This document shows, piece after piece, positions 1-64,000 of a stretch of 64,000 bases of DNA. A program made the position numbers and the translations under genes. Source of the DNA: Bryobacteraceae bacterium (GTDB taxonomy: Bacteria; Acidobacteriota; Terriglobia; Bryobacterales; Bryobacteraceae). Location of the stretch: positions 1 to 64,000 of the forward strand of contig JAICXC010000004.1 in NCBI GenBank assembly GCA_025980665.1, read 5' to 3'. Within the stretch, counting starts at the first letter, position 1. Each line of letters starts with the position of its first letter. The notes beneath the pieces are model-generated. The model made no database searches, was not told the DNA's origin, and saw only the letters and a program-made list of their open reading frames with translations.

Positions 1-351
1 AATCGCGCCCGCCGGGCTTGGATATAGCCCGACTACGCGATCCACGGCTGAACTTTGAAAAAAGAATGCCATGTTGATGGGGACCGCCAAGTTGTTCCAC
101 TGGCTATCCGTCAACTGGAACTGATTCAAGAGTCGAACCCGTCGGGGAATCGGTTTATACGCGCCTTCAAAAACGACCGAGCACGTTTGGCAGGCGCACA
201 GAATCCTCCGATTGACGGGATCGATCAGGTGCACATGCGTTGGCGCTATGCGACCCTTGCACAGATTGCAGTATTCGACCGGACCGCGCCGGGCAAATTG
301 CCGTAGGGCTTGGAACGGACGCGGCGATCTGGTAGCTTGTCCGATAATCAC
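1..351 (-). CDS. DUF5947 family protein, hydrogenase-associated (partial, cut by window start)
   Basis: An open frame starts at a GTG whose last two bases belong to the TGA stop of the NifU-like gene (GTGA overlap at 351-348). It stays open to base 1, giving 116 residues without the C-terminus. Visible are a CNLC motif near residue 27, a second cysteine pair in LCACQTC, and a conserved-looking stretch ending in FFFQSS and YPSPAG. I recognise this pattern from DUF5947 proteins, which sit in operons of high-affinity group 1h [NiFe] hydrogenases; their biochemical role is not known to me. Four cysteines in two pairs suggest metal binding, which is inference. The start-stop overlap implies translation coupled to the hydrogenase operon. 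Confidence 0.75.
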   Translation of the reverse strand, partial: MIIGQATRSPRPFQALRQFARRGPVEYCNLCKGRIAPTHVHLIDPVNRRILCACQTCSVVFEGAYKPIPRRVRLLNQFQLTDSQWNNLAVPINMAFFFQSSAVDRVVGLYPSPAGAI

Positions 352-854
352 GTGGTTGAACCCAAGCTCAACGCTTCCAGAGGAACGAAACCGCTCTGCG
401 GAATGGACTCTTCTTCGATAGAAAGAGACGCCAAATCGGGAGCAGCGTTGTAGATTGCATCTTCCAGCGCGACTCGCTGAGTCTCTGCAGTGGAACCGCA
501 TCCATGTGGCTGGGAAAGAAGTCGAACGCGCACATCCCCGTCCTCAATGCCGAGCAGCTGTGCCTCTTGTCCAAACTTGGCCACAGCTCTGGCAACTCGA
601 TCCGAAAGCTGCAACGGATGAAGTCCATGTAATGCCATAAGCGGCCCAACCAAGCCATCCTCTCCAAGTCGTTCGATAACCCCCGCGCACGGTGGTCCAG
701 ATTCGGAAAGGATTTCAAGTACTCGCTCTAAACCGTTCGCATGGAGCTCCGTAACGGATTGAACCAGTTCTCTCGCAACCGATTGAACACGAGGATCCGC
801 GATCGAATCCAGTTCGGCGACCAGCTCCTCGATCCGTTCGGCTTTAACCCTCAT
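348..854 (-). CDS. NifU-like C-terminal-domain protein of the hydrogenase operon
   Basis: About 168 residues, overlapping the end of the large-subunit gene by 11 bases. I chose the ATG at 854, which follows GGAGAAG; an upstream in-frame ATG at 881 is possible. The C-terminal half resembles NifU-like scaffold domains, with a GCGST motif followed by a helix ending in a conserved-looking NAAPDL segment. The usual NifU C-terminal site is CxxC, but only one cysteine is present there. NifU-like proteins deliver Fe-S clusters, and group 1h hydrogenase operons often carry one between the large-subunit gene and DUF5947, as here. Its likely job is cluster delivery or electron-relay maturation for this hydrogenase. 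The missing second cysteine makes classical cluster transfer uncertain. Confidence 0.75.
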   Translation of the reverse strand: MRVKAERIEELVAELDSIADPRVQSVARELVQSVTELHANGLERVLEILSESGPPCAGVIERLGEDGLVGPLMALHGLHPLQLSDRVARAVAKFGQEAQLLGIEDGDVRVRLLSQPHGCGSTAETQRVALEDAIYNAAPDLASLSIEEESIPQSGFVPLEALSLGSTT

Positions 855-2661
855 GCTCTTCTCCGGAGTGAGCCGCTCCAAACATCGGTGAATGATGCGT
901 CTCCAGTGTCTTGCCGTTGCCTAAATACATGTGAACGCCGCAAGGTAGGCAGGGGTCGAAGCTTCTTACGGTACGCATGATGTCGATTCCCTTGAACTTG
1001 TCGGGGCCGTTTTCTTCGAAAATCGGGGTATTCTGAACCGCGTCTTCATAAGGCCCGGGCGTTCCATAGCTATCGCGCGGATTCGCGTTCCATGGCGTCG
1101 GCGGGTAAGGATGATAGTTCGCGATCTTTCCTTCCCGAATGACTACGTGATGGGAGAGCACGCCGCGCACTGCCTCGTGGAACCCACAGCCGATTGCCTC
1201 CTCTGGGACTTTAAAATCCGACCAGGTCGCAGTTCTACCGGCGTGTAGTTCCTTGAGTGCCTGATCCACGAAATGCAGCGCGGCGGCAGCGGCGTAGGCC
1301 TGAAAGTACGTGCGGGCGCGATCGCGCTCAATCGCATTGCTCCATTTAGGAATCTTCCATTCGAATTCGACCTCAGGCAGCGAAGTCGTTTTTGGCAGAT
1401 AGATCTTGACGCTCTTGCCCGTGGCTTTGATATAGCCGATGTCGACTCTGCCTGCCAGCGCGGTCGCCCAAAAACGCGCAATCGGACCGCCGCCTGTATC
1501 CAGCGCCAGGTGATCGCCGGTACGCTTGTCGTACCAGCGAGGCGACATGACCCACGTATACTTATCCTCGAAGTCCCGCTTCTGAGGTCGTGGAATAGTG
1601 GTTTGATTCCAAGGATGCCTCTGATCCACGGGATTGCCCAGCGGATCGTACTTGACGAACGTAGGCGAATCTATCCAGTCGTCGTAATAAGAACTCCCCA
1701 AGAGAATCCGAATGTTCAGATTGATATCCACCAGATCGGTCGTGACCAGCTCTCCGTCCACCACTACGCCGGGCGTGACGAACATCTTTCTTCCCCAATC
1801 GGTCATGTGTTTGTATTTGTAGTCACAGTGAGCCGGATCGTTGAAGGACCCCCAGCACCCCAGCAGAATCCGCCGACGGCCCACCTCCTCATATCCGGGC
1901 AGCGCGTCGTAGAAAAAGTCGAACAGATCGTCATGGAGAGGCACCACTTTCTTCATGAACTCGACATACTTCATAAGGCGAACCAGATAGTCGGTAAAAA
2001 GTTGTACGGTTGGCACGGTTCCAACGCCGCCCGGATAAAGCGTCGACGGGTGCACGTGGCGGCCTTCCATCAAACAGAACATCTCACGTGTCATCCGGCT
2101 CATTTGCAAGGCTTCTTTGTAAAACGATCCGGTAAACGGATTCAGCGCCCGCATGATATCCGCGATGGTGCGAAATCCGTGAAGATTTGAATGCGGTGAA
2201 AGCGTCGTCTCCGCTTTGGCAAGGACCTTCGGATTGGTTTCCTTCACCATCTGCTCGCAGAAGTCCACGCCCACCAGGTTGTCCTGGAAGATGTTGTGAT
2301 CGAACATGTATTCCGCGGCTTCGCCCAGATTCGTAATCCATTCGCCTAAGGCTGGCGGTTGGACGCCGAACGCCATGTTCTGGGCGTACATGGCGCAGGT
2401 GGCGTGGTTATCGCCGCAGATTCCACAAATCCGGCTGGTGATGAAATGCGCGTCGCGGGGATCTTTTCCCTTCATAAAGACGCTGTAGCCACGAAAGATC
2501 GACGACGTGCTGTGACACTCGGCAACTTGCCGGTTTTCGAAGTCGATCTTGGTGAAGATTCCCAGGCTGCCCACGATACGAGTAATCGGATCCCAGTTCA
2601 TTTCGACCAGTTTTCTGGATTCGATGGGTGTGCCGGAATGAGGCGTGGTCACTGTGCTCAT
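844..2661 (-). CDS. hhyL: [NiFe] hydrogenase large subunit, group 1h (high-affinity H2 uptake) type
   Basis: 605 residues carrying the nickel-iron active site that oxidises H2. The proximal motif RICGICGDNH (Cys79, Cys82, His86) and the distal motif DPCLPCGVH (Cys571, Cys574, His577) supply the four cysteine ligands. About 28 residues follow His577, as expected for a precursor trimmed by a maturation protease. Start ATG at 2661 with AGGAAGGAAC upstream. It lies 31 bases downstream of the small subunit in one operon. Group 1h enzymes scavenge atmospheric H2 during starvation in Actinobacteria and Acidobacteria; assignment to 1h rests on the motif spelling, the partner genes and the lack of an export signal on the small subunit. 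Maturation (hyp) genes are not in the window. Confidence 0.92.
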   Translation of the reverse strand: MSTVTTPHSGTPIESRKLVEMNWDPITRIVGSLGIFTKIDFENRQVAECHSTSSIFRGYSVFMKGKDPRDAHFITSRICGICGDNHATCAMYAQNMAFGVQPPALGEWITNLGEAAEYMFDHNIFQDNLVGVDFCEQMVKETNPKVLAKAETTLSPHSNLHGFRTIADIMRALNPFTGSFYKEALQMSRMTREMFCLMEGRHVHPSTLYPGGVGTVPTVQLFTDYLVRLMKYVEFMKKVVPLHDDLFDFFYDALPGYEEVGRRRILLGCWGSFNDPAHCDYKYKHMTDWGRKMFVTPGVVVDGELVTTDLVDINLNIRILLGSSYYDDWIDSPTFVKYDPLGNPVDQRHPWNQTTIPRPQKRDFEDKYTWVMSPRWYDKRTGDHLALDTGGGPIARFWATALAGRVDIGYIKATGKSVKIYLPKTTSLPEVEFEWKIPKWSNAIERDRARTYFQAYAAAAALHFVDQALKELHAGRTATWSDFKVPEEAIGCGFHEAVRGVLSHHVVIREGKIANYHPYPPTPWNANPRDSYGTPGPYEDAVQNTPIFEENGPDKFKGIDIMRTVRSFDPCLPCGVHMYLGNGKTLETHHSPMFGAAHSGEEHEG

Positions 2662-2692
2662 GAACTCTGTTCCTTCCTGTCACGACTTCGAG

Positions 2693-3754
2693 TTAATAGG
2701 ACTTGGGATGGTAACCCGTGGTTAATTGCGGCCGAGGATGGCGCCACTTAGGCTCTTTGTTGAGTGTGTTCTTCGTGATTGACCTCAACCCGCGCATGAC
2801 ACGCCCGTAGGCTCCAGACATGTTGCTGGATACGCGCGCGCCCGGCGGTTCGTCCATAAACGGCATGAACTTGTCTGGGAAACCGGGCATCGTGCAGCCG
2901 ATGCAAATTCCGCCCACGTTGGGACAGCCGCCGATTCCGGCCATCCAACCGCGTTTGGGCACGTTGCATTGCACCACCGGTCCCCAACAGCCTAGTTTTA
3001 CGATGCACTGCGGGGCTCCATACTCGGTAGCGAAGTCGCCCTGCTCGTAGTAGCCGGCTCGGTCGCAACCTTCGTGTACAGTTCTGCCAAATAACCACTT
3101 CGGACGGCCAATATCATCCAGCGGAATCATGGGGGCCAGGCCTGCAACCTGATACAGAAGGTAAAGCAGTGTCTCCATGAAGTTGTCCGGTTGGACAGGA
3201 CATCCCGGAACATTGACGATAGGAATACCCGCCTTAGAAAGCCACCGGTGGCCCAGATAGTCCGCTACTCCCATGCAACCGGTAGGATTTCCGGACATGG
3301 CGTGGATTCCTCCGTAAGTCGCGCAGGTTCCTGCACACACGATTGCCAAGGCCTTCGACGACAAGCGGTCCAGCCACTCATTGGTTGTGATGGGCTGTCC
3401 GGTGGCGGCGTCCGTACCCATCGCCGCCCAATAACCTTCCTTCTTAATCTTTTCGTTTGGGATGGAGCCCTCCACCACCAGGACGAACGGCTCTAGTTGG
3501 CCTTTGCTGGCCATATGCCAGAATTTAAGAAAGTCGTCGCCGGTCTCGTACGCCAGCACGGGGTTATGCAGGTGGACCTTTGGGAGACCTGGAATTGCTC
3601 CCAACAGCACATCCTCAATACTGGGCTGCGTCGCAGCGGTGATGGAGACGGAGTCGCCATCGCACCCCAATCCGGACGTCATCCAAAGAATATGAATCTC
3701 CGGGATCGGAGAAGGATGTTGCGTAGAGCGGCCATAGGGCACACTATCGGGCAT
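2693..3754 (-). CDS. hhyS: [NiFe] hydrogenase small subunit, group 1h type
   Basis: 353 residues; the Fe-S electron-transfer subunit of the hydrogenase. The N-terminal signature is TSGLGCDGDS and further cysteines lie in GTCATYGG, NVPGCPVQP, HEGCDRAGYY and GGCPNVGGICIGC, enough for three clusters. There is no twin-arginine signal peptide, which separates it from most group 1 membrane-bound enzymes and fits group 1h. The ATG at 3754 is preceded by AGGAGC at a good distance; an upstream in-frame ATG at 3796 has no such site. This is the first gene of a minus-strand operon continuing into hhyL, the NifU-like gene and the DUF5947 gene. The electron acceptor is not evident. Confidence 0.92.
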   Translation of the reverse strand: MPDSVPYGRSTQHPSPIPEIHILWMTSGLGCDGDSVSITAATQPSIEDVLLGAIPGLPKVHLHNPVLAYETGDDFLKFWHMASKGQLEPFVLVVEGSIPNEKIKKEGYWAAMGTDAATGQPITTNEWLDRLSSKALAIVCAGTCATYGGIHAMSGNPTGCMGVADYLGHRWLSKAGIPIVNVPGCPVQPDNFMETLLYLLYQVAGLAPMIPLDDIGRPKWLFGRTVHEGCDRAGYYEQGDFATEYGAPQCIVKLGCWGPVVQCNVPKRGWMAGIGGCPNVGGICIGCTMPGFPDKFMPFMDEPPGARVSSNMSGAYGRVMRGLRSITKNTLNKEPKWRHPRPQLTTGYHPKSY

Positions 3755-4930
3755 TTTGATTGCTCCTAGGGTTCGCGCCGTGAACACGGCACGCATCAGA
3801 AGACTCAGTCGGCTTTAAACACGCAGGACTGGGCGTACAAAAACTCCGCTGGGTAGACCGTTTCAGAGCGAATTCGTTACGTCCCTTCTGCCTGTGCCAT
3901 TTCGCAGAGATCGTTTCGCAGCCTGATCGACTTCAGTTTTATCTGAGTCTTCCTCGAAAGTGACCGGAGCCATTTCCAAGCGACGTACCTCTAGCCGTTC
4001 GTATTGTTTTGGGCAATATGTCTCGAGTCGCATCAAAGTCGCGCGCTGGAATCCTGGGTCTCATCGCCAACGGCGTCGCCTAGGGACCATCCTAGTAGGG
4101 TGGCGCGCGATAACGCGATAATTTGGTACGTTGTGAGAATAGATGCAACCGCCGCAAGATGCTTGCCGTTCCTGTGGCATCCTTACCGCCCGAATGCAGG
4201 CCGACTTGGCTGTCTATGTGGAGATTGTGACTTTCGATTCGACGATCCACAACGACCGTAGTCAATGGCGAGTGGCCAGGGCTCGTTTAGCGTATCAGGC
4301 GGCGCGCAATACGCTGTGCACGCATGTGGACTCCCATGCCGCAATCGCGCGCACGACAGTGGCGGACCAATGGGGATCTGTCCAACAATACTGATTCGGT
4401 GGTAAAGCGCATTTGCGACCGCGGCAGCGGAACCCGTAATCCCGATTTCTCAATCGCTTGCCTTTACAATCTAATGCGTGGGGCGCTTCGTCGATAGAGT
4501 TAGGCCCAACGTGCGTGGAGAGTCGCGTGGCTGTCCTTGTGGACCATGGCGAGGGACGAGCAGATTCGATCTGGTGTGCAAAATACGCATTGTGTCCGTC
4601 GGATTCGAGAAGGCCGTGACCGTGCCTCCAGGATCGGCCTGCCGCGCAATCTGTTTCGCCAGGCTAAGTCAAGCCACCCACGCGAGTTACGCTCCCTAAG
4701 TACGTAGCTAAATCGATGTCGCCGTTATTAGAGCTCGTGTGGCAGGCCTGGTTCCGGCCTAGGGACGAGCCATCGGCAGCGGAAGCTGTCGTACAGCGAT
4801 CTGCCGTGAAGCCGAGTATCAAGAAATGGGCTCTTTCGCATCTGGAAGGTTTCAACGCTGCTCGCCATGAGCAGATCAGCACGGCGTCACCAAAACAGAA
4901 CGCCAAGGCCGGCGAAGAGATTTCCGGCGA
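3755..4930. other. Gene-poor gap upstream of the hydrogenase operon
   Basis: Nearly 1.2 kb with no confidently recognised gene; the promoter of the hydrogenase operon should lie just above 3754 on the minus strand. Short open frames on both strands show no family I know apart from one weak small candidate at 4143. I could not assign sigma-factor boxes, and I saw no strong hairpin. Confidence 0.6.
4143..4394 (+). CDS. Hypothetical small protein with N-terminal CxxC
   Basis: 83 residues beginning with a CRSCG motif, followed by a predicted helical hairpin rich in Arg and Ala. Its layout (cysteine pair, then two helices with A-R-A/Y spacing) recalls short acidobacterial hypotheticals and loosely the 104-residue protein at 60129-60443. 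No convincing ribosome binding site was seen, and the surrounding DNA is poor in genes, so it may be a chance frame. No function is assigned. Confidence 0.3.
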   Translation: MQPPQDACRSCGILTARMQADLAVYVEIVTFDSTIHNDRSQWRVARARLAYQAARNTLCTHVDSHAAIARTTVADQWGSVQQY

Positions 4931-5119
4931 TCATAAAGAGCAGCCGGCCAATTCGGGTCGTCTGAGAAAAGGCTCGCTGACCTGAACAGTTTCGAACAAT
5001 TCTTTCGCGTCTTTCTCCTGCTGAATGCGATCAGAGAGGATCTTTTTCGCCTTCTCCAACTCGGCTCGACGATCCTTGCTAAGCCCCTTCCCGGCGCGAT
5101 TGATAAAGTACATCAGCAT
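4931..5119 (-). CDS. DUF3175-like small protein (C-terminal part)
   Basis: 62 residues from an ATG at 5119, starting directly with MLMYFINRAGK followed by a helix KDRRAELEKAKKIL. This matches my memory of the C-terminal half of DUF3175 proteins, about 100 residues, which often lie next to ligD genes. The frame stays open for about 120 more bases upstream and reads like related protein (YGISD, SPDPWLPK, KDRPHR), but contains no ATG, GTG or TTG before an in-frame stop. Either the gene now starts at 5119 or it has lost its original N-terminus. It is divergent from ligD with about 160 bases between them. Its function is unknown. Confidence 0.55.
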   Translation of the reverse strand: MLMYFINRAGKGLSKDRRAELEKAKKILSDRIQQEKDAKELFETVQVSEPFLRRPELAGCSL

Positions 5120-5282
5120 CCGGTGAGGCCGGTCCTTTGGGAGAGACCTTTTGGGAAGCCAGGGATCGGGCGATTGTCGAGCGTCCGAGATGCCATATAC
5201 CTTGGGTAGACGTCGTGCAGCCCGCCTTGTTCCGAAGTTTCAGTGCTGATGAATCTGGAAACGTAATTGCTCTCGTTAATTA

Positions 5283-7241
5283 TTGGCACTTATAAAGGCG
5301 GGCGAGACATCCGTTTCTGGAAACCAGTTGGCCCGACTGACCAGGCGCTATCCCGAAGTACAGCTTGCCACTCTTGTAGACGTGCCACCGGAAGGCTCAC
5401 AGTGGCTGCACGAGATGAAATTTGACGGCTATCGCCTGCTCGGGTTCGTTAGCGGTAAGGTGCCGCTACTGCGCACGCGCAATGGCAAGGATTGGACCGG
5501 AAGCTTTCCGTCCCTTAGGTCGGCGCTGGAGGGGCTAAAAGTGAAAGATGCGGTTTTAGATATGGAAGCCGTTATGCTCGACCCTCAAGGCAAAAGCAGT
5601 TTTCAGGACCTGCAAAACGCACTAGGCGAAGGGGGCAGCGCGAGTAGAATCGTCGCTTACGTATTCGACCTGCTTCACCTGGACGGGATCGATCTAACCG
5701 CACTTCCCCTGGTTCAGCGCAAGGAAAAGCTGCGGACTCTTCTGAGGACATCGAAGCAGGGAGCTTGGCTCCGATATAGCGAGCACATCGCAGGTCATGG
5801 CTCGGAAATGTTCGCCAAAGCCTGCGAGTCCGGTTTTGAAGGCATCGTCTCAAAGGAAGGAAATGCGCCATATGTTGCTGGGCGCCAAAGAAGCTGGCTC
5901 AAGATCAAGTGCACGCAACGCCAGGAATTCGTGATCCTCGGCTTCAGTGACGCCCGTAAGGGTGAACGTGCTCTGGGCGCACTCTATCTTGGCTACCGGA
6001 AGGATGGCACACTCCACTACGCCGGCAAAGTTGGAACCGGTTTTTCGATGAAAAGCGCTCGCGACCTGGTGGATCGTTTTGCCCGGTTATCGGCTAAGCA
6101 ACCCATTCTGACACGCGTCGAAACCGCCGGGTTGGGCGCTGGCGAATGGCGCTCCATTCATTGGGTCAAGCCCGCGCTGCTATGCGAGGTAGCCTTTACG
6201 GAGTGGACACAGGACGGCCTTATTCGCCATCCTTCATTCCAAGGTCTCAGGGAAGATAAGGATACTTCGGAGGTTAAGCAAGAGATGCCTGCTAAAACAG
6301 TCGTCAGCCCAAAAACCGCAACGCAGAAAAGCAAACCGGGAAACATGATGGTGAATGGCATCGCCATTACACATCCCGATCGCGTAATCTCCGAAGCCGG
6401 CCAGATCACAAAAGTCCAACTAGCCGAATACTATGGCCGGGTTGCGCCCTTTATTCTTCCTCACATTGTGAGGCGGCCTCTCAGCCTGCTGCGGTGCCCC
6501 TCCGGCATCGATGGCGAGTGTTTCTTCCAGCGCAATCCAGGCAAGGGCCTCGGCGCGGACGTTCACACTTTCGAATTCCGGCATAAAGGCAAGAACTATA
6601 AGTATCTCTATATCGAGGATGAGAAAGGTCTGCTGGAAGCAATCCAGATGGGCGTAATCGAACTGCACCCATGGGGTGCGCCCATCGATTCGATTGATTA
6701 TCCCGATCGAATGATTTTCGATCTCGATCCAGCCGACGACGTTCCATTTGAGGCGGTCAAGCTCGCCGCGCAGGACCTTCGGCAGCGTCTTCGACGCAAG
6801 GGACTGGAATCAACTCTCAAATGCACCGGCGGCAAGGGGTTGCACGTGACAGTGCCTCTGGCCGGCACGGATAAATGGGCCGCCGTAAAGACCTTCGCCG
6901 GATCGATCGCGGAGGAGATGGTCGCATCGGCGCCGGAAGCCTACGTAGCTACCATGAGCAAGGCCAAGCGAACAGGTAAGATCTTCGTCGATTATTTCCG
7001 CAATGACTACACCGCCACTGCCATCGCCGATTATGCAGTTAGAGCGCGGCCGGGACTGCCTGTAGCGCTGCCGCTCGATTGGAAACAGCTCAACAGTCTG
7101 AAGTCGGCCAGCCAGTTCACCATAAAGGACGTCTTGAAGTTGTTAAGTGGGAAGCGTCCAAAGTCTTCGCCCGCCTTGGTTCGGCAAACCCTTCCATCAA
7201 TGCGCGCAGAGATCCAAACATCAAAACGCCTTGCAAGATGA
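5283..7241 (+). CDS. ligD: DNA ligase D, ligase-polymerase architecture (no phosphoesterase domain)
   Basis: 652 residues. Residues about 20-330 form an ATP-dependent ligase with motif I EMKFDGYR, the adenylated lysine being Lys46, followed by an OB-fold region. After a Lys/Pro-rich linker, residues about 355-635 form a LigD primase-polymerase domain beginning NGIAITHPDR, with metal-binding aspartates in FDLDPAD (Asp480, Asp482). Together these give end-filling and sealing in bacterial non-homologous end joining with Ku. The 3'-phosphoesterase domain of many LigD proteins is absent. The start is a TTG at 5283 without a clear ribosome binding site; no ATG occurs before residue 45, so the start is uncertain. 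Ku is not in the window. Confidence 0.93.
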   Translation: MALIKAGETSVSGNQLARLTRRYPEVQLATLVDVPPEGSQWLHEMKFDGYRLLGFVSGKVPLLRTRNGKDWTGSFPSLRSALEGLKVKDAVLDMEAVMLDPQGKSSFQDLQNALGEGGSASRIVAYVFDLLHLDGIDLTALPLVQRKEKLRTLLRTSKQGAWLRYSEHIAGHGSEMFAKACESGFEGIVSKEGNAPYVAGRQRSWLKIKCTQRQEFVILGFSDARKGERALGALYLGYRKDGTLHYAGKVGTGFSMKSARDLVDRFARLSAKQPILTRVETAGLGAGEWRSIHWVKPALLCEVAFTEWTQDGLIRHPSFQGLREDKDTSEVKQEMPAKTVVSPKTATQKSKPGNMMVNGIAITHPDRVISEAGQITKVQLAEYYGRVAPFILPHIVRRPLSLLRCPSGIDGECFFQRNPGKGLGADVHTFEFRHKGKNYKYLYIEDEKGLLEAIQMGVIELHPWGAPIDSIDYPDRMIFDLDPADDVPFEAVKLAAQDLRQRLRRKGLESTLKCTGGKGLHVTVPLAGTDKWAAVKTFAGSIAEEMVASAPEAYVATMSKAKRTGKIFVDYFRNDYTATAIADYAVRARPGLPVALPLDWKQLNSLKSASQFTIKDVLKLLSGKRPKSSPALVRQTLPSMRAEIQTSKRLAR

Positions 7242-7311
7242 ATCCGAGACTTAGCAATGCGGATATGTGTCGTTAACGCTTCCACGGCGTTTGATTCTGA
7301 CCTCAAGATGA

Positions 7312-8322
<1,011 letters not shown>

Positions 8323-8334
8323 AGGTTGATGACA

Positions 8335-8730
8335 ATGGACATCAAACGAAGTGGTTCACGGCCTTCCGGCAAGGGACCCGCAGATTATTTCACTGGTACG
8401 GTGCGTGTTGATCCGCTATTCAATCCACCCGCCCCGGCGCGCGTAGTTGGTGCCAGTGTCACGTTCGAGCCGGGCGCTCGGACAGCCTGGCACACCCATC
8501 CGCTCGGTCAGACCTTGATAGTGACAGGCGGTTGTGGCCGGGCACAGCGGTGGGGAGGTCCGATCGAGGAAATTCGACCGGGCGATGTCGTCTGGATTCC
8601 GCCTGCTGAGAAGCATTGGCACGGCGCCACTCCAGCCACGGCGATGACCCATATCGCTATTCAGGAACAGCTTGACGGCAAAGCGGTCGACTGGATGGAA
8701 CAGGTCAGCGACGAACAATACCAGGGCTGA
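8335..8730 (+). CDS. Cupin (R)-hydroxynitrile lyase-like protein
   Basis: 131 residues from the ATG at 8335, chosen because AGAGG lies 9 bases upstream and the length matches homologues; ATG 8329 and TTG 8326 are alternatives. It is a single cupin domain with metal ligands in WHTHPLGQ (two His and Gln) and in EKHWHG (His). The spelling of both motifs, the [14 protein letters not shown] opening and the tail DEQYQ are close to the manganese-dependent cupin hydroxynitrile lyase I remember from Granulicella tundricola, also an acidobacterium. Such enzymes cleave or form cyanohydrins in vitro; the physiological substrate is unclear and may be a different carbonyl compound. Confidence 0.85.
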
Positions 8731-8750
8731 ACCGGTAGTTCGGAGTTCCG

Positions 8751-10928
8751 CTAGTTGGCGAGCGGATCGGGTCGCATCTGGAACTTCACAAGCTTGCTCG
8801 TGGTCCCTTTGCCACCTTCCATGTGGAATGGCGCTCGTGTCGAGATTGGCGTGTAGATACCCTTCCCTTTCCAGCCGGCCTTGGGATCGTCGATTCGACC
8901 GTCCAGGCCTTTCGCGTAGTAGCCCATGGGATACGGCACGCGCAGCGTAATGAACTTACCATCCAGCAGCACCAACAATCCCTCGGACAGATTGCCGGTC
9001 GCCAGCGGCACGTCCTTGCCGACACCAAGCATGTCGAACCGGTCGACGAAGTTGTAGTACGCCGAGTCGGCGCTGCCGTTTTCCACCGCTCCTTTGTAGT
9101 TCGGACCCGGGAATGGATAGAGCGTCCACCCTTCGGGACACTGCTGTCCTGTCGCCGCAGCAGGGCCGTTGAGCGGGCCTTTGCACTTGCGGCGGTCGAA
9201 GCTGGCGTAATGCCCGCTCGAGAGGGGGGCCCATACGACGCCGTTGCTATCGACGTCCATGCCGCGAGGCGAGAAGCCTTGTACCGGAGCCTTCGGATTA
9301 TTCCACGGCACCTCGTAGTACTCGGCCAGCGCTGTCTCGGGCGGGTGAGATCCGGGGATGAAGCGAACCAGCGCGCCCGGCATTCCCATCACCGATCCCC
9401 ACACCGAGCCGTCCGGCGCCGGCGCGACGCCATAGAAAGATACGTTAATCCGCTTGTCCTTGGTTGGATCCGCCGGCTTATCCGGTTCGGTGTAGGCGTC
9501 GCGTTTCCCGTTCCCGTTGTAATCGAGAACGAACGCGCTCCAGCCCTGCGCTGTCTTCTCGTCATGAGTTTTGTCCCAGATCTTCGTATCGAACCATCCC
9601 TCGACGCCGGCAGGCCCGAACGACGACCACAGCACACCCTTGTCGTCGAAATTCACGTGACCCCACGTAAAGCAGGTGTCGATTGTGGTCGTCTCTTTGG
9701 TTTTTGGATCGTAGAGTTCCAGCCCCCGTTGTCCTTGAGCGATCGGGAACAACTTCGCGGAGGGGTGATCCGAGCCCGCCTGACACCATGCCGGAGTCGC
9801 AGGCTTACGGACACGCGCCGCGGCCCACACGCGAGACTGCTTGTCCATCGAGAAGCTGTGGACCGTCGTCTGGCTGTTCCAGATCGCTTCATCGCCCCAA
9901 TAAGGCGAGGGCGCAGCCGGTTTCGTGGCGAAGGAACTCGGCGTCTGCGGATCGCGAACCGTCAGCTTTATTTGGCTCGTCGAGTTGGTCTTTGGATCGA
10001 GGACCGTCAGGTAATCGCCGCTTTCTTCGAGCGCTCCATAGATGGGGCCGTTGGCGTTCACAGTCGGATTATTCTTGTCGCTTGCGATGGCGTCATGCAG
10101 ATAGACCTTCGGATCGGCCCAGTCCCAGAGAGTGACGACCACGTTGCGCTCGCGGCCCTGCGGACGCGAAGGAGTGGCGGACGGCAGCTCTCCATGGGCA
10201 ATGCGGTCGGACCAGTCTGCGTACATCGCCAGCGCGCGCTGGCGGCCAACCTGATCGAAGCGGGCGCTCATCCCGCCGCCCGCCTGGCCGGCCTTAATCC
10301 GGAGATCCCACGCCGCTTTCGAGTTTGCGGTCTTACTGAGGATACTCTGTGGAATCTCGCGCGTGGCTTTGTCGCCCATCTGATGACAGCCGGTGCAGCC
10401 GTCCGTGTTGACGATTTCGCTAATCCATTGGCCTTGGCTCTTAACTCTGGGAGCAATTCCGTTCCCCGAAGGCCCTGTGCCGGGGAAATCACTCTTGGGT
10501 GGCACCTGGAGCAAAGAGAACCAGTACAGTGCGGGATAGTATTCGGCTGCAGCCTTCTTGTCCGGCGCCAGGACCGCCTTTAGATCAAGCATCTTGCCCG
10601 GTGTGGATTTGACCTTCGGGGAATCTACCAGCCCGTAACCGCGAACCCACACACTGTAGTTCGCTTTTGGAAGATCCGGCACCAGGTAGCGTCCTCTCTC
10701 ATCGGTGACGACGATCTTGACGAATTTGGTCGGCAGGTCGGTGGTCTCGGCGATCACCCAGACCCCCGCCTCGGGCCCGTTGGGGCTGCTCACCACGCCG
10801 CCCAGGTCGGTATTGCCAACGCGGACGGTCTCGCTCTTGCTTTGGCCGGCAAGCAATTCCGCAAGCGTAACGGCCAGGACCGCGGCCAGGACGATTGATA
10901 CTCCCGCATTCACGGCTCTTTTGCTCAT
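8751..10928 (-). CDS. Secreted cytochrome c / beta-propeller protein with carboxypeptidase-regulatory-like domain
   Basis: 725 residues. There is an N-terminal signal segment (hydrophobic residues about 8-28), then a carboxypeptidase-regulatory-like beta-sandwich at about 40-120, then a haem c motif CTGCH near residue 178, and then a long region of repeated aromatic/glycine blades (GVLWSSFGP, GSVWGSVMG, GVVWAPLSSG) like streptogramin-lyase/NHL propellers. ATG at 10928 follows GAAGGAGG. Acidobacteria carry many such periplasmic proteins; an oxidative or lyase activity is suspected but not shown. It is convergent with the cupin gene. Confidence 0.75.
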   Translation of the reverse strand: MSKRAVNAGVSIVLAAVLAVTLAELLAGQSKSETVRVGNTDLGGVVSSPNGPEAGVWVIAETTDLPTKFVKIVVTDERGRYLVPDLPKANYSVWVRGYGLVDSPKVKSTPGKMLDLKAVLAPDKKAAAEYYPALYWFSLLQVPPKSDFPGTGPSGNGIAPRVKSQGQWISEIVNTDGCTGCHQMGDKATREIPQSILSKTANSKAAWDLRIKAGQAGGGMSARFDQVGRQRALAMYADWSDRIAHGELPSATPSRPQGRERNVVVTLWDWADPKVYLHDAIASDKNNPTVNANGPIYGALEESGDYLTVLDPKTNSTSQIKLTVRDPQTPSSFATKPAAPSPYWGDEAIWNSQTTVHSFSMDKQSRVWAAARVRKPATPAWCQAGSDHPSAKLFPIAQGQRGLELYDPKTKETTTIDTCFTWGHVNFDDKGVLWSSFGPAGVEGWFDTKIWDKTHDEKTAQGWSAFVLDYNGNGKRDAYTEPDKPADPTKDKRINVSFYGVAPAPDGSVWGSVMGMPGALVRFIPGSHPPETALAEYYEVPWNNPKAPVQGFSPRGMDVDSNGVVWAPLSSGHYASFDRRKCKGPLNGPAAATGQQCPEGWTLYPFPGPNYKGAVENGSADSAYYNFVDRFDMLGVGKDVPLATGNLSEGLLVLLDGKFITLRVPYPMGYYAKGLDGRIDDPKAGWKGKGIYTPISTRAPFHMEGGKGTTSKLVKFQMRPDPLAN

Positions 10929-11143
10929 AATTTCAGACCTCCTTCAACGGTCGAATCACGAACTTATCCGTCGTCATCATACTTCACTTTCTGCCGCGTC
11001 TGATGAATCCCTGCCGGCACGAACATGTCGGCGCGCCGAATGCATAGAGAGCGTTTTAAACATTGATTTACGACTTTGATTTGCAACGCGTTCTCTGCGC
11101 CTCCATGGACTGTCGCTAGCTTTTGTAGTTGTTTAGTGACATG

Positions 11144-11514
11144 TTAGTTGTCCGGTCTGGTAATCATGCTACCCTCTTCGCCTTTGACTTGGGGGAGAGA
11201 GGATTAATCGGCGTCGCGAGTGGGAAATTGGGAATCGCCGGAGGCGATTTCCAAGGAGCGGAGGGAAACCTGGTTTTGGTTTTCCCGGGCTCCTCTTTTC
11301 CAGGGCCCCTACGTGGGGCCCGTAGCGTATCGAAATCCGGCCATCCAGATGTTGATGAATGGTCACCGTCTGGCCTGCCAGCCTTGCAGCGTTTGTTTCA
11401 CCCAGCTTTAGCTCAGCTCGATGCCTTCGGTTTCCTTGAACTTTTCGTGGAAATGGCGCACGTTGAAGTCCGGATACTTGTCGCGGTACAGAGCCGTCTG
11501 GACCGGACAACTAA
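11144..11514 (-). pseudogene. Degenerate ISNCY-type transposase remnant bounded by inverted repeats
   Basis: On the minus strand from about 11508 the reading is LYRDKYPDFNVRHFHEKFKE..GIELS, then a stop, then SWVKQTLQ, which matches the middle of ISNCY-type transposases. A shifted frame just after reads ARLAGQTVTIHQHLDGRISIRYG, their C-terminal region. The central catalytic part is missing and the frame is broken, so it cannot be active. The segment is flanked by a perfect 14-base inverted repeat, TTAGTTGTCCGGTC at 11144-11157 and its complement at 11501-11514. The rest of the gap 10929-11691 shows no gene. Confidence 0.7.
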
Positions 11515-11691
11515 GGTGCTAATTCGACTGTTCCCGACCCATGGGCTTGACGTTGGCAGATCACGGTGATAGCATCCGTGAAACCGTAACGATCTGAGTC
11601 AGAAGTGAGGCTTTGGGCTGGCTTCCCGTTACTTGCGGGGTGGCAATGCGGTAGAACCGAACTGTTTTGAATTTGATTGAAGGGGTGTGAC

Positions 11692-14600
11692 ATGAGGTTA
11701 GCGAAGCTAGCGATAGCTCTTCTTTTTTTATTGACGTTCACCCACGCCGCGTTCGCGCAGACCGGCGGCACGATTACTGGATTAATCTCGGACCCGGCGG
11801 GAGCCGTGGTTCCGAACGCTCCGGTCGAAGCTAAAAACACGGCCACCGGCGTTGTCGTGTCGGCCGCGACCAGCGCCACGGGCAATTACGTTCTCGGCGA
11901 TCTTCCCGCCGGCATGTATGAAGTAGACGCGACAGTGCCCGGATTCAAAAAGTACGTCCGGACGGGGATCACGGTCCAGCAACTGCAAACCACGCGTGTC
12001 GACATTTCCCTCGAAATAGGCGACGCCACGCAGTCCGTCACGGTTAGCGCCGAAGCGTCGCTTTTGAAAACCGAGACCGGCGACGTCAGCCACAACGTCA
12101 CGACCGAAAAGCAGGACGACCTTCCGATGGGCCAGATCGGCGCCGTCCGCGTTACCACGGAAGCCGTACTAACGATTCCCGGCGTGAACGGTTCCCTCAC
12201 CTCGATTAGTATCAATGGCTCGCCGGCCGCTAGCGAACGGATCCGGATCGACGGCATGGATGCAACCTACACCTTGGGCAACACCTACTACTCATTCGGA
12301 GCGCCGAGCGTGGATTCGGTCAGCGAAGTCGCGGTACAAACCAGTAACTATGCGGCCGAATACGGTCAGTCGACCGGCGCCGTTTTGAGCTACACCATGC
12401 GATCGGGCACCAACCAATTCCACGGATCCGCATACGATTACTTCACGAATGAAGCCTTCAATGCTTACGGCCCGTACTCCCACACGCGCAACAAAGTTCG
12501 AAAGAACGACTTCGGCGGCACCGCCGGCGGACCCGTCTGGATTCCCAAGGTCTACAAGGGCAAAGACAGGACCTTTTTCTTCTTCACCTACGAGTCCCTT
12601 CCCACCACCACTTCTAACACCAGCAGGTTGGTCACTGTTCCCACCGCGGCCTATCGAATGGGCGATTTTAGCGCAGCCACGGCGGCGGCCGGCAACAAGG
12701 TTCTCGGAACGGATCCGCTGGACCGTCCTATCATTCAAAACTCGATTTACGATCCCAGCACGACGCGGCCCGCATCCGCGACGGATTCCCGGCTGATCCG
12801 GGACCCATACCCAAACAACATGATTCCGGCCAACCAGCTCGATCCGGTCGCTTTGAAAGTTCAAGCCTTGATCCCGCAGCCGCAAGGACCGTTCGCGACC
12901 CAGTTAATCAATAACTTCGTCAATCCATATCAGACCAAGAACCAGTACTATGTTCCTTCGATTAAGATCGACCACTCGCTGAGTTCCAAGATTAAGCTGA
13001 GCGGTAACTGGGGATGGAACCATCAGGGTGTCGCTGGACCGCCCACTAATACCACGGCGGAGGGTTTACCCACCCTGATTTCAGTTCTCGCCCCAACGGA
13101 TTGGAACACCATCAACTATCGCCTGAACTACGACCAGACCCTCTCCCCGACTCTGCTCCTGCATATAGGGGGGGCGTACGTGGACAGCAGGCTCGACATG
13201 CCCACCCCGTTCTGCTGTTTCAATAACACCAAGGAACTGGGACTAACCGGGCCATTTGTTGATCATGCTTTCCCGGCGTTCAACGGGGCGGCAGGGTCAG
13301 GGACCACCGGATTGCTGGGGGCTAACAGCACCGGCGGCATGAACATCATAGGACCGGCGCCCGGTCTCGGTGCCGGCTTTAACGGCACGCAGAACACGAA
13401 CGAAGCAAAAACCAACCTGGTGGCCAACCTTACCTGGGTCAAGAACAATCACACCTTCAAATTTGGCGCCGAAGCGTCCGTTGAAGGATACCCGAATTAC
13501 AACATTATCAGCACCAACGGTTTGTTTAGCTACAGCCCGGCAGAAACCGCCCTTCCATACTTGGGTACCACCACGGTGAGCAGCGGCGCCACCATCGGAC
13601 ATCCCTATGCCAGTTTTCTGCTGGGACTACCCGATGTCTACGAAGTCGACTCACCGGCGGTCGCCAGGCTCGGGAAACACCAATTGGGATTCTACGGTCA
13701 GGACAGTTGGAAGGTCAACCGCAAGCTTACGCTCGAGCTCGGGCTGCGCTACGATTACTCCACCTCTGGGAAAGAGCAGTATGGCCGTTATGGATTTTTC
13801 GACCCCACGGTGGCCAATAGGCAAGACGGTGGTCACCCCGGAGGCGTCACCTATGGGGCCACCTGCGGCTGCGATAATAATTTTTTCAATAGCTATAAAC
13901 TTGGATTTGGGCCGCGGCTGGGGTTCGCCTATCAGTTGACTCCGAAAACCGTGCTCCGCGGAGGAGCAGGCCTGCTTATCGGCACAACCCCCGACAACGG
14001 CATACAAACGCGCTTTGTCACATCGACCAATAGTGTTCCTTCCACTTCTTTCGGCCAGTCACCCTTACCTAACGGATTGAAGGGCGGCATTCCGCTGACA
14101 TATGCTCAGATTGCCTGGCCAAACTTTGATCCGAGCCACTTCCCCGTTGTGAACCCAGCTACTCCGGGAGCGCCCGGTGCAGCACCAGGGTACTGGATCG
14201 ACAGGAACGCGGGGTATCCCAGCAAGTCGTATCAATGGAGCTTCGGCGTGCAGCGCGAGATCGTCCGGGATCTGGTGGTGGACGTTGCCTATGTGGGGAA
14301 CCGCGGGGTGTGGATGCCCTCCTCAGGGGCGCTCAACTACAACCCGAACACGCCGCAGAGCCTCTTAGCCGCGGGGATCGACATCACCAACGCGGCGGAC
14401 CGGGCTATCCTGGTGGCCCCGATCACCAGTGCGGCTGCCGGCAGGTTTCAGAACAAGCTGCCGTACCCGGGTTTCACGGGTACCGTAGCCCAGTCGCTGC
14501 GGCCCTTCCCGCAATTCACGACGGCGCCGACACCGCTGTGGGCCCCGGTGGGAGATAACTGGTACGAATCCTTGCAGCTCCAGGTGATCAAACGGTTATC

Positions 14601-15387
14601 GCACGGTCTGGATGTAAGCTATAACTTTACCTGGTCGAAGACACTCCAAAATGGTATTGAGGCAGGAACCGAGAACGATATTTTCAATCGGAGTTTAAAC
14701 AAGACCCTTTCGGGTTTAGACCGGCCCCTGGTCAGCAATATCAACGTCACCTACACAGTGCCCGTAGCTCCGTGGGCTGGCAACAAGATCCTGAAGTACG
14801 TGCTGAGCGACTGGCAAACGGGAGCCCTTTTCACTTACGCCAGCGGGACGCCGATCCTCGTTCCGACCGCGACGAATTCCCTGAACACGTCGTTTTTTCT
14901 CCCGACTGCGTCGTTCATGAATCGTGTCCCCGGAATACCGCTGTACAACGTGGACATCAACTGCCACTGCTATGATCCCACCAAGACTTTGGTGCTGAAT
15001 TCGGCCGCGTGGGCAAATCCCGCTCCTGGCACGTATGGAAACTCTCCGGCGTACTACAGCGACTTCCGTTATCAGCGGCATCCCACGGAGAACTTCAACA
15101 TCGGCCGCACGTTCAGGATCCGCGAGACGATGAGCTTCAGCGTTCGGGCGGAGTTCGTGAACATATTTAACCGCACCGCACTTCCCAACCCAAGTGCGGG
15201 CAACGCCACAGGGGCACCCGCACCGCAGACAGCGCCGACTTGCTTCGCGTCGGGCAATACGGGAACCACCACGAGTACCTGCACGGCCGGCGCCAGCACG
15301 TTCGCTTCCGGCTACGGCTTTGACCAAACGGCCGCCCTCAACGCCGGGCAACGGACAGGCCAGATCGTCGCCCGCTTCCGTTTCTAG
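11692..15387 (+). CDS. TonB-dependent receptor with carboxypeptidase-regulatory-like domain
   Basis: 1231 residues from the ATG at 11692, which follows AAGGGGTG; a TTG at 11677 in the same frame is less likely. Signal peptide residues 1-23 ending AFAQ. Residues about 27-110 form a carboxypeptidase-regulatory-like domain (GGTITGLISDPAG), followed by a plug (about 115-240, with IRIDGMDATY) and a long beta-barrel. The last residues are ARFRF, an aromatic end expected for outer-membrane insertion. Such OAR-like receptors are thought to import large or complex substrates; none can be named here. It shares NCHCYDP and NPAPG motifs with the partial receptor at 62529. Confidence 0.88.
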   Translation: MRLAKLAIALLFLLTFTHAAFAQTGGTITGLISDPAGAVVPNAPVEAKNTATGVVVSAATSATGNYVLGDLPAGMYEVDATVPGFKKYVRTGITVQQLQTTRVDISLEIGDATQSVTVSAEASLLKTETGDVSHNVTTEKQDDLPMGQIGAVRVTTEAVLTIPGVNGSLTSISINGSPAASERIRIDGMDATYTLGNTYYSFGAPSVDSVSEVAVQTSNYAAEYGQSTGAVLSYTMRSGTNQFHGSAYDYFTNEAFNAYGPYSHTRNKVRKNDFGGTAGGPVWIPKVYKGKDRTFFFFTYESLPTTTSNTSRLVTVPTAAYRMGDFSAATAAAGNKVLGTDPLDRPIIQNSIYDPSTTRPASATDSRLIRDPYPNNMIPANQLDPVALKVQALIPQPQGPFATQLINNFVNPYQTKNQYYVPSIKIDHSLSSKIKLSGNWGWNHQGVAGPPTNTTAEGLPTLISVLAPTDWNTINYRLNYDQTLSPTLLLHIGGAYVDSRLDMPTPFCCFNNTKELGLTGPFVDHAFPAFNGAAGSGTTGLLGANSTGGMNIIGPAPGLGAGFNGTQNTNEAKTNLVANLTWVKNNHTFKFGAEASVEGYPNYNIISTNGLFSYSPAETALPYLGTTTVSSGATIGHPYASFLLGLPDVYEVDSPAVARLGKHQLGFYGQDSWKVNRKLTLELGLRYDYSTSGKEQYGRYGFFDPTVANRQDGGHPGGVTYGATCGCDNNFFNSYKLGFGPRLGFAYQLTPKTVLRGGAGLLIGTTPDNGIQTRFVTSTNSVPSTSFGQSPLPNGLKGGIPLTYAQIAWPNFDPSHFPVVNPATPGAPGAAPGYWIDRNAGYPSKSYQWSFGVQREIVRDLVVDVAYVGNRGVWMPSSGALNYNPNTPQSLLAAGIDITNAADRAILVAPITSAAAGRFQNKLPYPGFTGTVAQSLRPFPQFTTAPTPLWAPVGDNWYESLQLQVIKRLSHGLDVSYNFTWSKTLQNGIEAGTENDIFNRSLNKTLSGLDRPLVSNINVTYTVPVAPWAGNKILKYVLSDWQTGALFTYASGTPILVPTATNSLNTSFFLPTASFMNRVPGIPLYNVDINCHCYDPTKTLVLNSAAWANPAPGTYGNSPAYYSDFRYQRHPTENFNIGRTFRIRETMSFSVRAEFVNIFNRTALPNPSAGNATGAPAPQTAPTCFASGNTGTTTSTCTAGASTFASGYGFDQTAALNAGQRTGQIVARFRF

Positions 15388-15439
15388 AGTGCATTACGGG
15401 GAGGCGGCAGCAAGAGCCTGCCGTCCGCAAACTCTCAAC

Positions 15440-16828
15440 TTATCGCTTCCGATACCAACCGATCGAGTCGTGATTATATTGCACGTCGGTCACGCCATCC
15501 AGCCGCATCGATCCGCCAGGAACCTCGGGCAGCCGATCATTGGTCAGCAAGAGACCTCCGCGCTTCAACATGGCGCCAGCGTTCTCCAGTGCCAGTGATC
15601 GTTCGAATGCGTCGTAATAGATAAAGATGTTGGTAGCCACGATTAGGTCGAAGCGGTCCGACTCGGCCAGATTCATGCGTTCGAGAACGATATTCAGGTC
15701 CACCGGGTGCAAGCTCAGCACCACGTCCGGACGGATTCGTAAGGCTCGTGTTTCCAGACCTTGAAAAGCAGTGGGAGGAGGGATCGGCGTCACCTCGGTT
15801 CCCACGCGGTCGCCTAACGAACTCCAATAAGCGATGAGGTCGGGCGGCCACGCAGGCGCGACCTGGCGCGGCAACTGGATGACATAACCGGTGTTCGGCA
15901 CGTTCATGCGGGCGCGTTCGCGGGCGCGCTGGATGTGGTCGATCACCCTGGAACTGATGTCGAAAATCGACATGGATACCGCGTTGGCTTTCGCCAGCCC
16001 CAGCCGGACAAGCGAATCGTACAATGCAAAGGGTTGCAAAGTCTGCTGGGGATAATAGTCGTAGCTAGCGTCCTCGTTCTTGTCGATAAAGTCGAGACCT
16101 GGCCCGATCACGGCCACGCGAGCCACCTGGCCTTCGCGCAGCACACCGCGATTTTTCAGATCGCGCAAGGCCTGTTCGATCGAGAAATTAGGGAAAATGC
16201 CGGTGTCGAGCGAAACCCCACGATCGCGGAACAGCCCCGGCCGCCAGTTAAAAATCGCAGATGGATCGACGGCCGCATCCGGTTGGGCCGGCTGCGTAAG
16301 CCGCTTGGCTTCCTCGGCGCGCTTCGCCAAGGTCCCAATCTCCTGAATGACTCGCCCGAGGTTGTTGTAGATGAACACGCCTGTTTCGCCGGGGGAGCTC
16401 GGATCAATTCCCTGGCTTCGTAGAAGACCATTCAGAAAAATGAGACGCTCGTTGTCTCCCGGACTCCGCAGACCCGCGACCAAATCATCCACGCGAGCCC
16501 GCAGGATCCCAGCCTTCGAAGCCTCGGTGAGGGCCTCCAGCTTGATCCGCGGCTGCTTCGTGAAGGAGGTCCCGTATAACAGAAGATTCACCATGGAGTC
16601 CAAATCGCCTTCCTGAAGACGCGCTCGAATGGCCTTGTCGTGCCGCTGGCTCCAGGCGCTCCACTTGGCCTCATTTGGGTTTCCCAGCTCTGCAGGCAGC
16701 AGGTCGCTCGGCTGATCTAAAACGGGTTTCACGCTCGCATAAGGCGTAAATACCCGGTCGGCCGCGAACACGCTCAGAGCGACGCCGCAGACCAGCGGAA
16801 GGGCTAACAAAATGCAAAAGATCCGCAT
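15440..16828 (-). CDS. Exported protein with C-terminal methyltransferase-like domain
   Basis: 462 residues with a cleavable signal (MRIFCILLALPLVCGVALSVFA). The N-terminal 200 residues are helical and unassigned. After about residue 230 a Rossmann-like part starts with VARVAVIGPGLDFIDKNED, and near the end FDLIVATNIFIYYD and MLKRGGLLLTND resemble the post-motif strands of CheR-type SAM-dependent methyltransferases. A SAM-dependent enzyme exported from the cytoplasm would be unusual because SAM is cytoplasmic; the protein may be membrane-tethered facing inward or may have changed function. It starts 4 bases after the Sel1 gene stop, so the two are cotranscribed. Confidence 0.6.
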   Translation of the reverse strand: MRIFCILLALPLVCGVALSVFAADRVFTPYASVKPVLDQPSDLLPAELGNPNEAKWSAWSQRHDKAIRARLQEGDLDSMVNLLLYGTSFTKQPRIKLEALTEASKAGILRARVDDLVAGLRSPGDNERLIFLNGLLRSQGIDPSSPGETGVFIYNNLGRVIQEIGTLAKRAEEAKRLTQPAQPDAAVDPSAIFNWRPGLFRDRGVSLDTGIFPNFSIEQALRDLKNRGVLREGQVARVAVIGPGLDFIDKNEDASYDYYPQQTLQPFALYDSLVRLGLAKANAVSMSIFDISSRVIDHIQRARERARMNVPNTGYVIQLPRQVAPAWPPDLIAYWSSLGDRVGTEVTPIPPPTAFQGLETRALRIRPDVVLSLHPVDLNIVLERMNLAESDRFDLIVATNIFIYYDAFERSLALENAGAMLKRGGLLLTNDRLPEVPGGSMRLDGVTDVQYNHDSIGWYRKR

Positions 16829-16831
16829 CGG

Positions 16832-17920
16832 TTATTTAGGCGGCGCCGCGGGCGCGCCAAGGGTTTCCAGCCGCGTTTGCGCCTCTCGTATTCCCTTTTC
16901 GGCGGCCCGCTGGAACCAGGCTTCTGCTTCGGCCTCATTCTTCCGCACACCCCGGCCGTCAGCGACCATCCGCCCCAGATCGTACTCCGCCGGTGGGTAG
17001 CCCTGATCAGCGGCCTTCCGATACCAATACACTGCCTCTGCTTCGATCGTCACGCTACCCCAGCCATTCTCGTAGGTCATCCCTAGCGCATGTTGGGCCG
17101 ACGGCAACCCCGTGCCGGCTACCATCCTCAACGCGTCCTGAGCCTGGGACACCCCCCCTTGGGCCGCCTTGCGATACCATTCCACGGCCTGCTCCAGATC
17201 GCGCGGCACGCCCGATCCTGCCGCGTAAAGCACTCCCATGTTGAATTCCGCCGGAGGGTAGTCCTGGTTCGCGGATTTGCGGAACCACATCAGCGCCTGC
17301 GCGGGGTCCTTTGGAACGCCCTGGCCATCTGAATACATCAAGCCCATCGTGAACTGTGCCGCGGAGTAGCCCTGATCGGCCGCCTTGGCGAACCACGTCA
17401 GCGCCTCGTGGAAGTCCTGAGCGACACCCTGCCCGTCGCGATAGGATACCCCCAAGTTGTATTGCGCTTCTAAGTGCCCCTGATCCGCCGCCTTGCGGAA
17501 CCATTTCACCGCTTCGGCGTAATCCCTTGGAACGCCCTTATCGAAGACATACATCGTTCCCAGGTTGTACTGCGCTCGCGCGACACCCTGTTCGGCCGCC
17601 TTACGATACCAGTTCGCGGCTTCGGTTTCGTCTTGCCTGATACCCTGGCCGATAGCCAGCATCTGTCCCAGCCGATACTGCGCTTCGGCATAACCCTGCT
17701 CCGCGGCTTTGCGATACCAATTGGCAGCCTCTACGTAGTCCTGCCGAACCCCATTTCCATACCAGTAGTCGGTCCCCCGGTTGAACTGAGCCTGGGGATC
17801 CTCCAACGGTTGCGCGGACAACACGCAGCAGCTCGCGAGGCTCACCAGGGCCAAGCAGAAACGCCTGCGGAGGAGGTTTGGCAAATCCCGCGGATGGTCG
17901 AACGCGTCGCTTCCTTCCAT
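16832..17920 (-). CDS. Sel1-like repeat protein, exported
   Basis: 362 residues. After an N-terminal segment with a hydrophobic stretch (LALVSLASCCVLSAQ) there are about eight or nine Sel1-like repeats of roughly 36 residues with the core A..WYRKAAEQG....AQY.LG.MY; one repeat is degenerate (GLPSAQHALG). Sel1 repeats form alpha-solenoids that mediate protein-protein contacts. The CC before the repeats could be part of a signal cleavage site, but no clear lipobox was found. It heads a two-gene operon with the exported methyltransferase-like protein and probably acts as its scaffold, which is inference. Confidence 0.85.
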   Translation of the reverse strand: MEGSDAFDHPRDLPNLLRRRFCLALVSLASCCVLSAQPLEDPQAQFNRGTDYWYGNGVRQDYVEAANWYRKAAEQGYAEAQYRLGQMLAIGQGIRQDETEAANWYRKAAEQGVARAQYNLGTMYVFDKGVPRDYAEAVKWFRKAADQGHLEAQYNLGVSYRDGQGVAQDFHEALTWFAKAADQGYSAAQFTMGLMYSDGQGVPKDPAQALMWFRKSANQDYPPAEFNMGVLYAAGSGVPRDLEQAVEWYRKAAQGGVSQAQDALRMVAGTGLPSAQHALGMTYENGWGSVTIEAEAVYWYRKAADQGYPPAEYDLGRMVADGRGVRKNEAEAEAWFQRAAEKGIREAQTRLETLGAPAAPPK

Positions 17921-18047
17921 AACGCGGGCTTCCTTTCTACAGGTTTTCTTCAGGCCAAAGATATCACATCGTCGGCTTCTACTTGAACAATCTCAGCTAG
18001 GGCCCGGCCCTGTTTCGTTGGGCTGCTGATTACGTATAATTACCTCC

Positions 18048-18404
18048 ATGACGAGGCTCGTCTTGAATGTTGCGGCATTCCTCATGTTCATTGCACTCGT
18101 GATTCTAGCCCAGGCACCCGATGGCGCGGCTCCCGCTTTCAAGGGTCCCGATGCTGTAGCTGCAAACCTCGTGAACATCGCTTGCGCCTCGTGCCATTCG
18201 CTCGATCGCGTCAAGAACAAGGTGGCGGACAAGGACGGATAGACCGCCACAGTTGCTCGCATGAAGGCGCAGGATGCGAATCTGACGGATGAGCAGGTTC
18301 CGGTAGTTGTCGAGTTTCTAACCAAGGCTGCTGGTACTCTCACGGTCGCGGCTGCCGGTGACGCGTCAAGGGTCCGCATAGGGCTTCTCATCCAAAGCTG
18401 CTGA
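18048..18404 (+). pseudogene. Small cytochrome c gene interrupted by an amber codon
   Basis: The frame opens with a signal segment (LNVAAFLMFIALVILAQAP) and a haem-binding motif CASCH, and stops at a TAG at 18240-18242 after DKDG. The same frame then continues for 53 codons (TATVARMKAQDANLTDEQV...VVEFL) to a TGA at 18402-18404, which reads as the normal second half of a small cytochrome c. The position of the TAG would suit a tryptophan (TGG) before TATVARM. This is a point nonsense mutation or, less likely, a sequencing error. The CXXCH half alone would lack the distal methionine region. Confidence 0.7.
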
Positions 18405-18671
18405 GCTCACTTCTGCTTTTAACTTGTGCTTTGATATTTCCTCCTCTCGGGTCACTGCTTCGGCCTTTCGATCCGCGGCGACTTCTTTCGGTGCTTGATG
18501 ATCTACGCTTCCGTGTGTGCTCTCCTTCTTTTCGGCCATTGGAACCCTTTGTTATCTGCGGTCACTGACCCAAAGAGACTTGTCACTGACTGCCAGTTGA
18601 CTCTCTCTAGGGCTCGGATATCGAACCGGCGTGTTAGGGTAAAGCTCGCCTTCATATTTGCCCTCAAACCC

Positions 18672-21600
18672 ATGAACAACTCTTCATCTGAAAACCGGCA
18701 TCGTGCTCTGTTTCGCTGGATCTTCGCTGCGATGTTGTCGTGCTTACCCCTCGCCCAAGGAGCTGTAACTGGACGCATTGCAGGTTCCGTGAAAGACTCC
18801 AGCGGTGGAGCGATTCCCGGGGCCATGGTGACGGCCACCAATGTCGCTCAGGGCATCGAGACCAAGACAACCACCGACGCTAAGGGCGACTACGCGTTCC
18901 CTAGTCTGGCCGTCGGAACCTATGATGTCCAGATCGAGTCTCGTGGCTTTCGCACCGAGAAACGAACCAATGTGGTGATCGATACCAATTCCGCAATTCA
19001 ATTGGATCTGACCCTCGAACTGGCGCAAAGAGCGGAAGAGGTGACCGTATCCGCTACCACGGAGCAGATTCATGTGGAGACAGAGAATACCCAGATTGGC
19101 GATGTAGTCACTGGCAAGCAGATGACGACGGTAGCCTTGAACGGGAGGAGCTTCACCGACCTGCTGGCGCTTCAGCCCGGCATCGTACCCACCACCACCC
19201 AGCAGCAGGATTCTATCGTGATGGCGGGAGCGTCGGTTGCGATCGCCCCTTCCGGAGGACTGAACCCGGGCAATCAGTCCATCACCGGACAGCGCGAAGA
19301 TGCGAACGGTTACATGGTAAATGGAGGCGATGTCAAGGAACTGATGAATGGGGGCACCTCGGTGGTGCCAAATCTGGACTCGATTGCCGAGTTCCGGATT
19401 TTAACGGACAACTTCGACGCAGAGTTTGGCAATTATAGCGGTGGCGTGGTAAATGTTGTCACCAAGTCCGGATCCAATGAGGTACATGGAAGTGGATTCG
19501 AATTTTTGCGCAATACGGATTTGGATGCGCGCAACTTCTTTTCACCCGAGCGCAGTTTCTACCGGCAGAATCAGTTTGGGGGGACTGTCGGTGGACCTAT
19601 CAAGCAGAACAAACTGTTCTTCTTCGGCGACTACCAGGGTACGCGGCAGAGCCAGGGCGTCGATACCGGGCTGATTCCAGTCCCGACCGCCGCGGACCGC
19701 ACAGGCAATTTGAGCGATCAAAAAGATTCGCTCGATGGCGAAGTAAGCGGTCCTAATCTCGCCAGTCTTCTCCAACAAAAGCTCGGATACAGTGTTTCCG
19801 TTAACGAGCCGTACTATACGCCCGGATGTGTCGATAGCTCTCAGTGTGTTTTTCCCAACGGAATCATTCCGCAGCGAGCCTGGGCGGAACCCTCCAAGCA
19901 TCTCTTGCAATATATTCCCGCTCCGAACGTCGGCGCCTCCACTTTTTCGACTGGCGCCTTCGGCAGGATTTTGCGCGATGACAAGGCCAGCTATCGGATG
20001 GACGCGAACACGGAACACTGGGGATTGATTTCAGGGTATTACTATTTCGACGATTACAATCTCAACAATCCCTACCCGACGGGGCAAGGAGGGGCGGGTG
20101 TTCCGGGCTTTGCAGCGCTAAATTTGGGACGCTCGCAGCTGATCAACATCGGCGACACGAAAACGTTCGGGCCCACGGTGGTCAACGAATTGCGTCTGAG
20201 CTACATGCGCACTGCGAATAACGTCGGCCAGCCTTCCGGTGGAGTCGGCCCCACCTTAGCGTCACAAGGCTTCGTTACGGGACCGGGAACGCCCGGAATC
20301 GTCGTGCTCGCGCCCAAGATCGAAGGTATCGAGAACGTCTCCTTCAATTCGTTCGTCATGGGAACTCCCACCACGAACTTGACACAGGCCAACAATACCT
20401 ATTCCCTGAGTGACAACCTCTCGAAGGTGTACGGGGCTCATAACATCAAGGTCGGCTTCCATGCGAGCTATGAACAGGTCAACGTCAATCCGAATCCTCA
20501 ATTCAATGGATCTTTCCAGTTCCACGGCTCGGAAACGGGCTCGGATTTCGCGGACTTTCTGATCGGAGTTGCAAGTCAATATAACCAGGCGGATTCGCAA
20601 ACTTACTATGGCCGGCACAAGTACGCCTCGGCCTTCGGGCAGGATAGCTGGCGTGTCACATCGAACCTGACCGTAAACCTGGGAGTACGTTGGGATCTGA
20701 TGCAATATTGGTCGGAGAAGTACAACCAGATTCCGGCGTTCAATCTCGGCCAGCAATCGAAGGTCTACCCAACCGCGCCAATGGGTTTGGTCTATCCCAC
20801 GGACGCGGGCGTGCCCAACACATTGGTTCCCGAAGGCAACAAATTTGCACCACGTTTCGGTATTGCGTACTCGCCTAGCAACTCGCATGGACTACTTGGC
20901 AAAATCTTGGGCGGCCCAAGCAAAACCAGCTTCCGCGCCGGTTACGGTATGTTTTACTCCGTGATTCAAGGCAATACGATCGCTATCGACGAACCGCAAC
21001 CTCCGTATGGATTGAGCTACACGAGCCCCGCGCCTCCACTTTTCGCGACACCCTTTGTGAGCGCCGCGGACGGCACCGTCCACGTTCAACCGTTCCCACT
21101 CACATTTCCCCCGCTGAACGCGACTGTGAATCATCCCAATCCAAACATCGACTATTCTCCGTATCTGCCTCAAGCGGGGATGACGGCCCCATTCCGCGGC
21201 AATACATTCCCTTACAGCGAGAACTACTTCTTTTCCGTCGAACGCCAGCTCGGCATGAACACACTACTGAGTCTCAGTTATGTCGGCTCACAGGCCCACC
21301 ATCTTCTGATGGTGTATTCGGCGAACCCCGGGAATCCCGCCCTGTGTCTGGCGTTAAGCAAACCGAGCGCTGTTTTGCCCGGAACGTCCACGTGCGGGCC
21401 TTTCGCCGAGGATGCGCAATACATAAGCGCCACTGGCCAGATATTCAACGGCACTCGCGGGCCTTTAGGATCCAACTTCAGCAATGACGATTACGAAGGC
21501 AGCTTCGGAAATTCGAACTACAACTCATTTCAAGCCAGCCTGAGGCATTCGAGTAAACGGTTGGATGTGGTTCTGGCCTACACCTACAGCAAATCGATCG

Positions 21601-22229
21601 ATCAGGCTTCGAGCATTTCCGATATTGTCGATCCCTTCAATTACAGCCGGACGCGCGCGCTTTCCGCCTGGGATCTTAAACACAACTTCGTCGCGACCTA
21701 CCAGTATCAGCTCCCGATCGAACTGCTGAGCAGCCACGCCAAAATGCTCACGACGGGATGGGCAATTTCCGGAATCACCCGTCTCAGCACCGGCTTCCCG
21801 GTGACTCTAGCCACGGAGGGAGACAATTCTCTGCAAGGCAGCCAACCGAATGGCGTGAATCTAAAGTCGCTGGATTTGCCTGACACCACCGGAGGGTCCT
21901 TGAATCTCAACGGCAATCCGCGCAACGGGCTGCCGTATTTCAACACAGCTAACTTCACGGAAAACGCACTCGGAACTCCCGGCAACGCGTCCCGTCGATC
22001 CTTCTACGGACCCGGGATGCTCAATTTCGATCTCGCGCTTCTGAAGAATTTTCGAATCTCCGAGTCGAAGGCTCTGCAGTTCCGGCTCGAAACCTTTAAT
22101 ACTTTCAACCACACCCAATTCTTCGGACCTGCTGCCGTCAATGGGGACATCAATAGCGACCTCTTCGGACAAGTAACCAAGGCCGCCGCCCCGCGGTTGA
22201 TGCAGCTCGCACTGAAGTTCACTTTTTGA
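18672..22229 (+). CDS. TonB-dependent receptor with carboxypeptidase-regulatory-like domain
   Basis: 1185 residues from ATG 18672 (MNNSSSENRH...), chosen because a signal-like segment FRWIFAAMLSCLPLAQG follows; the frame is open back to 18495 but that part is low-complexity upstream sequence. Residues about 30-115 are the carboxypeptidase-regulatory-like domain (GRIAGSVKDSSGG), then a plug with TGQREDANGYMVNGGD and a barrel ending LKFTF. The family is outer-membrane, energised by TonB. It is neither adjacent to nor similar in detail to the receptor at 11692; the substrate is unknown. The 267 bases before it show no other gene. Confidence 0.86.
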   Translation: MNNSSSENRHRALFRWIFAAMLSCLPLAQGAVTGRIAGSVKDSSGGAIPGAMVTATNVAQGIETKTTTDAKGDYAFPSLAVGTYDVQIESRGFRTEKRTNVVIDTNSAIQLDLTLELAQRAEEVTVSATTEQIHVETENTQIGDVVTGKQMTTVALNGRSFTDLLALQPGIVPTTTQQQDSIVMAGASVAIAPSGGLNPGNQSITGQREDANGYMVNGGDVKELMNGGTSVVPNLDSIAEFRILTDNFDAEFGNYSGGVVNVVTKSGSNEVHGSGFEFLRNTDLDARNFFSPERSFYRQNQFGGTVGGPIKQNKLFFFGDYQGTRQSQGVDTGLIPVPTAADRTGNLSDQKDSLDGEVSGPNLASLLQQKLGYSVSVNEPYYTPGCVDSSQCVFPNGIIPQRAWAEPSKHLLQYIPAPNVGASTFSTGAFGRILRDDKASYRMDANTEHWGLISGYYYFDDYNLNNPYPTGQGGAGVPGFAALNLGRSQLINIGDTKTFGPTVVNELRLSYMRTANNVGQPSGGVGPTLASQGFVTGPGTPGIVVLAPKIEGIENVSFNSFVMGTPTTNLTQANNTYSLSDNLSKVYGAHNIKVGFHASYEQVNVNPNPQFNGSFQFHGSETGSDFADFLIGVASQYNQADSQTYYGRHKYASAFGQDSWRVTSNLTVNLGVRWDLMQYWSEKYNQIPAFNLGQQSKVYPTAPMGLVYPTDAGVPNTLVPEGNKFAPRFGIAYSPSNSHGLLGKILGGPSKTSFRAGYGMFYSVIQGNTIAIDEPQPPYGLSYTSPAPPLFATPFVSAADGTVHVQPFPLTFPPLNATVNHPNPNIDYSPYLPQAGMTAPFRGNTFPYSENYFFSVERQLGMNTLLSLSYVGSQAHHLLMVYSANPGNPALCLALSKPSAVLPGTSTCGPFAEDAQYISATGQIFNGTRGPLGSNFSNDDYEGSFGNSNYNSFQASLRHSSKRLDVVLAYTYSKSIDQASSISDIVDPFNYSRTRALSAWDLKHNFVATYQYQLPIELLSSHAKMLTTGWAISGITRLSTGFPVTLATEGDNSLQGSQPNGVNLKSLDLPDTTGGSLNLNGNPRNGLPYFNTANFTENALGTPGNASRRSFYGPGMLNFDLALLKNFRISESKALQFRLETFNTFNHTQFFGPAAVNGDINSDLFGQVTKAAAPRLMQLALKFTF

Positions 22230-22332
22230 GATTGTTGGAGAACCATCGCCTCAATACCCAGCAGTGGACTTTCCGTTGTGCGAAGCTCCCAACGATCCCG
22301 TTCAGCCCCCGCGCGCGGTATAGCATGAAGAC

Positions 22333-23421
22333 GTGCAGCTACCTGTAACTCCGCCTGTCTTGCCCATGCTTGCTAAGCGAGTTGGTGAACTGCCGGTGGG
22401 CAGCGAATGGATTTTCGAACCGAAATGGGACGGGTTCCGCACACTCGTTTTCCGCGATGGCGAGGAGATTCTGGTTCAGAGTCGCGATGGGAAACCGCTG
22501 AATCGCTATTTCCCTGATGTCGTCGAAACATTGCAGGAACAATTGCCGTCCCGGTGCGTTTTGGATGGCGAGATCGTCATCGCGACAAAAAAGGGCCTCG
22601 ACTTCGAGGCGCTCCAGCTACGCCTCCATCCAGCCGCATCGCGGGTGAAACTTCTGGCGCGCGAAACGCCGGCCTCGATTGTGTTCTTTGATCTACTTTG
22701 CCACGGCGACCGCGATTTGCGGAGCGAAGCGTTTCAGAGCCGCCGTAAGCAACTGGAAACTCTGCTGTCAACCGCGAAACCGCCGATCCATCTCACTCCG
22801 GCCACCGAGGATCGAAGTGTTGCATCAGACTGGTTTCATCGGTTTGAAGGCGCTGGACTCGATGGAGTCATGGCGAAATCAAGATTGGGAGCGTACGAGC
22901 CTGACAAACGAGTGATGCTTAAGGTTAAGCACGAGCGCGATTGCGACTGCGTCGTCGCTGGTTTCCGTTGGCACAAGAAAGGGGAGGGAACTATGATCGG
23001 CTCCCTGTTGCTCGGGCTGTTCGATGACATGGGGGCACTGCAGCACGTCGGTGTGTGTGCCAGCTTCACCCAATCGAAGCGATTGGAGTTGGTGGAATAT
23101 CTCGCTCCCTATCGCCAGAATGCACTGGTCAATCATCCATGGAAAAGCTGGGCGGAGCATGGTTCGGCAGCAAGCGAACCGGGGCATCGGATTCCAGGCG
23201 GGCAAAGCCGCTGGAGCCAAGGCAAGGATCTATCGTGGGAGCCCCTGCGTCCCGAGCTGGTAGTGGAGGTCGCCTACGAGCATATGCAGGGCAAACGGTT
23301 TCGCCATATGTCGCAGTTTCGAAGGTGGCGCGCCGACAAGAATCCGCGCGATTGTACCTATGCACAACTCGAAGTGGTTCCTCCGCAAGAGTTGATGGAG
23401 ATCTTCGCGCGCGATTTGTGA
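22333..23421 (+). CDS. ligC: ATP-dependent DNA ligase, LigC-like
   Basis: 362 residues, a single-domain-set ligase without polymerase or phosphoesterase parts. Motif I is EPKWDGFR with the adenylated Lys31; LDGEIVI (motif III) and VMLKVKHERD (motif V) follow. The start is a GTG at 22333. The C-terminal third is an OB-fold with a HWRW-type tail (FRRWRADKNPRDC). LigC-type enzymes act in alternative end joining and in excision repair together with stand-alone LigD-type polymerases. The next gene, on the opposite strand and only 13 bases away, is exactly such a polymerase. Confidence 0.88.
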   Translation: MQLPVTPPVLPMLAKRVGELPVGSEWIFEPKWDGFRTLVFRDGEEILVQSRDGKPLNRYFPDVVETLQEQLPSRCVLDGEIVIATKKGLDFEALQLRLHPAASRVKLLARETPASIVFFDLLCHGDRDLRSEAFQSRRKQLETLLSTAKPPIHLTPATEDRSVASDWFHRFEGAGLDGVMAKSRLGAYEPDKRVMLKVKHERDCDCVVAGFRWHKKGEGTMIGSLLLGLFDDMGALQHVGVCASFTQSKRLELVEYLAPYRQNALVNHPWKSWAEHGSAASEPGHRIPGGQSRWSQGKDLSWEPLRPELVVEVAYEHMQGKRFRHMSQFRRWRADKNPRDCTYAQLEVVPPQELMEIFARDL

Positions 23422-23434
23422 AAATCGGGTTCGC

Positions 23435-24772
23435 CTACGCCTTTTTCCGCGACTCGCGGTGAGCGCGCCACTCACGCGTCGGATCGTCATCCGGATCGGG
23501 AGTCTCTTGAACAGGCCGGAGATCCATGGGTATGTTGCGCAAATTTACCCGAATCCGGGTCCACGTCGATGAACGGCCCCGCATCGAATCCACTAACACG
23601 TCGTCTTTCGCGAGAAAATCGGTAATTTTGGCGTGCTTGCTTTTCCATCGTTCCAGACCTGCCAGCGCTTGATCCCGATTGGGAGAGTTTGCGACGACGA
23701 TCAGGGGCATCTTCGTGCGTGTGGATCCTGCTTTAGCTGTCTTCCCGCTAGGTTTTTTGGCGGCAGACCTCGCACGTGACGGCGCCACACGCGCGCTTTC
23801 ACCTTCCATTTTTCGAAAGTGCGGTGGCCACGGCGCGTCCCCGAGGCCGTCAACTTCATCCTTCGCGGCGAGGTCGAGCAATCTTTCCAATGAACCTCGG
23901 GCCGCGTTCATCGTCGCGTGCGGGTCGCCTACCTCCGCGAAGCGTTTCGGAACGGTCAACACGGTGAAATCGGCAGGGTCGCACTCGGGCACTTCATCCC
24001 ACGCCAAGGGCATGGAGACACGTGCATCCGGCAGCGGGCGCACGGAGTATGCCGAGCAGGTGGTTCGATCCTTCGCGTTCTGGTTGTAGTCAAGAAAGAC
24101 GCCGTGGCGCTCTTCTTTCCACCACTTTGAAGTGGCCAGAGCGGGCGCCCGCCGTTCGATTGCCCGCGATAGCGCAAGGGCCGCACGCCGCACCTCAGTA
24201 AAGGTCCATCGTGGTTCAATCCGCACGTTGACATGGATTCCACGGGATCCGCTAGTCTTGGGCCAACCCCGAAGACCCATTTCTTCGAGGAACGCCTTCA
24301 CTTCGAGAGCCACAGTGCGAACATCCCCCCAATCGATGCCAGGACCGGGATCAAGATCAATCCGCAGTTCATCCGGATGATCCAGGTCGCCCGAGCGCAC
24401 CGGATGAGGATGTAGTTCGATGCAGCCCAAGTTGACGATCCATGCAAGGCCGGCGGCATCGTCGACGACGATCTCTTCGGCCGCTCGGCCCGATGGAAAC
24501 GATAGAGTTACGGTTCGCAGCCAGGCGGGGCGTTCCGTGGGCGCGCGCTTTTGATAGAACGCTTCACTGTCGGCGCCATTGACGAAACGCTTTAGGACGA
24601 GAGGACGGTCCTCCATTCCGGTCAGAGCGCCGGACGCGATCGCCAGATAGTAGCGCACGATGTCGAGCTTCGAGAGCTTGGCTTGTTTCGAGAAGTACGG
24701 CTTGTGGGGATGTGTGACTCGGACCTCTCGTCCATCGATTGAAAGCGTCTCGGCTGCTTCTTCTTTGCTCAC
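23435..24772 (-). CDS. Stand-alone LigD-type primase-polymerase with novel C-terminal extension
   Basis: 445 residues from a GTG at 24772. Residues about 12-300 form a LigD-type polymerase: VTHPHKPYFS, the catalytic LRIDLDPG (Asp139, Asp141), SGSRGIHV and DYNQNAKDRTT. It adds nucleotides at DNA ends and can prime in related enzymes. After a basic Ala/Lys linker (about 310-345) comes a C-terminal segment of about 100 residues (PLIVVANSPNRDQAL...DFLAKDDVLVDSMRGRSSTW...) that I do not recognise. It may be a DNA- or partner-binding domain. It converges on ligC; together with ligD at 5283 this gives two ligase/polymerase sets in one window. Confidence 0.85.
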   Translation of the reverse strand: MSKEEAAETLSIDGREVRVTHPHKPYFSKQAKLSKLDIVRYYLAIASGALTGMEDRPLVLKRFVNGADSEAFYQKRAPTERPAWLRTVTLSFPSGRAAEEIVVDDAAGLAWIVNLGCIELHPHPVRSGDLDHPDELRIDLDPGPGIDWGDVRTVALEVKAFLEEMGLRGWPKTSGSRGIHVNVRIEPRWTFTEVRRAALALSRAIERRAPALATSKWWKEERHGVFLDYNQNAKDRTTCSAYSVRPLPDARVSMPLAWDEVPECDPADFTVLTVPKRFAEVGDPHATMNAARGSLERLLDLAAKDEVDGLGDAPWPPHFRKMEGESARVAPSRARSAAKKPSGKTAKAGSTRTKMPLIVVANSPNRDQALAGLERWKSKHAKITDFLAKDDVLVDSMRGRSSTWTRIRVNLRNIPMDLRPVQETPDPDDDPTREWRAHRESRKKA

Positions 24773-24799
24773 AACAACAGGCTACATGTTCGCCGCTTG

Positions 24800-25093
24800 C
24801 TAACTTCTGTTAACGCGGCCTAAAGCGGTGCCGATGGCAGTCGCGATACGGACTAGGAAATCTCCCGGAATTCGAGCGATGTCAATCTCGGCAGCAGCAG
24901 CGGCTTCGTCGACGGACGCGCCATCATGTAGACGTTCGAGCAGGATCTCGCTTTGGCGCGCGGAAATATCGAGCGCCCGAGCTACCGTATCTCCGAATGT
25001 CTCACCCGGCTTGGGGCGGATTCCGCGTTCATCCAAAAGCTCGTGTACGCCCTTTATGACGTTGGCGCTAATCATGCTCTTACATTTCAGCAC
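24800..25093 (-). CDS. Hypothetical small helical protein
   Basis: 97 residues (or 91 from the second ATG at 25075, which follows GTAAGAGC). Predicted mostly helical, with a heptad-like stretch ARALDISARQSEILLERLHDG and an acidic EAAAAAEID segment. No cysteine pair, signal or known motif was seen. It lies 27 bases upstream of the polymerase gene on the same strand, so it may share its transcript. I do not recognise the family and assign no function. Confidence 0.5.
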   Translation of the reverse strand: MLKCKSMISANVIKGVHELLDERGIRPKPGETFGDTVARALDISARQSEILLERLHDGASVDEAAAAAEIDIARIPGDFLVRIATAIGTALGRVNRS

Positions 25094-25173
25094 AGAGCGA
25101 ACCGCTTCGAAACTTGTGCTTCACGAGGCGGGCCGAGCGGCGAAACTCATTCTGAGGTCGGGAGGCTGAACGG

Positions 25174-25902
25174 GTGCAGTCTTTGATAGGTTGCTGTGGG
25201 TGGGCGGGCGCGCAGGCTCAATACTTCTCGCAGTTTTCGGTAATCGAAATTCAATCGACTTTCTATGATCCGCCCGCAGCCAAAGTGGCGGCGCGATGGC
25301 GCGCGTTGGCTCCTCCAGACTTCGAATTCTGTCTCAAGGCCTGGCAACTGATCACTCACCCGTGCTCCAGCCCGACCTACCGTCGCCTGCGAGGCTTTTT
25401 GTCGCCGGAACGTCGTCAAATGTGTGGATTTTTTCAGGACACCGGGGAAGTCTGGGAGGCGTGGAAACGGACTCTTGAAATCGCTGAAACAGTGCGTGCA
25501 AGTGTCATCCTTTTCCAGTGTCCCGCGTCATTCAAGGCTACTCCGGGCAACATCGAGAACCTTTCCCGGTTCTTTCAAAAGATTGGTCCCCAACCGTTCC
25601 GTCTAGCATGGGAGCCTCGCGGACCCTGGCCGTGCCAGGTGGTCCGTGACCTTTGCGCGGAACATAAGTTAATCCATTGCGTGGATCCATTGACCGATCG
25701 CTCCCAGTATGGCGATGCCGTCTACTGGCGACTTCATGGTAAAGGCTCTTATTCGTATCACTACACCGAGGAGGATCTGGCCCAGCTCCAACGGCTGCTC
25801 TATAAGGCTCAGGCCGAAGATCCCGCATACATCCTGTTTAATAATGTTGCGATGAAAAGCGATGCTGAAAGGTTCATGGGGTTGCTGGGATGCCGCCGCT
25901 GA
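25174..25902 (+). CDS. DUF72 domain protein (YecE-like)
   Basis: 242 residues, the family's usual length. It begins with the DUF72 opening IGCCGWAG and keeps FSVIEIQSTFY, PPDFEFCLKAWQ, RLAWEPRG and AVYWRLHGKG, all typical of this TIM-barrel family of unknown activity. The start is a GTG at 25174 with GGAGG upstream. A second, more canonical DUF72 copy is at 51974-52711. DUF72 genes are often found near DNA repair and sugar genes; here it follows the ligC/polymerase pair. Confidence 0.88.
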   Translation: MQSLIGCCGWAGAQAQYFSQFSVIEIQSTFYDPPAAKVAARWRALAPPDFEFCLKAWQLITHPCSSPTYRRLRGFLSPERRQMCGFFQDTGEVWEAWKRTLEIAETVRASVILFQCPASFKATPGNIENLSRFFQKIGPQPFRLAWEPRGPWPCQVVRDLCAEHKLIHCVDPLTDRSQYGDAVYWRLHGKGSYSYHYTEEDLAQLQRLLYKAQAEDPAYILFNNVAMKSDAERFMGLLGCRR

Positions 25903-26111
25903 TGCCGCCAACCCTGCCGTTGAGGAAAGACGCTGACAGGTCTAACCGTGCATCACTCCTGCACTGTCACCTGCCTTTCGTGCTTCATCGCCGGTCATTT
26001 TGCTATGTGCTGGCCTACCCTGGCCGGCTCATTTGGCACATGATTGCTAAGGATTCTAGGGACGGCTTCTCTGGCCCTGCGCGTGCAGTCAATCGGGCAC
26101 AGGAGTTCGCA

Positions 26112-26705
26112 ATGCCAAATAGAACTACGTTGGTGGCCGAAGAACCGTCCACTGAATCGAACCAGATGAGTCCGTTGAAAGAACTGTTAGTCGACAATCT
26201 TCGCGATTTGCTTCATGCGGAAGGCCAGTTGGTTTCGGCCTTGCCCAAGATGGCAGATGCTGCGCACCATCCTAAGTTGAAGGAGGCTTTCCAAAAGCAC
26301 CTCCAACAAACCGAAGGCCACGTTGAAAGACTGAAGGCAGCCTTTCAGTTGCTGGGAGAAAAAGCCCAACCGAAGCCATGTAAAGCAATGATGGGCCTGG
26401 TCGAGGAGGGTCAAGAGACGATCAAGGAGAGCGAAGACAAGCAGGAACTGGCCGCCGATCTTGCCCTCATCGGTGCCGCCCAGCGCGTCGAGCACTATGA
26501 AATTGCCGCTTATGGAACGGCACGCTGTCTAGCAAAACAAATTGGCGAGCGCGAGGTTGCCACTTTGCTCTCCCATACTCTTGGAGAAGAGGAGAGCTCC
26601 GATTATTTACTGACTGCGATTGCCATGCCCATCATGCAGGATGCCTGTTCGGCGATGAACGGAATAGACGGTAAGCCAGCTCGTCAAAGAAAGCAGAAAG
26701 CCTAG
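26112..26705 (+). CDS. DUF892 (YciE/YciF-type) ferritin-like protein
   Basis: 197 residues from the ATG at 26112, directly after AGGAGTTCGC; the frame is open further upstream to 25890 but without a good start. It is a four-helix bundle of the DUF892/YciF family: LVDNLRDLLHAEGQL opening, LQQTEGHVERL, AAQRVEHYEIAAYG and LGEEESSDYLL carry the Glu/His iron-ligand pattern of ferritin-like folds. The family is induced in stress. It is followed after 10 bases by a manganese catalase, so both are probably one peroxide-defence operon. Confidence 0.9.
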   Translation: MPNRTTLVAEEPSTESNQMSPLKELLVDNLRDLLHAEGQLVSALPKMADAAHHPKLKEAFQKHLQQTEGHVERLKAAFQLLGEKAQPKPCKAMMGLVEEGQETIKESEDKQELAADLALIGAAQRVEHYEIAAYGTARCLAKQIGEREVATLLSHTLGEEESSDYLLTAIAMPIMQDACSAMNGIDGKPARQRKQKA

Positions 26706-26715
26706 TTGGACCCTT

Positions 26716-27495
26716 ATGTATCACCATATTAAGAAGTTGATGTATACAGTGCAGGTCGGTACACCCGATCCAAGATTCGGCAACATGTTACTCGAGCAGT
26801 TTGGGGGCGCTAACGGCGAACTCGCGGCGGCGATGCAGTATTCGATTCAGGGTCTGAATTGTGATGACCCGGAACGCAAAGACATGTTGATGGACATCGG
26901 AACGGAAGAATTAAGTCATCTTGAAATCGTGGGTACCTTGGCCAGGATGCACCTCAAGCCAATGAAAAACAACCGGGAATCCGCCGAAGTGGATCCCCTT
27001 ATCGCAATTGCCGGGGGTGGCGGCGTGGCGCTGCATAACTCCATGGGCGATGCTTGGACGGCCGACTATCTTAAAATCACCGGCGAGCTGGATGTTGACC
27101 TTCGCAGTGACATTGCCGCCGAGGCACGGGCCAAAATCGTCTACGAGCGCTTAATAAACTTCTCCGACGATCCGGGTACTATCGATGCGTTACAGTTCCT
27201 CATGACGCGCGAAATCACGCACATGAAGGCATTCACCGCGGCGCTCGAAAGCCTTGGTAAAGACCGGTTCTCAATTGGCAGCATTCCTCCCACGCCTGAA
27301 CTGGTGGATCAGTATTTTGACGACTCCACTGGTACTGGCGATCGCGGCGAACCCAACGCGCGCGGGCCCTGGAACGCGGGCGGAAGCTGGCAACTCGTTG
27401 AGGCGCCGGCCTTCTCAGCGTTGAAATCCGAGGAAAAAGGTACGCGCCATCCAACTGAGGAAAATGGTTCGGGCCGCAAGTCGGCTCGTCAGTAA
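26716..27495 (+). CDS. Manganese (non-haem) catalase
   Basis: 259 residues, a normal length for the non-haem dimanganese catalases that decompose hydrogen peroxide. Ligand-bearing helices are visible: GGANGELAAAMQY, GTEELSHLEIVG (Glu and His), AEARAKIVYERL and TREITHMKAF (Glu and His). The tail beyond FDDS is Gly/Asn rich with the usual GPWN segment. It shares an operon with the DUF892 gene and is followed by a strong terminator. Manganese catalases take over when haem catalase is lacking or iron is short. Confidence 0.93.
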   Translation: MYHHIKKLMYTVQVGTPDPRFGNMLLEQFGGANGELAAAMQYSIQGLNCDDPERKDMLMDIGTEELSHLEIVGTLARMHLKPMKNNRESAEVDPLIAIAGGGGVALHNSMGDAWTADYLKITGELDVDLRSDIAAEARAKIVYERLINFSDDPGTIDALQFLMTREITHMKAFTAALESLGKDRFSIGSIPPTPELVDQYFDDSTGTGDRGEPNARGPWNAGGSWQLVEAPAFSALKSEEKGTRHPTEENGSGRKSARQ

Positions 27496-27512
27496 CGTTT
27501 AGCATGGAGGCG

Positions 27513-27545
27513 GGCGGACAGAGTCCAGCTGACTGTCCGCCTTTT
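27513..27545 (+). terminator. Rho-independent terminator of the DUF892/catalase operon
   Basis: A perfect nine-base stem, GGCGGACAG pairing with CTGTCCGCC, around an 11-base loop, followed by TTTT. It lies 18 bases after the catalase stop. Confidence 0.85.
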
Positions 27546-27761
27546 CCAAGAGAGCATCTAGGCCCCCAATCGGGGGATGCATTGTGCGGCAATTCGGGCA
27601 TTGGTACGGGTCTGGTTGCACTGAATGCATGTCATGCACGCACGTTGGTTTGAGCATCCCAGCTTCTCTGCGCATATAAACCTTCTAATCGTAGGCGTCA
27701 GAATTCCGGACCGGTCGCGAACGATGGCGGTCTACTTGCACTGATGCCTGTAGGAGTTCTC

Positions 27762-28154
27762 ATGACACCAACAAACAATCCCTCAGCGGACAAGGCATCG
27801 GAGACGGTTAAATCGCTCGGCGACAAGGTCTCTGAAACGGCTTCGCAACTCAAAGACAGAGTAAATGATTTAGGTCGTACGGCCGCAGATAAGGTGGAGC
27901 AGGGCCGTACCGCAGCCGCCAGCGGGCTCGAAAGCACGGCCTCGGCGATTCATCAAAGCGGCGAGAAAATGACCGGTCTCGCTCATTCGACTGCTGACAA
28001 GCTGAGTTCGTCGGCCGAGTACCTCAGGAACCACGATTTCAAGAGCATGATGTCCGATGTAGAGCAACTGGTAAAGAAGAACCCCGGTCCATCCCTCATG
28101 GTCGCTGGAGTGATCGGCTTTTTGGTTGGCCGGACGCTGCGCAGAGACGATTAA
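27762..28154 (+). CDS. ElaB/YqjD/DUF883-like membrane-anchored stress protein
   Basis: 130 residues from ATG 27762, preceded by AGGAG at 6 bases; the ATG at 27744 is a poorer choice. The first 90 residues form a long amphipathic helix with Lys, Asp and Ala repeats (KVSETASQLKDRVNDL). A C-terminal hydrophobic helix (PSLMVAGVIGFLVGRTL) with a glycine-rich face follows. This is the layout of ElaB/YqjD proteins that bind ribosomes and the inner membrane in stationary phase, but the match is one of architecture and the family name is tentative. It is first of three overlapping genes. Confidence 0.6.
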   Translation: MTPTNNPSADKASETVKSLGDKVSETASQLKDRVNDLGRTAADKVEQGRTAAASGLESTASAIHQSGEKMTGLAHSTADKLSSSAEYLRNHDFKSMMSDVEQLVKKNPGPSLMVAGVIGFLVGRTLRRDD

Positions 28155-28546
28155 TGGCTATCGAAACCGACGGGCGCTCTATATCCAACGTGCTGCGCGA
28201 CATTGTCCAAAACATTCAAGATATTGTTCGCGCCGAAATGCGCCTTGCTAAATCGGAGATTTCCAAGGAAATCGTCGAGGCCAAAGCCGCAGGAATTCTG
28301 CTCGGATTGGGAGCCGCCTCCGGTTTCCTAGCCGTCCTGTTTGCTTTAGTCGCCATCGTGTTTGCTTTAAGCAATGTCATTCCAAACTGGGCGGCGGCCT
28401 TGGTCGTTGCTGTCTCGACCGGCATCGTAGCGGCGTCGCTAATTTATGCCGGCCGTAACCGGCTCAGGAATGTTCATCCGATTCCCGAACGGACGGTTGA
28501 AACTGTGAAGGACAATTTTCAATGGACAAAACCACAAACCAAATAG
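28154..28546 (+). CDS. Holin-X / YqjE family membrane protein
   Basis: 130 residues. The ATG overlaps the stop of the preceding gene by one base (TAATG). N-terminal helix with RAEMRLAKSEISKEI, typical of the putative actinobacterial holin-X family (YqjE), then two membrane helices (GLGAASGFLAVLFALVAIVFAL and AALVVAVSTGIVAASLIY). There is no sign of phage genes, so it is a stress-envelope protein rather than a lysis holin. It is in the same operon as the ElaB-like and DUF3618 genes. Confidence 0.82.
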   Translation: MAIETDGRSISNVLRDIVQNIQDIVRAEMRLAKSEISKEIVEAKAAGILLGLGAASGFLAVLFALVAIVFALSNVIPNWAAALVVAVSTGIVAASLIYAGRNRLRNVHPIPERTVETVKDNFQWTKPQTK

Positions 28547-28914
28547 AGAGCGACATTGAACGTAAGCGTGATGAGCTTGGTGCTAATCTGCACGAACTTG
28601 AGCACAAGGTGAAGCAAATCGGTGATTGGCGCCATCACTTTCAGAAGCATCCTGCGACGCTTCTGGGTGCTGCTTTCGGAGGGGGGGTGTTAGTGGCGAC
28701 GTTGTTGGGAAGATCCCGTCGCGACACGCCCACGTACACCGACCGCAGCCCACGCAAGCAGAAGGCTTTGGATACTTGGGATCACATAAAAGACGCGTTA
28801 GTGGGAGTAGCTGCGACGCGGGTGACGGATTTCGTTGGAGAATTGGTGCCGGGTTTCGCAGAAGAGTTCCGCGCTAGGACGCGGTCAAGTGAATCATCTA
28901 CAGCGGTGCACTGA
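28522..28914 (+). CDS. DUF3618 family protein
   Basis: 130 residues, its start lying 25 bases inside the end of the holin-X gene in another frame. It opens with the DUF3618 signature IESDIERKRDELGANLHELE and has a short membrane segment (LLGAAFGGGVLVATLLG) and a basic C-terminus. DUF3618 genes regularly follow holin-X family genes. The role is unknown, with an envelope or stress link suggested by the operon. Confidence 0.82.
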   Translation: MDKTTNQIESDIERKRDELGANLHELEHKVKQIGDWRHHFQKHPATLLGAAFGGGVLVATLLGRSRRDTPTYTDRSPRKQKALDTWDHIKDALVGVAATRVTDFVGELVPGFAEEFRARTRSSESSTAVH

Positions 28915-28991
28915 TCAGGCAAAAACGGATAAGGGCCGGCCGGGCAGACAGGCAAGGGTAGGGCGACAGCGCTGGCTCAGTCCCAAGAAGT

Positions 28992-29729
28992 CTATCGAGT
29001 AATGGAGAACGGTCTTATAAGGGCAAGCATGCCCGACAGTCCCAACGCAGTGAGAATCCATGACCCGGGCTCAGGCACGGAAGGCCCCGGAGCGTTGACG
29101 ATCACAACTGGTGTTCCATTGGCATCGAATAATTGAAGCCGCACAATTGCATCGCTAGATCCTCCGTCATACACATGTTGATAATCCCGCTTTTGCCCAT
29201 ACGCGGCGACGGATAATCCAATTTCAAACGGGACTCCCAACTCAAACGGTACGAGCGATCCACTCTGATGGCACAACACGACCTGGCAGGAAGCCAAGCC
29301 GCTAATGAAGCTCGATTCGAAAGACCCGCCATCAGCGCCGTGGTCACCATCTGAGTACACCACAAACGTAGCAAAACCCTGGCGTTCCGGTCCGTCTGTA
29401 GCAGCGAAGAAATCGAGATTCACGGCGGCGATCGCCGAAGACCCAAGAGTTAAAATGGTGGGCCCCGGTAAAATTGTCCCGGCTGCGGCCTCTGCGTTTG
29501 CTTCGATGTTCAAACCATTCGGGGTATTTAGCCCAAGGATCGATATCGCACCGCTGGCGTCGACTTTCTCGGTTCCATATACCGCGCCGGCCATACCCAT
29601 ACAGTCAACTGGCTGACCCGCAACCGTGCAAGCCGTGGAAATAACTGGGGCTGGAGCAGGTTCCGTGAGAGTGCTGGCGAGGGCCGCAGGGACCAGCATC
29701 CATAGGAAGCTGGTTTTTAGGTTAATCAT
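28992..29729 (-). CDS. PEP-CTERM sorting-domain protein
   Basis: 245 residues from the ATG at 29729 (MINLKTSFLWMLVPAALAS signal); an upstream ATG at 29777 in the same frame would only add residues before the signal. A Ser/Gly-rich secreted body is followed by VPEPGSWILTALGLSGMLALIR, the PEP-CTERM signal: PEP motif, hydrophobic helix and basic tail. Such proteins are processed by an exosortase (not in this window) and surface-exposed with exopolysaccharide. The body function is unknown. Confidence 0.88.
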   Translation of the reverse strand: MINLKTSFLWMLVPAALASTLTEPAPAPVISTACTVAGQPVDCMGMAGAVYGTEKVDASGAISILGLNTPNGLNIEANAEAAAGTILPGPTILTLGSSAIAAVNLDFFAATDGPERQGFATFVVYSDGDHGADGGSFESSFISGLASCQVVLCHQSGSLVPFELGVPFEIGLSVAAYGQKRDYQHVYDGGSSDAIVRLQLFDANGTPVVIVNAPGPSVPEPGSWILTALGLSGMLALIRPFSITR

Positions 29730-30137
29730 TGTGGAACAACCCGTCCATATCGTATTCCACTTGCGGTCCAACTTCAAGGTAATTGCGAGTGCCAGACGGG
29801 ACTATATCAACCCTGCCTATGTCTTAGCGCTTTGTTTGTGCGGAGCAAGGAATGTCGCGGCGAGTGCCCGAGGCGAGGCCGCTATGGCCCCTGACTTGCA
29901 TACCCTGAGGCGGAGCAAATGGCACTCACAGAACAACGATTGGAAACCAAGTTATACCCGTTACTGGCGGCGGAACATGAAAGGCTGCATCTCGTTGCCG
30001 CGTGGCCTCACAGCGCTTATAAAGACGCCGTGATGAAGGCCATCAAATCTTCCATCCAGAGCTTGACGGCCGGAACGCCCACTTCATTCTCATGCATGGT
30101 CTGTCTCAAATCGGCCACACTTACAGCGATTCCTTCA

Positions 30138-30300
30138 TTATCGCGGCTGGAAGTTCGCACCGAAATGAGTAAGGCAGCCTGACCGCCGGTCCATCTGACC
30201 TGCCTCGATTATTTCAGCAGTCGTAACTGAGGATTTCAAGGTCTTGGCGAACTCATTTGGCTTCAGTAACCCAGGCTGCTGTGGGGTCGTTCGCGATTGC
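30138..30300 (-). pseudogene. IS3-family transposase C-terminal relic, copy 1
   Basis: On the minus strand the translation reads NRERPHSSLGY, then a stop in that frame; a +1 shift continues with LKPNEFAKT and about 35 further residues ending FQPR and TAA at 30140-30138. RPHSSLGY...P.EFA is the end signature of IS3-family OrfB integrases. A single lost base explains the shift. No upstream catalytic part is present. Confidence 0.75.
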
Positions 30301-30350
30301 ACTCATCCCGCTAGGCTGTGATCTTGGCCCTGACCTGCCCCCAGAATCCG

Positions 30351-30563
30351 TCATTCGAGCATACGACGCTTACTTCGATTTGCTCCCTGTTTTAGCGGGG
30401 GTGGGGGTGTGGGGCAAGGGGTCGGCGTTTTGAGAGCCCTTGCCCCGCCCCCAGCACTGGGTTGGCCAGCAGCGCGGCTAAGCGCTGCGAACTCCAGTGG
30501 TGTTCGATAACCAAGGCTGCTGTGCGGCCGGTCCGTATTGTAAACGGCCACACGCGAAAGCCG
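30351..30563 (-). pseudogene. IS3-family transposase C-terminal relic, copy 2
   Basis: The minus frame reads VYNTDRPHSSLGYRTPLEFAALSRAAG, the C-terminal end of an IS3-family OrfB, then runs into unrelated Pro-rich sequence to a stop at 30351. Upstream there is no DDE core. It lies about 160 bases from copy 1 and differs from it in detail, so it may come from a second element. Confidence 0.7.
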
Positions 30564-30773
30564 TTCTATTTCAGAAGCCCCGCGAACTTTTCGATGAGCA
30601 GAGGAAATGCGACAACTGCGGCGGAGATTCCTCTCTGATATACAACGAGAAAGCTCCAGCACCGGTAGAGATTCAGATGCCATACTTCAACGGTGCGGCC
30701 TGCACGGCGGGAAGCAATCGATAGCGGTTTTCTCAAGACAGAATTTCAGACACTACCTGAGGCTGACCATAAC

Positions 30774-31475
30774 TCATCCCAGATGGGTAACTACCATGAT
30801 CCGATGCCATTCGGCGGGCGAAGTCCGCGGACCCGCGTGAATGTATAGCCATCGCCGCAAAGCGCGCGGTAATCGTCCCCACCGCCATCCACCCACGAGC
30901 TGGTAGGTCAATGGGCTGCCGCACGGCAATACCAGAGTTTGACCATAAGGTTCGCAAAAGGCTCGCACCTCATCAATTTCAAAAAAGCGCAGATTGTATA
31001 AATCATCGGAGGTTGCGCGTTCACGGAAGTCATCTTTATACTTTTGATTGTGTGCGCAATGAACCGTAGCTACCATGTACTTGCGCGTGATCCGAGCTTG
31101 CTCGGCCGCCATCTTTCGGATGTCTTCGTCCTTTGAGAAGAGGACCCAAAGGCCGTTGTGATAAGTAATGTCGAACGCGTCGGGCTGCAACCCCGTTTGA
31201 AATGCATCTAGCGTGATAATCTCCATTGCAGCCTTGTGCGTTTCTCGCGCGCGGGCGGCCGCTTCCGGCAGATAGTCGCTACCGGTGACTGTTCGCCCCG
31301 TTCCGGCCAAGTAAGCGGAATCGCGCATAGTTCCGCCGGCCATCTCCAAAATGCTCCATGATTTGTTCGGGAATAGGAGTTCGAGACAAGGACCTTGGTG
31401 CGGTGGGGTCGACAGGTATGAGGACCAATGCTGTTCCCAACTGTCCTTCCAGAAATCATTAGTTTTTTCAACCAC
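30774..31475 (-). CDS. Class I SAM-dependent methyltransferase
   Basis: 233 residues from a GTG at 31475, with GAGGAG upstream. Residues about 40-60 hold the SAM-binding start SILEMAGGTMRDSAYLA; a GSDYLPEA acidic loop and a DITYHNGLWVLF motif follow. The fold is that of small-molecule or lipid-modifying methyltransferases; no substrate signature was recognised. The stop at 30774 is isolated by the IS relics downstream. The upstream ATP-grasp gene (74 bases away on the same strand) probably precedes it in a two-gene operon. Confidence 0.85.
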   Translation of the reverse strand: MVEKTNDFWKDSWEQHWSSYLSTPPHQGPCLELLFPNKSWSILEMAGGTMRDSAYLAGTGRTVTGSDYLPEAAARARETHKAAMEIITLDAFQTGLQPDAFDITYHNGLWVLFSKDEDIRKMAAEQARITRKYMVATVHCAHNQKYKDDFRERATSDDLYNLRFFEIDEVRAFCEPYGQTLVLPCGSPLTYQLVGGWRWGRLPRALRRWLYIHAGPRTSPAEWHRIMVVTHLG

Positions 31476-31549
31476 CGGAGTCTCCTCGCTTAGGTTTGGA
31501 TCTGAAGCGCCGCTGTATTCAAACTCTAGCCGGTTCGACTTTATCGCTG

Positions 31550-32761
31550 CTACTTAAGCCCGCACAATCGGCGAATTCTCGCCATCGCATTCTTAAGCAT
31601 ACCTTGTATGGCTGGCCGTGAGGAAACATAAAACGGCTTCGGATCATCCCCCGCGAAGGTGGCGTAGGAACGCGCAGAGATCCATGACCTGAGCCATGCG
31701 TAAAGCGACAGTTGTCCCTTTTTATGAGCCAGTCGGCATGACTGATAGTCGGCAACCCAGTCCAGCCATATAAACCCATTTCGAGAGGGGAAAACCGGAT
31801 CCGGAGCGCGATCAGTCAAGTCATTGTATTGAATCTTAGCAAAATTCACTCCGGCGTCGGACGCAAGCTGTGCCTGCAGCCATAAGCGGGGATTTAGTTC
31901 AATCAGTCTGCGGATGCCGTCTCGGCTATCACGTTTAAACTCCAGCTCCGCAATCCCATGATAATTCATGGCATTAACAAACCGCATACTCATGTCGACC
32001 AATTCTTCATCATTGCAGCTTTCCATCAAGGTTCCTACGCCGGCATCCTCGCCGGATTGCCTGATTTTCCGGGCGACAAAGTGCCCGAGGCATCTTCCGT
32101 CTTTGGTTCTGTACAGGGCAACTGAATGCATGTCCGTTGGCGGTCCCACTATATAGCTCTGGATCATCGTTTCTAAACCGGTCGGAAGAATCTCTAAGTA
32201 TGTCGCAAGAAGGTCCGATGAGTTTTCGATCAAAAAGCCTTTACCAAGAAAGTGCCGGCGCCACGTATGGCCGACAATAGGTTTTATGAAAACTGGATAG
32301 ACAATCGAATTCATAACTTCTCTAACGTCGTTAAAAGTGGCGGGATAAACCGTTCGCGGAAACGGAATCCCCGCGGCCGCCGCAAGCTCGTACTGCTTGC
32401 GTTTGTCAATGGCTGCGGCCGAAAGCGATGCTGGCGGCAAAGCTAGCCGGTATAAAGGAGAAAGAGCGTCACGATTTTTGGAGACGAATTCGAAGAATGC
32501 GTCAGATGCCGGGTAGACTACGGGCGATTCAGCGAACCTCGTTCTATATTCGAGTAGAGTTTGCAAGAGCTCCGAATCCTCATTCAGGGGATCGGGGCAT
32601 ATAGTGGTTGCAACCGCGTAACGCGAAGCGAGACCCGGACCATACGTATGATCCATGGCATGGACCTCAACCCCGGCTCGTCCCAGCCCTCGGATAGCCG
32701 CAAGGCCAGCATAGCCGGCGTTGAGAACTAACGCTGCAGGACCCTTTGAGAATTTCCTCAT
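31550..32761 (-). CDS. ATP-grasp ligase, carboxylate-amine type
   Basis: 403 residues. The N-terminal Rossmann-like part (VLNAGYAGLAAIRGLGRAGVEV) and the ATP-grasp core with KPIVGHTW, FVARKIRQSGEDAGVG and ELNPRLWLQ match the ATP-grasp superfamily, which forms amide or ester bonds through an acyl-phosphate. It resembles D-aspartate-ligase/carbamoyl-phosphate-synthase-like enzymes used on peptides or cell-wall precursors. The paired methyltransferase suggests a small-molecule pathway; no other biosynthetic genes flank it. The start ATG has no strong binding site. Confidence 0.8.
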   Translation of the reverse strand: MRKFSKGPAALVLNAGYAGLAAIRGLGRAGVEVHAMDHTYGPGLASRYAVATTICPDPLNEDSELLQTLLEYRTRFAESPVVYPASDAFFEFVSKNRDALSPLYRLALPPASLSAAAIDKRKQYELAAAAGIPFPRTVYPATFNDVREVMNSIVYPVFIKPIVGHTWRRHFLGKGFLIENSSDLLATYLEILPTGLETMIQSYIVGPPTDMHSVALYRTKDGRCLGHFVARKIRQSGEDAGVGTLMESCNDEELVDMSMRFVNAMNYHGIAELEFKRDSRDGIRRLIELNPRLWLQAQLASDAGVNFAKIQYNDLTDRAPDPVFPSRNGFIWLDWVADYQSCRLAHKKGQLSLYAWLRSWISARSYATFAGDDPKPFYVSSRPAIQGMLKNAMARIRRLCGLK

Positions 32762-33158
32762 TACTCAGCCGCTAAAGCCGCGTCGCCGTTCTGCAATTTT
32801 CCCGACTGTTCGAGCAAATCGCATACGTCTATCAAATCGCATACGTCTATTATGACTGGCGGCTCGCGAGAACGGGTTACATCGCCCCTGTGCCGGGTAT
32901 CGCCGACGCTCACCGTTGACACAAATCTTACTGTCAGGGACTTTACCAGGCATGCCTCCCCAGTTAAACCCGATCAAAAAGACATTCCGCTTCAGCGTAT
33001 GTGGTTTACCACCATCGCGGCGGTTGCCCTTCTGCTGATCGCTTGCGCCATAGTTCTATTCTTCTTTTACAGAACTGTTCCGCCTCCGACTCACTAGTTG
33101 GTGACGCAACCAAGGACTATGTATGCATGCAACTACCTCTTAGCCCTCGCTGCGCCGG
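32762..33158. other. Upstream region with an 18-base duplication and a possible tiny membrane peptide
   Basis: Carries the duplication at 32815-32850. A plus-strand frame ending at 33097 includes a 32-residue possible peptide from 32999 (MWFTTIAAVALLLIACAIV...) with one hydrophobic helix; support is weak. No other gene was recognised. Confidence 0.3.
32815..32850. repeat. Perfect 18-base tandem duplication
   Basis: The unit CAAATCGCATACGTCTAT occurs twice in a row (32815-32832 and 32833-32850). It lies 54 bases upstream of the ATP-grasp start, in its promoter region. Confidence 0.9.
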
Positions 33159-33407
33159 TTAAGGAGTTAAGCAAGGGCCAACCACGAGACGTTTTGCATA
33201 AAGCCGACGCCGCGTCGCACGCTGCGGAAAGGTACGAACAAAATCACGCAGGGCCTCTCGGTACGTCCTTGCGGCCCTCTCCACATCTGCATTCAGTTCG
33301 AATCCGGTCTGTTCAGCGCGTGACGCTAAGCGTAGGGCGTGGTGGTAGTCATTGCGAGCAGCGATCAGTCTAGCATTCAATACTGCTCGGGATGGCAGAG
33401 ATCTCAT
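33159..33407 (-). CDS. Small helical protein, N-terminally truncated relative of the 60129 gene
   Basis: 82 residues. The body reads LNARLIAARNDYHHAL...YREALRDFV, closely matching the C-terminal two-helix part of the 104-residue protein at 60129-60443 (LNARLNAARDEYRRAM...FREALREFV). The N-terminal CxxC/CxxC domain of that protein is missing here; instead the DNA immediately upstream is a 14-base tandem repeat with stops in frame. The gene is either a shortened paralogue or a decayed one. Function unknown. Confidence 0.5.
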   Translation of the reverse strand: MRSLPSRAVLNARLIAARNDYHHALRLASRAEQTGFELNADVERAARTYREALRDFVRTFPQRATRRRLYAKRLVVGPCLTP

Positions 33408-33490
33408 AGTGCACTCTCAGAAGCGCACTCTCAGAAGCGCACTCTCAGAAGCGCACTCTCAGAAGCGCACTCTCAGAAGCGCACTCTCAG
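33407..33490. repeat. Tandem array of a 14-base unit, about six copies
   Basis: Five perfect copies of AAGCGCACTCTCAG (33421-33490) preceded by one copy with two mismatches (33407-33420), without spacers. It starts exactly at the 5' end of the small minus-strand gene at 33159-33407. Confidence 0.95.
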
Positions 33491-33655
33491 AAGAGTATCA
33501 CCGAAGGAGAGAAAATAACATTGGGGAGTTCCCTAGTTACAGCAGCCGCGCCAGAATTAGTCGGCGATGCCAGTTGATATGACACAACAGGGCGGGCCGG
33601 AGCGCGAAATGTCCAACCTAGCCACTTGGCTGAGCATAACCGCTGTCGTCAGTGC

Positions 33656-33919
33656 TTACGCCCTTGCGCTTTTCTCAAAGCGGAAACCCTCTGTGCCGGG
33701 ATCTTTTATTTCTGTCCCCCGCACGGTTAAATCGAAAGCAAATACAGTCACAACGCGGCCTTCCGAGATAACGTCTACGAGGCGGTCGCCATCGCCGGTC
33801 GGCCCAGCCACGACCTTAACAACAGCACCTCTGGGCAGAGTTATCGCGACTCGCCTGCCATCAACAACGTCGAGCGCAAGAGTGGGATTCTCCAGCTTGA
33901 ATCTTCTGCCAGCTAACAA
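33656..33919 (-). CDS. Hypothetical small beta-rich protein
   Basis: 87 residues from a TTG at 33919. The frame reads FKLENPTLALDVVDGRRVAITLPRGAVVKVV, with alternating strand-like residues, and ends with a Lys/Arg tail. Similar short proteins are common, to my memory, in Acidobacteria. An overlapping plus-strand frame (33567-34013) is Ser/Thr/Pro-rich, as antisense frames tend to be, so I prefer this strand. No function is known. Confidence 0.4.
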   Translation of the reverse strand: MLAGRRFKLENPTLALDVVDGRRVAITLPRGAVVKVVAGPTGDGDRLVDVISEGRVVTVFAFDLTVRGTEIKDPGTEGFRFEKSARA

Positions 33920-34014
33920 CGGCCTTTATCGTAGGGCTGAAATGCTGGCTTGGCAACTAGTGATTGCCCTAGTGGGCACAAACCTGCTCGAAGTCCAAGT
34001 CAACGCGGTGTAAT

Positions 34015-34203
34015 ATGCAACGACCCGACGACTCTGATGAGGCCGAAGAACTAGACAACCTATTGTCCGATCAGTACATAGCTCTTGGTAAAGTACGAGC
34101 ACTCATGGATGGGTTCGCTTCTGTTTGCGAGGCCGAGAAGCAGCTTTTGCAGGATCATCTTGAAGTTAGTGCAATTCCATCCGAGCCAGAAGAAACATCT
34201 TGA
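34015..34203 (+). CDS. Hypothetical small acidic protein
   Basis: 62 residues, strongly acidic at both ends (DDSDEAEELDNLL... and SEPEETS), with a helical middle. It starts with ATG at 34015 after GGTGTAAT. No family was recognised and coding is not certain. Confidence 0.35.
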   Translation: MQRPDDSDEAEELDNLLSDQYIALGKVRALMDGFASVCEAEKQLLQDHLEVSAIPSEPEETS

Positions 34204-34360
34204 CCGCGTTCAGCTCCTAAACAGTTCCCGCGCGGGGAGATCTTGAAAGAGGCCGGTTAAGTACTGCGGATAATCGCGCCTCAGATAAGCGGAAATAGAA
34301 ACACGTCTCGCAGCATCCAAAAGGCGGGCCCAAATTTCCCCATCCAGGAGGTACAGCATC

Positions 34361-34963
34361 ATGCCCGAACTGAATATCGACCGAAGGCGTCCTGAGGAAT
34401 CGCGCGATGAAGGATCGCGTCAGGGCTTGTTGAACAGAAATGAAGAGTATCGCTCCCAGCCGCCGTGGAGCGCGTTATCGATGAGTCCGTTTTCGCTGCT
34501 GCGCCGCATGTCCGAGGACATGGACCGGATGTTCTCCGGTGCCACGGCGTCCGGCGATGGCTCATCGTGGGTGCCGGCCGTGGAAGTGACCGAACGCGGC
34601 AACACCTTGGTGGTCCGGGCAGACTTGCCTGGGATCAATGCGAACGACGTGAAAGTTGAAGTCACGCCCGAAGGATTGACGATCCAAGGAGAACGAAAAC
34701 GAGAGCATGAAGAACGCGGCGCGTGGGGATACCGCTCGGAACGGACCTACGGTAGTTTCTATCGGACGATTCCTCTGCCGGAAGGCGCGAGCATCGACAC
34801 GGCGAAGGCGGAATTCAAAGACGGAGTGCTCGAAGTCACGGTGCCCGTGCCCGAGCAGCAAAACCGGCGGCGGCAGATTCCGATCACCGGCGCATCAAGC
34901 GAACGCAAACCTGTAGAAGGCGAGAGTGCCGGGCAGAAACAGCAGGAATCCAAAGCGCGATAA
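34361..34963 (+). CDS. Hsp20/alpha-crystallin small heat-shock protein
   Basis: 200 residues from ATG 34361, preceded by CAGGAGGTACAGC. The alpha-crystallin domain spans about residues 65-175, with VEVTERGNTLVVRADLPGI and a GVLEVTVPVP strand near its end; the C-terminal IPI anchor is present (RRQIPITG). Long polar ends (RRPEESRDEGSR, KPVEGESAGQKQQESKAR) are typical. It holds unfolding proteins during heat stress. No neighbouring chaperone genes are seen. Confidence 0.94.
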   Translation: MPELNIDRRRPEESRDEGSRQGLLNRNEEYRSQPPWSALSMSPFSLLRRMSEDMDRMFSGATASGDGSSWVPAVEVTERGNTLVVRADLPGINANDVKVEVTPEGLTIQGERKREHEERGAWGYRSERTYGSFYRTIPLPEGASIDTAKAEFKDGVLEVTVPVPEQQNRRRQIPITGASSERKPVEGESAGQKQQESKAR

Positions 34964-35473
34964 GAGACAGATTACCGCCTTTGCGGGGTTTGCCTCCCAT
35001 CTGTCAGGTTGTGAGTGCGACAGCGAGGGTCGATTACGACCACGCGGCCGATTTCGGCCGTTACAAGGCGTACCAAGAGTGCGATTGGGGCGCGCTGCGA
35101 GCAAGCCAAGAGGTGCGGCCGCAATAGGCGATCGTTCGCAGCGTGAAGTCGACATCGCCACGCACAAGGCTGGCGTGCCTGCAGGCACATCGGCTGCCAT
35201 GTTCTGGAGTCTCCTCAAAGACGCTCCGAATCTTGTCTCTTGTCATGTTGTGCGAATCTCTCAAAGAGTTTGGTGGAGAACGTGAAGCCCGGCGGCACAC
35301 CGCAGCGTTTGTGCTTCCAAAAATGGAACTCCTGCGCTTGCTGAATCCTTAAATCCAGAGGGCGAACGACAGCGAAAGAGAACGTTTTTTAGAAACAACC
35401 ATACGGCATAGGGCTCAAATGACGTGAATGGGTCCCATGACGTCTAGAACCTGGCACCCTTCAGGAGAAGAAC
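34964..35473. other. Gap with a DUF4136 relic
   Basis: About 500 bases without a trusted gene except the decayed fragment listed next. No repeat or hairpin stood out. Confidence 0.5.
35011..35127 (+). pseudogene. DUF4136-like lipoprotein fragment
   Basis: 39 codons from GTG 35011 to TAG 35127 include VDYDHAADFGRYKAYQ, the typical DUF4136 opening after a lipoprotein signal (vDyDp.adFs.YktY.W). The gene stops soon after, and the rest of the usual 180 residues is missing; the signal peptide cannot be found upstream. It is probably a decayed gene. Confidence 0.45.
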
Positions 35474-36235
35474 ATGCAGTACAAAGCTTTCCTTTTGACG
35501 ACGGCTCTCGGTCTCGTTTTTACCCACCCTTCCTTTGCACAAGGACCTGTCGGTGACGAGGTTATCGTCACTTTCGACCAGACGGTGCAGGTCGGCTCTC
35601 ACAGTCTTCCAGCCGGCAAGTATACGATTAAGCAAGTGACCAGCGCTAGCAATCCGCGTGTGCTGGAATTCACTTCTGACAATGGCACGAAACTGGACGC
35701 GACCATCGCTGCTGTGCCGATCCTTCAAAATACGCCTCCCTCAAAGACACGGGTCATCCTCGACAATGAGGGCGGGGCACTTCGGGTATCGCGGATCTGG
35801 GTGCAGGGAAAAAGTTACGGATATGAATTCCCGGGCAACGGCAATGCCAGCGCGGCCGCCGTTAATGGGGTTGCTCTCCAGGGAACGTATGTGGCCCAAA
35901 CTGCTCCGCCCGCCGCACCTGCGGTAGCCCAGCAGAGGACGCCAGAGCCGGTGCCGGCACCGGCGCCCATTGCGCAATCAGCGCCACCGGCCAATAACGC
36001 TGTGGTCGCGCAGAATCGACCGGCGGAAACGCCCGCACCCCCGCCGCAGACTCAGACGACGCCGGCTCCGTCATCGCAATCATCGAATCAGAGTGCGGCA
36101 TCGTCCGATACCGCGCGGAATACCACGCGCGAAGTCCCTGCAACTGCGCTGGGGTGGATGCAGCTGGCGCTACTCGGCATGGCATTGGTTTCCGCGGGCG
36201 GATTTCTCTATTGGCGTGAACGTTCAAACCGATAG
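35474..36235 (+). CDS. Secreted protein with VPATA-type C-terminal sorting signal (sortase substrate candidate)
   Basis: 253 residues. Signal peptide residues 1-22 (ending PSFAQ); a compact N-terminal domain to about residue 140 with FDQTVQVGSHSLPAGKYTIK; a Pro/Ala/Gln-rich spacer (about 140-215); then EVPATALGW, a hydrophobic helix (MQLALLGMALVSAGGFLY) and the basic end WRERSNR. That end has the plan of a sortase signal: motif, helix and positive tail, with VPATA as a variant of LPxTG/LPxTA. ATG follows TTCAGGAGAAG. A class D-like sortase gene starts 32 bases later, which makes this its likely substrate (inference). Confidence 0.75.
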   Translation: MQYKAFLLTTALGLVFTHPSFAQGPVGDEVIVTFDQTVQVGSHSLPAGKYTIKQVTSASNPRVLEFTSDNGTKLDATIAAVPILQNTPPSKTRVILDNEGGALRVSRIWVQGKSYGYEFPGNGNASAAAVNGVALQGTYVAQTAPPAAPAVAQQRTPEPVPAPAPIAQSAPPANNAVVAQNRPAETPAPPPQTQTTPAPSSQSSNQSAASSDTARNTTREVPATALGWMQLALLGMALVSAGGFLYWRERSNR

Positions 36236-36267
36236 CAGGCAGGTTAGTAAAGGCCAATAAGAGTACG

Positions 36268-36807
36268 ATGCGACGTCTTGCTTTTGCGCTGATGGCCGTG
36301 GGGTGTGTAATTGCCCTCGCCGGTGGATCGTTGGGTCTGGCGGGTTGGACAGGCCAGCAGAGCGCAAAGGCTCTTTGGGCTGATGGAGTCACCGGATTTC
36401 ACGGCGCCACCGGCAAGTACACCCGACTTTCGTTCCCTGCGCACCACACCGACTTTATCGTACGGGACGGAGCGTCAGTCGAGAATCTAATGCTGGGTCC
36501 AGCCCGTTTGGAATGGTCTAGTATCCCGGGAGACAGAGGCAACTCCGTAATTGCCGCGCACCGCGACACCCATTTCCGAATTCTGAAAGATCTTAAGAAG
36601 GGCGAGGTCATTACGCTTGAGCGGCATGGTCAAGCATTCCAGTACCGGATCGTGACGCTCGAGATCGTGCGGCCCACGGACAACACCTTCTACCAGCCGA
36701 CTTCCAAGGCCGTGCTGACGCTGGTGACTTGCTATCCATTTTACTACCTCGGCCCTGCGCCGAAACGTTTTATCGTGCGAGCGGAATTGCTCGACGCAAC
36801 CAGCTAG
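36268..36807 (+). CDS. Class D-like sortase
   Basis: 179 residues, with an N-terminal membrane anchor (LAFALMAVGCVIALAGGSLGLAG) and the sortase fold. Visible catalytic elements are AAHRDTHF (His) and TLVTCYPF (Cys) with RFIVRAEL (Arg). The TCYPF spelling is typical of class D sortases from Gram-negative bacteria. The enzyme would cleave a sorting motif and join or release the substrate in the periplasm. It lies 32 bases after the VPATA protein gene. Confidence 0.88.
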   Translation: MRRLAFALMAVGCVIALAGGSLGLAGWTGQQSAKALWADGVTGFHGATGKYTRLSFPAHHTDFIVRDGASVENLMLGPARLEWSSIPGDRGNSVIAAHRDTHFRILKDLKKGEVITLERHGQAFQYRIVTLEIVRPTDNTFYQPTSKAVLTLVTCYPFYYLGPAPKRFIVRAELLDATS

Positions 36808-36858
36808 AAGCGGTTCTACATCGTGGTCATCAAGAGGGGAAATTCAGGAGGTCTAGTT

Positions 36859-39800
36859 ATGTCTCGAAATAGGGTATTTAGAAAAACTTTAAGCGCGACG
36901 ATCTTGTTGTGCGCGGGCGCGTATGGGTCCTTTGCCCAAAACCGGCCCGTTCAACCGACTCAAGCGAGTCCCTCAGCTGCCGCGGGCACGCCCGGCACTT
37001 TCTCTGGCCGGCTGACCGGCGGCGGCATGGACGGAGCCACCGTGACGATCACCAACGCCGCCACTGGAGCGTCCCAAACAGCCACAGCCGACAGCAACGG
37101 CATGTTCACGTTTGCCAATCTTACGCCAGGCTCATATCGGGTGATGGTTCGCCTGAAGTCCGGGCTGCAATTGGAAGAGAGCACGATGGAAGTGACTCCC
37201 GCGGGGGGCCCGATCCAAGTCGCGTTTACTTCGCGAACAGGGGGAACTGCCGCGAACCTCGAGTTGGACGGCACGGCGCCAACAGTCGAGACTAACTCAG
37301 CCGAAGTGTCGCGAAGCTATGACAGCCAGACCATTCGGTCTCTTCCGATTCTGGATCGCCAGAATCAGGAACTGATCACGCTCATGCCCGGAATCACGCC
37401 GCCTATGACTGCAACGGACCGAATCAATGATCCGCAAAGGACGCGCTCCTTTAATGTGAACGGACAGGCAGCTTATACCAATCTATACAACCAAGATGGC
37501 GCCTATGATAACGAGCCGTTCTCAGGACGTCCGCTGCGCACGGAGCCAGACGAAGCCGTGGAGGCGCTGGAAGTTCGCACCAGCAACTACAACGCGGAAT
37601 ATGGAATAGCTGCGGGCAGCTGGGCGAGCACCGTTACACGTCCTGGGACGAATGCGATTCACGGGAGCCTTTTCGAATTCAACACCAATAGCTATTTCAG
37701 AAGCGGCAAAACTTTGGCCGCCTCGCAAACCAGTCCGCGCTTCAATACCAACCAATTCGGTGCTACGGCAGGAGCCGCGATGATCCCCGATCGGATGTTC
37801 TGGTTCTTGTCCTATGAAGGATATATTCAGCGTGGCGGTCAGGAGGCTGTCGCAACGGTTCCAACGGCTGGATTTGCATCCGGCAACTTTAGCCAGGTTC
37901 CAGGCGCGACGATCTTCAACCCACAAAGCAGTATCTTTGGAGGATCGCGGACGCCATTTCCTGGTAACGTCATTCCCGGATTTCAGTTCAATCCAACTTC
38001 TCAACGTATTCTGGCGCAGCTTCCGGCACCGAATCTGCCTGGATTCTCTAATAATCTGGTGGGCAGTATTCCGCTACTCGATGACAATCATCGCCTGGAC
38101 GGGAAACTCGACTATCGCTTCTCCGAGAAAACCACCGGGTTCCTGCGCTATGGCTTCACTGAGTCGAGCGTGGATCAAGGGTCCTTGCTCGGGCCAGTTG
38201 GAAGTCCGCTCAATTCCGAGTTTCGCGGTATGAACGCAGTCGGCAGCATTACACAGATCTTCACGACCAATCTACTGGCGGAGTTTCGGCTGGGATATGA
38301 CCGGTATCGGAATCAGATCGCTCCATGGAATTCGGCGGGTCTGACGGGACTTCCTGGGTTTCCCAACGGCCTCCCGTCCATTAACATCTCGGGATTTTCT
38401 CCTTTAGGATTGCCGGTGAACGTTCCCAGGAAAGAAACGGATAACGTTTATGATGGCGCAAGCAACTGGATGTATCATACGGGGATTCACTCGCTAAAGA
38501 TTGGTGTCGGCGCCCGGGAGCTCCAGTCGAATGGCTTCAGCAATCCATTCTTCAACAGTCTGGGAAGCTTCGAGTTCGGTCCTGGCGCGACTCTGGGAAC
38601 GACGGCTTCAGCTGCGACTTTAAGTCCCACAGCCCTGCAAGCCAATGCTATCGCGGCGTTTTTGGTGGGTGCCCCCACGCAGTCGGGTATTTCTACCTTT
38701 ACAACGACCCCCGCGTATCGGCAGAGACAATACTCAGCCTATCTGACCGACACTCTGAACCTGTTTCAGAAGCTATACCTTGAGTTAGGGGTTCGTTACG
38801 ACATCTTCAGTCCACTCGAGCCTGGACAGGCCGGAGGGGCGGTGGTTTATGATCCTGCGACCAACACAACTGCCACCTTAGGAGTCAATGGTGTCGGGAT
38901 ACGATCGACCCGTACGGACCTGAATAATGTAGCGCCCCGCGTGGGTTTGGCTTTTCGTCCGACGAACCGATTTGTGTTCCGGGGGGGCTATGGGATTCAT
39001 TATTTCCCGATTCCATTCTTCCTGAGCGGCTTCAATCCCGCAGTGCGGGGCGTACAATCTGGAATCGCCGGCGGCATTGCCACGACAACCTTCGCGAATC
39101 CCACGATTCCACCAAGTGGAAACACGGCTCCGAATCAGCCTTTCTTCACGGGCCAAAGGGATGTCAACACACCTTACATCCAAACTTACAGCGGCATGAT
39201 CCAGGGAGACATGGGAAATGGATTCCTATTGGATATTGGCTACGTCGGCAATCGAGGACGGCAGTTGCCTTATGAGATCACTCAAACGGGTCTACCGGGC
39301 TCAGGACTCACGGGACAACTGGCGAATCGTACTGCTGCGCTGATCCAGACTGGCACAGGGCTGAACAGCAATTACAACTCACTGCAAGTAAATCTTACCA
39401 AACGATTCGCGGCAGGCTTGTCCTTCGCCGGCGCCTACACCTACGGGAAAGCTCTGGACTATGGCACGAACCTGCTTGATCCTTTCAATCGTGGAAATAA
39501 CTATGGTCCGGCTGATTGGGATCGTACTCACATACTCTCAGTGAGTCACGATTGGCGTCTTCCTTTCAAAAAGACGGGCTGGGTAGGACGAGCCGTGGCT
39601 GACTGGGAGATTACAGGGATCCTCCGTTGGGCTACTGGAACTCCGTATACCGTCACTGCGGATCCGCTGGCCTGCGGATGCTTGGGAGCGTCGGCCGTGC
39701 CGGCGGCCTTCAATTCCGCTACCACAAACGGGTCGACAAACAATGGCTCGTCGTCGTTTAATCCCGGCTCCTTCACCTCTCCGGCCGCGGGGACTTTCGG

Positions 39801-40047
39801 CAACCTGGCGCGTAATGCTTTCCGAGGCCCGGACATGTTCGTGTACAACGCGGCGCTTTTCCGCAACTTCGCGGTTCGTGAAAACATTAAGCTCGAATTT
39901 CGCGGAGAAGCCTACAACCTTACCAATACGACCAATCCCATGAATCCGATATCGAATTTTACGACACCGGGATTCGGGACCTCGATCGGGAATATAGACG
40001 GCCTCGCGGGACGTCAATTTCAGGTTGCCGCGCGAATATTGTTTTAG
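36859..40047 (+). CDS. TonB-dependent receptor with carboxypeptidase-regulatory-like domain
   Basis: 1062 residues from ATG 36859, placed 7 bases after an AGGAGG; the frame is open to 36823 but that start lacks a site. Signal MSRNRVFRKTLSATILLCAGAYGSFAQ, regulatory-like domain (residues about 45-130), plug with RSFNVNGQAAYTN, and barrel ending ARILF. It follows the sortase gene by 51 bases, so sortase, substrate and receptor may be cotranscribed. It differs from the other receptors in having a Ser/Asn-rich insert and no NCHC motif. Substrate unknown. Confidence 0.87.
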   Translation: MSRNRVFRKTLSATILLCAGAYGSFAQNRPVQPTQASPSAAAGTPGTFSGRLTGGGMDGATVTITNAATGASQTATADSNGMFTFANLTPGSYRVMVRLKSGLQLEESTMEVTPAGGPIQVAFTSRTGGTAANLELDGTAPTVETNSAEVSRSYDSQTIRSLPILDRQNQELITLMPGITPPMTATDRINDPQRTRSFNVNGQAAYTNLYNQDGAYDNEPFSGRPLRTEPDEAVEALEVRTSNYNAEYGIAAGSWASTVTRPGTNAIHGSLFEFNTNSYFRSGKTLAASQTSPRFNTNQFGATAGAAMIPDRMFWFLSYEGYIQRGGQEAVATVPTAGFASGNFSQVPGATIFNPQSSIFGGSRTPFPGNVIPGFQFNPTSQRILAQLPAPNLPGFSNNLVGSIPLLDDNHRLDGKLDYRFSEKTTGFLRYGFTESSVDQGSLLGPVGSPLNSEFRGMNAVGSITQIFTTNLLAEFRLGYDRYRNQIAPWNSAGLTGLPGFPNGLPSINISGFSPLGLPVNVPRKETDNVYDGASNWMYHTGIHSLKIGVGARELQSNGFSNPFFNSLGSFEFGPGATLGTTASAATLSPTALQANAIAAFLVGAPTQSGISTFTTTPAYRQRQYSAYLTDTLNLFQKLYLELGVRYDIFSPLEPGQAGGAVVYDPATNTTATLGVNGVGIRSTRTDLNNVAPRVGLAFRPTNRFVFRGGYGIHYFPIPFFLSGFNPAVRGVQSGIAGGIATTTFANPTIPPSGNTAPNQPFFTGQRDVNTPYIQTYSGMIQGDMGNGFLLDIGYVGNRGRQLPYEITQTGLPGSGLTGQLANRTAALIQTGTGLNSNYNSLQVNLTKRFAAGLSFAGAYTYGKALDYGTNLLDPFNRGNNYGPADWDRTHILSVSHDWRLPFKKTGWVGRAVADWEITGILRWATGTPYTVTADPLACGCLGASAVPAAFNSATTNGSTNNGSSSFNPGSFTSPAAGTFGNLARNAFRGPDMFVYNAALFRNFAVRENIKLEFRGEAYNLTNTTNPMNPISNFTTPGFGTSIGNIDGLAGRQFQVAARILF

Positions 40048-40062
40048 TTAAGGAAGACAACT

Positions 40063-40099
40063 GCACGCCGCGGCCCAACGGGGCAGGGTCGCGGCGTGC
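40063..40099 (+). terminator. GC-rich hairpin after the TonB receptor gene
   Basis: Perfect 10-base arms GCACGCCGCG and CGCGGCGTGC around a 17-base loop, 15 bases after the stop. There is no T-run, so it is a terminator-like or attenuating hairpin. It could also act for the minus-strand gene ending at 40130. Confidence 0.55.
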
Positions 40100-40129
40100 T
40101 GTCTGCTGTCGCGAAGAGGTATTTCGCTT

Positions 40130-40903
40130 TTAATCGCTAGCGCATCTGGCTACGCAGGCTCGCTTGGCTTCATGCCTCCATTGGCGCCCCGAAATTCCCC
40201 AGCCCCATAATTCATAGAGCAGTGGACCAGAATGGGGCGCTTCACTGAAATCGTAAGCAGGCGCGTCACGGAAACGTTCGCAGTCGAGACAGAAGTAACT
40301 CAGGATTTTCTGCTGCGTTCTAAAACAATCGATCATTCTACGTTTTAGAGCGCGATCCGCCTGGGTTAGCGCGATCACTTCCTCCTCTGAGGAACTTTTC
40401 CCAATAAAAGTTCCCGTTACCATTCCACCGTCTGCACCCGCATGATAGAGCGGATACTCTCGATGGGCGAACCATGATCGCCGGTTTTTGACCGCGGCAA
40501 CTGCAAACGCCGCGGCATCATGGTCTGGATGGCCGCCTTCGTAGGCTGGGGAAAACACCAGTTCTGGCTTTAGCGAGTCAACAATGGTGCCCATTTGGTC
40601 GATCAGGGCAGGCAGATGAAGATAAGCTTCCTTATCCGGGAAGGCGAAGCTGATACAACGCTGGTCAGGAATGCCGACCAGAGTGAGGGCCGCTCTTAAT
40701 TCGTCGCGCCGCGCTTTGGCGTACTCATCGCGCGTCGAAAACCCAAGATCCCGGGCGTTCTGCATATCCCGCGGACTTCCGTCGGTAACGTGCAAAATAT
40801 GCACATCAGTATCACGGTGGTGGTGAAGCCAGATGGCCGCACCCACCACTTCATCGTCGGGGTGAGCCGCGACCACTAATGCGCTTAGGGGCTTACTGCC
40901 CAT
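40130..40903 (-). CDS. PIG-L family deacetylase
   Basis: 257 residues from the ATG at 40903 (MGSKPLSALVVAAHPDDEV), overlapping the preceding glycosyltransferase gene by 19 bases. The zinc-binding motifs AAHPDDE (His, Asp) and GHPDHDA (His) are present. PIG-L enzymes deacetylate N-acetylglucosamine-containing glycans or antibiotics. Paired with a GT4 glycosyltransferase it probably edits a glycan made in this locus. A longer frame reaching to 41026 is unlikely since its extra residues are overlapping sequence. Confidence 0.88.
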   Translation of the reverse strand: MGSKPLSALVVAAHPDDEVVGAAIWLHHHRDTDVHILHVTDGSPRDMQNARDLGFSTRDEYAKARRDELRAALTLVGIPDQRCISFAFPDKEAYLHLPALIDQMGTIVDSLKPELVFSPAYEGGHPDHDAAAFAVAAVKNRRSWFAHREYPLYHAGADGGMVTGTFIGKSSSEEEVIALTQADRALKRRMIDCFRTQQKILSYFCLDCERFRDAPAYDFSEAPHSGPLLYELWGWGISGRQWRHEAKRACVARCASD

Positions 40904-41973
40904 TGGCTGACGTAGCGGTCTGCCGACCGCTCTCCTGAATTGTCTCGGACCAAGTTTTGATAAACCTGAAGATAACGAGATGCCATGGTTTGTGCCGAAT
41001 AGCGGGTACGTGCCACTCTCCGGCACGTCTCCGGGTTGAGGTCGCCAACATCTCGCAGAGCGCGGCTCATCTCAGCGACGTCCGAAACCAGAAACCCGGT
41101 TCGGCCGTGGTCGATGATTTCGGGTAGCGCACCTGACCGGAACGCAATCACCGGGGTGCCGCACGCAAGGGCTTCCATGGCAACCAAAGAACTTGTCTCA
41201 GAAACCGTGCTTGGAATCATCAGACATTTGGCCTGGGACAGAAGACGTCTCTTCTTAGAAAAACCGACCGGCCCGATAAACCTTCGCATAGCGTCCAGAC
41301 GGGGCCGAATAGTGCGTCTGAAATAATCCAGGTGCGCTCGGTACGGAAAAACCTGTCCTGCGAGCACTAACTCCGTTTTAGCCCGCCTTGCGGCGTCTAA
41401 TGCAAAATGAAAGCCTTTTTCTGGACAGATCCTGCCCAATGCCAAGGCGAAATTCCGGCGTGGGACATCTGTGCCGAGTCTATCCACATCCACTCCATTT
41501 GGAATGGGCGGCAGCAGGTGTGCAGAGGGGGGACAACGCCGGTGCTGGGATTTCGATACGCAGTTGAGCTGATAGCGGCTTCTTCTCTGATGAAAGATCT
41601 TGCGCGGATACCAATCCGGCGGTAAATGCAGAGTCGCTAGCACAGGGACACTACCGGTCGGAACATAGGCGTGGAAGTCCAGACTGTGCATGTGGATGAG
41701 ATCGATCGGATACTTGGCAAGAGCGTCTTTGATGAGCTTGCGATGGATGCGCCGGCCCCAGTCCCGGACCGAGTCATCCAAGCGCCCTGCCGCTGGAGGC
41801 GATGCGATTAGCGTGCCCTCCACTTTAGACCCTTCGGCGGCGATCACGAGCGAGCGATGTCCTTCCGAGACGAGGTTCCGATCAAGTAAGGTAAGGATCT
41901 GTTCGGAGCCACCTACTGCGTCGATGCCCACTTCTGTCAACGGATAGGCAACGCTCAGGATTGTCAGTTTCAT
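40885..41973 (-). CDS. Glycosyltransferase family 4
   Basis: About 362 residues from ATG 41973 (MKLTILSVAYPL; starts at 41982 and 42009 are also open). The GT4 features are the opening GGSEQ, LALGRICPEKGF, and the nucleotide-sugar motif ETSSLVAMEALACGTPVIAFRSGALPEII. It transfers a sugar from a nucleotide donor to a growing glycan in the cytoplasm. It shares an operon with the PIG-L deacetylase and is divergent from the PfkB kinase gene. Confidence 0.88.
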   Translation of the reverse strand: MKLTILSVAYPLTEVGIDAVGGSEQILTLLDRNLVSEGHRSLVIAAEGSKVEGTLIASPPAAGRLDDSVRDWGRRIHRKLIKDALAKYPIDLIHMHSLDFHAYVPTGSVPVLATLHLPPDWYPRKIFHQRRSRYQLNCVSKSQHRRCPPSAHLLPPIPNGVDVDRLGTDVPRRNFALALGRICPEKGFHFALDAARRAKTELVLAGQVFPYRAHLDYFRRTIRPRLDAMRRFIGPVGFSKKRRLLSQAKCLMIPSTVSETSSLVAMEALACGTPVIAFRSGALPEIIDHGRTGFLVSDVAEMSRALRDVGDLNPETCRRVARTRYSAQTMASRYLQVYQNLVRDNSGERSADRYVSQWAVSP

Positions 41974-42042
41974 AACGTTCATAAGGCGGGATTGCAATTG
42001 CGATGCCACGGTAGGGCGAATGAATTGCTCTGTCAGGTCGGA

Positions 42043-42987
42043 ATGGTCGCGCGCGAGAAGAAACGCGTAGCAGTGGTCGGCGAGTTCTTCATCGACGAAA
42101 TCTTCACTGAATTCAATGCCTTACCGAAACTAGGAGAAGAGTGTTTCGCCCGCAAATTCAGACGGGAAGTGGGCGGCGGCGCAGCGATTACGGCCTGTGC
42201 ACTCGCCAAACTGGGAGTCCATGTGAGTGTCGTCGGATCTGTGGGTAAAGAGGACGGGCAGTGGCTGGTAGATCGTCTACGATCTTTCGACATAGACTGC
42301 TCCGGACTCGAGCTCGATTCAACGGAGCCGACCGGAATCACCGTAAGCGCTTCAACCCGCGAAGATCGTTCATTTCTAACGTATTACGGCGCCAACCGGA
42401 AACTCAAGCGGCTGCTTCGTGGAGCCGAAACCGCGCGCATTCTTGGAAGCGCCAGCCACGTGCACTTCGCATGCGCGCCCGATTCGGAAGCCGATGAGGC
42501 GCTATTATTAGCTCTTCGAAAACGGCGCAGGCGCATCTCAATCGATGTCCAATCTCATGTAAGCTGGCTTACCCGGCCGGAAAGCCTGAACATTTTACGG
42601 CAGTGCGACGTTTTCTTCCCCAATGAACGAGAGGGCGGCTGGATATCGTCCGCAGCTGAACCGCATGAGATTCTGCAAAAGCTGAAAGATAAGGGTCTTC
42701 GGGGCGTGGGCCTGAAGCTTGGCGGAAAAGGCGCCGCACTGCTCTGGCGCCGGCGCGAGTTCCTGGCGGATCCGTTTCCCGTGAAAAATATCGACACGAC
42801 GGGAGCTGGAGACTGTTTCAACGCTGGATTTATTTTCGCGTGGCTGCGAGGAGATAGCCCGCAACGCTGTTTGGAGATCGCAAATATCTGTGGGGCGCTT
42901 TCTACCCGCGCGCTCGGCGGGATTGCCGGATTTCCCACACTTACCGAACTTATGGAATACGAATCTCAACTGGACTCCGACAAATGA
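42043..42987 (+). CDS. PfkB-family carbohydrate kinase
   Basis: 314 residues from ATG 42043, preceded by CAGGTCGGA; a start at 41992 is open but overlaps the divergent gene. PfkB motifs are GGGAAITACALAKLG and, near the C-terminus, NIDTTGAGDCFNAGF with the catalytic aspartate. The family phosphorylates sugars such as ribose, fructose or 2-keto-3-deoxygluconate; the substrate cannot be read. Its stop overlaps the GH4 start (ATGA), giving a coupled kinase-glycosidase unit. Confidence 0.9.
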   Translation: MVAREKKRVAVVGEFFIDEIFTEFNALPKLGEECFARKFRREVGGGAAITACALAKLGVHVSVVGSVGKEDGQWLVDRLRSFDIDCSGLELDSTEPTGITVSASTREDRSFLTYYGANRKLKRLLRGAETARILGSASHVHFACAPDSEADEALLLALRKRRRRISIDVQSHVSWLTRPESLNILRQCDVFFPNEREGGWISSAAEPHEILQKLKDKGLRGVGLKLGGKGAALLWRRREFLADPFPVKNIDTTGAGDCFNAGFIFAWLRGDSPQRCLEIANICGALSTRALGGIAGFPTLTELMEYESQLDSDK

Positions 42988-44369
42988 AACTCTGTGTTAT
43001 GGGATGCGGCCTTCGGACACCCCTCCTGCTTCACGGTTTAATTCACTCCGGACTCGGTATTGACGAAGTGGCCCTCTACGATATCGATTCCAAACGCTCT
43101 CAGTTGATGGAAGCCCTGGGAATTCGCATGGCCGAGGGGTTCTCCGCGCGAATCGTTTCAACGCCGGTGCTAGAACACGCTATTCAGGAGTCAAGCTTCG
43201 TCATCAGCAGCATCCGCGTCGGCAACATGAAAACACGAGCTGCGGATGAACGCCTGGCGCTCGAGTGTGGCTTCGCAGGGCAGGAGACCACAGGGCCAGC
43301 CGGATTCGCAATGGCTCTGCGCACGATACCCGTGGCTATCGAATATGCAAGGCTCGTGGAACGGTTAGCCCCGTCGGCATGGATCGTCAACTTCACGAAC
43401 CCCGCGGGCATCATCACACAAGCCATATCGACGCACACGGGCGCCAACGTGATCGGAATTTGCGACACTCCTGCCGAGCTCTTTTTTCAGATTGCTCGAG
43501 CCCTGGGCGAGCCATTCGAACAAGTCCGCTGCGGATACTTTGGGCTGAATCACCTGGGGTGGGTGAGATCGGTTCAGGTTCGAGGAAAGGAGAGGATCGG
43601 CCAGCTATTAGACGACGACCGCAAACTGCAGATGCTTTACCCTTCGCATCTTTTTGACGGCGCACTTATTCGGGCACTGGGCGTGATTCCCACTGAGTAT
43701 TTATTTTTTTATTACAACCAGTCTCTGGCACGACAGAACCAGCTTCGCGCCGGTCTTACGCGTGGAGAGGAACTCGAAACTCTCAACCGAGAGATCTGGA
43801 TGAGACTAGAGGCCCATAATCGTTCGAGCGACGCCCGAGAGGCCGTAGAGGAATACAAGCGATATTTGAACCGGCGCAATGCGAGCTATATGAAACTGGA
43901 AGGCGAAGCCGGATCAGCGTTCAACGGCCCGGATCCTGGCTGGAATCCATTTGAGGGCGCCACCGGATACCATCGCATCGCCGTGGATGCGATTCGGGCC
44001 CTGACTAACGCTGAGAGCCGTTCCCTGGTCTTAAACGTGCCGAATCACGGCGCTATTGAGGAACTTGCGTCCCAGGATGTGATCGAAGTTCCTTGCGCAG
44101 TGGATCGAACTGGCCCGCGCCCTTCGAAGATCGGACGTCTTCCTGAGCCTGTTCGCGGATTGGTTGTTTCCGTTAAGTATTACGAACGTCTCGCTATACA
44201 GGCAGCGATTGAAAAGCGATGGGACACGGCGGCGTTCGCGCTGACCATGAACCCAATCGTGGGAAGCTGGGAGGCGGCCCGTCGGTTCCTCGAAGGGTTG
44301 GAGCTAACTGATCCCCAACATTTCTCGAATTTCCAATCACGTGATATTCTGCACTCAGTATCCTTCTGA
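42984..44369 (+). CDS. Glycoside hydrolase family 4
   Basis: 461 residues. The NAD-binding start [12 protein letters not shown], the GH4 signature FTNPAGI and [13 protein letters not shown], and a [10 protein letters not shown] segment place it in GH4, enzymes that need NAD and a divalent metal and use redox chemistry. The cysteine motif CDTP differs from the CNVP of known 6-phospho-beta-glucosidases and from the CHSV of alpha-galactosidases, so the sugar specificity is open. It is coupled to a PfkB kinase and followed within 3 bases by a GH2 gene. Confidence 0.85.
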
Positions 44370-44372
44370 ACC

Positions 44373-46169
44373 GTGGGCACTTCTTCTCGCATTCCCCTAA
44401 AAGATCTCGCATCTCCAATGGCGACGTCTGTTCCGCGTCCTGAATATCCGCGGCCGCAGTTCGTGCGCGAAGCCTGGATGAACCTGAACGGCTCGTGGAA
44501 ATTCAGATTCGACGATCAGGATATCGGTCTTGAGCAGCGATGGTTCGCCGGAACCGACTATCCCGCTGAAATCCTGGTGCCATTTTCTTTGGAATCACCC
44601 ATGAGCGGCATTGGAGATCGTTCTTTCCACCCCTGCGTGTGGTATGAGCGACCTTTCAACGTGCCGCGGGATTGGGCCGGCAAGCGAATACGGATTAATT
44701 TTGGCGCGGTCGATTATCGTTCCACCGTTTGGGTTAACGGTATCGTCGTCGCCACTCACGAGGGCGGCCACACACCGTTCTCTTCTGATATTACGGGGGC
44801 CCTTCGACCAGAAGGAAACATCCTAGTAGTTCGCGCCGAAGATCCGCCCACCGACCGTTACATCCCGCGCGGCAAGCAGCATTGGGAAGTTTCTCCCGCG
44901 AGTATATTTTACGCGCGTACCACGGGTATCTGGCAGACAGTGTGGCTGGAGCCCGTTTCGCTGAGCCACCTGGAAACCGTTCGAATCACTTCCGCCATCG
45001 ACGGTTCTGTTTCGTTTGCCGTGAAGGTTGCAAATCCCGGGCAGTCGCAGTTTGTAACCATTGCAATTCAAGACCACGGACGGATGCTGGCATCGGCGAT
45101 GAGCCTGGCAGACGGACCGTTTACGCAGTTATCCGCGCATATTTTGGATCCCAAACTCTGGTCGCCGGATCGACCGCATCTCTATGGTGTGCGGATTGAG
45201 CTGAATGGTCCGGATGGCCTTCTGGACACAGTGGAGAGCTATTTTGGCATCCGCTCCATAAGTACTCAGGAAGGGAAAGTTCTCCTCAACGGCAATCCGA
45301 TCTACTTGAAGACGGTTCTAGACCAAGGTTATTGGCCGCAATCGAATCTGACACCGCCTTCCGACGAGGCGATTGTGGAGGATATCCGGCGGACGCAGGA
45401 GCTCGGATTCAACGGGGTTCGGAAACATCAAAAAGTGGAGGATCCGCGCTTCCTGTACTGGGCGGATCGGATGGGTTTGCTGGTTGCCGCGGAGATGGCG
45501 AACGCGTATCTGTTCAATGAAGATGCTGTAGCTCGCATGACGCGCGAATGGATTGAGGTTGTTTCGCGCGATTACAACCACCCAAGCATCATCATTTGGA
45601 CGCCAGTAAACGAAAGTTGGGGAGTTCCTAATCTATCGGAGAGACGCCAGCAGGCGCACCTTAAAGCTCTTTACTATCTGACCAAGTCGCTGGACGACAC
45701 CCGGCTGGTCATCGATAACGACGGCTGGGAACATACCGAAGTCACGGATCTGTTTGCGATTCACGATTACACGCGTACGGGCAAAGAATTTCAGCTTAGG
45801 TTCCAGAATGTCACGCAAGGTTTGCCTCTGCCGATGTATGGGAAGCTGTACTCGGCTCCCGGCCACCGGTACAACGGATCACCTATTCTGCTCTGGGAGT
45901 TCGGGGGCGTCGGTTACGTGCTCCCCGAAGACATGACTATCGCGCCGGAGAATTCGTGGGGTTACTCTGGCTTGGAACCGAATCCCGAACTGGCGCTGGA
46001 GCGCATACGGGGCCTATACGAGGCGATCGCGCGGCTTCCGCAGATTGCCGGTATCTGTTACACGCAGTTGTATGACGTGGAACAGGAGGTCAACGGGCTG
46101 ATGACCTATGACCGGCGAATGAAGTTCGACCCTCGAGCGATCCGTGAAATCAATTCGCTTCTGATATAA
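44373..46169 (+). CDS. Glycoside hydrolase family 2 (beta-galactosidase/glucuronidase type)
   Basis: 598 residues from a GTG at 44373. Sugar-binding domain (about 30-190), immunoglobulin-like domain (about 190-290) and TIM-barrel catalytic domain (from about 300) are present. The acid/base glutamate lies in TPVNESWG and the nucleophile glutamate in LLWEFGG. No signal peptide is seen, so it acts on an imported or intracellular glycoside. It ends tail to tail with the glf gene, overlapping it by 20 bases. It probably supplies monosaccharide to the kinase of the same operon. Confidence 0.9.
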   Translation: MGTSSRIPLKDLASPMATSVPRPEYPRPQFVREAWMNLNGSWKFRFDDQDIGLEQRWFAGTDYPAEILVPFSLESPMSGIGDRSFHPCVWYERPFNVPRDWAGKRIRINFGAVDYRSTVWVNGIVVATHEGGHTPFSSDITGALRPEGNILVVRAEDPPTDRYIPRGKQHWEVSPASIFYARTTGIWQTVWLEPVSLSHLETVRITSAIDGSVSFAVKVANPGQSQFVTIAIQDHGRMLASAMSLADGPFTQLSAHILDPKLWSPDRPHLYGVRIELNGPDGLLDTVESYFGIRSISTQEGKVLLNGNPIYLKTVLDQGYWPQSNLTPPSDEAIVEDIRRTQELGFNGVRKHQKVEDPRFLYWADRMGLLVAAEMANAYLFNEDAVARMTREWIEVVSRDYNHPSIIIWTPVNESWGVPNLSERRQQAHLKALYYLTKSLDDTRLVIDNDGWEHTEVTDLFAIHDYTRTGKEFQLRFQNVTQGLPLPMYGKLYSAPGHRYNGSPILLWEFGGVGYVLPEDMTIAPENSWGYSGLEPNPELALERIRGLYEAIARLPQIAGICYTQLYDVEQEVNGLMTYDRRMKFDPRAIREINSLLI

Positions 46170-47310
46170 GCATTTCCGTTCGGGCGATCAGCTCGGGCTT
46201 CCGTACTAATTCGCCACGGGTGGCTCCGGAAAGTTTGGCGCACAACGTCAGGGCTTGTGCGACTACCTGATCCATGTTGTAGTACTTATAGGTCGCAAGC
46301 CTGCCAACAAAGTGAACTGCCGGTGTTTGCGCCGCCAAAGCTTCGTATCGCTTGTAGATTGCGGCGTTGTCGGGGCGGGGCACCGGGTAGTAAGGATCGC
46401 CTCCATCGCATGGATACTCGTAGACCACGCTTGTCTTCGAGTGTGCCTGACCGGTCAAATGCTTGAATTCCGTGACGCGAGTATAGTCGTGTTCATTGGG
46501 GTGGTTAATGACAGCGACGGGCTGAAGCTTCTCCACATCCACCGTTTCATGCCGGAACTGAATCGAGCGGTACGGCAATTTCCCGAATCGGTAGCCAAAG
46601 AACTCGTCAACAGGCCCGGTGTAAACCAGCTCCCGATACTGAACGCTCTTCAGAACGTCGCGATAGTCCGTGTTTAAGATTACTGTTATGTTCGGATGGT
46701 CCAGCATGTTTTCGAACATGCGTGTGAAGCCGTGCCGGGGCATCGCCTGGTACGTGTCGGTGAAGTATCGATCATCGCGGTTGGTGCGGACAGGTATTCG
46801 GGCCGTAACGGACGCATCGAGATCAGAAGGATCCAGGCCCCACTGCTTGCGCGTATACCCACGAAACATTTTTTCGTAGAGATCCCGTCCGACGCGGCTG
46901 ACCACGACATCTTCCGAAGTGCGGATGGCCGGGGGTTTCTCCGCAATCTTCTCGAGGTAAGCTTCCATCTCATCGACGGTGAGCTCTAGTCCATGGAGAA
47001 TATTCACCGTATCCAAGTTGATCGGTATAGGTACGAGCTTTCCGTCCACTGAGGCGAGCACTTTGTGCTCGTAGTTCCGCCACTCAGTGAACAAGGAAAG
47101 ATAGTCGAATACATCCTTGGAGTTGGTATGAAAGATATGAGGCCCGTATTTATGAACCAGGACTCCATGCTGATCGTGATGATCGTAGGCATTCCCGCCA
47201 ATATGGTTTCGGCGATCCAGCAGCATCACCCGTTTCCCGAAGTTGCGGGCCATTTGAGCGGCCACCACTGATCCAGAGAATCCTGCGCCAACGATAACGT
47301 AGTCAAACAC
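46150..47310 (-). CDS. glf: UDP-galactopyranose mutase
   Basis: 386 residues from a GTG at 47310 preceded by GCAGGAG; the open frame to 47361 lacks a site. The FAD-binding start VIVGAGFSGSVVAA, the motif YGPHIFHT, and the RRFYT-like KQWGLDPSDLD and PRHGFTRMFENML segments identify it. It converts UDP-galactopyranose to UDP-galactofuranose. It overlaps the upstream glycosyltransferase by 8 bases, so both are coupled. Clustering with galK, galT and galM in the same region fits a galactose-to-galactofuranose route. Confidence 0.94.
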   Translation of the reverse strand: MFDYVIVGAGFSGSVVAAQMARNFGKRVMLLDRRNHIGGNAYDHHDQHGVLVHKYGPHIFHTNSKDVFDYLSLFTEWRNYEHKVLASVDGKLVPIPINLDTVNILHGLELTVDEMEAYLEKIAEKPPAIRTSEDVVVSRVGRDLYEKMFRGYTRKQWGLDPSDLDASVTARIPVRTNRDDRYFTDTYQAMPRHGFTRMFENMLDHPNITVILNTDYRDVLKSVQYRELVYTGPVDEFFGYRFGKLPYRSIQFRHETVDVEKLQPVAVINHPNEHDYTRVTEFKHLTGQAHSKTSVVYEYPCDGGDPYYPVPRPDNAAIYKRYEALAAQTPAVHFVGRLATYKYYNMDQVVAQALTLCAKLSGATRGELVRKPELIARTEMLISEAN

Positions 47311-48502
47311 GTGCTGTTTCTCCTGCCGCGACTTTCTGGATGGCTCGCGTCGATAGATCACTTGAAACCGGCTTTCTCTTCTCGGAATCGAGAACCTGAG
47401 CGATCAAGTGGCTCATGCCGCCCCAAACCGAATCCCAAGACATACTTTTCAGGAATTCATCCGAACGCTCTCGCCACTTTAGACCCATATCCGATGCCAT
47501 TGCCTGCTCGGCAGCTGCGACAAACTCTTCGGCCGAATGAGCAATGCGCGCAAGTCCTAGGTCCCCGTACGGCCGCACGACGTCACGAATCGCGGTGGAA
47601 ACGACGGGAAGCCCCGCGGAAAGATATTCAGGAGTTTTTGTGGGGCTGATGAAACGCGTGGCATCGTTCAATGCGAACGGCATGATCCCGACGTCCCAGC
47701 CGGCGAAGTATTTCGGCAAGTCGGTGTAATCCTTCATCCCCAACCAATGAATGTTGTCGCGCCGTGGCAATGAATCCGGTGAAATCTTAGCGGTGGGTCC
47801 GATCATGATGATTTGCCAGTCGGGTCGCATCCTGGCGACTTGTTCCACCAACGGAAGATCGATGCGCTCGTCAATCACGCCCGCATATCCCAGACGAGGA
47901 TGAGGGATGTTCTGCTGTTCTCTAAAGTCTCCGGTGAGGTTTCTAGCCTGCACGAAGTGATGCACGTCGACGCCACTGGGGAATGGATGCATATTGGGAT
48001 GCAAATGGCGTTTAGCTTCGAAAAGGCTTACGCCGCCCGTGAACACAAGGTCGGCCGTCCGCAGAAGGTGCTCCTCAAGAGCTCGAAGCTGTTTAGGAGC
48101 GCCTTGAAACATTGATAGCTCATCCATGCAGTCGTAGACGACGGCAGAAGGAGCGATGCCGTTAGGGACGAATTCAAGCGCCATCGGCGTGTAGAACCAG
48201 AGGATCGGTTTGTGAATCTTATGAAGCGCGACAAAATCGGCGAGCAACCCCTCGAGTGCTTTATTTCGATCTCCATCCACCGGCAGATGGGGCGTCAGCA
48301 CGTGCACGCCGGTTTGAGGACAGATGGTAGTTTTCAGAACGGGTTCATTCGAATCAAAAACCGGTTCCTCGACAAAATATACGCGCCGGTCCCGGGCGAA
48401 TCTGCTCATCAAGTGTTGGGGCCGTTGAAATACGAAATTCCATCGCAGGTGGGAGAGGCACATCAAATCGGGATAACCTGGCGGAAGATGAAGTTGTGTC
48501 AT
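47303..48502 (-). CDS. Glycosyltransferase family 1-like
   Basis: 399 residues. The opening FQRPQHLMSRFAR is characteristic of GT1-like enzymes of glf operons; SPTKTPEYLSAGLPVVSTAIRDV forms the donor-binding motif. It is probably the enzyme using UDP-galactofuranose or a hexose donor to extend a surface glycan. Its start lies 149 bases inside the upstream glycosidase frame and its end overlaps glf, so three genes are chained without gaps. Confidence 0.88.
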   Translation of the reverse strand: MTQLHLPPGYPDLMCLSHLRWNFVFQRPQHLMSRFARDRRVYFVEEPVFDSNEPVLKTTICPQTGVHVLTPHLPVDGDRNKALEGLLADFVALHKIHKPILWFYTPMALEFVPNGIAPSAVVYDCMDELSMFQGAPKQLRALEEHLLRTADLVFTGGVSLFEAKRHLHPNMHPFPSGVDVHHFVQARNLTGDFREQQNIPHPRLGYAGVIDERIDLPLVEQVARMRPDWQIIMIGPTAKISPDSLPRRDNIHWLGMKDYTDLPKYFAGWDVGIMPFALNDATRFISPTKTPEYLSAGLPVVSTAIRDVVRPYGDLGLARIAHSAEEFVAAAEQAMASDMGLKWRERSDEFLKSMSWDSVWGGMSHLIAQVLDSEKRKPVSSDLSTRAIQKVAAGETARV

Positions 48503-49613
48503 GTTGTTTTCTTTCTAACTGTTTTTGCCGCTCAAGCTCATCGGCTAGCGGCTGATAAATCTGGCGGCTACCATCGGGCTGTGGATAATCCCAGAGTCCG
48601 TTGTAGCAATGCCGATCGTCATCCCAGCCGGGATGATTGAGGATGGGATAAAGACAAATACCCTCGACGGGCACGCCGGACGCGGCGACTGCGCGCACTT
48701 CGTCCGCAATATAAGCTAGCCAGTCTGGCCGACCCTCATTTTCGGTTCCCGTTTCAGAGACGAACAGCGGACGTTGATAGCGCTGGTAAACTTCGGCTAA
48801 TATCTCGCGAAAGGGCCTGTACTCCGGCTCATCGCGCCAGATGGTATTTCCATGATTCCACCATTGATTGCGATCGTAGTAGTTGACGCCGACTACGTCG
48901 ATATATGATGGTTTGCCGCCGAGTTCCGGTTGTGCCCGCCCGGTGAGCATGTCCCATGCCTCGAACATTGAGGAGCGATATTCCGCCGCTTGGCGCACAT
49001 CGTCTGGACGAGCTGGATCGCCCACGATGTGGATCACAGGCTCGGGCGATACCAAGCGAATGGTGGACATTTCGGCTCGCACGGCCTCTGAGGCCTTTAT
49101 CGCCCCTCGCACAAGCTGCCTTTTCAAGTCGGCGCCGCGTCCGGTCGCGAACGGATTGAGGTACGCGGTATCGCCTCCGGCCCATGCCAGGAAAGATATT
49201 TCATTGATCGGCGCCACAAAGGCGGCTCCAGACATCTCCTTCGCCAGCACGCGCCCAAACGCTGAGGCGAACGCACCGAACGCGTCGATCCAAGTCGGAC
49301 CGAAAATGTCTAGGTAGCTGGGCCATCCGAAATGTAGCAAATCCCAGATGATCTGAATCCCTTGTTGCTGGGCTGCTCTTAAAATGGCGAGGGCCGATGA
49401 AAAATCATATTGCCGCGGTGCCGTTTCAATAAGATGCCAGCGCAGCCCTTCGCGCGCGGTGAGAATGCCAACATCCTTCAGCCTGGCGAAGTCGCGGTCG
49501 ACGAGCACGTCATGACGAGTAGAAGAAACAAGGTCCAATCTTTTGCCGTTTTTGAGCACATGTGTAGAGCACTCAAAACCTGCCTGCCAAAAACTGTTAA
49601 AAAGTGGACGCAC
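48354..49613 (-). CDS. GH1/GH5-like glycosidase (beta-glucosidase-type TIM barrel)
   Basis: 419 residues. A TIM-barrel glycosidase with IIWDLLHFGWP, AFVAPINEIS (acid/base Glu) and PLFVSETGTENEG (nucleophile Glu); the overall pattern is that of GH1-like proteins found with glf and GT1 genes. No signal peptide. The domain seems to end around residue 370 (YQPLADELERQKQ); the last 49 residues are encoded over the start of the glycosyltransferase gene in another frame and are low-complexity, so the normal stop was probably lost. Substrate unknown. Confidence 0.75.
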   Translation of the reverse strand: MRPLFNSFWQAGFECSTHVLKNGKRLDLVSSTRHDVLVDRDFARLKDVGILTAREGLRWHLIETAPRQYDFSSALAILRAAQQQGIQIIWDLLHFGWPSYLDIFGPTWIDAFGAFASAFGRVLAKEMSGAAFVAPINEISFLAWAGGDTAYLNPFATGRGADLKRQLVRGAIKASEAVRAEMSTIRLVSPEPVIHIVGDPARPDDVRQAAEYRSSMFEAWDMLTGRAQPELGGKPSYIDVVGVNYYDRNQWWNHGNTIWRDEPEYRPFREILAEVYQRYQRPLFVSETGTENEGRPDWLAYIADEVRAVAASGVPVEGICLYPILNHPGWDDDRHCYNGLWDYPQPDGSRQIYQPLADELERQKQLERKQHDTTSSSARLSRFDVPLPPAMEFRISTAPTLDEQIRPGPARIFCRGTGF

Positions 49614-49770
49614 AGCTTTCCTTGCCTCACGCGACGGCCAGTTTCACTCCCGTTACCAGAACGCACTACTCTTATCCGTTAGAGTCGCCGTGAGGCGCTA
49701 TGTTTCGCGGTGGAAAACCACAAACCCTTTGCAATCCAGCAACAATAGGGTAAGTTGGTCTTAGCGCGGC

Positions 49771-50943
49771 GTGTTTGAATTAGCAGATCTTTGTAACCGC
49801 TTACAACGACTCTGGGGATCTGTACCCAACGTATTTCAGGCGCCGGGCCGGGTTAACCTCATTGGGGAGCATACCGACTATAACGACGGTTTTGTTCTCC
49901 CCGCAGCGATTCAGCTTCAAACAAGAGCGGCAATAACACCGGTTGCGGGCCGCCAAGTAATTGTGGAATCAGCCGCATATGACAGGACGGAATTTGATCT
50001 GGATGATCCGCAACCAGCGCCACGTAACGATTGGAGCGACTATGTTCGAGGCACCGCCTGGTCGCTGGAGCATCAGGGCGTAAGGCTGAAGGGCGCAAGA
50101 CTCTTTATTGACAGCGACATCCCGCCTGGAGCTGGACTGAGTTCCTCTGCTGCGCTCGAGGTGGCCGCGGCTCTAGCCTTGTTGTCGAATGCAGGCGTCA
50201 CGCTTGGTCCCGCCGAAATTGCCAAAGTCTGCCATCGCGCGGAAAACGAGTTCATCGGAATTCGATCGGGCATTATGGACCAATTTGCATCATGCAATGG
50301 CCGGAGCGGCCATGCACTGCTACTCGATTGTCGCTCGCTTGAAGTTCGTTACGTTGCTATTCCTCGCGACATCACACTTATGGTTTGCAACACTATGGTT
50401 CGACACGAGCTGGCTGCGGGCGAATACAATGCGCGCCGGCAACAATGCGAGGAAGGCGTGGCTGTACTCTCACGTTTCCTCCCAGGTATTCATGCATTGC
50501 GGGACGTGACCCAAGAGCAGTTAGCGCGGTTCAGCGCGGAGCTTGATCCAGTGATCCATCGACGATGCCGGCACGTAATTGAGGAGAATTGCCGTGTTCT
50601 GCTCGCCACGCAGGCCCTGGAGTCGGGCGATCCACGGACCTTCGGCGCACTGATGCAAGCGTCTCATCAAAGCCTTCGGCTCGATTATGAAGTGAGCTGT
50701 CCTGAACTGGATTTGATGTGCGAGCTGGCACTTGGCGTAAATGGCGTATATGGCGCCCGCATGATGGGTGGAGGATTTGGGGGCTGCGTGCTGGCACTGG
50801 CGCGCACCTCGGCCAGTGAGAACTTTCGCCGCACCGTTGAGGCGGGATACCGATGTCGCACCGGGATCGATTGCGAGATCTACGAGTGTTCTACAAGCGA
50901 CGGAGCCGGTCCCTTGACAATCGGAGCCACTCAGGGAGGATGA
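49771..50943 (+). CDS. galK: Galactokinase
   Basis: 390 residues from a GTG at 49771. GHMP-kinase motifs are present: galactokinase signature GRVNLIGEHTDYNDG (residues 26-40), ATP motif PPGAGLSSSAALEVA and SGIMDQFAS with the catalytic Asp. It phosphorylates galactose at C1. It is contiguous with galT, whose ATG directly follows the galK TGA. Near the C-terminus GARMMGGGFGGCVLALA is the third GHMP motif. Confidence 0.96.
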   Translation: MFELADLCNRLQRLWGSVPNVFQAPGRVNLIGEHTDYNDGFVLPAAIQLQTRAAITPVAGRQVIVESAAYDRTEFDLDDPQPAPRNDWSDYVRGTAWSLEHQGVRLKGARLFIDSDIPPGAGLSSSAALEVAAALALLSNAGVTLGPAEIAKVCHRAENEFIGIRSGIMDQFASCNGRSGHALLLDCRSLEVRYVAIPRDITLMVCNTMVRHELAAGEYNARRQQCEEGVAVLSRFLPGIHALRDVTQEQLARFSAELDPVIHRRCRHVIEENCRVLLATQALESGDPRTFGALMQASHQSLRLDYEVSCPELDLMCELALGVNGVYGARMMGGGFGGCVLALARTSASENFRRTVEAGYRCRTGIDCEIYECSTSDGAGPLTIGATQGG

Positions 50944-51981
50944 ATGCTCGAATGGATGGAGCGGCCGCATCGCAGGCTAAATCCTCTCACGGGAGCATGG
51001 GTTCTGGTTTCGCCGCAGCGGGCCCAACGTCCATGGCAGGGCAAAGTAGAGAGGGTGGCATCCCGCGGCAGTGTTCCCTACGATCCCACGTGTTATCTCT
51101 GCCCCGGCAATGAACGCGTGGGGGGAATCCGGAACCCTGAATACGCATCTACTTTCGTTTTCGATAACGATTTCCCTGCGCTGGTGAGATCGTCGCAGGG
51201 CGGCTCACTTAACGAACGGGATCTTCTGGTAGCTGCGCCTGAACGCGGTGTATGCCGTGTGATGTGTTTCACGCCCAGGCACGATTTGGGCATCCCTTTG
51301 ATGGAGTTAAGTGCTCTGAAAGCAGTGGTCGAAACAATGCGCGCCGAGTCGATTTCGCTGCGGAGCCTTCCCTTCGTCAAATGCGTCCAGATCTTCGAAA
51401 ACCGCGGCGAGCTTATGGGCGCGAGCAATCCTCATCCACATTGCCAGATATGGGCCGTAGAGAACACACCGAACGAAGTTTCAACGGAAGACCACCGGCA
51501 GGAAGATTACAGTCGGGTCCACTCCACTTGCTTACTATGCGATTACACACGCTTGGAGGCACATGGAGAACGCGTCGTCTGCGAAAACGAATCGTTCCTG
51601 GCGCTGGTTCCTTTTTGGGCAATATGGCCGTTCGAAATCATCATTCTAGTGAAGCGACATTGCGCGCGGCTCGAAGATACAACCGAAGCGGAGAGAGAGA
51701 ATCTGGGCGAAATCCTTCGGAATGTAACTCGCCGCTATGATGCGCTGTTCGAAACCCCTTTCCCCTACACCATGGGCTTTCATGAGCAGCCGGAAGAATC
51801 TGCTGCGCCCACTTCGGCGTGGCACTTTCACGCGCATTTTTATCCACCTCTGTTGCGTTCGGCGACCATCAGGAAGTTCATGGTGGGCTTCGAGCTTCTG
51901 GCGGGCCCTCAGCGGGATATCACCCCGGAGATGGCCGCCGCAAGGTTGCGTGAAGCGACTGGAGCCTCAAACGGTGGCTGA
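50944..51981 (+). CDS. galT: Galactose-1-phosphate uridylyltransferase
   Basis: 345 residues. The HIT-like active-site motif NPHPHCQIW (His164, catalytic His166) and the zinc cysteines in CYLCPGN near the N-terminus are intact. It exchanges UMP between UDP-glucose and galactose-1-phosphate, making UDP-galactose. It starts immediately after galK and overlaps the DUF72 gene by 8 bases, so galK-galT-DUF72 is one operon. Epimerase galE is not in the window. Confidence 0.95.
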   Translation: MLEWMERPHRRLNPLTGAWVLVSPQRAQRPWQGKVERVASRGSVPYDPTCYLCPGNERVGGIRNPEYASTFVFDNDFPALVRSSQGGSLNERDLLVAAPERGVCRVMCFTPRHDLGIPLMELSALKAVVETMRAESISLRSLPFVKCVQIFENRGELMGASNPHPHCQIWAVENTPNEVSTEDHRQEDYSRVHSTCLLCDYTRLEAHGERVVCENESFLALVPFWAIWPFEIIILVKRHCARLEDTTEAERENLGEILRNVTRRYDALFETPFPYTMGFHEQPEESAAPTSAWHFHAHFYPPLLRSATIRKFMVGFELLAGPQRDITPEMAAARLREATGASNGG

Positions 51982-52711
51982 GATTAGAATCGGCACCTCG
52001 GGATGGCATTACAAGCACTGGGTCGGCGCAGTGTACCCACCTCGCTGGCCTGCTTCCAAGATGCTTTCCTGGTACCAACAGCACTTCGACACAGTCGAAA
52101 TCAACAACAGCTTCTACCGGCTTCCTTCAGAAGAGGCGGTTGAAACCTGGCGATCGTCAACGCCCGCGCAATTTCGCTTCGCCGTAAAAGGCAGCCGTTT
52201 TCTCACGCACATGAAGAAGCTGAAGGATCCCGCGGCAGGTCTCGAAAAGTTCTTCTCGCGGATCGATTTGTTTAAGGCGAAGCTCGGCCCAATACTGTTT
52301 CAACTTCCGCCGCACTTTGAAATGAATATCCAGAGGCTTGACGACTTTCTGGAGGCGCTTCCACGGGCGCATCGATATGCGTTCGAGTTTCGCGACCCCA
52401 GCTGGAGCAATCGTGAAATATTTCAGCTCCTCCGAAGGCACAGAGCGGCTTACTGTCCGTTTGACTTGGCCGGATATCAATCTCCGATCGAAATCACCAC
52501 AAATTTTACATACGTTCGTCTGCACGGCCCCGGCAATAGGTATCAGGGGAGTTACACGGAGGATGCGCTCAACAAGTGGGCGTCTAGGATCAAGGAATGG
52601 AGAACAGAACTACGTGCGATATACGTTTACTTCGATAATGACCAAGCTGGTTACGCCGCTCACAATGCAATCCGGTTGCGTGAACTGGTGAAGATGCAGC
52701 TGACGAGTTAG
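51974..52711 (+). CDS. DUF72 domain protein (YecE-like)
   Basis: 245 residues from a GTG at 51974 (VAEIRIGTSGWHYKHW). The longer open frame back to 51737 lies wholly inside galT and is not used. Canonical DUF72 markers: GTSGWHY, FDTVEINNSFYRLP, FRFAVKGSRFLTHMKKLKD, AFEFRDPSW, YVRLHGPG. A TIM-barrel of unknown enzymatic role. It is translationally coupled to galT, and a second copy is at 25174. Confidence 0.93.
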   Translation: MAEIRIGTSGWHYKHWVGAVYPPRWPASKMLSWYQQHFDTVEINNSFYRLPSEEAVETWRSSTPAQFRFAVKGSRFLTHMKKLKDPAAGLEKFFSRIDLFKAKLGPILFQLPPHFEMNIQRLDDFLEALPRAHRYAFEFRDPSWSNREIFQLLRRHRAAYCPFDLAGYQSPIEITTNFTYVRLHGPGNRYQGSYTEDALNKWASRIKEWRTELRAIYVYFDNDQAGYAAHNAIRLRELVKMQLTS

Positions 52712-52728
52712 TGTGGCGAACACGCTCT

Positions 52729-53781
52729 TTATGAGTGCAAAAAACGAAAGACAGTAAGACTTTCGAATTGCCGACCGGGCTGTAGAAGCGTCGAAGGAAA
52801 CTGCGGCTTGTTGGGGGAATCTGGGAAGTGTTGCGTTTCAAGACAGAAGCCGGCCCGGTGACCATAGACCACACCGCCTTTGCCCCTGATCGTGCCATCG
52901 AGAAAGTTACCGCTATAGAACTGAAGACCCGGCTCGGTTGTGTGCACCTCTAAAACGCGCCCGGTACCGGGCTCCTCCACTCTTGCAGCCATTGAGAGCC
53001 CAGCGCCGGTGCGATTAAGAATCCAATTGTGATCGTATCCGTGCCCGCGTTTGATCTGGTCCTCGTCTTCGTCTATCCGCGCTCCGATTGGCGTTGACTT
53101 CCGAAAGTCAAAAGGCGTTCCTTCAACCGCGCGATATTCTCCGGTCGGAATTAGGTCTTCATTGACGGGCGTAAAGTAGTCGGCATCTATCGTAAGCTCA
53201 TGACCCAGGATGTTGTCCGAACCACCGGTCCTCAAATTGAAGTACACGTGGCTGGTAAGGTTTACCACCGTCTCCTTGTCAGTCGTGGCTTCGTAGCGAA
53301 TGCTCAACTCGTTTTGTTCAGTCAGACTGTAGGTCGCCACGACCCGTAAATCGCCCGGGAATCCGCATTCCCCATCTTTACTCCGATAGCTTAGTTCCAG
53401 GTCGCCATCCGGCAGCGGTTGTGCGGTCCAAATTCGTCTATCGAATCCGGTTGCGCCTCCGTGCAGCGTATTCGGACCATCGTTCTTATCGAGCCTGTAC
53501 TCGACTCCTCGTAAAGTGAACCTCGCTTGGCTGATCCGATTCGCGTACCTTCCAATTAAGGCTCCAAAGTAAGGTCCCGGATTGGCGATATAGCCGTGAA
53601 CGGAATCGAACCCCAGAGCAATATCGGCTAGCTTGCCGTCACGATCCGGCGTCTTTAATGACACGAGAATACCCCCGTAGGTACTGATCCGTGCCGCTAG
53701 GCCGTTATGGTTTTTCAGCGTGAACAGCGAAACACGAGTACCATCGAGCGTTGCACCAAAATCGGAGCGCGGGATGTTCAT
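52729..53781 (-). CDS. galM: Galactose mutarotase (aldose 1-epimerase)
   Basis: 350 residues. The mutarotase catalytic pieces are visible: NTLHGG (His), LTSHVYFNL (His), YDHNW, and FCLETQHFPDSPN ending with the catalytic-region Glu. It interconverts alpha and beta anomers so galactokinase can use galactose. No signal peptide, so cytoplasmic. Its ATG overlaps the stop of the 248-residue gene upstream by four bases (ATGA), placing it in an operon with that unknown protein and the sigma fragment. Confidence 0.94.
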   Translation of the reverse strand: MNIPRSDFGATLDGTRVSLFTLKNHNGLAARISTYGGILVSLKTPDRDGKLADIALGFDSVHGYIANPGPYFGALIGRYANRISQARFTLRGVEYRLDKNDGPNTLHGGATGFDRRIWTAQPLPDGDLELSYRSKDGECGFPGDLRVVATYSLTEQNELSIRYEATTDKETVVNLTSHVYFNLRTGGSDNILGHELTIDADYFTPVNEDLIPTGEYRAVEGTPFDFRKSTPIGARIDEDEDQIKRGHGYDHNWILNRTGAGLSMAARVEEPGTGRVLEVHTTEPGLQFYSGNFLDGTIRGKGGVVYGHRAGFCLETQHFPDSPNKPQFPSTLLQPGRQFESLTVFRFLHS

Positions 53782-54524
53782 TGGTTCTTGGTTGGACTCG
53801 CTGAAAACGCCGATTGAGAGTGCTCAAGGGCCAGGCGCAGGCCTTCGACATTCTGTTTCAGCTGCGTAAGCCGATACGCGCGATCTCTGCTGTTTTCTGT
53901 CCGCTGTTCAAGTGGACAGCAAAACGGTCCTGCGACGCTTGCGACCTGCTTGCCCGCCAAAACACACCGTGCTATCACGTAAGTCCGCCAACCCCATCCC
54001 AAGTCGTCTGGGACTTGATCGAGATAAGTGGCGGCAAGTTCGAGGTCGAGCACCAGCGGACCATAAAGCATGTCCGTAGTGAATCCTATAATGTTGCTTG
54101 CTACATCGTTTAATGCTCGTTCAGCGGACCGTTGAATTGGAGGAAACGTGGCGAAGCTTTCTGGATCACGCGCGGCGATACACGCTGACGCAGCTTGGCA
54201 GCCACGTGTCTCTTCCAAGAAGGAGGTGACGCCAGACTCGAAGAACTCCCTTTTATCTGGTTCGGTGTATAGGACCACACGATGATCCGTTTTGAGGACA
54301 CGCCGAAAGCACGCTTTGATCTGCTGGACAAGAGTTGTGCCCTCCTGCCAGAGTTCTAGCTGCGATATCTGGCGAACGCGATCTGTGAATGCCGCAATCG
54401 AACCAGCGTCCGCCGCGAAAATCGGCAAGCCCAGTTGGCTAAGCTGTTGGATGGCGGCTGCTAATGCGGCTGCCTCCTGGTCGCTGCGGGCCGCGGTCAT
54501 TGTGGCTATGGCCGTCGTGTTCAT
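53778..54524 (-). CDS. Hypothetical protein between a sigma fragment and galM
   Basis: 248 residues. No signal or membrane segment. Ala/Gln-rich N-terminus, a segment VVLYTEPDKREFFES, then SFATFPPIQRSAERALND and YGPLVLDLELAATYLDQVPDDLGWGWR near residue 175. The last pattern recalls proteins with a nucleotide-sugar-transferase-like fold, but I cannot place it. Both ends overlap neighbours by ATGA, so it is translated with them and is probably part of galactose or glycan metabolism (inference). Confidence 0.75.
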   Translation of the reverse strand: MNTTAIATMTAARSDQEAAALAAAIQQLSQLGLPIFAADAGSIAAFTDRVRQISQLELWQEGTTLVQQIKACFRRVLKTDHRVVLYTEPDKREFFESGVTSFLEETRGCQAASACIAARDPESFATFPPIQRSAERALNDVASNIIGFTTDMLYGPLVLDLELAATYLDQVPDDLGWGWRTYVIARCVLAGKQVASVAGPFCCPLEQRTENSRDRAYRLTQLKQNVEGLRLALEHSQSAFSASPTKNQ

Positions 54525-54706
54525 CGTTTAGGGAATGCAGGCCCGCTTCCGTTTTCGCGGAGCTGACATAGCCTTTCCCAGCCCCGCAGCCAAGCGGATT
54601 GCGCAATATCAGCAGCTATGATCGGCGAGGCACCTTTCGACAGCAGAAATCTTACGGTGCGCATATGAGTCAGCTGGTACATATTCCCGAACTCTTCGCT
54701 TGTCAT
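54521..54706 (-). CDS. Sigma-70 region 2 fragment (truncated sigma factor)
   Basis: 61 residues from ATG 54706. It reads MTSEEFGNMYQLTHMRTVRFL..GASPIIAADIAQSAWLRGWERLCQLRE, the region 2 helices of an ECF-type sigma factor that bind core polymerase and the -10 box. The usual linker and region 4 are missing; the frame ends in GPAFPKR and the stop overlaps the start of the 248-residue gene. Either a truncated sigma gene or a small region-2-only protein coupled to its neighbour. The 24 residues open upstream of ATG 54706 look non-coding. Confidence 0.6.
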   Translation of the reverse strand: MTSEEFGNMYQLTHMRTVRFLLSKGASPIIAADIAQSAWLRGWERLCQLRENGSGPAFPKR

Positions 54707-55371
54707 GGTCTCCTTTCGAGCCAAGTATCGACGCCAAGAAAGCCCTCGCGCTACGCAAGTCGCTGGGCACTCCAAGCCCCCTTTTAAGCAAATCGCGGGC
54801 CGTTTCGAAGGATTCTAACTACCGATTACATGAGGGCACTTCCGCGGATCTATCCAAGATGAGAAATACAATATGTTCGCTCACTACGAAAAAGCTGCAC
54901 CTCAAGTTGCTGGGCATTGGACTTTCTCGTACTCGCGGATCGATAAGGTCGGAGCATAACGCTAGGGGCAGCCCTAGTAATGTCTGCCTGTAATCAGTCG
55001 CTAACTTTGTGATGCGAAGGAACGAGTTAAGTCGTCTTGCCTTTCCTGACGACATTCGCGTTGTTTGACCCTGCTGCTGCGCGGCGCGAAATTCTCTGAC
55101 GAGAGCTGATCAGAAGCTGACCGAGATCGCCGAGGGCACGGTGAACAGTGAGGCCCTCCCCGCCGGCCGACAGCCTCGAGGGGGAAGCTAACTACATTCA
55201 TTCGCCCGCGAATGCCCAGCATCTCTTCTCTTTTCCCTTGCAATTCGCGGCGAACCATACATCCGGTTCGCCTTTCGAGTCGCGCTGCTTCATTCTGGAC
55301 AAAGGCCGGCGTGTCGCCGCGGGTCCCATTGGCGACCTGACGGATGAAGTGGTGAAGGCTCATCTCAGCGT
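54707..55371. other. Gap between sigma fragment and urease operon
   Basis: Short frames on both strands show no family. Only the ABC-ATPase scrap at its right end was recognised. No tRNA, repeat or clear hairpin. Confidence 0.5.
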
Positions 55372-55375
55372 TTAG
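55280..55375 (+). pseudogene. C-terminal relic of an ABC-transporter ATPase
   Basis: The plus frame ends [29 protein letters not shown]. This is the closing segment after the H-loop in ABC ATPases, of the kind found in nickel/cobalt transporters (CbiO/NikO) among others. No Walker or signature motif precedes it. Its position beside the urease genes, which need nickel, suggests a lost nickel importer, but 31 residues are too few to be sure. Confidence 0.45.
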
Positions 55376-56058
55376 TGGTGATGATGGTCATGGTGATGGT
55401 CGTCTTCATCATGACTATGACTGTGGGGGATAATGGGCGGCCGTCCCGAAGCCGTTAGACCGTGGGCTCTCTGATGCTCCAGCCAGGCGATGACGTCGTC
55501 CAGCCCTACGCCGCTCATCAGGTTCGTGAACACGAAGGGACGCTCGCCCCGCTGTCGTCGCGCGTCGCGATCCATGACTTCGAGAGACGCCCCCACATGC
55601 GGCGCCAGATCGATCTTATTAATCACCAGCAACCCGCTGCGCTTGATTCCGGGTCCGCCCTTGCGCGGGATCTTATCGCCGCCAGACACGTCGATCACAT
55701 AGATAAAGGCGTCCACCAACTCGGGGCTAAAGGCCGCCGCCAGGTTATCGCCGCCGCTTTCAACGAAGATCAGCTCCATCCCAGGGTGCAGCAATTCCAG
55801 TTCGGCGATCGCCTCCAGGTTCATGGAAGCATCTTCGCGAATCGCCGCGTGAGGGCAACCTCCCGTCTCGACACCAAGGACGCGGTCAGGAGGCAGCGTA
55901 CCTTGGCGGATCAGGAACTCGGCATCTTCTTTTGTGTAGATGTCGTTAGTGACGACGCCCATATTCACAGAAGGCCAAAGCTTCTTGCTTAAGCGATCCA
56001 CCAGGGCGGTTTTGCCGCAGCCCACCGGACCCGCGATTCCTACTCGAAATGCCCGCAT
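55372..56058 (-). CDS. ureG: Urease accessory GTPase UreG with histidine-rich tail
   Basis: 228 residues. P-loop GPVGCGKT (residues 10-17), [10 protein letters not shown], the nickel-site [17 protein letters not shown] (Cys-Pro-His), ESGGDN and the NKIDLA guanine motif are all present. UreG loads nickel into urease using GTP. The C-terminus is extended by a His/Asp-rich tail ([17 protein letters not shown]), probably a nickel store; in many bacteria UreE does this and no ureE is seen here. It is the last gene of the operon, 13 bases after ureC. Confidence 0.96.
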
Positions 56059-56071
56059 TGTTCTGTTCTCC

Positions 56072-57784
56072 TCAAAACAAAAAGTATCGCTGCGCCAGCG
56101 GCAGGACCTCTGCCGGTTCGCAGGTCAACAACTGCCCGTCCGCCCGAACCTCATAAGTCTCCGGATCGACCTCGATGTTAGGCGTAGCCGCATTGTGGAT
56201 CATGTCGCGTTTGCCGATGGATCGGCAATTCTTTACCGCCACCGCGCGCTTATGAAATTTGCCCGCGATCCCGGAGGCAAGCGCCGCTTGTGATATGAAG
56301 GTCGCCGACGTGGACGCCGTCGCCCCGCCGAACGATCCAAACATCGGCCGATAGATCACCGGTTGCGGCGTAGGTATGGACGCATTGGCGTCGCCCATCA
56401 CGCTCCACGCGATGAACCCGCCTTTGATCACCATTTCCGGCTTCACGCCGAACATCGCAGGTTTCCAGACCACCAGATCCGCAAGCTTGCCCGGCTCAAT
56501 CGATCCCACCTCGTGCGCGATCCCGTGCGTCACTGCCGGGTTGATGGTGTACTTGGCGACGTAACGCCGGACACGAAAATTGTCGCTGCGCGACGAATCT
56601 TCAGAAAGAGCTCCGCGCTGCGTCTTCATCTTATGGGCCGTCTGCCAGGTGCGGGTGACCACTTCGCCTATCCTGCCCATGGCCTGCGAATCGCTCGATA
56701 TCATGCTGAATACGCCCAAGTCGTGCAGGATATCCTCCGCCGCGATGGTCTCGGGACGAATGCGGCTCTCCGCGAAGGCCACATCTTCAGGCACCAGCGG
56801 ATTCAGGTGGTGGCACACCATCAGCATGTCCAGATGCTCGGCAATGGTGTTCACGGTGTAAGGCCGCGTCGGATTCGTCGACGACGGCAGAATGTTCGGT
56901 AGCGCTGCGATGCGGATGATATCGGGAGCGTGGCCGCCGCCGGCTCCCTCCGTGTGATAGGTGTGAATAACACGACCCGCGATGGCCGCGATGGTGTCCT
57001 CGACAAAGCCAGCCTCGTTGATCGTGTCGGTGTGGATGGCCACCTGCACATCCATGTCGTCGGCCACCCGCAGGCAGGCGTCGATAGCGGCCGGAGTCGT
57101 GCCCCAATCCTCATGTAGCTTCAGGCCGCATGCTCCCGCGCGCACCTGTTCGACCAATGGTTCGGTAGTGCCCGCATTGCCCTTTCCCAGAAACCCGAAG
57201 TTCATCGGCCACGCATCAGCGGCCTCGAGCATCCGCGCCAGGTTCCATGCGCCGGGCGTGCAGGTGGTGGCGGCGGTTCCGGTAGCAGGTCCAGTGCCGC
57301 CTCCGATCATCGTCGTGATGCCATTTGAGAGTGCCTCATAAATTTGCTGCGGGGAAATGAAATGGATATGGCTGTCGATGCCGCCCGCGGTGACGATCAT
57401 GTTCTCGCCCGCAATGACCTCGGTCGAAGCGCCCACTACAAGTTCCGGATCGACACCCTGCATCGTGTCGGGATTGCCCGCCTTACCCACCTTGACGATG
57501 CGCCCGTCGCGGATTCCGATGTCGGCCTTCACAATTCCCCAATGGTCGATGATCAGGGCATTTGTGACCACCAGATCCAACGCGCCTTGAGCACGGGTAG
57601 CTCGCGAACTCTGACCCATGCCGTCGCGAATAACCTTACCGCCGCCGAAGGTGATCTCGTCCCCGTATGCCGCGAAATCCTTCTCAACCTCAATGATCAG
57701 TTCCGTATCGGCCAGCCGCACCCGATCGCCCTTGGTCGGCCCATACAAGTCCGCGTAAGTCTTCCTTGGAATCGAGAGGCTCAT
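56072..57784 (-). CDS. ureC: Urease alpha subunit
   Basis: 570 residues, the full family length. The nickel-binding histidines His139 and His141, carbamylated Lys222 (KLHEDWG), His251 (AIHTD), His277 region and Asp365 are present, as is the flap cysteine Cys324 in MVCHHLN. The subunit hydrolyses urea to ammonia and carbamate. Its ATG overlaps the ureB stop (ATGA at 57781-57784), so ureB and ureC are coupled. All catalytic residues are intact. Confidence 0.97.
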
Positions 57785-58080
57785 CTGTTTCCCTTGCCTT
57801 GGTGGCCCAGCACCAACCGTTCGCCTGCGAATTCCACCAAGCGAACCTCCTTCTCTTCGCCGGGCTCAAACCTCACCGAAGTACCAGCGGGAATGTTCAG
57901 GTGCATCCCGCGAGCGCCCTTCCGATCGAAATCCAGCGCGTTGTTGACCTCGAAAAAGTGATAGTGGCTGCCGACCTGGACAGGCCGGTCGCCAGTGTGC
58001 CGCACGACAAGCTTCGCAGTCTTCCGCCCCACATTGGCCTCGAGCGGCGCGGTTTCAAGAAGATATTCGCCTGGTTTCAT
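57781..58080 (-). CDS. ureB: Urease beta subunit
   Basis: 99 residues. Typical opening MKPGEYLL, then [11 protein letters not shown] and [18 protein letters not shown], the beta-subunit signatures. A structural subunit of the alpha-beta-gamma urease. It starts 10 bases after ureA. Confidence 0.95.
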
Positions 58081-58090
58081 GAATGTGGAC

Positions 58091-58393
58091 TCATTGGATT
58101 GGGTCGTGCACAGTAACTAACTTAGTCCCGTCTGGAAAAGTCGCTTCCACCTGGACTTCGTGGATCATTGCCGCGATCCCTTCCATCACGTCGCCCGCGC
58201 TCAAGATGCTGGCTCCCAGCGTCATGATTTCGGCCACGGTTTTGCCGTCCCTCGCCCATTCCAGGATGTCCGCCGTGATAATGGCTACCGCCTCTGGATA
58301 ATTCAGTTTCAAGCCTCGATCCCGTCTTTTGCGAGCTACATCGGCGGCGACGAAAATCATGAGTCGCTCTTGCTCGCGTAGTGTTAGGTGCAT
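58091..58393 (-). CDS. ureA: Urease gamma subunit
   Basis: 100 residues from ATG 58393 ([23 protein letters not shown]), matching the standard length; a start at 58456 would add 21 unrelated residues inside ureD. Signature [29 protein letters not shown]. The start overlaps the TAA stop of ureD by one base (TAATG). Confidence 0.95.
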
Positions 58394-59262
58394 TAGTAGA
58401 TCTTTCTCGGCGGTACTGCATCCTTGCCGATAGTCGCCAACCGAGCGGTTCTCCAAAATTGAACGAGCGTCTCATGAAGGAAGCAACCACTCATGCTCAA
58501 TCCCCGCACGATGACTCCGTCCGACGCAAGCATGCTGGCTCCCCAGACCATGTGCCCGTGCCGGGTTCGCCAGCGAGCTATTTCATTCAAGTGGTCCTCC
58601 AGCAGGCGCCAAAACACGGGCGGGCGACCTTCCTGAACCACGCACAGGCTGGTAGTGTGCGAGTATGCGAACATCCGCGCAGTCGCGGCCAATTGTTTTT
58701 TTTTGGGCTCCAGCAGATAGTTTTCCCGCAGCACGGGCCGCGCACCGGCATAGACTTCGGTGTGTACCCCCAGTCTCTCGAACGCGAACCGTTCGCCGGC
58801 GGCCAGCCTCCCAGGAGCCAGGACTTCCCACCAAAACAGCGTCGACTCGCGACCTAGCCGGATTTCGGTCCGCTGCATATGGCGCGATCCCGCATAAGGA
58901 ATTATGGCGTCCGGAAGATACTCGAGCAGAGCCCCATCGCGCACCAAAAACTTCGCACGCTGTTCGGAGTCCGCGGCTCCTGCGCGATGCCGGTACAAGC
59001 GAGTGGCTCCCGTTGTCGTAATTTGTGCGGCCGCACCGGCCTGGACTTCGACGTCCAGCCCCAGTCGATCCCCGGCCAACACGCCTCCCGAGACGTTGTT
59101 CAGATGCACCAGCGATCCGAAGGCACGCACGACCTTCCATGGAGGATCCTGCCGCATCACCCGGAACCGTTCTCGCTCGAAACACAGGCTTAACTGATGA
59201 ACAGGCGTGTCTCGAGCGACCCGTGCCGCATCGATGCCAGCTCCAGGTACGGACTGAAACAC
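58393..59262 (-). CDS. ureD: Urease accessory protein UreD
   Basis: 289 residues from a GTG at 59262, lying 73 bases inside the end of ureF. Family segments are [24 protein letters not shown]-type [24 protein letters not shown] and [10 protein letters not shown]. UreD recruits UreF and UreG to apo-urease. Being translated from inside ureF, it is probably coupled to it. Confidence 0.92.
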
Positions 59263-59834
59263 AGGGCCTCCTCAGATCCCGAAGCCCCTTCGGAAAGAGC
59301 CATGCGGGCGATTGCTGGTTTGAGATTCCACAATATCCTGCTCGCGGCCGCCTGGCCTACAGGCATGAGCCGCTGACACGCGGAAACCAGCCCGGCGATG
59401 GACTGATTTAAGTACGCCAGCACCACGGCATTCACCGGAATGCCCAAGGCAGCTCCGGCGGCGCCGAACGCCACGCAGTAATGGAGCCCCGGTTCGAGCA
59501 CTGCTTCATCCATCATCCCGTTCACCAGCTCGGCGAATCTCCGCCCGAGTTTCAGGCTTGCTTCCCGCGATTCCCGGGCCAGCTTGCGCGCGCTCAGTTC
59601 GTGGCTTAACCCCTGCAAATCGGCAACTGTAAATGCCTGGCGTACGAACCCGCCTTCCAGCGCTCCGCCTTCTTGCAGATAATCGCATAGAAAGGTTTCG
59701 ATCTTGTCCGGCGCCAGCGTCCCTTCATCGGCGATAGTTTCGAGCCCAAACGAGTGCGCAGTACCGCCGATTGGGAGCGCGGAGTCTGCCAGCTGCAGTA
59801 AGCGCAGAAGTGCGTTTTCTTGTAGGGGTATCAT
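59190..59834 (-). CDS. ureF: Urease accessory protein UreF
   Basis: 214 residues from ATG 59834 ([24 protein letters not shown]); the frame is open to 59861. UreF marks: [19 protein letters not shown], the helical core [12 protein letters not shown] and [19 protein letters not shown]. It is the first gene of the operon and controls UreG GTPase activity in the UreDFG complex. The 267 bases upstream (59862-60128) hold no gene I recognise. Confidence 0.93.
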
Positions 59835-60128
59835 GCCAACATCAGTCACTCGCACGGGCATAAAACGAGTGCATGCGCGACGTGGCGATAGAGGATCATG
59901 CCCGACCGACGAAACCGTTCCAGTTTCCTCAGAGGAAAGTCTCTTCCAGTAGTCTAAGCTTCTAGCGAAGCGGTAAGCAAATCCGTTTCGGGCGGGGAAA
60001 TGGGTCGTTGAAGGCGACGGCGGCCGTCGCGGACCGTCTAGCAGCGTCTTTGACCAATCGGCGGCAGATTAAAAGGGGCAGATCGAGCCTTTGCTTTTGT
60101 CATCGTCATTGGCAAAAACAGTTACGGT

Positions 60129-60443
60129 CTACAAGGTCGGGCGCGCCAAAGCCGTAACGAACTCCCGGAGGGCCTCTCGGAATTTCGTTGAGGTCAGTTC
60201 TACTTGAAAATTCGCGTTCTGCATAGCCATGCTGCCGTCAGGATGATCAAGAGTTCGTTTGAACTCGAACGCTTCGCGCCGAGCACCCATTGCACGCCGG
60301 TATTCGTCCCGCGCAGCGTTTAATCGGGCATTCAATTCCGAGATTGTTCTCTCCCCGGAAACCTTTTCGCTGCATGCAGCGCAGACAGCGGAGCCATTTT
60401 GATACAGACTAGTTTGGATACCACACTGGTAGCAATGCGCCAT
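60129..60443 (-). CDS. Small protein with N-terminal two-CxxC zinc-ribbon-like part
   Basis: 104 residues. CYQCG and CAACS give two cysteine pairs at the N-terminus, about 15 residues apart, followed by a two-helix body (LNARLNAARDEYRRAM...FREALREFV). Zinc binding is likely; the role is unknown. The body matches the truncated gene at 33159-33407. It may be part of an acidobacterial short-protein family. Confidence 0.7.
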   Translation of the reverse strand: MAHCYQCGIQTSLYQNGSAVCAACSEKVSGERTISELNARLNAARDEYRRAMGARREAFEFKRTLDHPDGSMAMQNANFQVELTSTKFREALREFVTALARPTL

Positions 60444-60656
60444 AACATCCAGTACTGTGCAATTGCGTGTCCACGTAAGTGGTTCCTTCAGAAACGTCCC
60501 TCTTTCCCATCCATCTAGGCAGTCCGAGACGCCCGAACGCGAAGTGATTTTGGATGTGGGCGAACCCGCTCTGGGGTCATCAGCAGCGATTTAGAAGTCC
60601 AGGAGACTTTGTAAACTGAAGTTAAAAACACGATTCAGAACATGCGTCGCTAACAA

Positions 60657-60690
60657 TAAGAAAGGCCCCGCCGAACGAGCGCGAGGCCTT
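60657..60690 (-). terminator. Rho-independent terminator of the PEP-CTERM gene
   Basis: On the minus strand AAGGCCTCGC pairs with GCGGGGCCTT around a GCTCGTTCG loop, followed by TCTTATT. It lies 26 bases after the stop of the gene at 60717. Confidence 0.8.
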
Positions 60691-60716
60691 GGATCACGAA
60701 CGGTTTGTTGTTATCG

Positions 60717-61460
60717 TTAAGAACGAACGGCTTTCCGCGCGAACGCCAGTCCGATCAAGCCAACTCCCATAAGCAGCATGGTGGTCGGTTCCGGAACAGT
60801 CGTGTTACTGGGGCTAACCTGAGCCAGGAAGAAAGTCTCCGGTCCTCCTGTGGCACTCGAAGCCGAAGCGCTGAGACCGACGATGTTATTCGGGTTGTTA
60901 AATGCACCCGCCGTCGCAGCAGCCGTAGCTTGTGCACTGTCGAGTTTGAACTGGTAACCCGCTCCGCCGACGCCGCTGATGGTCGTCGGGAATGCGCAGT
61001 TCGTTAAGCCCGCAGCCGTACAGCTCACGCCTCCGCTTTGGAAGAGTAGAGTCCCCGTGGGGCTATAGAACGCCACATTCAGCCCGGACAGCGTGATGCC
61101 TCCACCGGCCGGCTCATCGGCGTTAAAAATCACCGAAAAGGTGCTGGCAGTCACTGCCCCATTGCCGATCGCCGATAAAGTTGCAGTTGACGTCTGGGAT
61201 GCCCCAGTTTTGACATCGCCACTGCTTCCCGTGCAAGTACCACCGGCGTTCATAGCACTTCCCAGAAGATTGTTAAACCCGACACATCCCGTCTCGGTGG
61301 TCGCTGCACCCGAGCTCTGGATCGTTAGAATTGTCGGTTCACTGCCAATCCCCGCCCCCGATATGGGAGTCAGGCCTTGCAGTATTAGACTGGCATGTGC
61401 CGCTGGAGCTAGACCCAGCGCCACTGCAAATACAGGTCCCAGTACTACTAACTGTTTCAT
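60717..61460 (-). CDS. PEP-CTERM sorting-domain protein
   Basis: 247 residues. Signal MKQLVVLGPVFAVALGLAPAAHAS, a Ser/Thr/Gly-rich beta body with two or three cysteines, then VPEPTTMLLMGVGLIGLAFARKAVRS, a clear PEP-CTERM signal. ATG at 61460 follows GGAGGACAATGAAAG. Surface-exposed after exosortase processing. The body resembles choice-of-anchor proteins; function unknown. Confidence 0.9.
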   Translation of the reverse strand: MKQLVVLGPVFAVALGLAPAAHASLILQGLTPISGAGIGSEPTILTIQSSGAATTETGCVGFNNLLGSAMNAGGTCTGSSGDVKTGASQTSTATLSAIGNGAVTASTFSVIFNADEPAGGGITLSGLNVAFYSPTGTLLFQSGGVSCTAAGLTNCAFPTTISGVGGAGYQFKLDSAQATAAATAGAFNNPNNIVGLSASASSATGGPETFFLAQVSPSNTTVPEPTTMLLMGVGLIGLAFARKAVRS

Positions 61461-61559
61461 CTTTCATTGTCCTCCACGACGCAAGATAGTTCTACCAACC
61501 TTGCGTAGCTGAAGTCACAGCAAGTATTTAGCCAATACCTCATCCCATGTGCTTCAGGA

Positions 61560-62210
61560 GGTTAGGGGGAGCTGACCCAGTATTAAATGCAGATTCACAA
61601 GATCCGCTGCATATAAGGCAGCGTTTCTGCACCTCTCCGCGTATGACAAAATATTCGAACCATCTGCGGGACAGTAAGAAAGCCGATAGCGAGGAACAGT
61701 GCAGTTTTTGTACTCGCCGAGCGCAAAGGTGAGAATACTTCCTCCCGCCGCGACGCTGACGCACTGCTGGCATCCCGTACCGTCGAATACCAATTCGTAC
61801 CGCCCGCCTGAGCCGGACAAACCTTGGTGAACCAGTCGGAGGTAACCGGCGGTGGATTACTCGTCAGCCCAATTTCCTTGGCAGCAGAAGTTTTCCATTC
61901 GTGCGCTCCAAAACGTAAAAGAAACCGTTGCGGTTGGCCTGCAGCAGAGGCTTTCGAGGTTGGCCTTGCCGTTCCATGTCCGCCAAAACAGGCGGCTCGG
62001 TCGCGTCCCAATCGAACACGTCGTGCGGAGTGAATCGGTAGTGCCACTTGAGCTTTCCGATCAACCCGAGCTCCGGATCGTAGCTGCCGGTAAACCATGC
62101 AACCGCAGACGGGTGCTTGATGCCCTTTCCCTTCCAGGTTTCAGAGCCCGCTTCGCCCGCGGCCTGGACTGTCCAGAAGCGCCACACGTCTTTGCCGCTT
62201 TACTTGATCG
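61560..62210 (-). pseudogene. Decayed PQQ-dependent dehydrogenase gene
   Basis: The minus strand carries recognisable pieces in different frames: WRFWTVQAAGEAGSETW...HPSAV.WFTGSYDPELGLI, then a junction to LKWHYRFTPHDVFDWDATEPPVLADM and QPRKPLLQANRNGFFYVLERTNGKLLL, and later VCPAQAGGTNWYST. These are consecutive segments of quinoprotein alcohol/glucose dehydrogenases. A segment is missing between two of them and at least two frameshifts are needed, so the gene is dead. Its N-terminal part is not found. Confidence 0.75.
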
Positions 62211-62528
62211 TGCGGCGACGGGCGGGGTCGGTATTGTGGCGCTTCATGCGCGCCCGGTTACCATCATCAACCCTCGGGACCCGACTGGGGCGATGATCAG
62301 CGAAGCACAATTCCGCGGAGTCACTCTTCAATCCAAAGGGCAGGCGGTTCGCGTCCTCGTGCGAAAAGCGGGCGAGCCGTTGCCCTTGGAGTGAGGTTTA
62401 CGAAGTGAAGATCCTGACGATCGCATTGACGCGTTCGCAAGTGAAATCAGCATATTCGCCAAGCGACGTTTATCCGCCATACCCGCCACCGGCGGGCTGA
62501 AGCGTGCGATACAAAACGGGTGACTCCC
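62211..62528. other. Gap with a short unrecognised fragment
   Basis: Plus strand 62211-62394 reads GVGIVALHARPVTIINPRD.., a protein-like stretch ending LPLE and a stop; I do not recognise it and it lacks a start of its own. No other gene. Confidence 0.3.
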
Positions 62529-64000
62529 TCAGAACGTGAATTGCGCGACGAGCTGGCCCGTCCGCGGCGGGTAGGCCGTGGTGGCCACGTTTATGGATCC
62601 AAAACCTGAAACGATCGGCAAGCCAGGCTGCGAGCAGGAGCCGTTCCCACCCGTCGGGAGCTTGCAGACCGGCGCCGTTTGCGGATTCACCAGACTCGGG
62701 TTGTTGTAATACGCTCGATTGAATATATTGGTGAACTCCGCACGGATGTTCAGGGCCATGCGTTCGCGGACGCGGAATTGCCGCCCAAAAGCGAAGTTCT
62801 CGGTGGGTCGGCGCTCACCCCGGAAATCGCCATAGTAGGTTTGGTTGCCGAACTGACCAGGGGCGGGATTGGTCCACGCCGCCGGATTCAGCACGAAGGT
62901 GTTATTCGGATCGAAGCAGTGGCAGTTGAGATCCTTCAGGTAGAGAGGCTGGCCTGTCCGGACCTGGTGGCCGGCTGACTGGAAGGTGACTGCGTCGATG
63001 GTGGCCTGCGATAAGCCGGGGCCAAAGGCGGCATACCCCGTGGTGTTTGCCGTGGGCGCCGCAAGCGGCGTCCCACTCGCGTAATAGATGAATCCGTTGA
63101 ACATCCAGTCGCGGGCAACAAACGACACGGCTTTGGGTCCGAACTTGGGCACGGTATAAGTCACGCCGAGGCGGGTCGCCAGAGGCTGGTCCAAATTCGA
63201 AAGTCCTTTCGCTAAGCCGCGGTTCTGTACGTCGGGAGTTCCTTGGAACGTGTCCATCGACTTGGACCAGGTAAAAGCGAAATCGACTTGCAACCCTCGA
63301 GAAAACCGCTTGTTCGCAGTCACCTGCAGCGAGTTATACCAAGTATCGCCCAAGGGCGCGTTTACCAGACTCATGGTGGTGAATTGCGGGAACGGCCGCA
63401 AGGATTGAGCCACTGTGCTGGTCAGCGGGAAGCCCGCGAAGGGAACCCGATTCTCGAATTGTTTAGCGCCCGGCTGATTCAGCGGCGATAACAGTATCGC
63501 GAGGTCGGCCGGATTGTTCAGGCTGAGCCCGTTTTTGCTCAAGATATCCGTGCTCAGGTAATTGTAGTTGTTCAGCGGCGACCCCAAGTAAGTAGGCCAC
63601 CAGATTCCGCGGTTGCCGATGTAGGAAGCCTGCACCACGAGGTCCCGGGCGACTTCGCGCTGCACACTCAAGCTGTATTGATACTGACGGGCCGGTCTTC
63701 CCGCGTTCTGATCGTAATACTGGGGGGCGGGGCCCGGGACCACTCCGCCGATCGGGTAGAAGCCGGAGTTATAGTTGGGCCATGCGACCTGCGCTGCGGT
63801 TAGCGGAGATCCGTTGACGGTCACACCCTGACCCAGGGTCATGAGCGCCGCGCCGGGATTGGATGCGGGGAAACGATTGCTGGCCGAGGCATTTCCGCTG
63901 GCCGCGCCAAAAACCTGGGCGACTCCCGTACTCGTGTATTCAACGCCGAAGCCGCCGCGGAGTACGGTTTTGGGCAGAACCTGATACGCGAAGCCGATGC
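62529..64000 (-). CDS. TonB-dependent receptor, C-terminal part (runs past the window end)
   Basis: The frame is open from the stop at 62529 to base 64000, so the start lies outside; the ATG at 63842 is an internal methionine. About 490 residues of beta-barrel are visible: GFAYQVLPKTVLRGG, VQREVARDLVVQASYIGNRG, ending LVAQFTF. It is closely related to the receptor at 11692, sharing the order of segments, NCHCFDP and NPAAWTNPAPG. Outer membrane; substrate unknown. Confidence 0.88.
   Translation of the reverse strand, partial: IGFAYQVLPKTVLRGGFGVEYTSTGVAQVFGAASGNASASNRFPASNPGAALMTLGQGVTVNGSPLTAAQVAWPNYNSGFYPIGGVVPGPAPQYYDQNAGRPARQYQYSLSVQREVARDLVVQASYIGNRGIWWPTYLGSPLNNYNYLSTDILSKNGLSLNNPADLAILLSPLNQPGAKQFENRVPFAGFPLTSTVAQSLRPFPQFTTMSLVNAPLGDTWYNSLQVTANKRFSRGLQVDFAFTWSKSMDTFQGTPDVQNRGLAKGLSNLDQPLATRLGVTYTVPKFGPKAVSFVARDWMFNGFIYYASGTPLAAPTANTTGYAAFGPGLSQATIDAVTFQSAGHQVRTGQPLYLKDLNCHCFDPNNTFVLNPAAWTNPAPGQFGNQTYYGDFRGERRPTENFAFGRQFRVRERMALNIRAEFTNIFNRAYYNNPSLVNPQTAPVCKLPTGGNGSCSQPGLPIVSGFGSINVATTAYPPRTGQLVAQFTF

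Follow-up and report, generated by a model that had tools for sequence, protein, structure and literature searches.

A putative sortase and its tailed substrate are inherited together through a family of Acidobacteriota, with a linked outer-membrane receptor

The stretch of DNA analysed here (64,000 nucleotides from a two-membraned soil bacterium; the window) encodes in a row a secreted protein with a C-terminal sorting signal, a sortase and a TonB-type outer-membrane barrel. Judged from the encoded proteins, the C-terminal tag and the sortase are inherited together through the whole bacterial family. Comparative genomics of these predicted proteins further shows the pairing of the two genes, the retention of the catalytic residues, the matching of tail types to sortase types and the linkage of the receptor. 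We favour, with a probability of about 0.6, a three-gene operon in which a dedicated sortase, encoded between its substrate and a partner outer-membrane barrel, would anchor the substrate, and the substrate would work with the barrel.

A tailed substrate directly before a sortase

The initial annotation had placed a secreted protein with a sorting tail directly before a sortase, and both open reading frames were recovered as described (Table 1). The substrate ends in VPATALGWMQLALLGMALVSAGGFLYWRERSNR. This C-terminus has the motif, membrane helix and basic tail of an LPXTG-type sorting signal and, like such signals, is portable between unrelated proteins. The VPATA tail is not a product of chance, since it is kept as VPATALGW in the closest relative (L223) and since the homologous tails align with it, with the P, T and W invariant. 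The beta domain is about 95 residues long; its variant in the clade of the window sortase (the W clade, see below) has a conserved W-x-x-GKxYGYEF. No covering family for the substrate was found in NCBIfam or Pfam, where the beta domain gave a weak match to DUF2911 and nothing stronger, and a PDB fold search with the model of the domain returned no match. The protein had been described as not of the VIT-domain type, and profile scans indeed found neither a VIT nor a VWA domain in it. A tailless secreted beta-domain paralogue is encoded elsewhere in the same genome (L323:1005-1541, on contig C197 of G000).

The second gene scored 94.6 bits with PF04203, against a gathering score of 26.6 (E=5e-27). 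Its AlphaFold model (pLDDT 92) matched sortases C, D and E in the PDB at E ~1e-12, and the domain score, the His/Cys/Arg triad and the fold match together place the protein in the sortase superfamily. The best profile and PDB sequence matches were to class D (PDB 2ln7 and 4d70), which the initial annotation had proposed, but the protein scored 105 of the 165 bits set for NF033746 and 109.8 of the 140 set for NF058671. It reached 104.4 with the class GN profile TIGR03784 (cut-off 158.25) and, far under the cut-off, 56 of 160 with the class C profile. Because the protein reaches no class-specific cut-off, be it for class D, SrtD or GN, we claim no class membership, and class D stands as a best guess.

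Table 1 Coordinates of the features discussed, in window positions unless a locus is given
Feature	Position	Strand	Basis
Sortase substrate gene, secreted beta-domain protein with C-terminal sorting signal, 253 aa	35474..36235	+	homologues adjoin nearly every family sortase
Predicted signal peptide, aa 1-22 (..PSFA/QG, cut at the slash)	35474..35539	+	sequence reading; hydrophobic N-terminal helix in model
Beta domain, ~aa 29-120, W-clade variant	35558..35833	+	AlphaFold pLDDT 84-96 over residues 31-120; alignments
Pro/Ala/Gln-rich low-confidence linker, aa 121-220	35834..36133	+	sequence and model
VPATA motif, aa 221-225, predicted cleavage T224/A225	36134..36148	+	P222 and T224 invariant in two alignments
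Trp228, membrane helix and basic C-terminal tail (WRERSNR)	36155..36232	+	W invariant in tail alignment; helix 227-252 in model
Sortase gene, 179 aa; N-terminal membrane helix 2-38, catalytic domain 52-174	36268..36807	+	PF04203 5e-27; structure
Catalytic His98 codon	36559..36561	+	invariant in 82/82 sortases
Catalytic Cys155 codon	36730..36732	+	invariant in 82/82 sortases
Catalytic Arg167 codon	36766..36768	+	invariant in 82/82 sortases
OMP_b-brl_4 / CarboxypepD_reg outer-membrane receptor; alternative start 36823	36859..40047	+	Pfam; linkage in seven genomes
Terminator-like hairpin 3' of receptor, weak	40111..40127	+	not above chance level in this region
Short low-complexity secreted proteins with W-type tail	L289:65-376 (G057:C106); L290:57-515 (G096:C171)		

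The substrate and sortase genes are 32 nt apart and the receptor ATG at 36859, which has an AGGAGG before it (36846-36851), follows the sortase by 51 nt; these short gaps suggest a single three-gene operon. No sigma-70-like promoter was found upstream of it, and terminators in the operon region did not exceed chance.

Conservation of the pair in the family and the phylum

Sortases were found in 69 of the 101 family genomes searched, and 79 family sortase loci were compared for their neighbourhood. Nearly all adjoin a tailed beta-domain homologue that lies upstream on the same strand and ends in an [LM]PxT[AGSD] tail. At L139 the tailed protein is encoded downstream of the sortase instead; L099 and L131 have no tailed beta-domain protein, and both loci are at contig ends. 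Conservation of the tail motif next to the sortase had been set beforehand as a test that could overturn the pair, and the motif proved conserved; the catalytic residues, named for the same purpose, did not vary among the 82 sortases compared. Distances among sortases correlated with those among their substrates (r=0.73; 0/2000 permutations).

Across the phylum an LPxTA-type tail was detected (E<1e-3) in 47 genomes, every one of which also encodes a sortase, against 59 of 297 genomes overall; the tail model was trained on the family, to which 44 of the 47 do not belong, and kinship is ignored in these counts. Twelve sortase genomes have no tail at that threshold. Most of the genomes compared are MAGs and are not independent of each other. 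What had been put forward as a distinct acidobacterial system is a real sortase and substrate pair of the Acidobacteriota, with MAGs of the Bryobacterales and Bryobacteraceae as the nearest genomes that bear a name. It does not stand alone, being a clade within a broader acidobacterial family. The literature searched on acidobacterial sortase systems yielded nothing beyond a COG tally that lists six sortases for Solibacter usitatus (PMC3174227).

The window's own genome, whose assembly is 89% complete, encodes three sortases, in the window and on contigs C41 and C88. A genome-wide search for further tails, which the initial annotation had proposed, was run with profiles of two tail types and returned exactly three significant tails, in the window (1e-12), on C88 (3e-14) and on C41 (6e-13), the next matches being above 0.1; the tally is three sortases to three tailed substrates. 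The gene on C88 is cut at the contig end and continues on C56 (302-bp overlap, 99% identical), and the C41 substrate is divergent to its sortase. At the C41 locus (L064:7740-8621) an OMP_b-brl gene (PF13505), and no VWA gene, lies before the sortase.

Two sortase clades with matching tails

The window sortase belongs to a clade of 16 in a maximum-likelihood tree (support 100/99). Substrates of this W clade directly precede the sortase and end in [MVL]PxT[ASD]xxW in 15 of the 16 cases, with Phe in L071, whereas the other clade has mostly LPxTASxxPL-like tails. A tree of the beta domains, built without the tails, gave the same two-way split. The neighbourhoods differ as well: of the 66 loci of the other clade, 53 have a secreted VWA gene immediately before the sortase, versus 0 of 13 loci of the W clade, and all three VWA proteins that were scanned scored above the TIGR03436 cut-off. 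Some VWA-bearing loci of the other clade (L079-L143 set) also have a malic enzyme gene.

A profile of the W tails matched 14 of the 101 family genomes, exactly the 14 with a W-clade sortase (Fisher 2e-17, with kinship ignored and with most training tails from the same 14 genomes). Since the training tails share this origin, the informative part of the result is the absence of matches in the 87 other genomes, together with the extra matches. G054, G057 and G096 each have two W tails and one W-clade sortase. In G057 and G096 the second tail is on a short low-complexity secreted protein with no beta domain (L289 and L290 in Table 1). These two proteins match the substrate profile (4e-9 and 1e-7), on inspection through the tail alone, no beta domain being readable in them, and we predict that they are extra sortase substrates; W tails on such proteins show that the sorting signal is portable. 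The one-sortase, one-substrate arrangement proposed at the outset holds locally and in the genome-wide tally given above; as a strict rule it is ruled out by the second W tails of these three genomes.

Some receptor-linked substrates lack a sortase gene nearby, and for these the tail can be compared with the sortase present elsewhere in the genome. The tail is of the W type in G054, whose sortase belongs to the W clade, and not of the W type in G071 and G064, which have one sortase each, outside the W-clade loci; the G064 sortase is absent from the tree, but a VWA gene accompanies it, as is usual in the other clade. This small natural experiment of three genomes favours tail and sortase matching. 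The W tail and the PL tail are accordingly read by us as a putative recognition code matched to the two sortase clades. In the comparison of the 82 sortases, Pro78 and His102 set the W clade apart and are candidate specificity residues for reading the substrate Trp.

An outer-membrane receptor linked to the substrate

The receptor has a PF25183 barrel and a PF13620 CarboxypepD_reg domain; PF00593 scored 26 of 27, just under the cut-off, and a PDB search with the receptor returned no matches. Receptors of this type are common, with others inside the same 64-kb window, so that adjacency alone means little. An orthologue of this particular receptor, however, follows the pair in L223 (68% identity), L071 (50%) and L226 (41%). 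In L241, L242 and L243 there is no local sortase, and the orthologue adjoins a tailed beta-domain protein, in reversed order in L243. With the window (G000) this makes seven genomes in which it is linked to a tailed beta-domain protein. Identities within the orthologue group are 46-68%, and 41% for L226, versus about 25% for the other receptors of the window.

When receptors were searched for across the family, a tailed beta-domain protein adjoined each of the four best matches and the G071 copy, but the roughly 25 lower-scoring receptor loci that were examined had none beside them. The receptor-linked beta domains, with one exception among the seven, form one clade (support 100), to which those of G054, G071 and G064, compared above, belong. 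Most W-clade genomes have no receptor beside the pair, and it is therefore not needed by all members. The downstream TonB-type barrel nevertheless looks like a real partner of the substrate and sortase pair, and the earlier suggestion that it belongs with them appears to hold on this orthologue linkage.

Proposed mechanism and alternative readings

Where the sortase cuts, which nucleophile takes up the substrate and what the substrate does with the receptor we infer as follows. Sec would export the substrate, and its C-terminal helix would hold it in the inner membrane. The periplasm-facing sortase would recognise VPATAxxW, cut between Thr224 and Ala225 through Cys155 and transfer the substrate to an amine, steps that follow established sortase biochemistry. 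Class D sortases cut LPxTA-type motifs and attach the product to the diaminopimelate (DAP) of lipid II; by analogy with this precedent, the acceptor is most likely to be meso-diaminopimelate of lipid II or peptidoglycan. To our knowledge, there is little precedent for sortase products on diderm peptidoglycan. With its long Pro-rich linker the beta domain would then join the Oar-like TonB-type barrel in a task at the outer membrane or close to it, either tethered to the wall as a partner of the barrel or serving as its cargo or subunit. A function related to the receptor is suggested by the linkage. In Myxococcus, Oar is a CarboxypepD_reg TonB-type barrel required for secretion of the protease PopC (PMC6434023), which makes a role of the window receptor in export or tethering conceivable. 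That the sortase product, tethered to wall or membrane, serves one such Oar-like barrel specifically as periplasmic tether, plug partner or export cargo is a tentative proposal, and in the literature searched we found no sortase product linked to a TonB-type barrel.

The pair may instead be active in a different way, with the sortase mainly releasing the substrate, by hydrolysis or transfer to a small amine, as a free periplasmic or secreted protein. The long soluble linker would suit a free protein, tailless beta-domain paralogues exist, and C-terminal processing of GlyGly-CTERM proteins by rhombosortase is known in a diderm (PMC6219818); the sortase fold and triad, however, are of the transpeptidase type, and we consider release unlikely, though the least so of the alternatives. 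The pair could also work alone beside a receptor that is a chance neighbour. The great number of OMP_b-brl_4 receptors in these genomes and the many W-clade loci without one speak for this, but linkage of one orthologue group to the beta-domain protein in seven genomes, persisting in reversed order (one case) and without a sortase (three), disfavours it, and we now hold it to be improbable.

Polymerisation of the substrate into a pilus-like fibre, in the manner of class C, would agree with the class C structures among the best fold matches. The low class C score, the absence of a second pilin gene from the locus and a substrate that has one small domain and a long disordered linker make this very improbable. 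It is harder still to believe that the tail is a membrane anchor only and that the adjoining sortase acts elsewhere: the tail is plausible as a transmembrane helix, but the P and T of its motif are invariant, tail types match sortase clades and the two co-occur strongly across the phylum.

Comparison with known systems

The anchored, barrel-linked system that we favour can be set beside several known ones. The class GN cassettes of Gram-negative bacteria consist of a dedicated sortase (TIGR03784) and a VIT/VWA target (TIGR03788) encoded by adjacent genes (PMC3237569). The window pair shares with them the dedicated sortase, the single adjacent target, the Gram-negative cell and an LPxT-type tail. 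It differs in that the target is a small beta-domain protein, and the acidobacterial VWA protein is either absent (W clade) or encoded by a separate gene before the sortase (other clade, TIGR03436). A tailed beta-domain protein and a separate VWA protein together look like the proteobacterial VIT/VWA target split into two genes. Class D shares the LPxTA-type motif, while the host here is a diderm and the W-type substrates have a Trp four residues past the Thr. Dedicated sortase systems of diderms are thus known, and the window pair is a variant new to them.

The receptor resembles Oar in its N-terminal CarboxypepD_reg domain (PF13620) followed by an outer-membrane barrel, so that the two are likened by architecture; the architecture in PMC6434023 uses PF00593 and a plug domain, whereas the window barrel is PF25183 and adjoins a sortase substrate, not a protease.

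What sortases do in cells with an outer membrane is in large part unsettled, and a system present family-wide offers a concrete handle on it. Its clear substrate, putative recognition code and specific outer-membrane partner open that question to direct testing, and two candidate specificity residues give a place to begin.

PEP-CTERM/exosortase and GlyGly-CTERM/rhombosortase systems likewise combine a tripartite C-terminal signal with a cognate processing enzyme in diderms, although those enzymes are unrelated to sortase. PEP-CTERM-type tails occur in the window on two secreted proteins (28992-29777 and 60717-61460, both on the minus strand), and two exosortases are encoded in the same genome, on contigs C58 and C70, giving a second C-terminal sorting system alongside the sortases.
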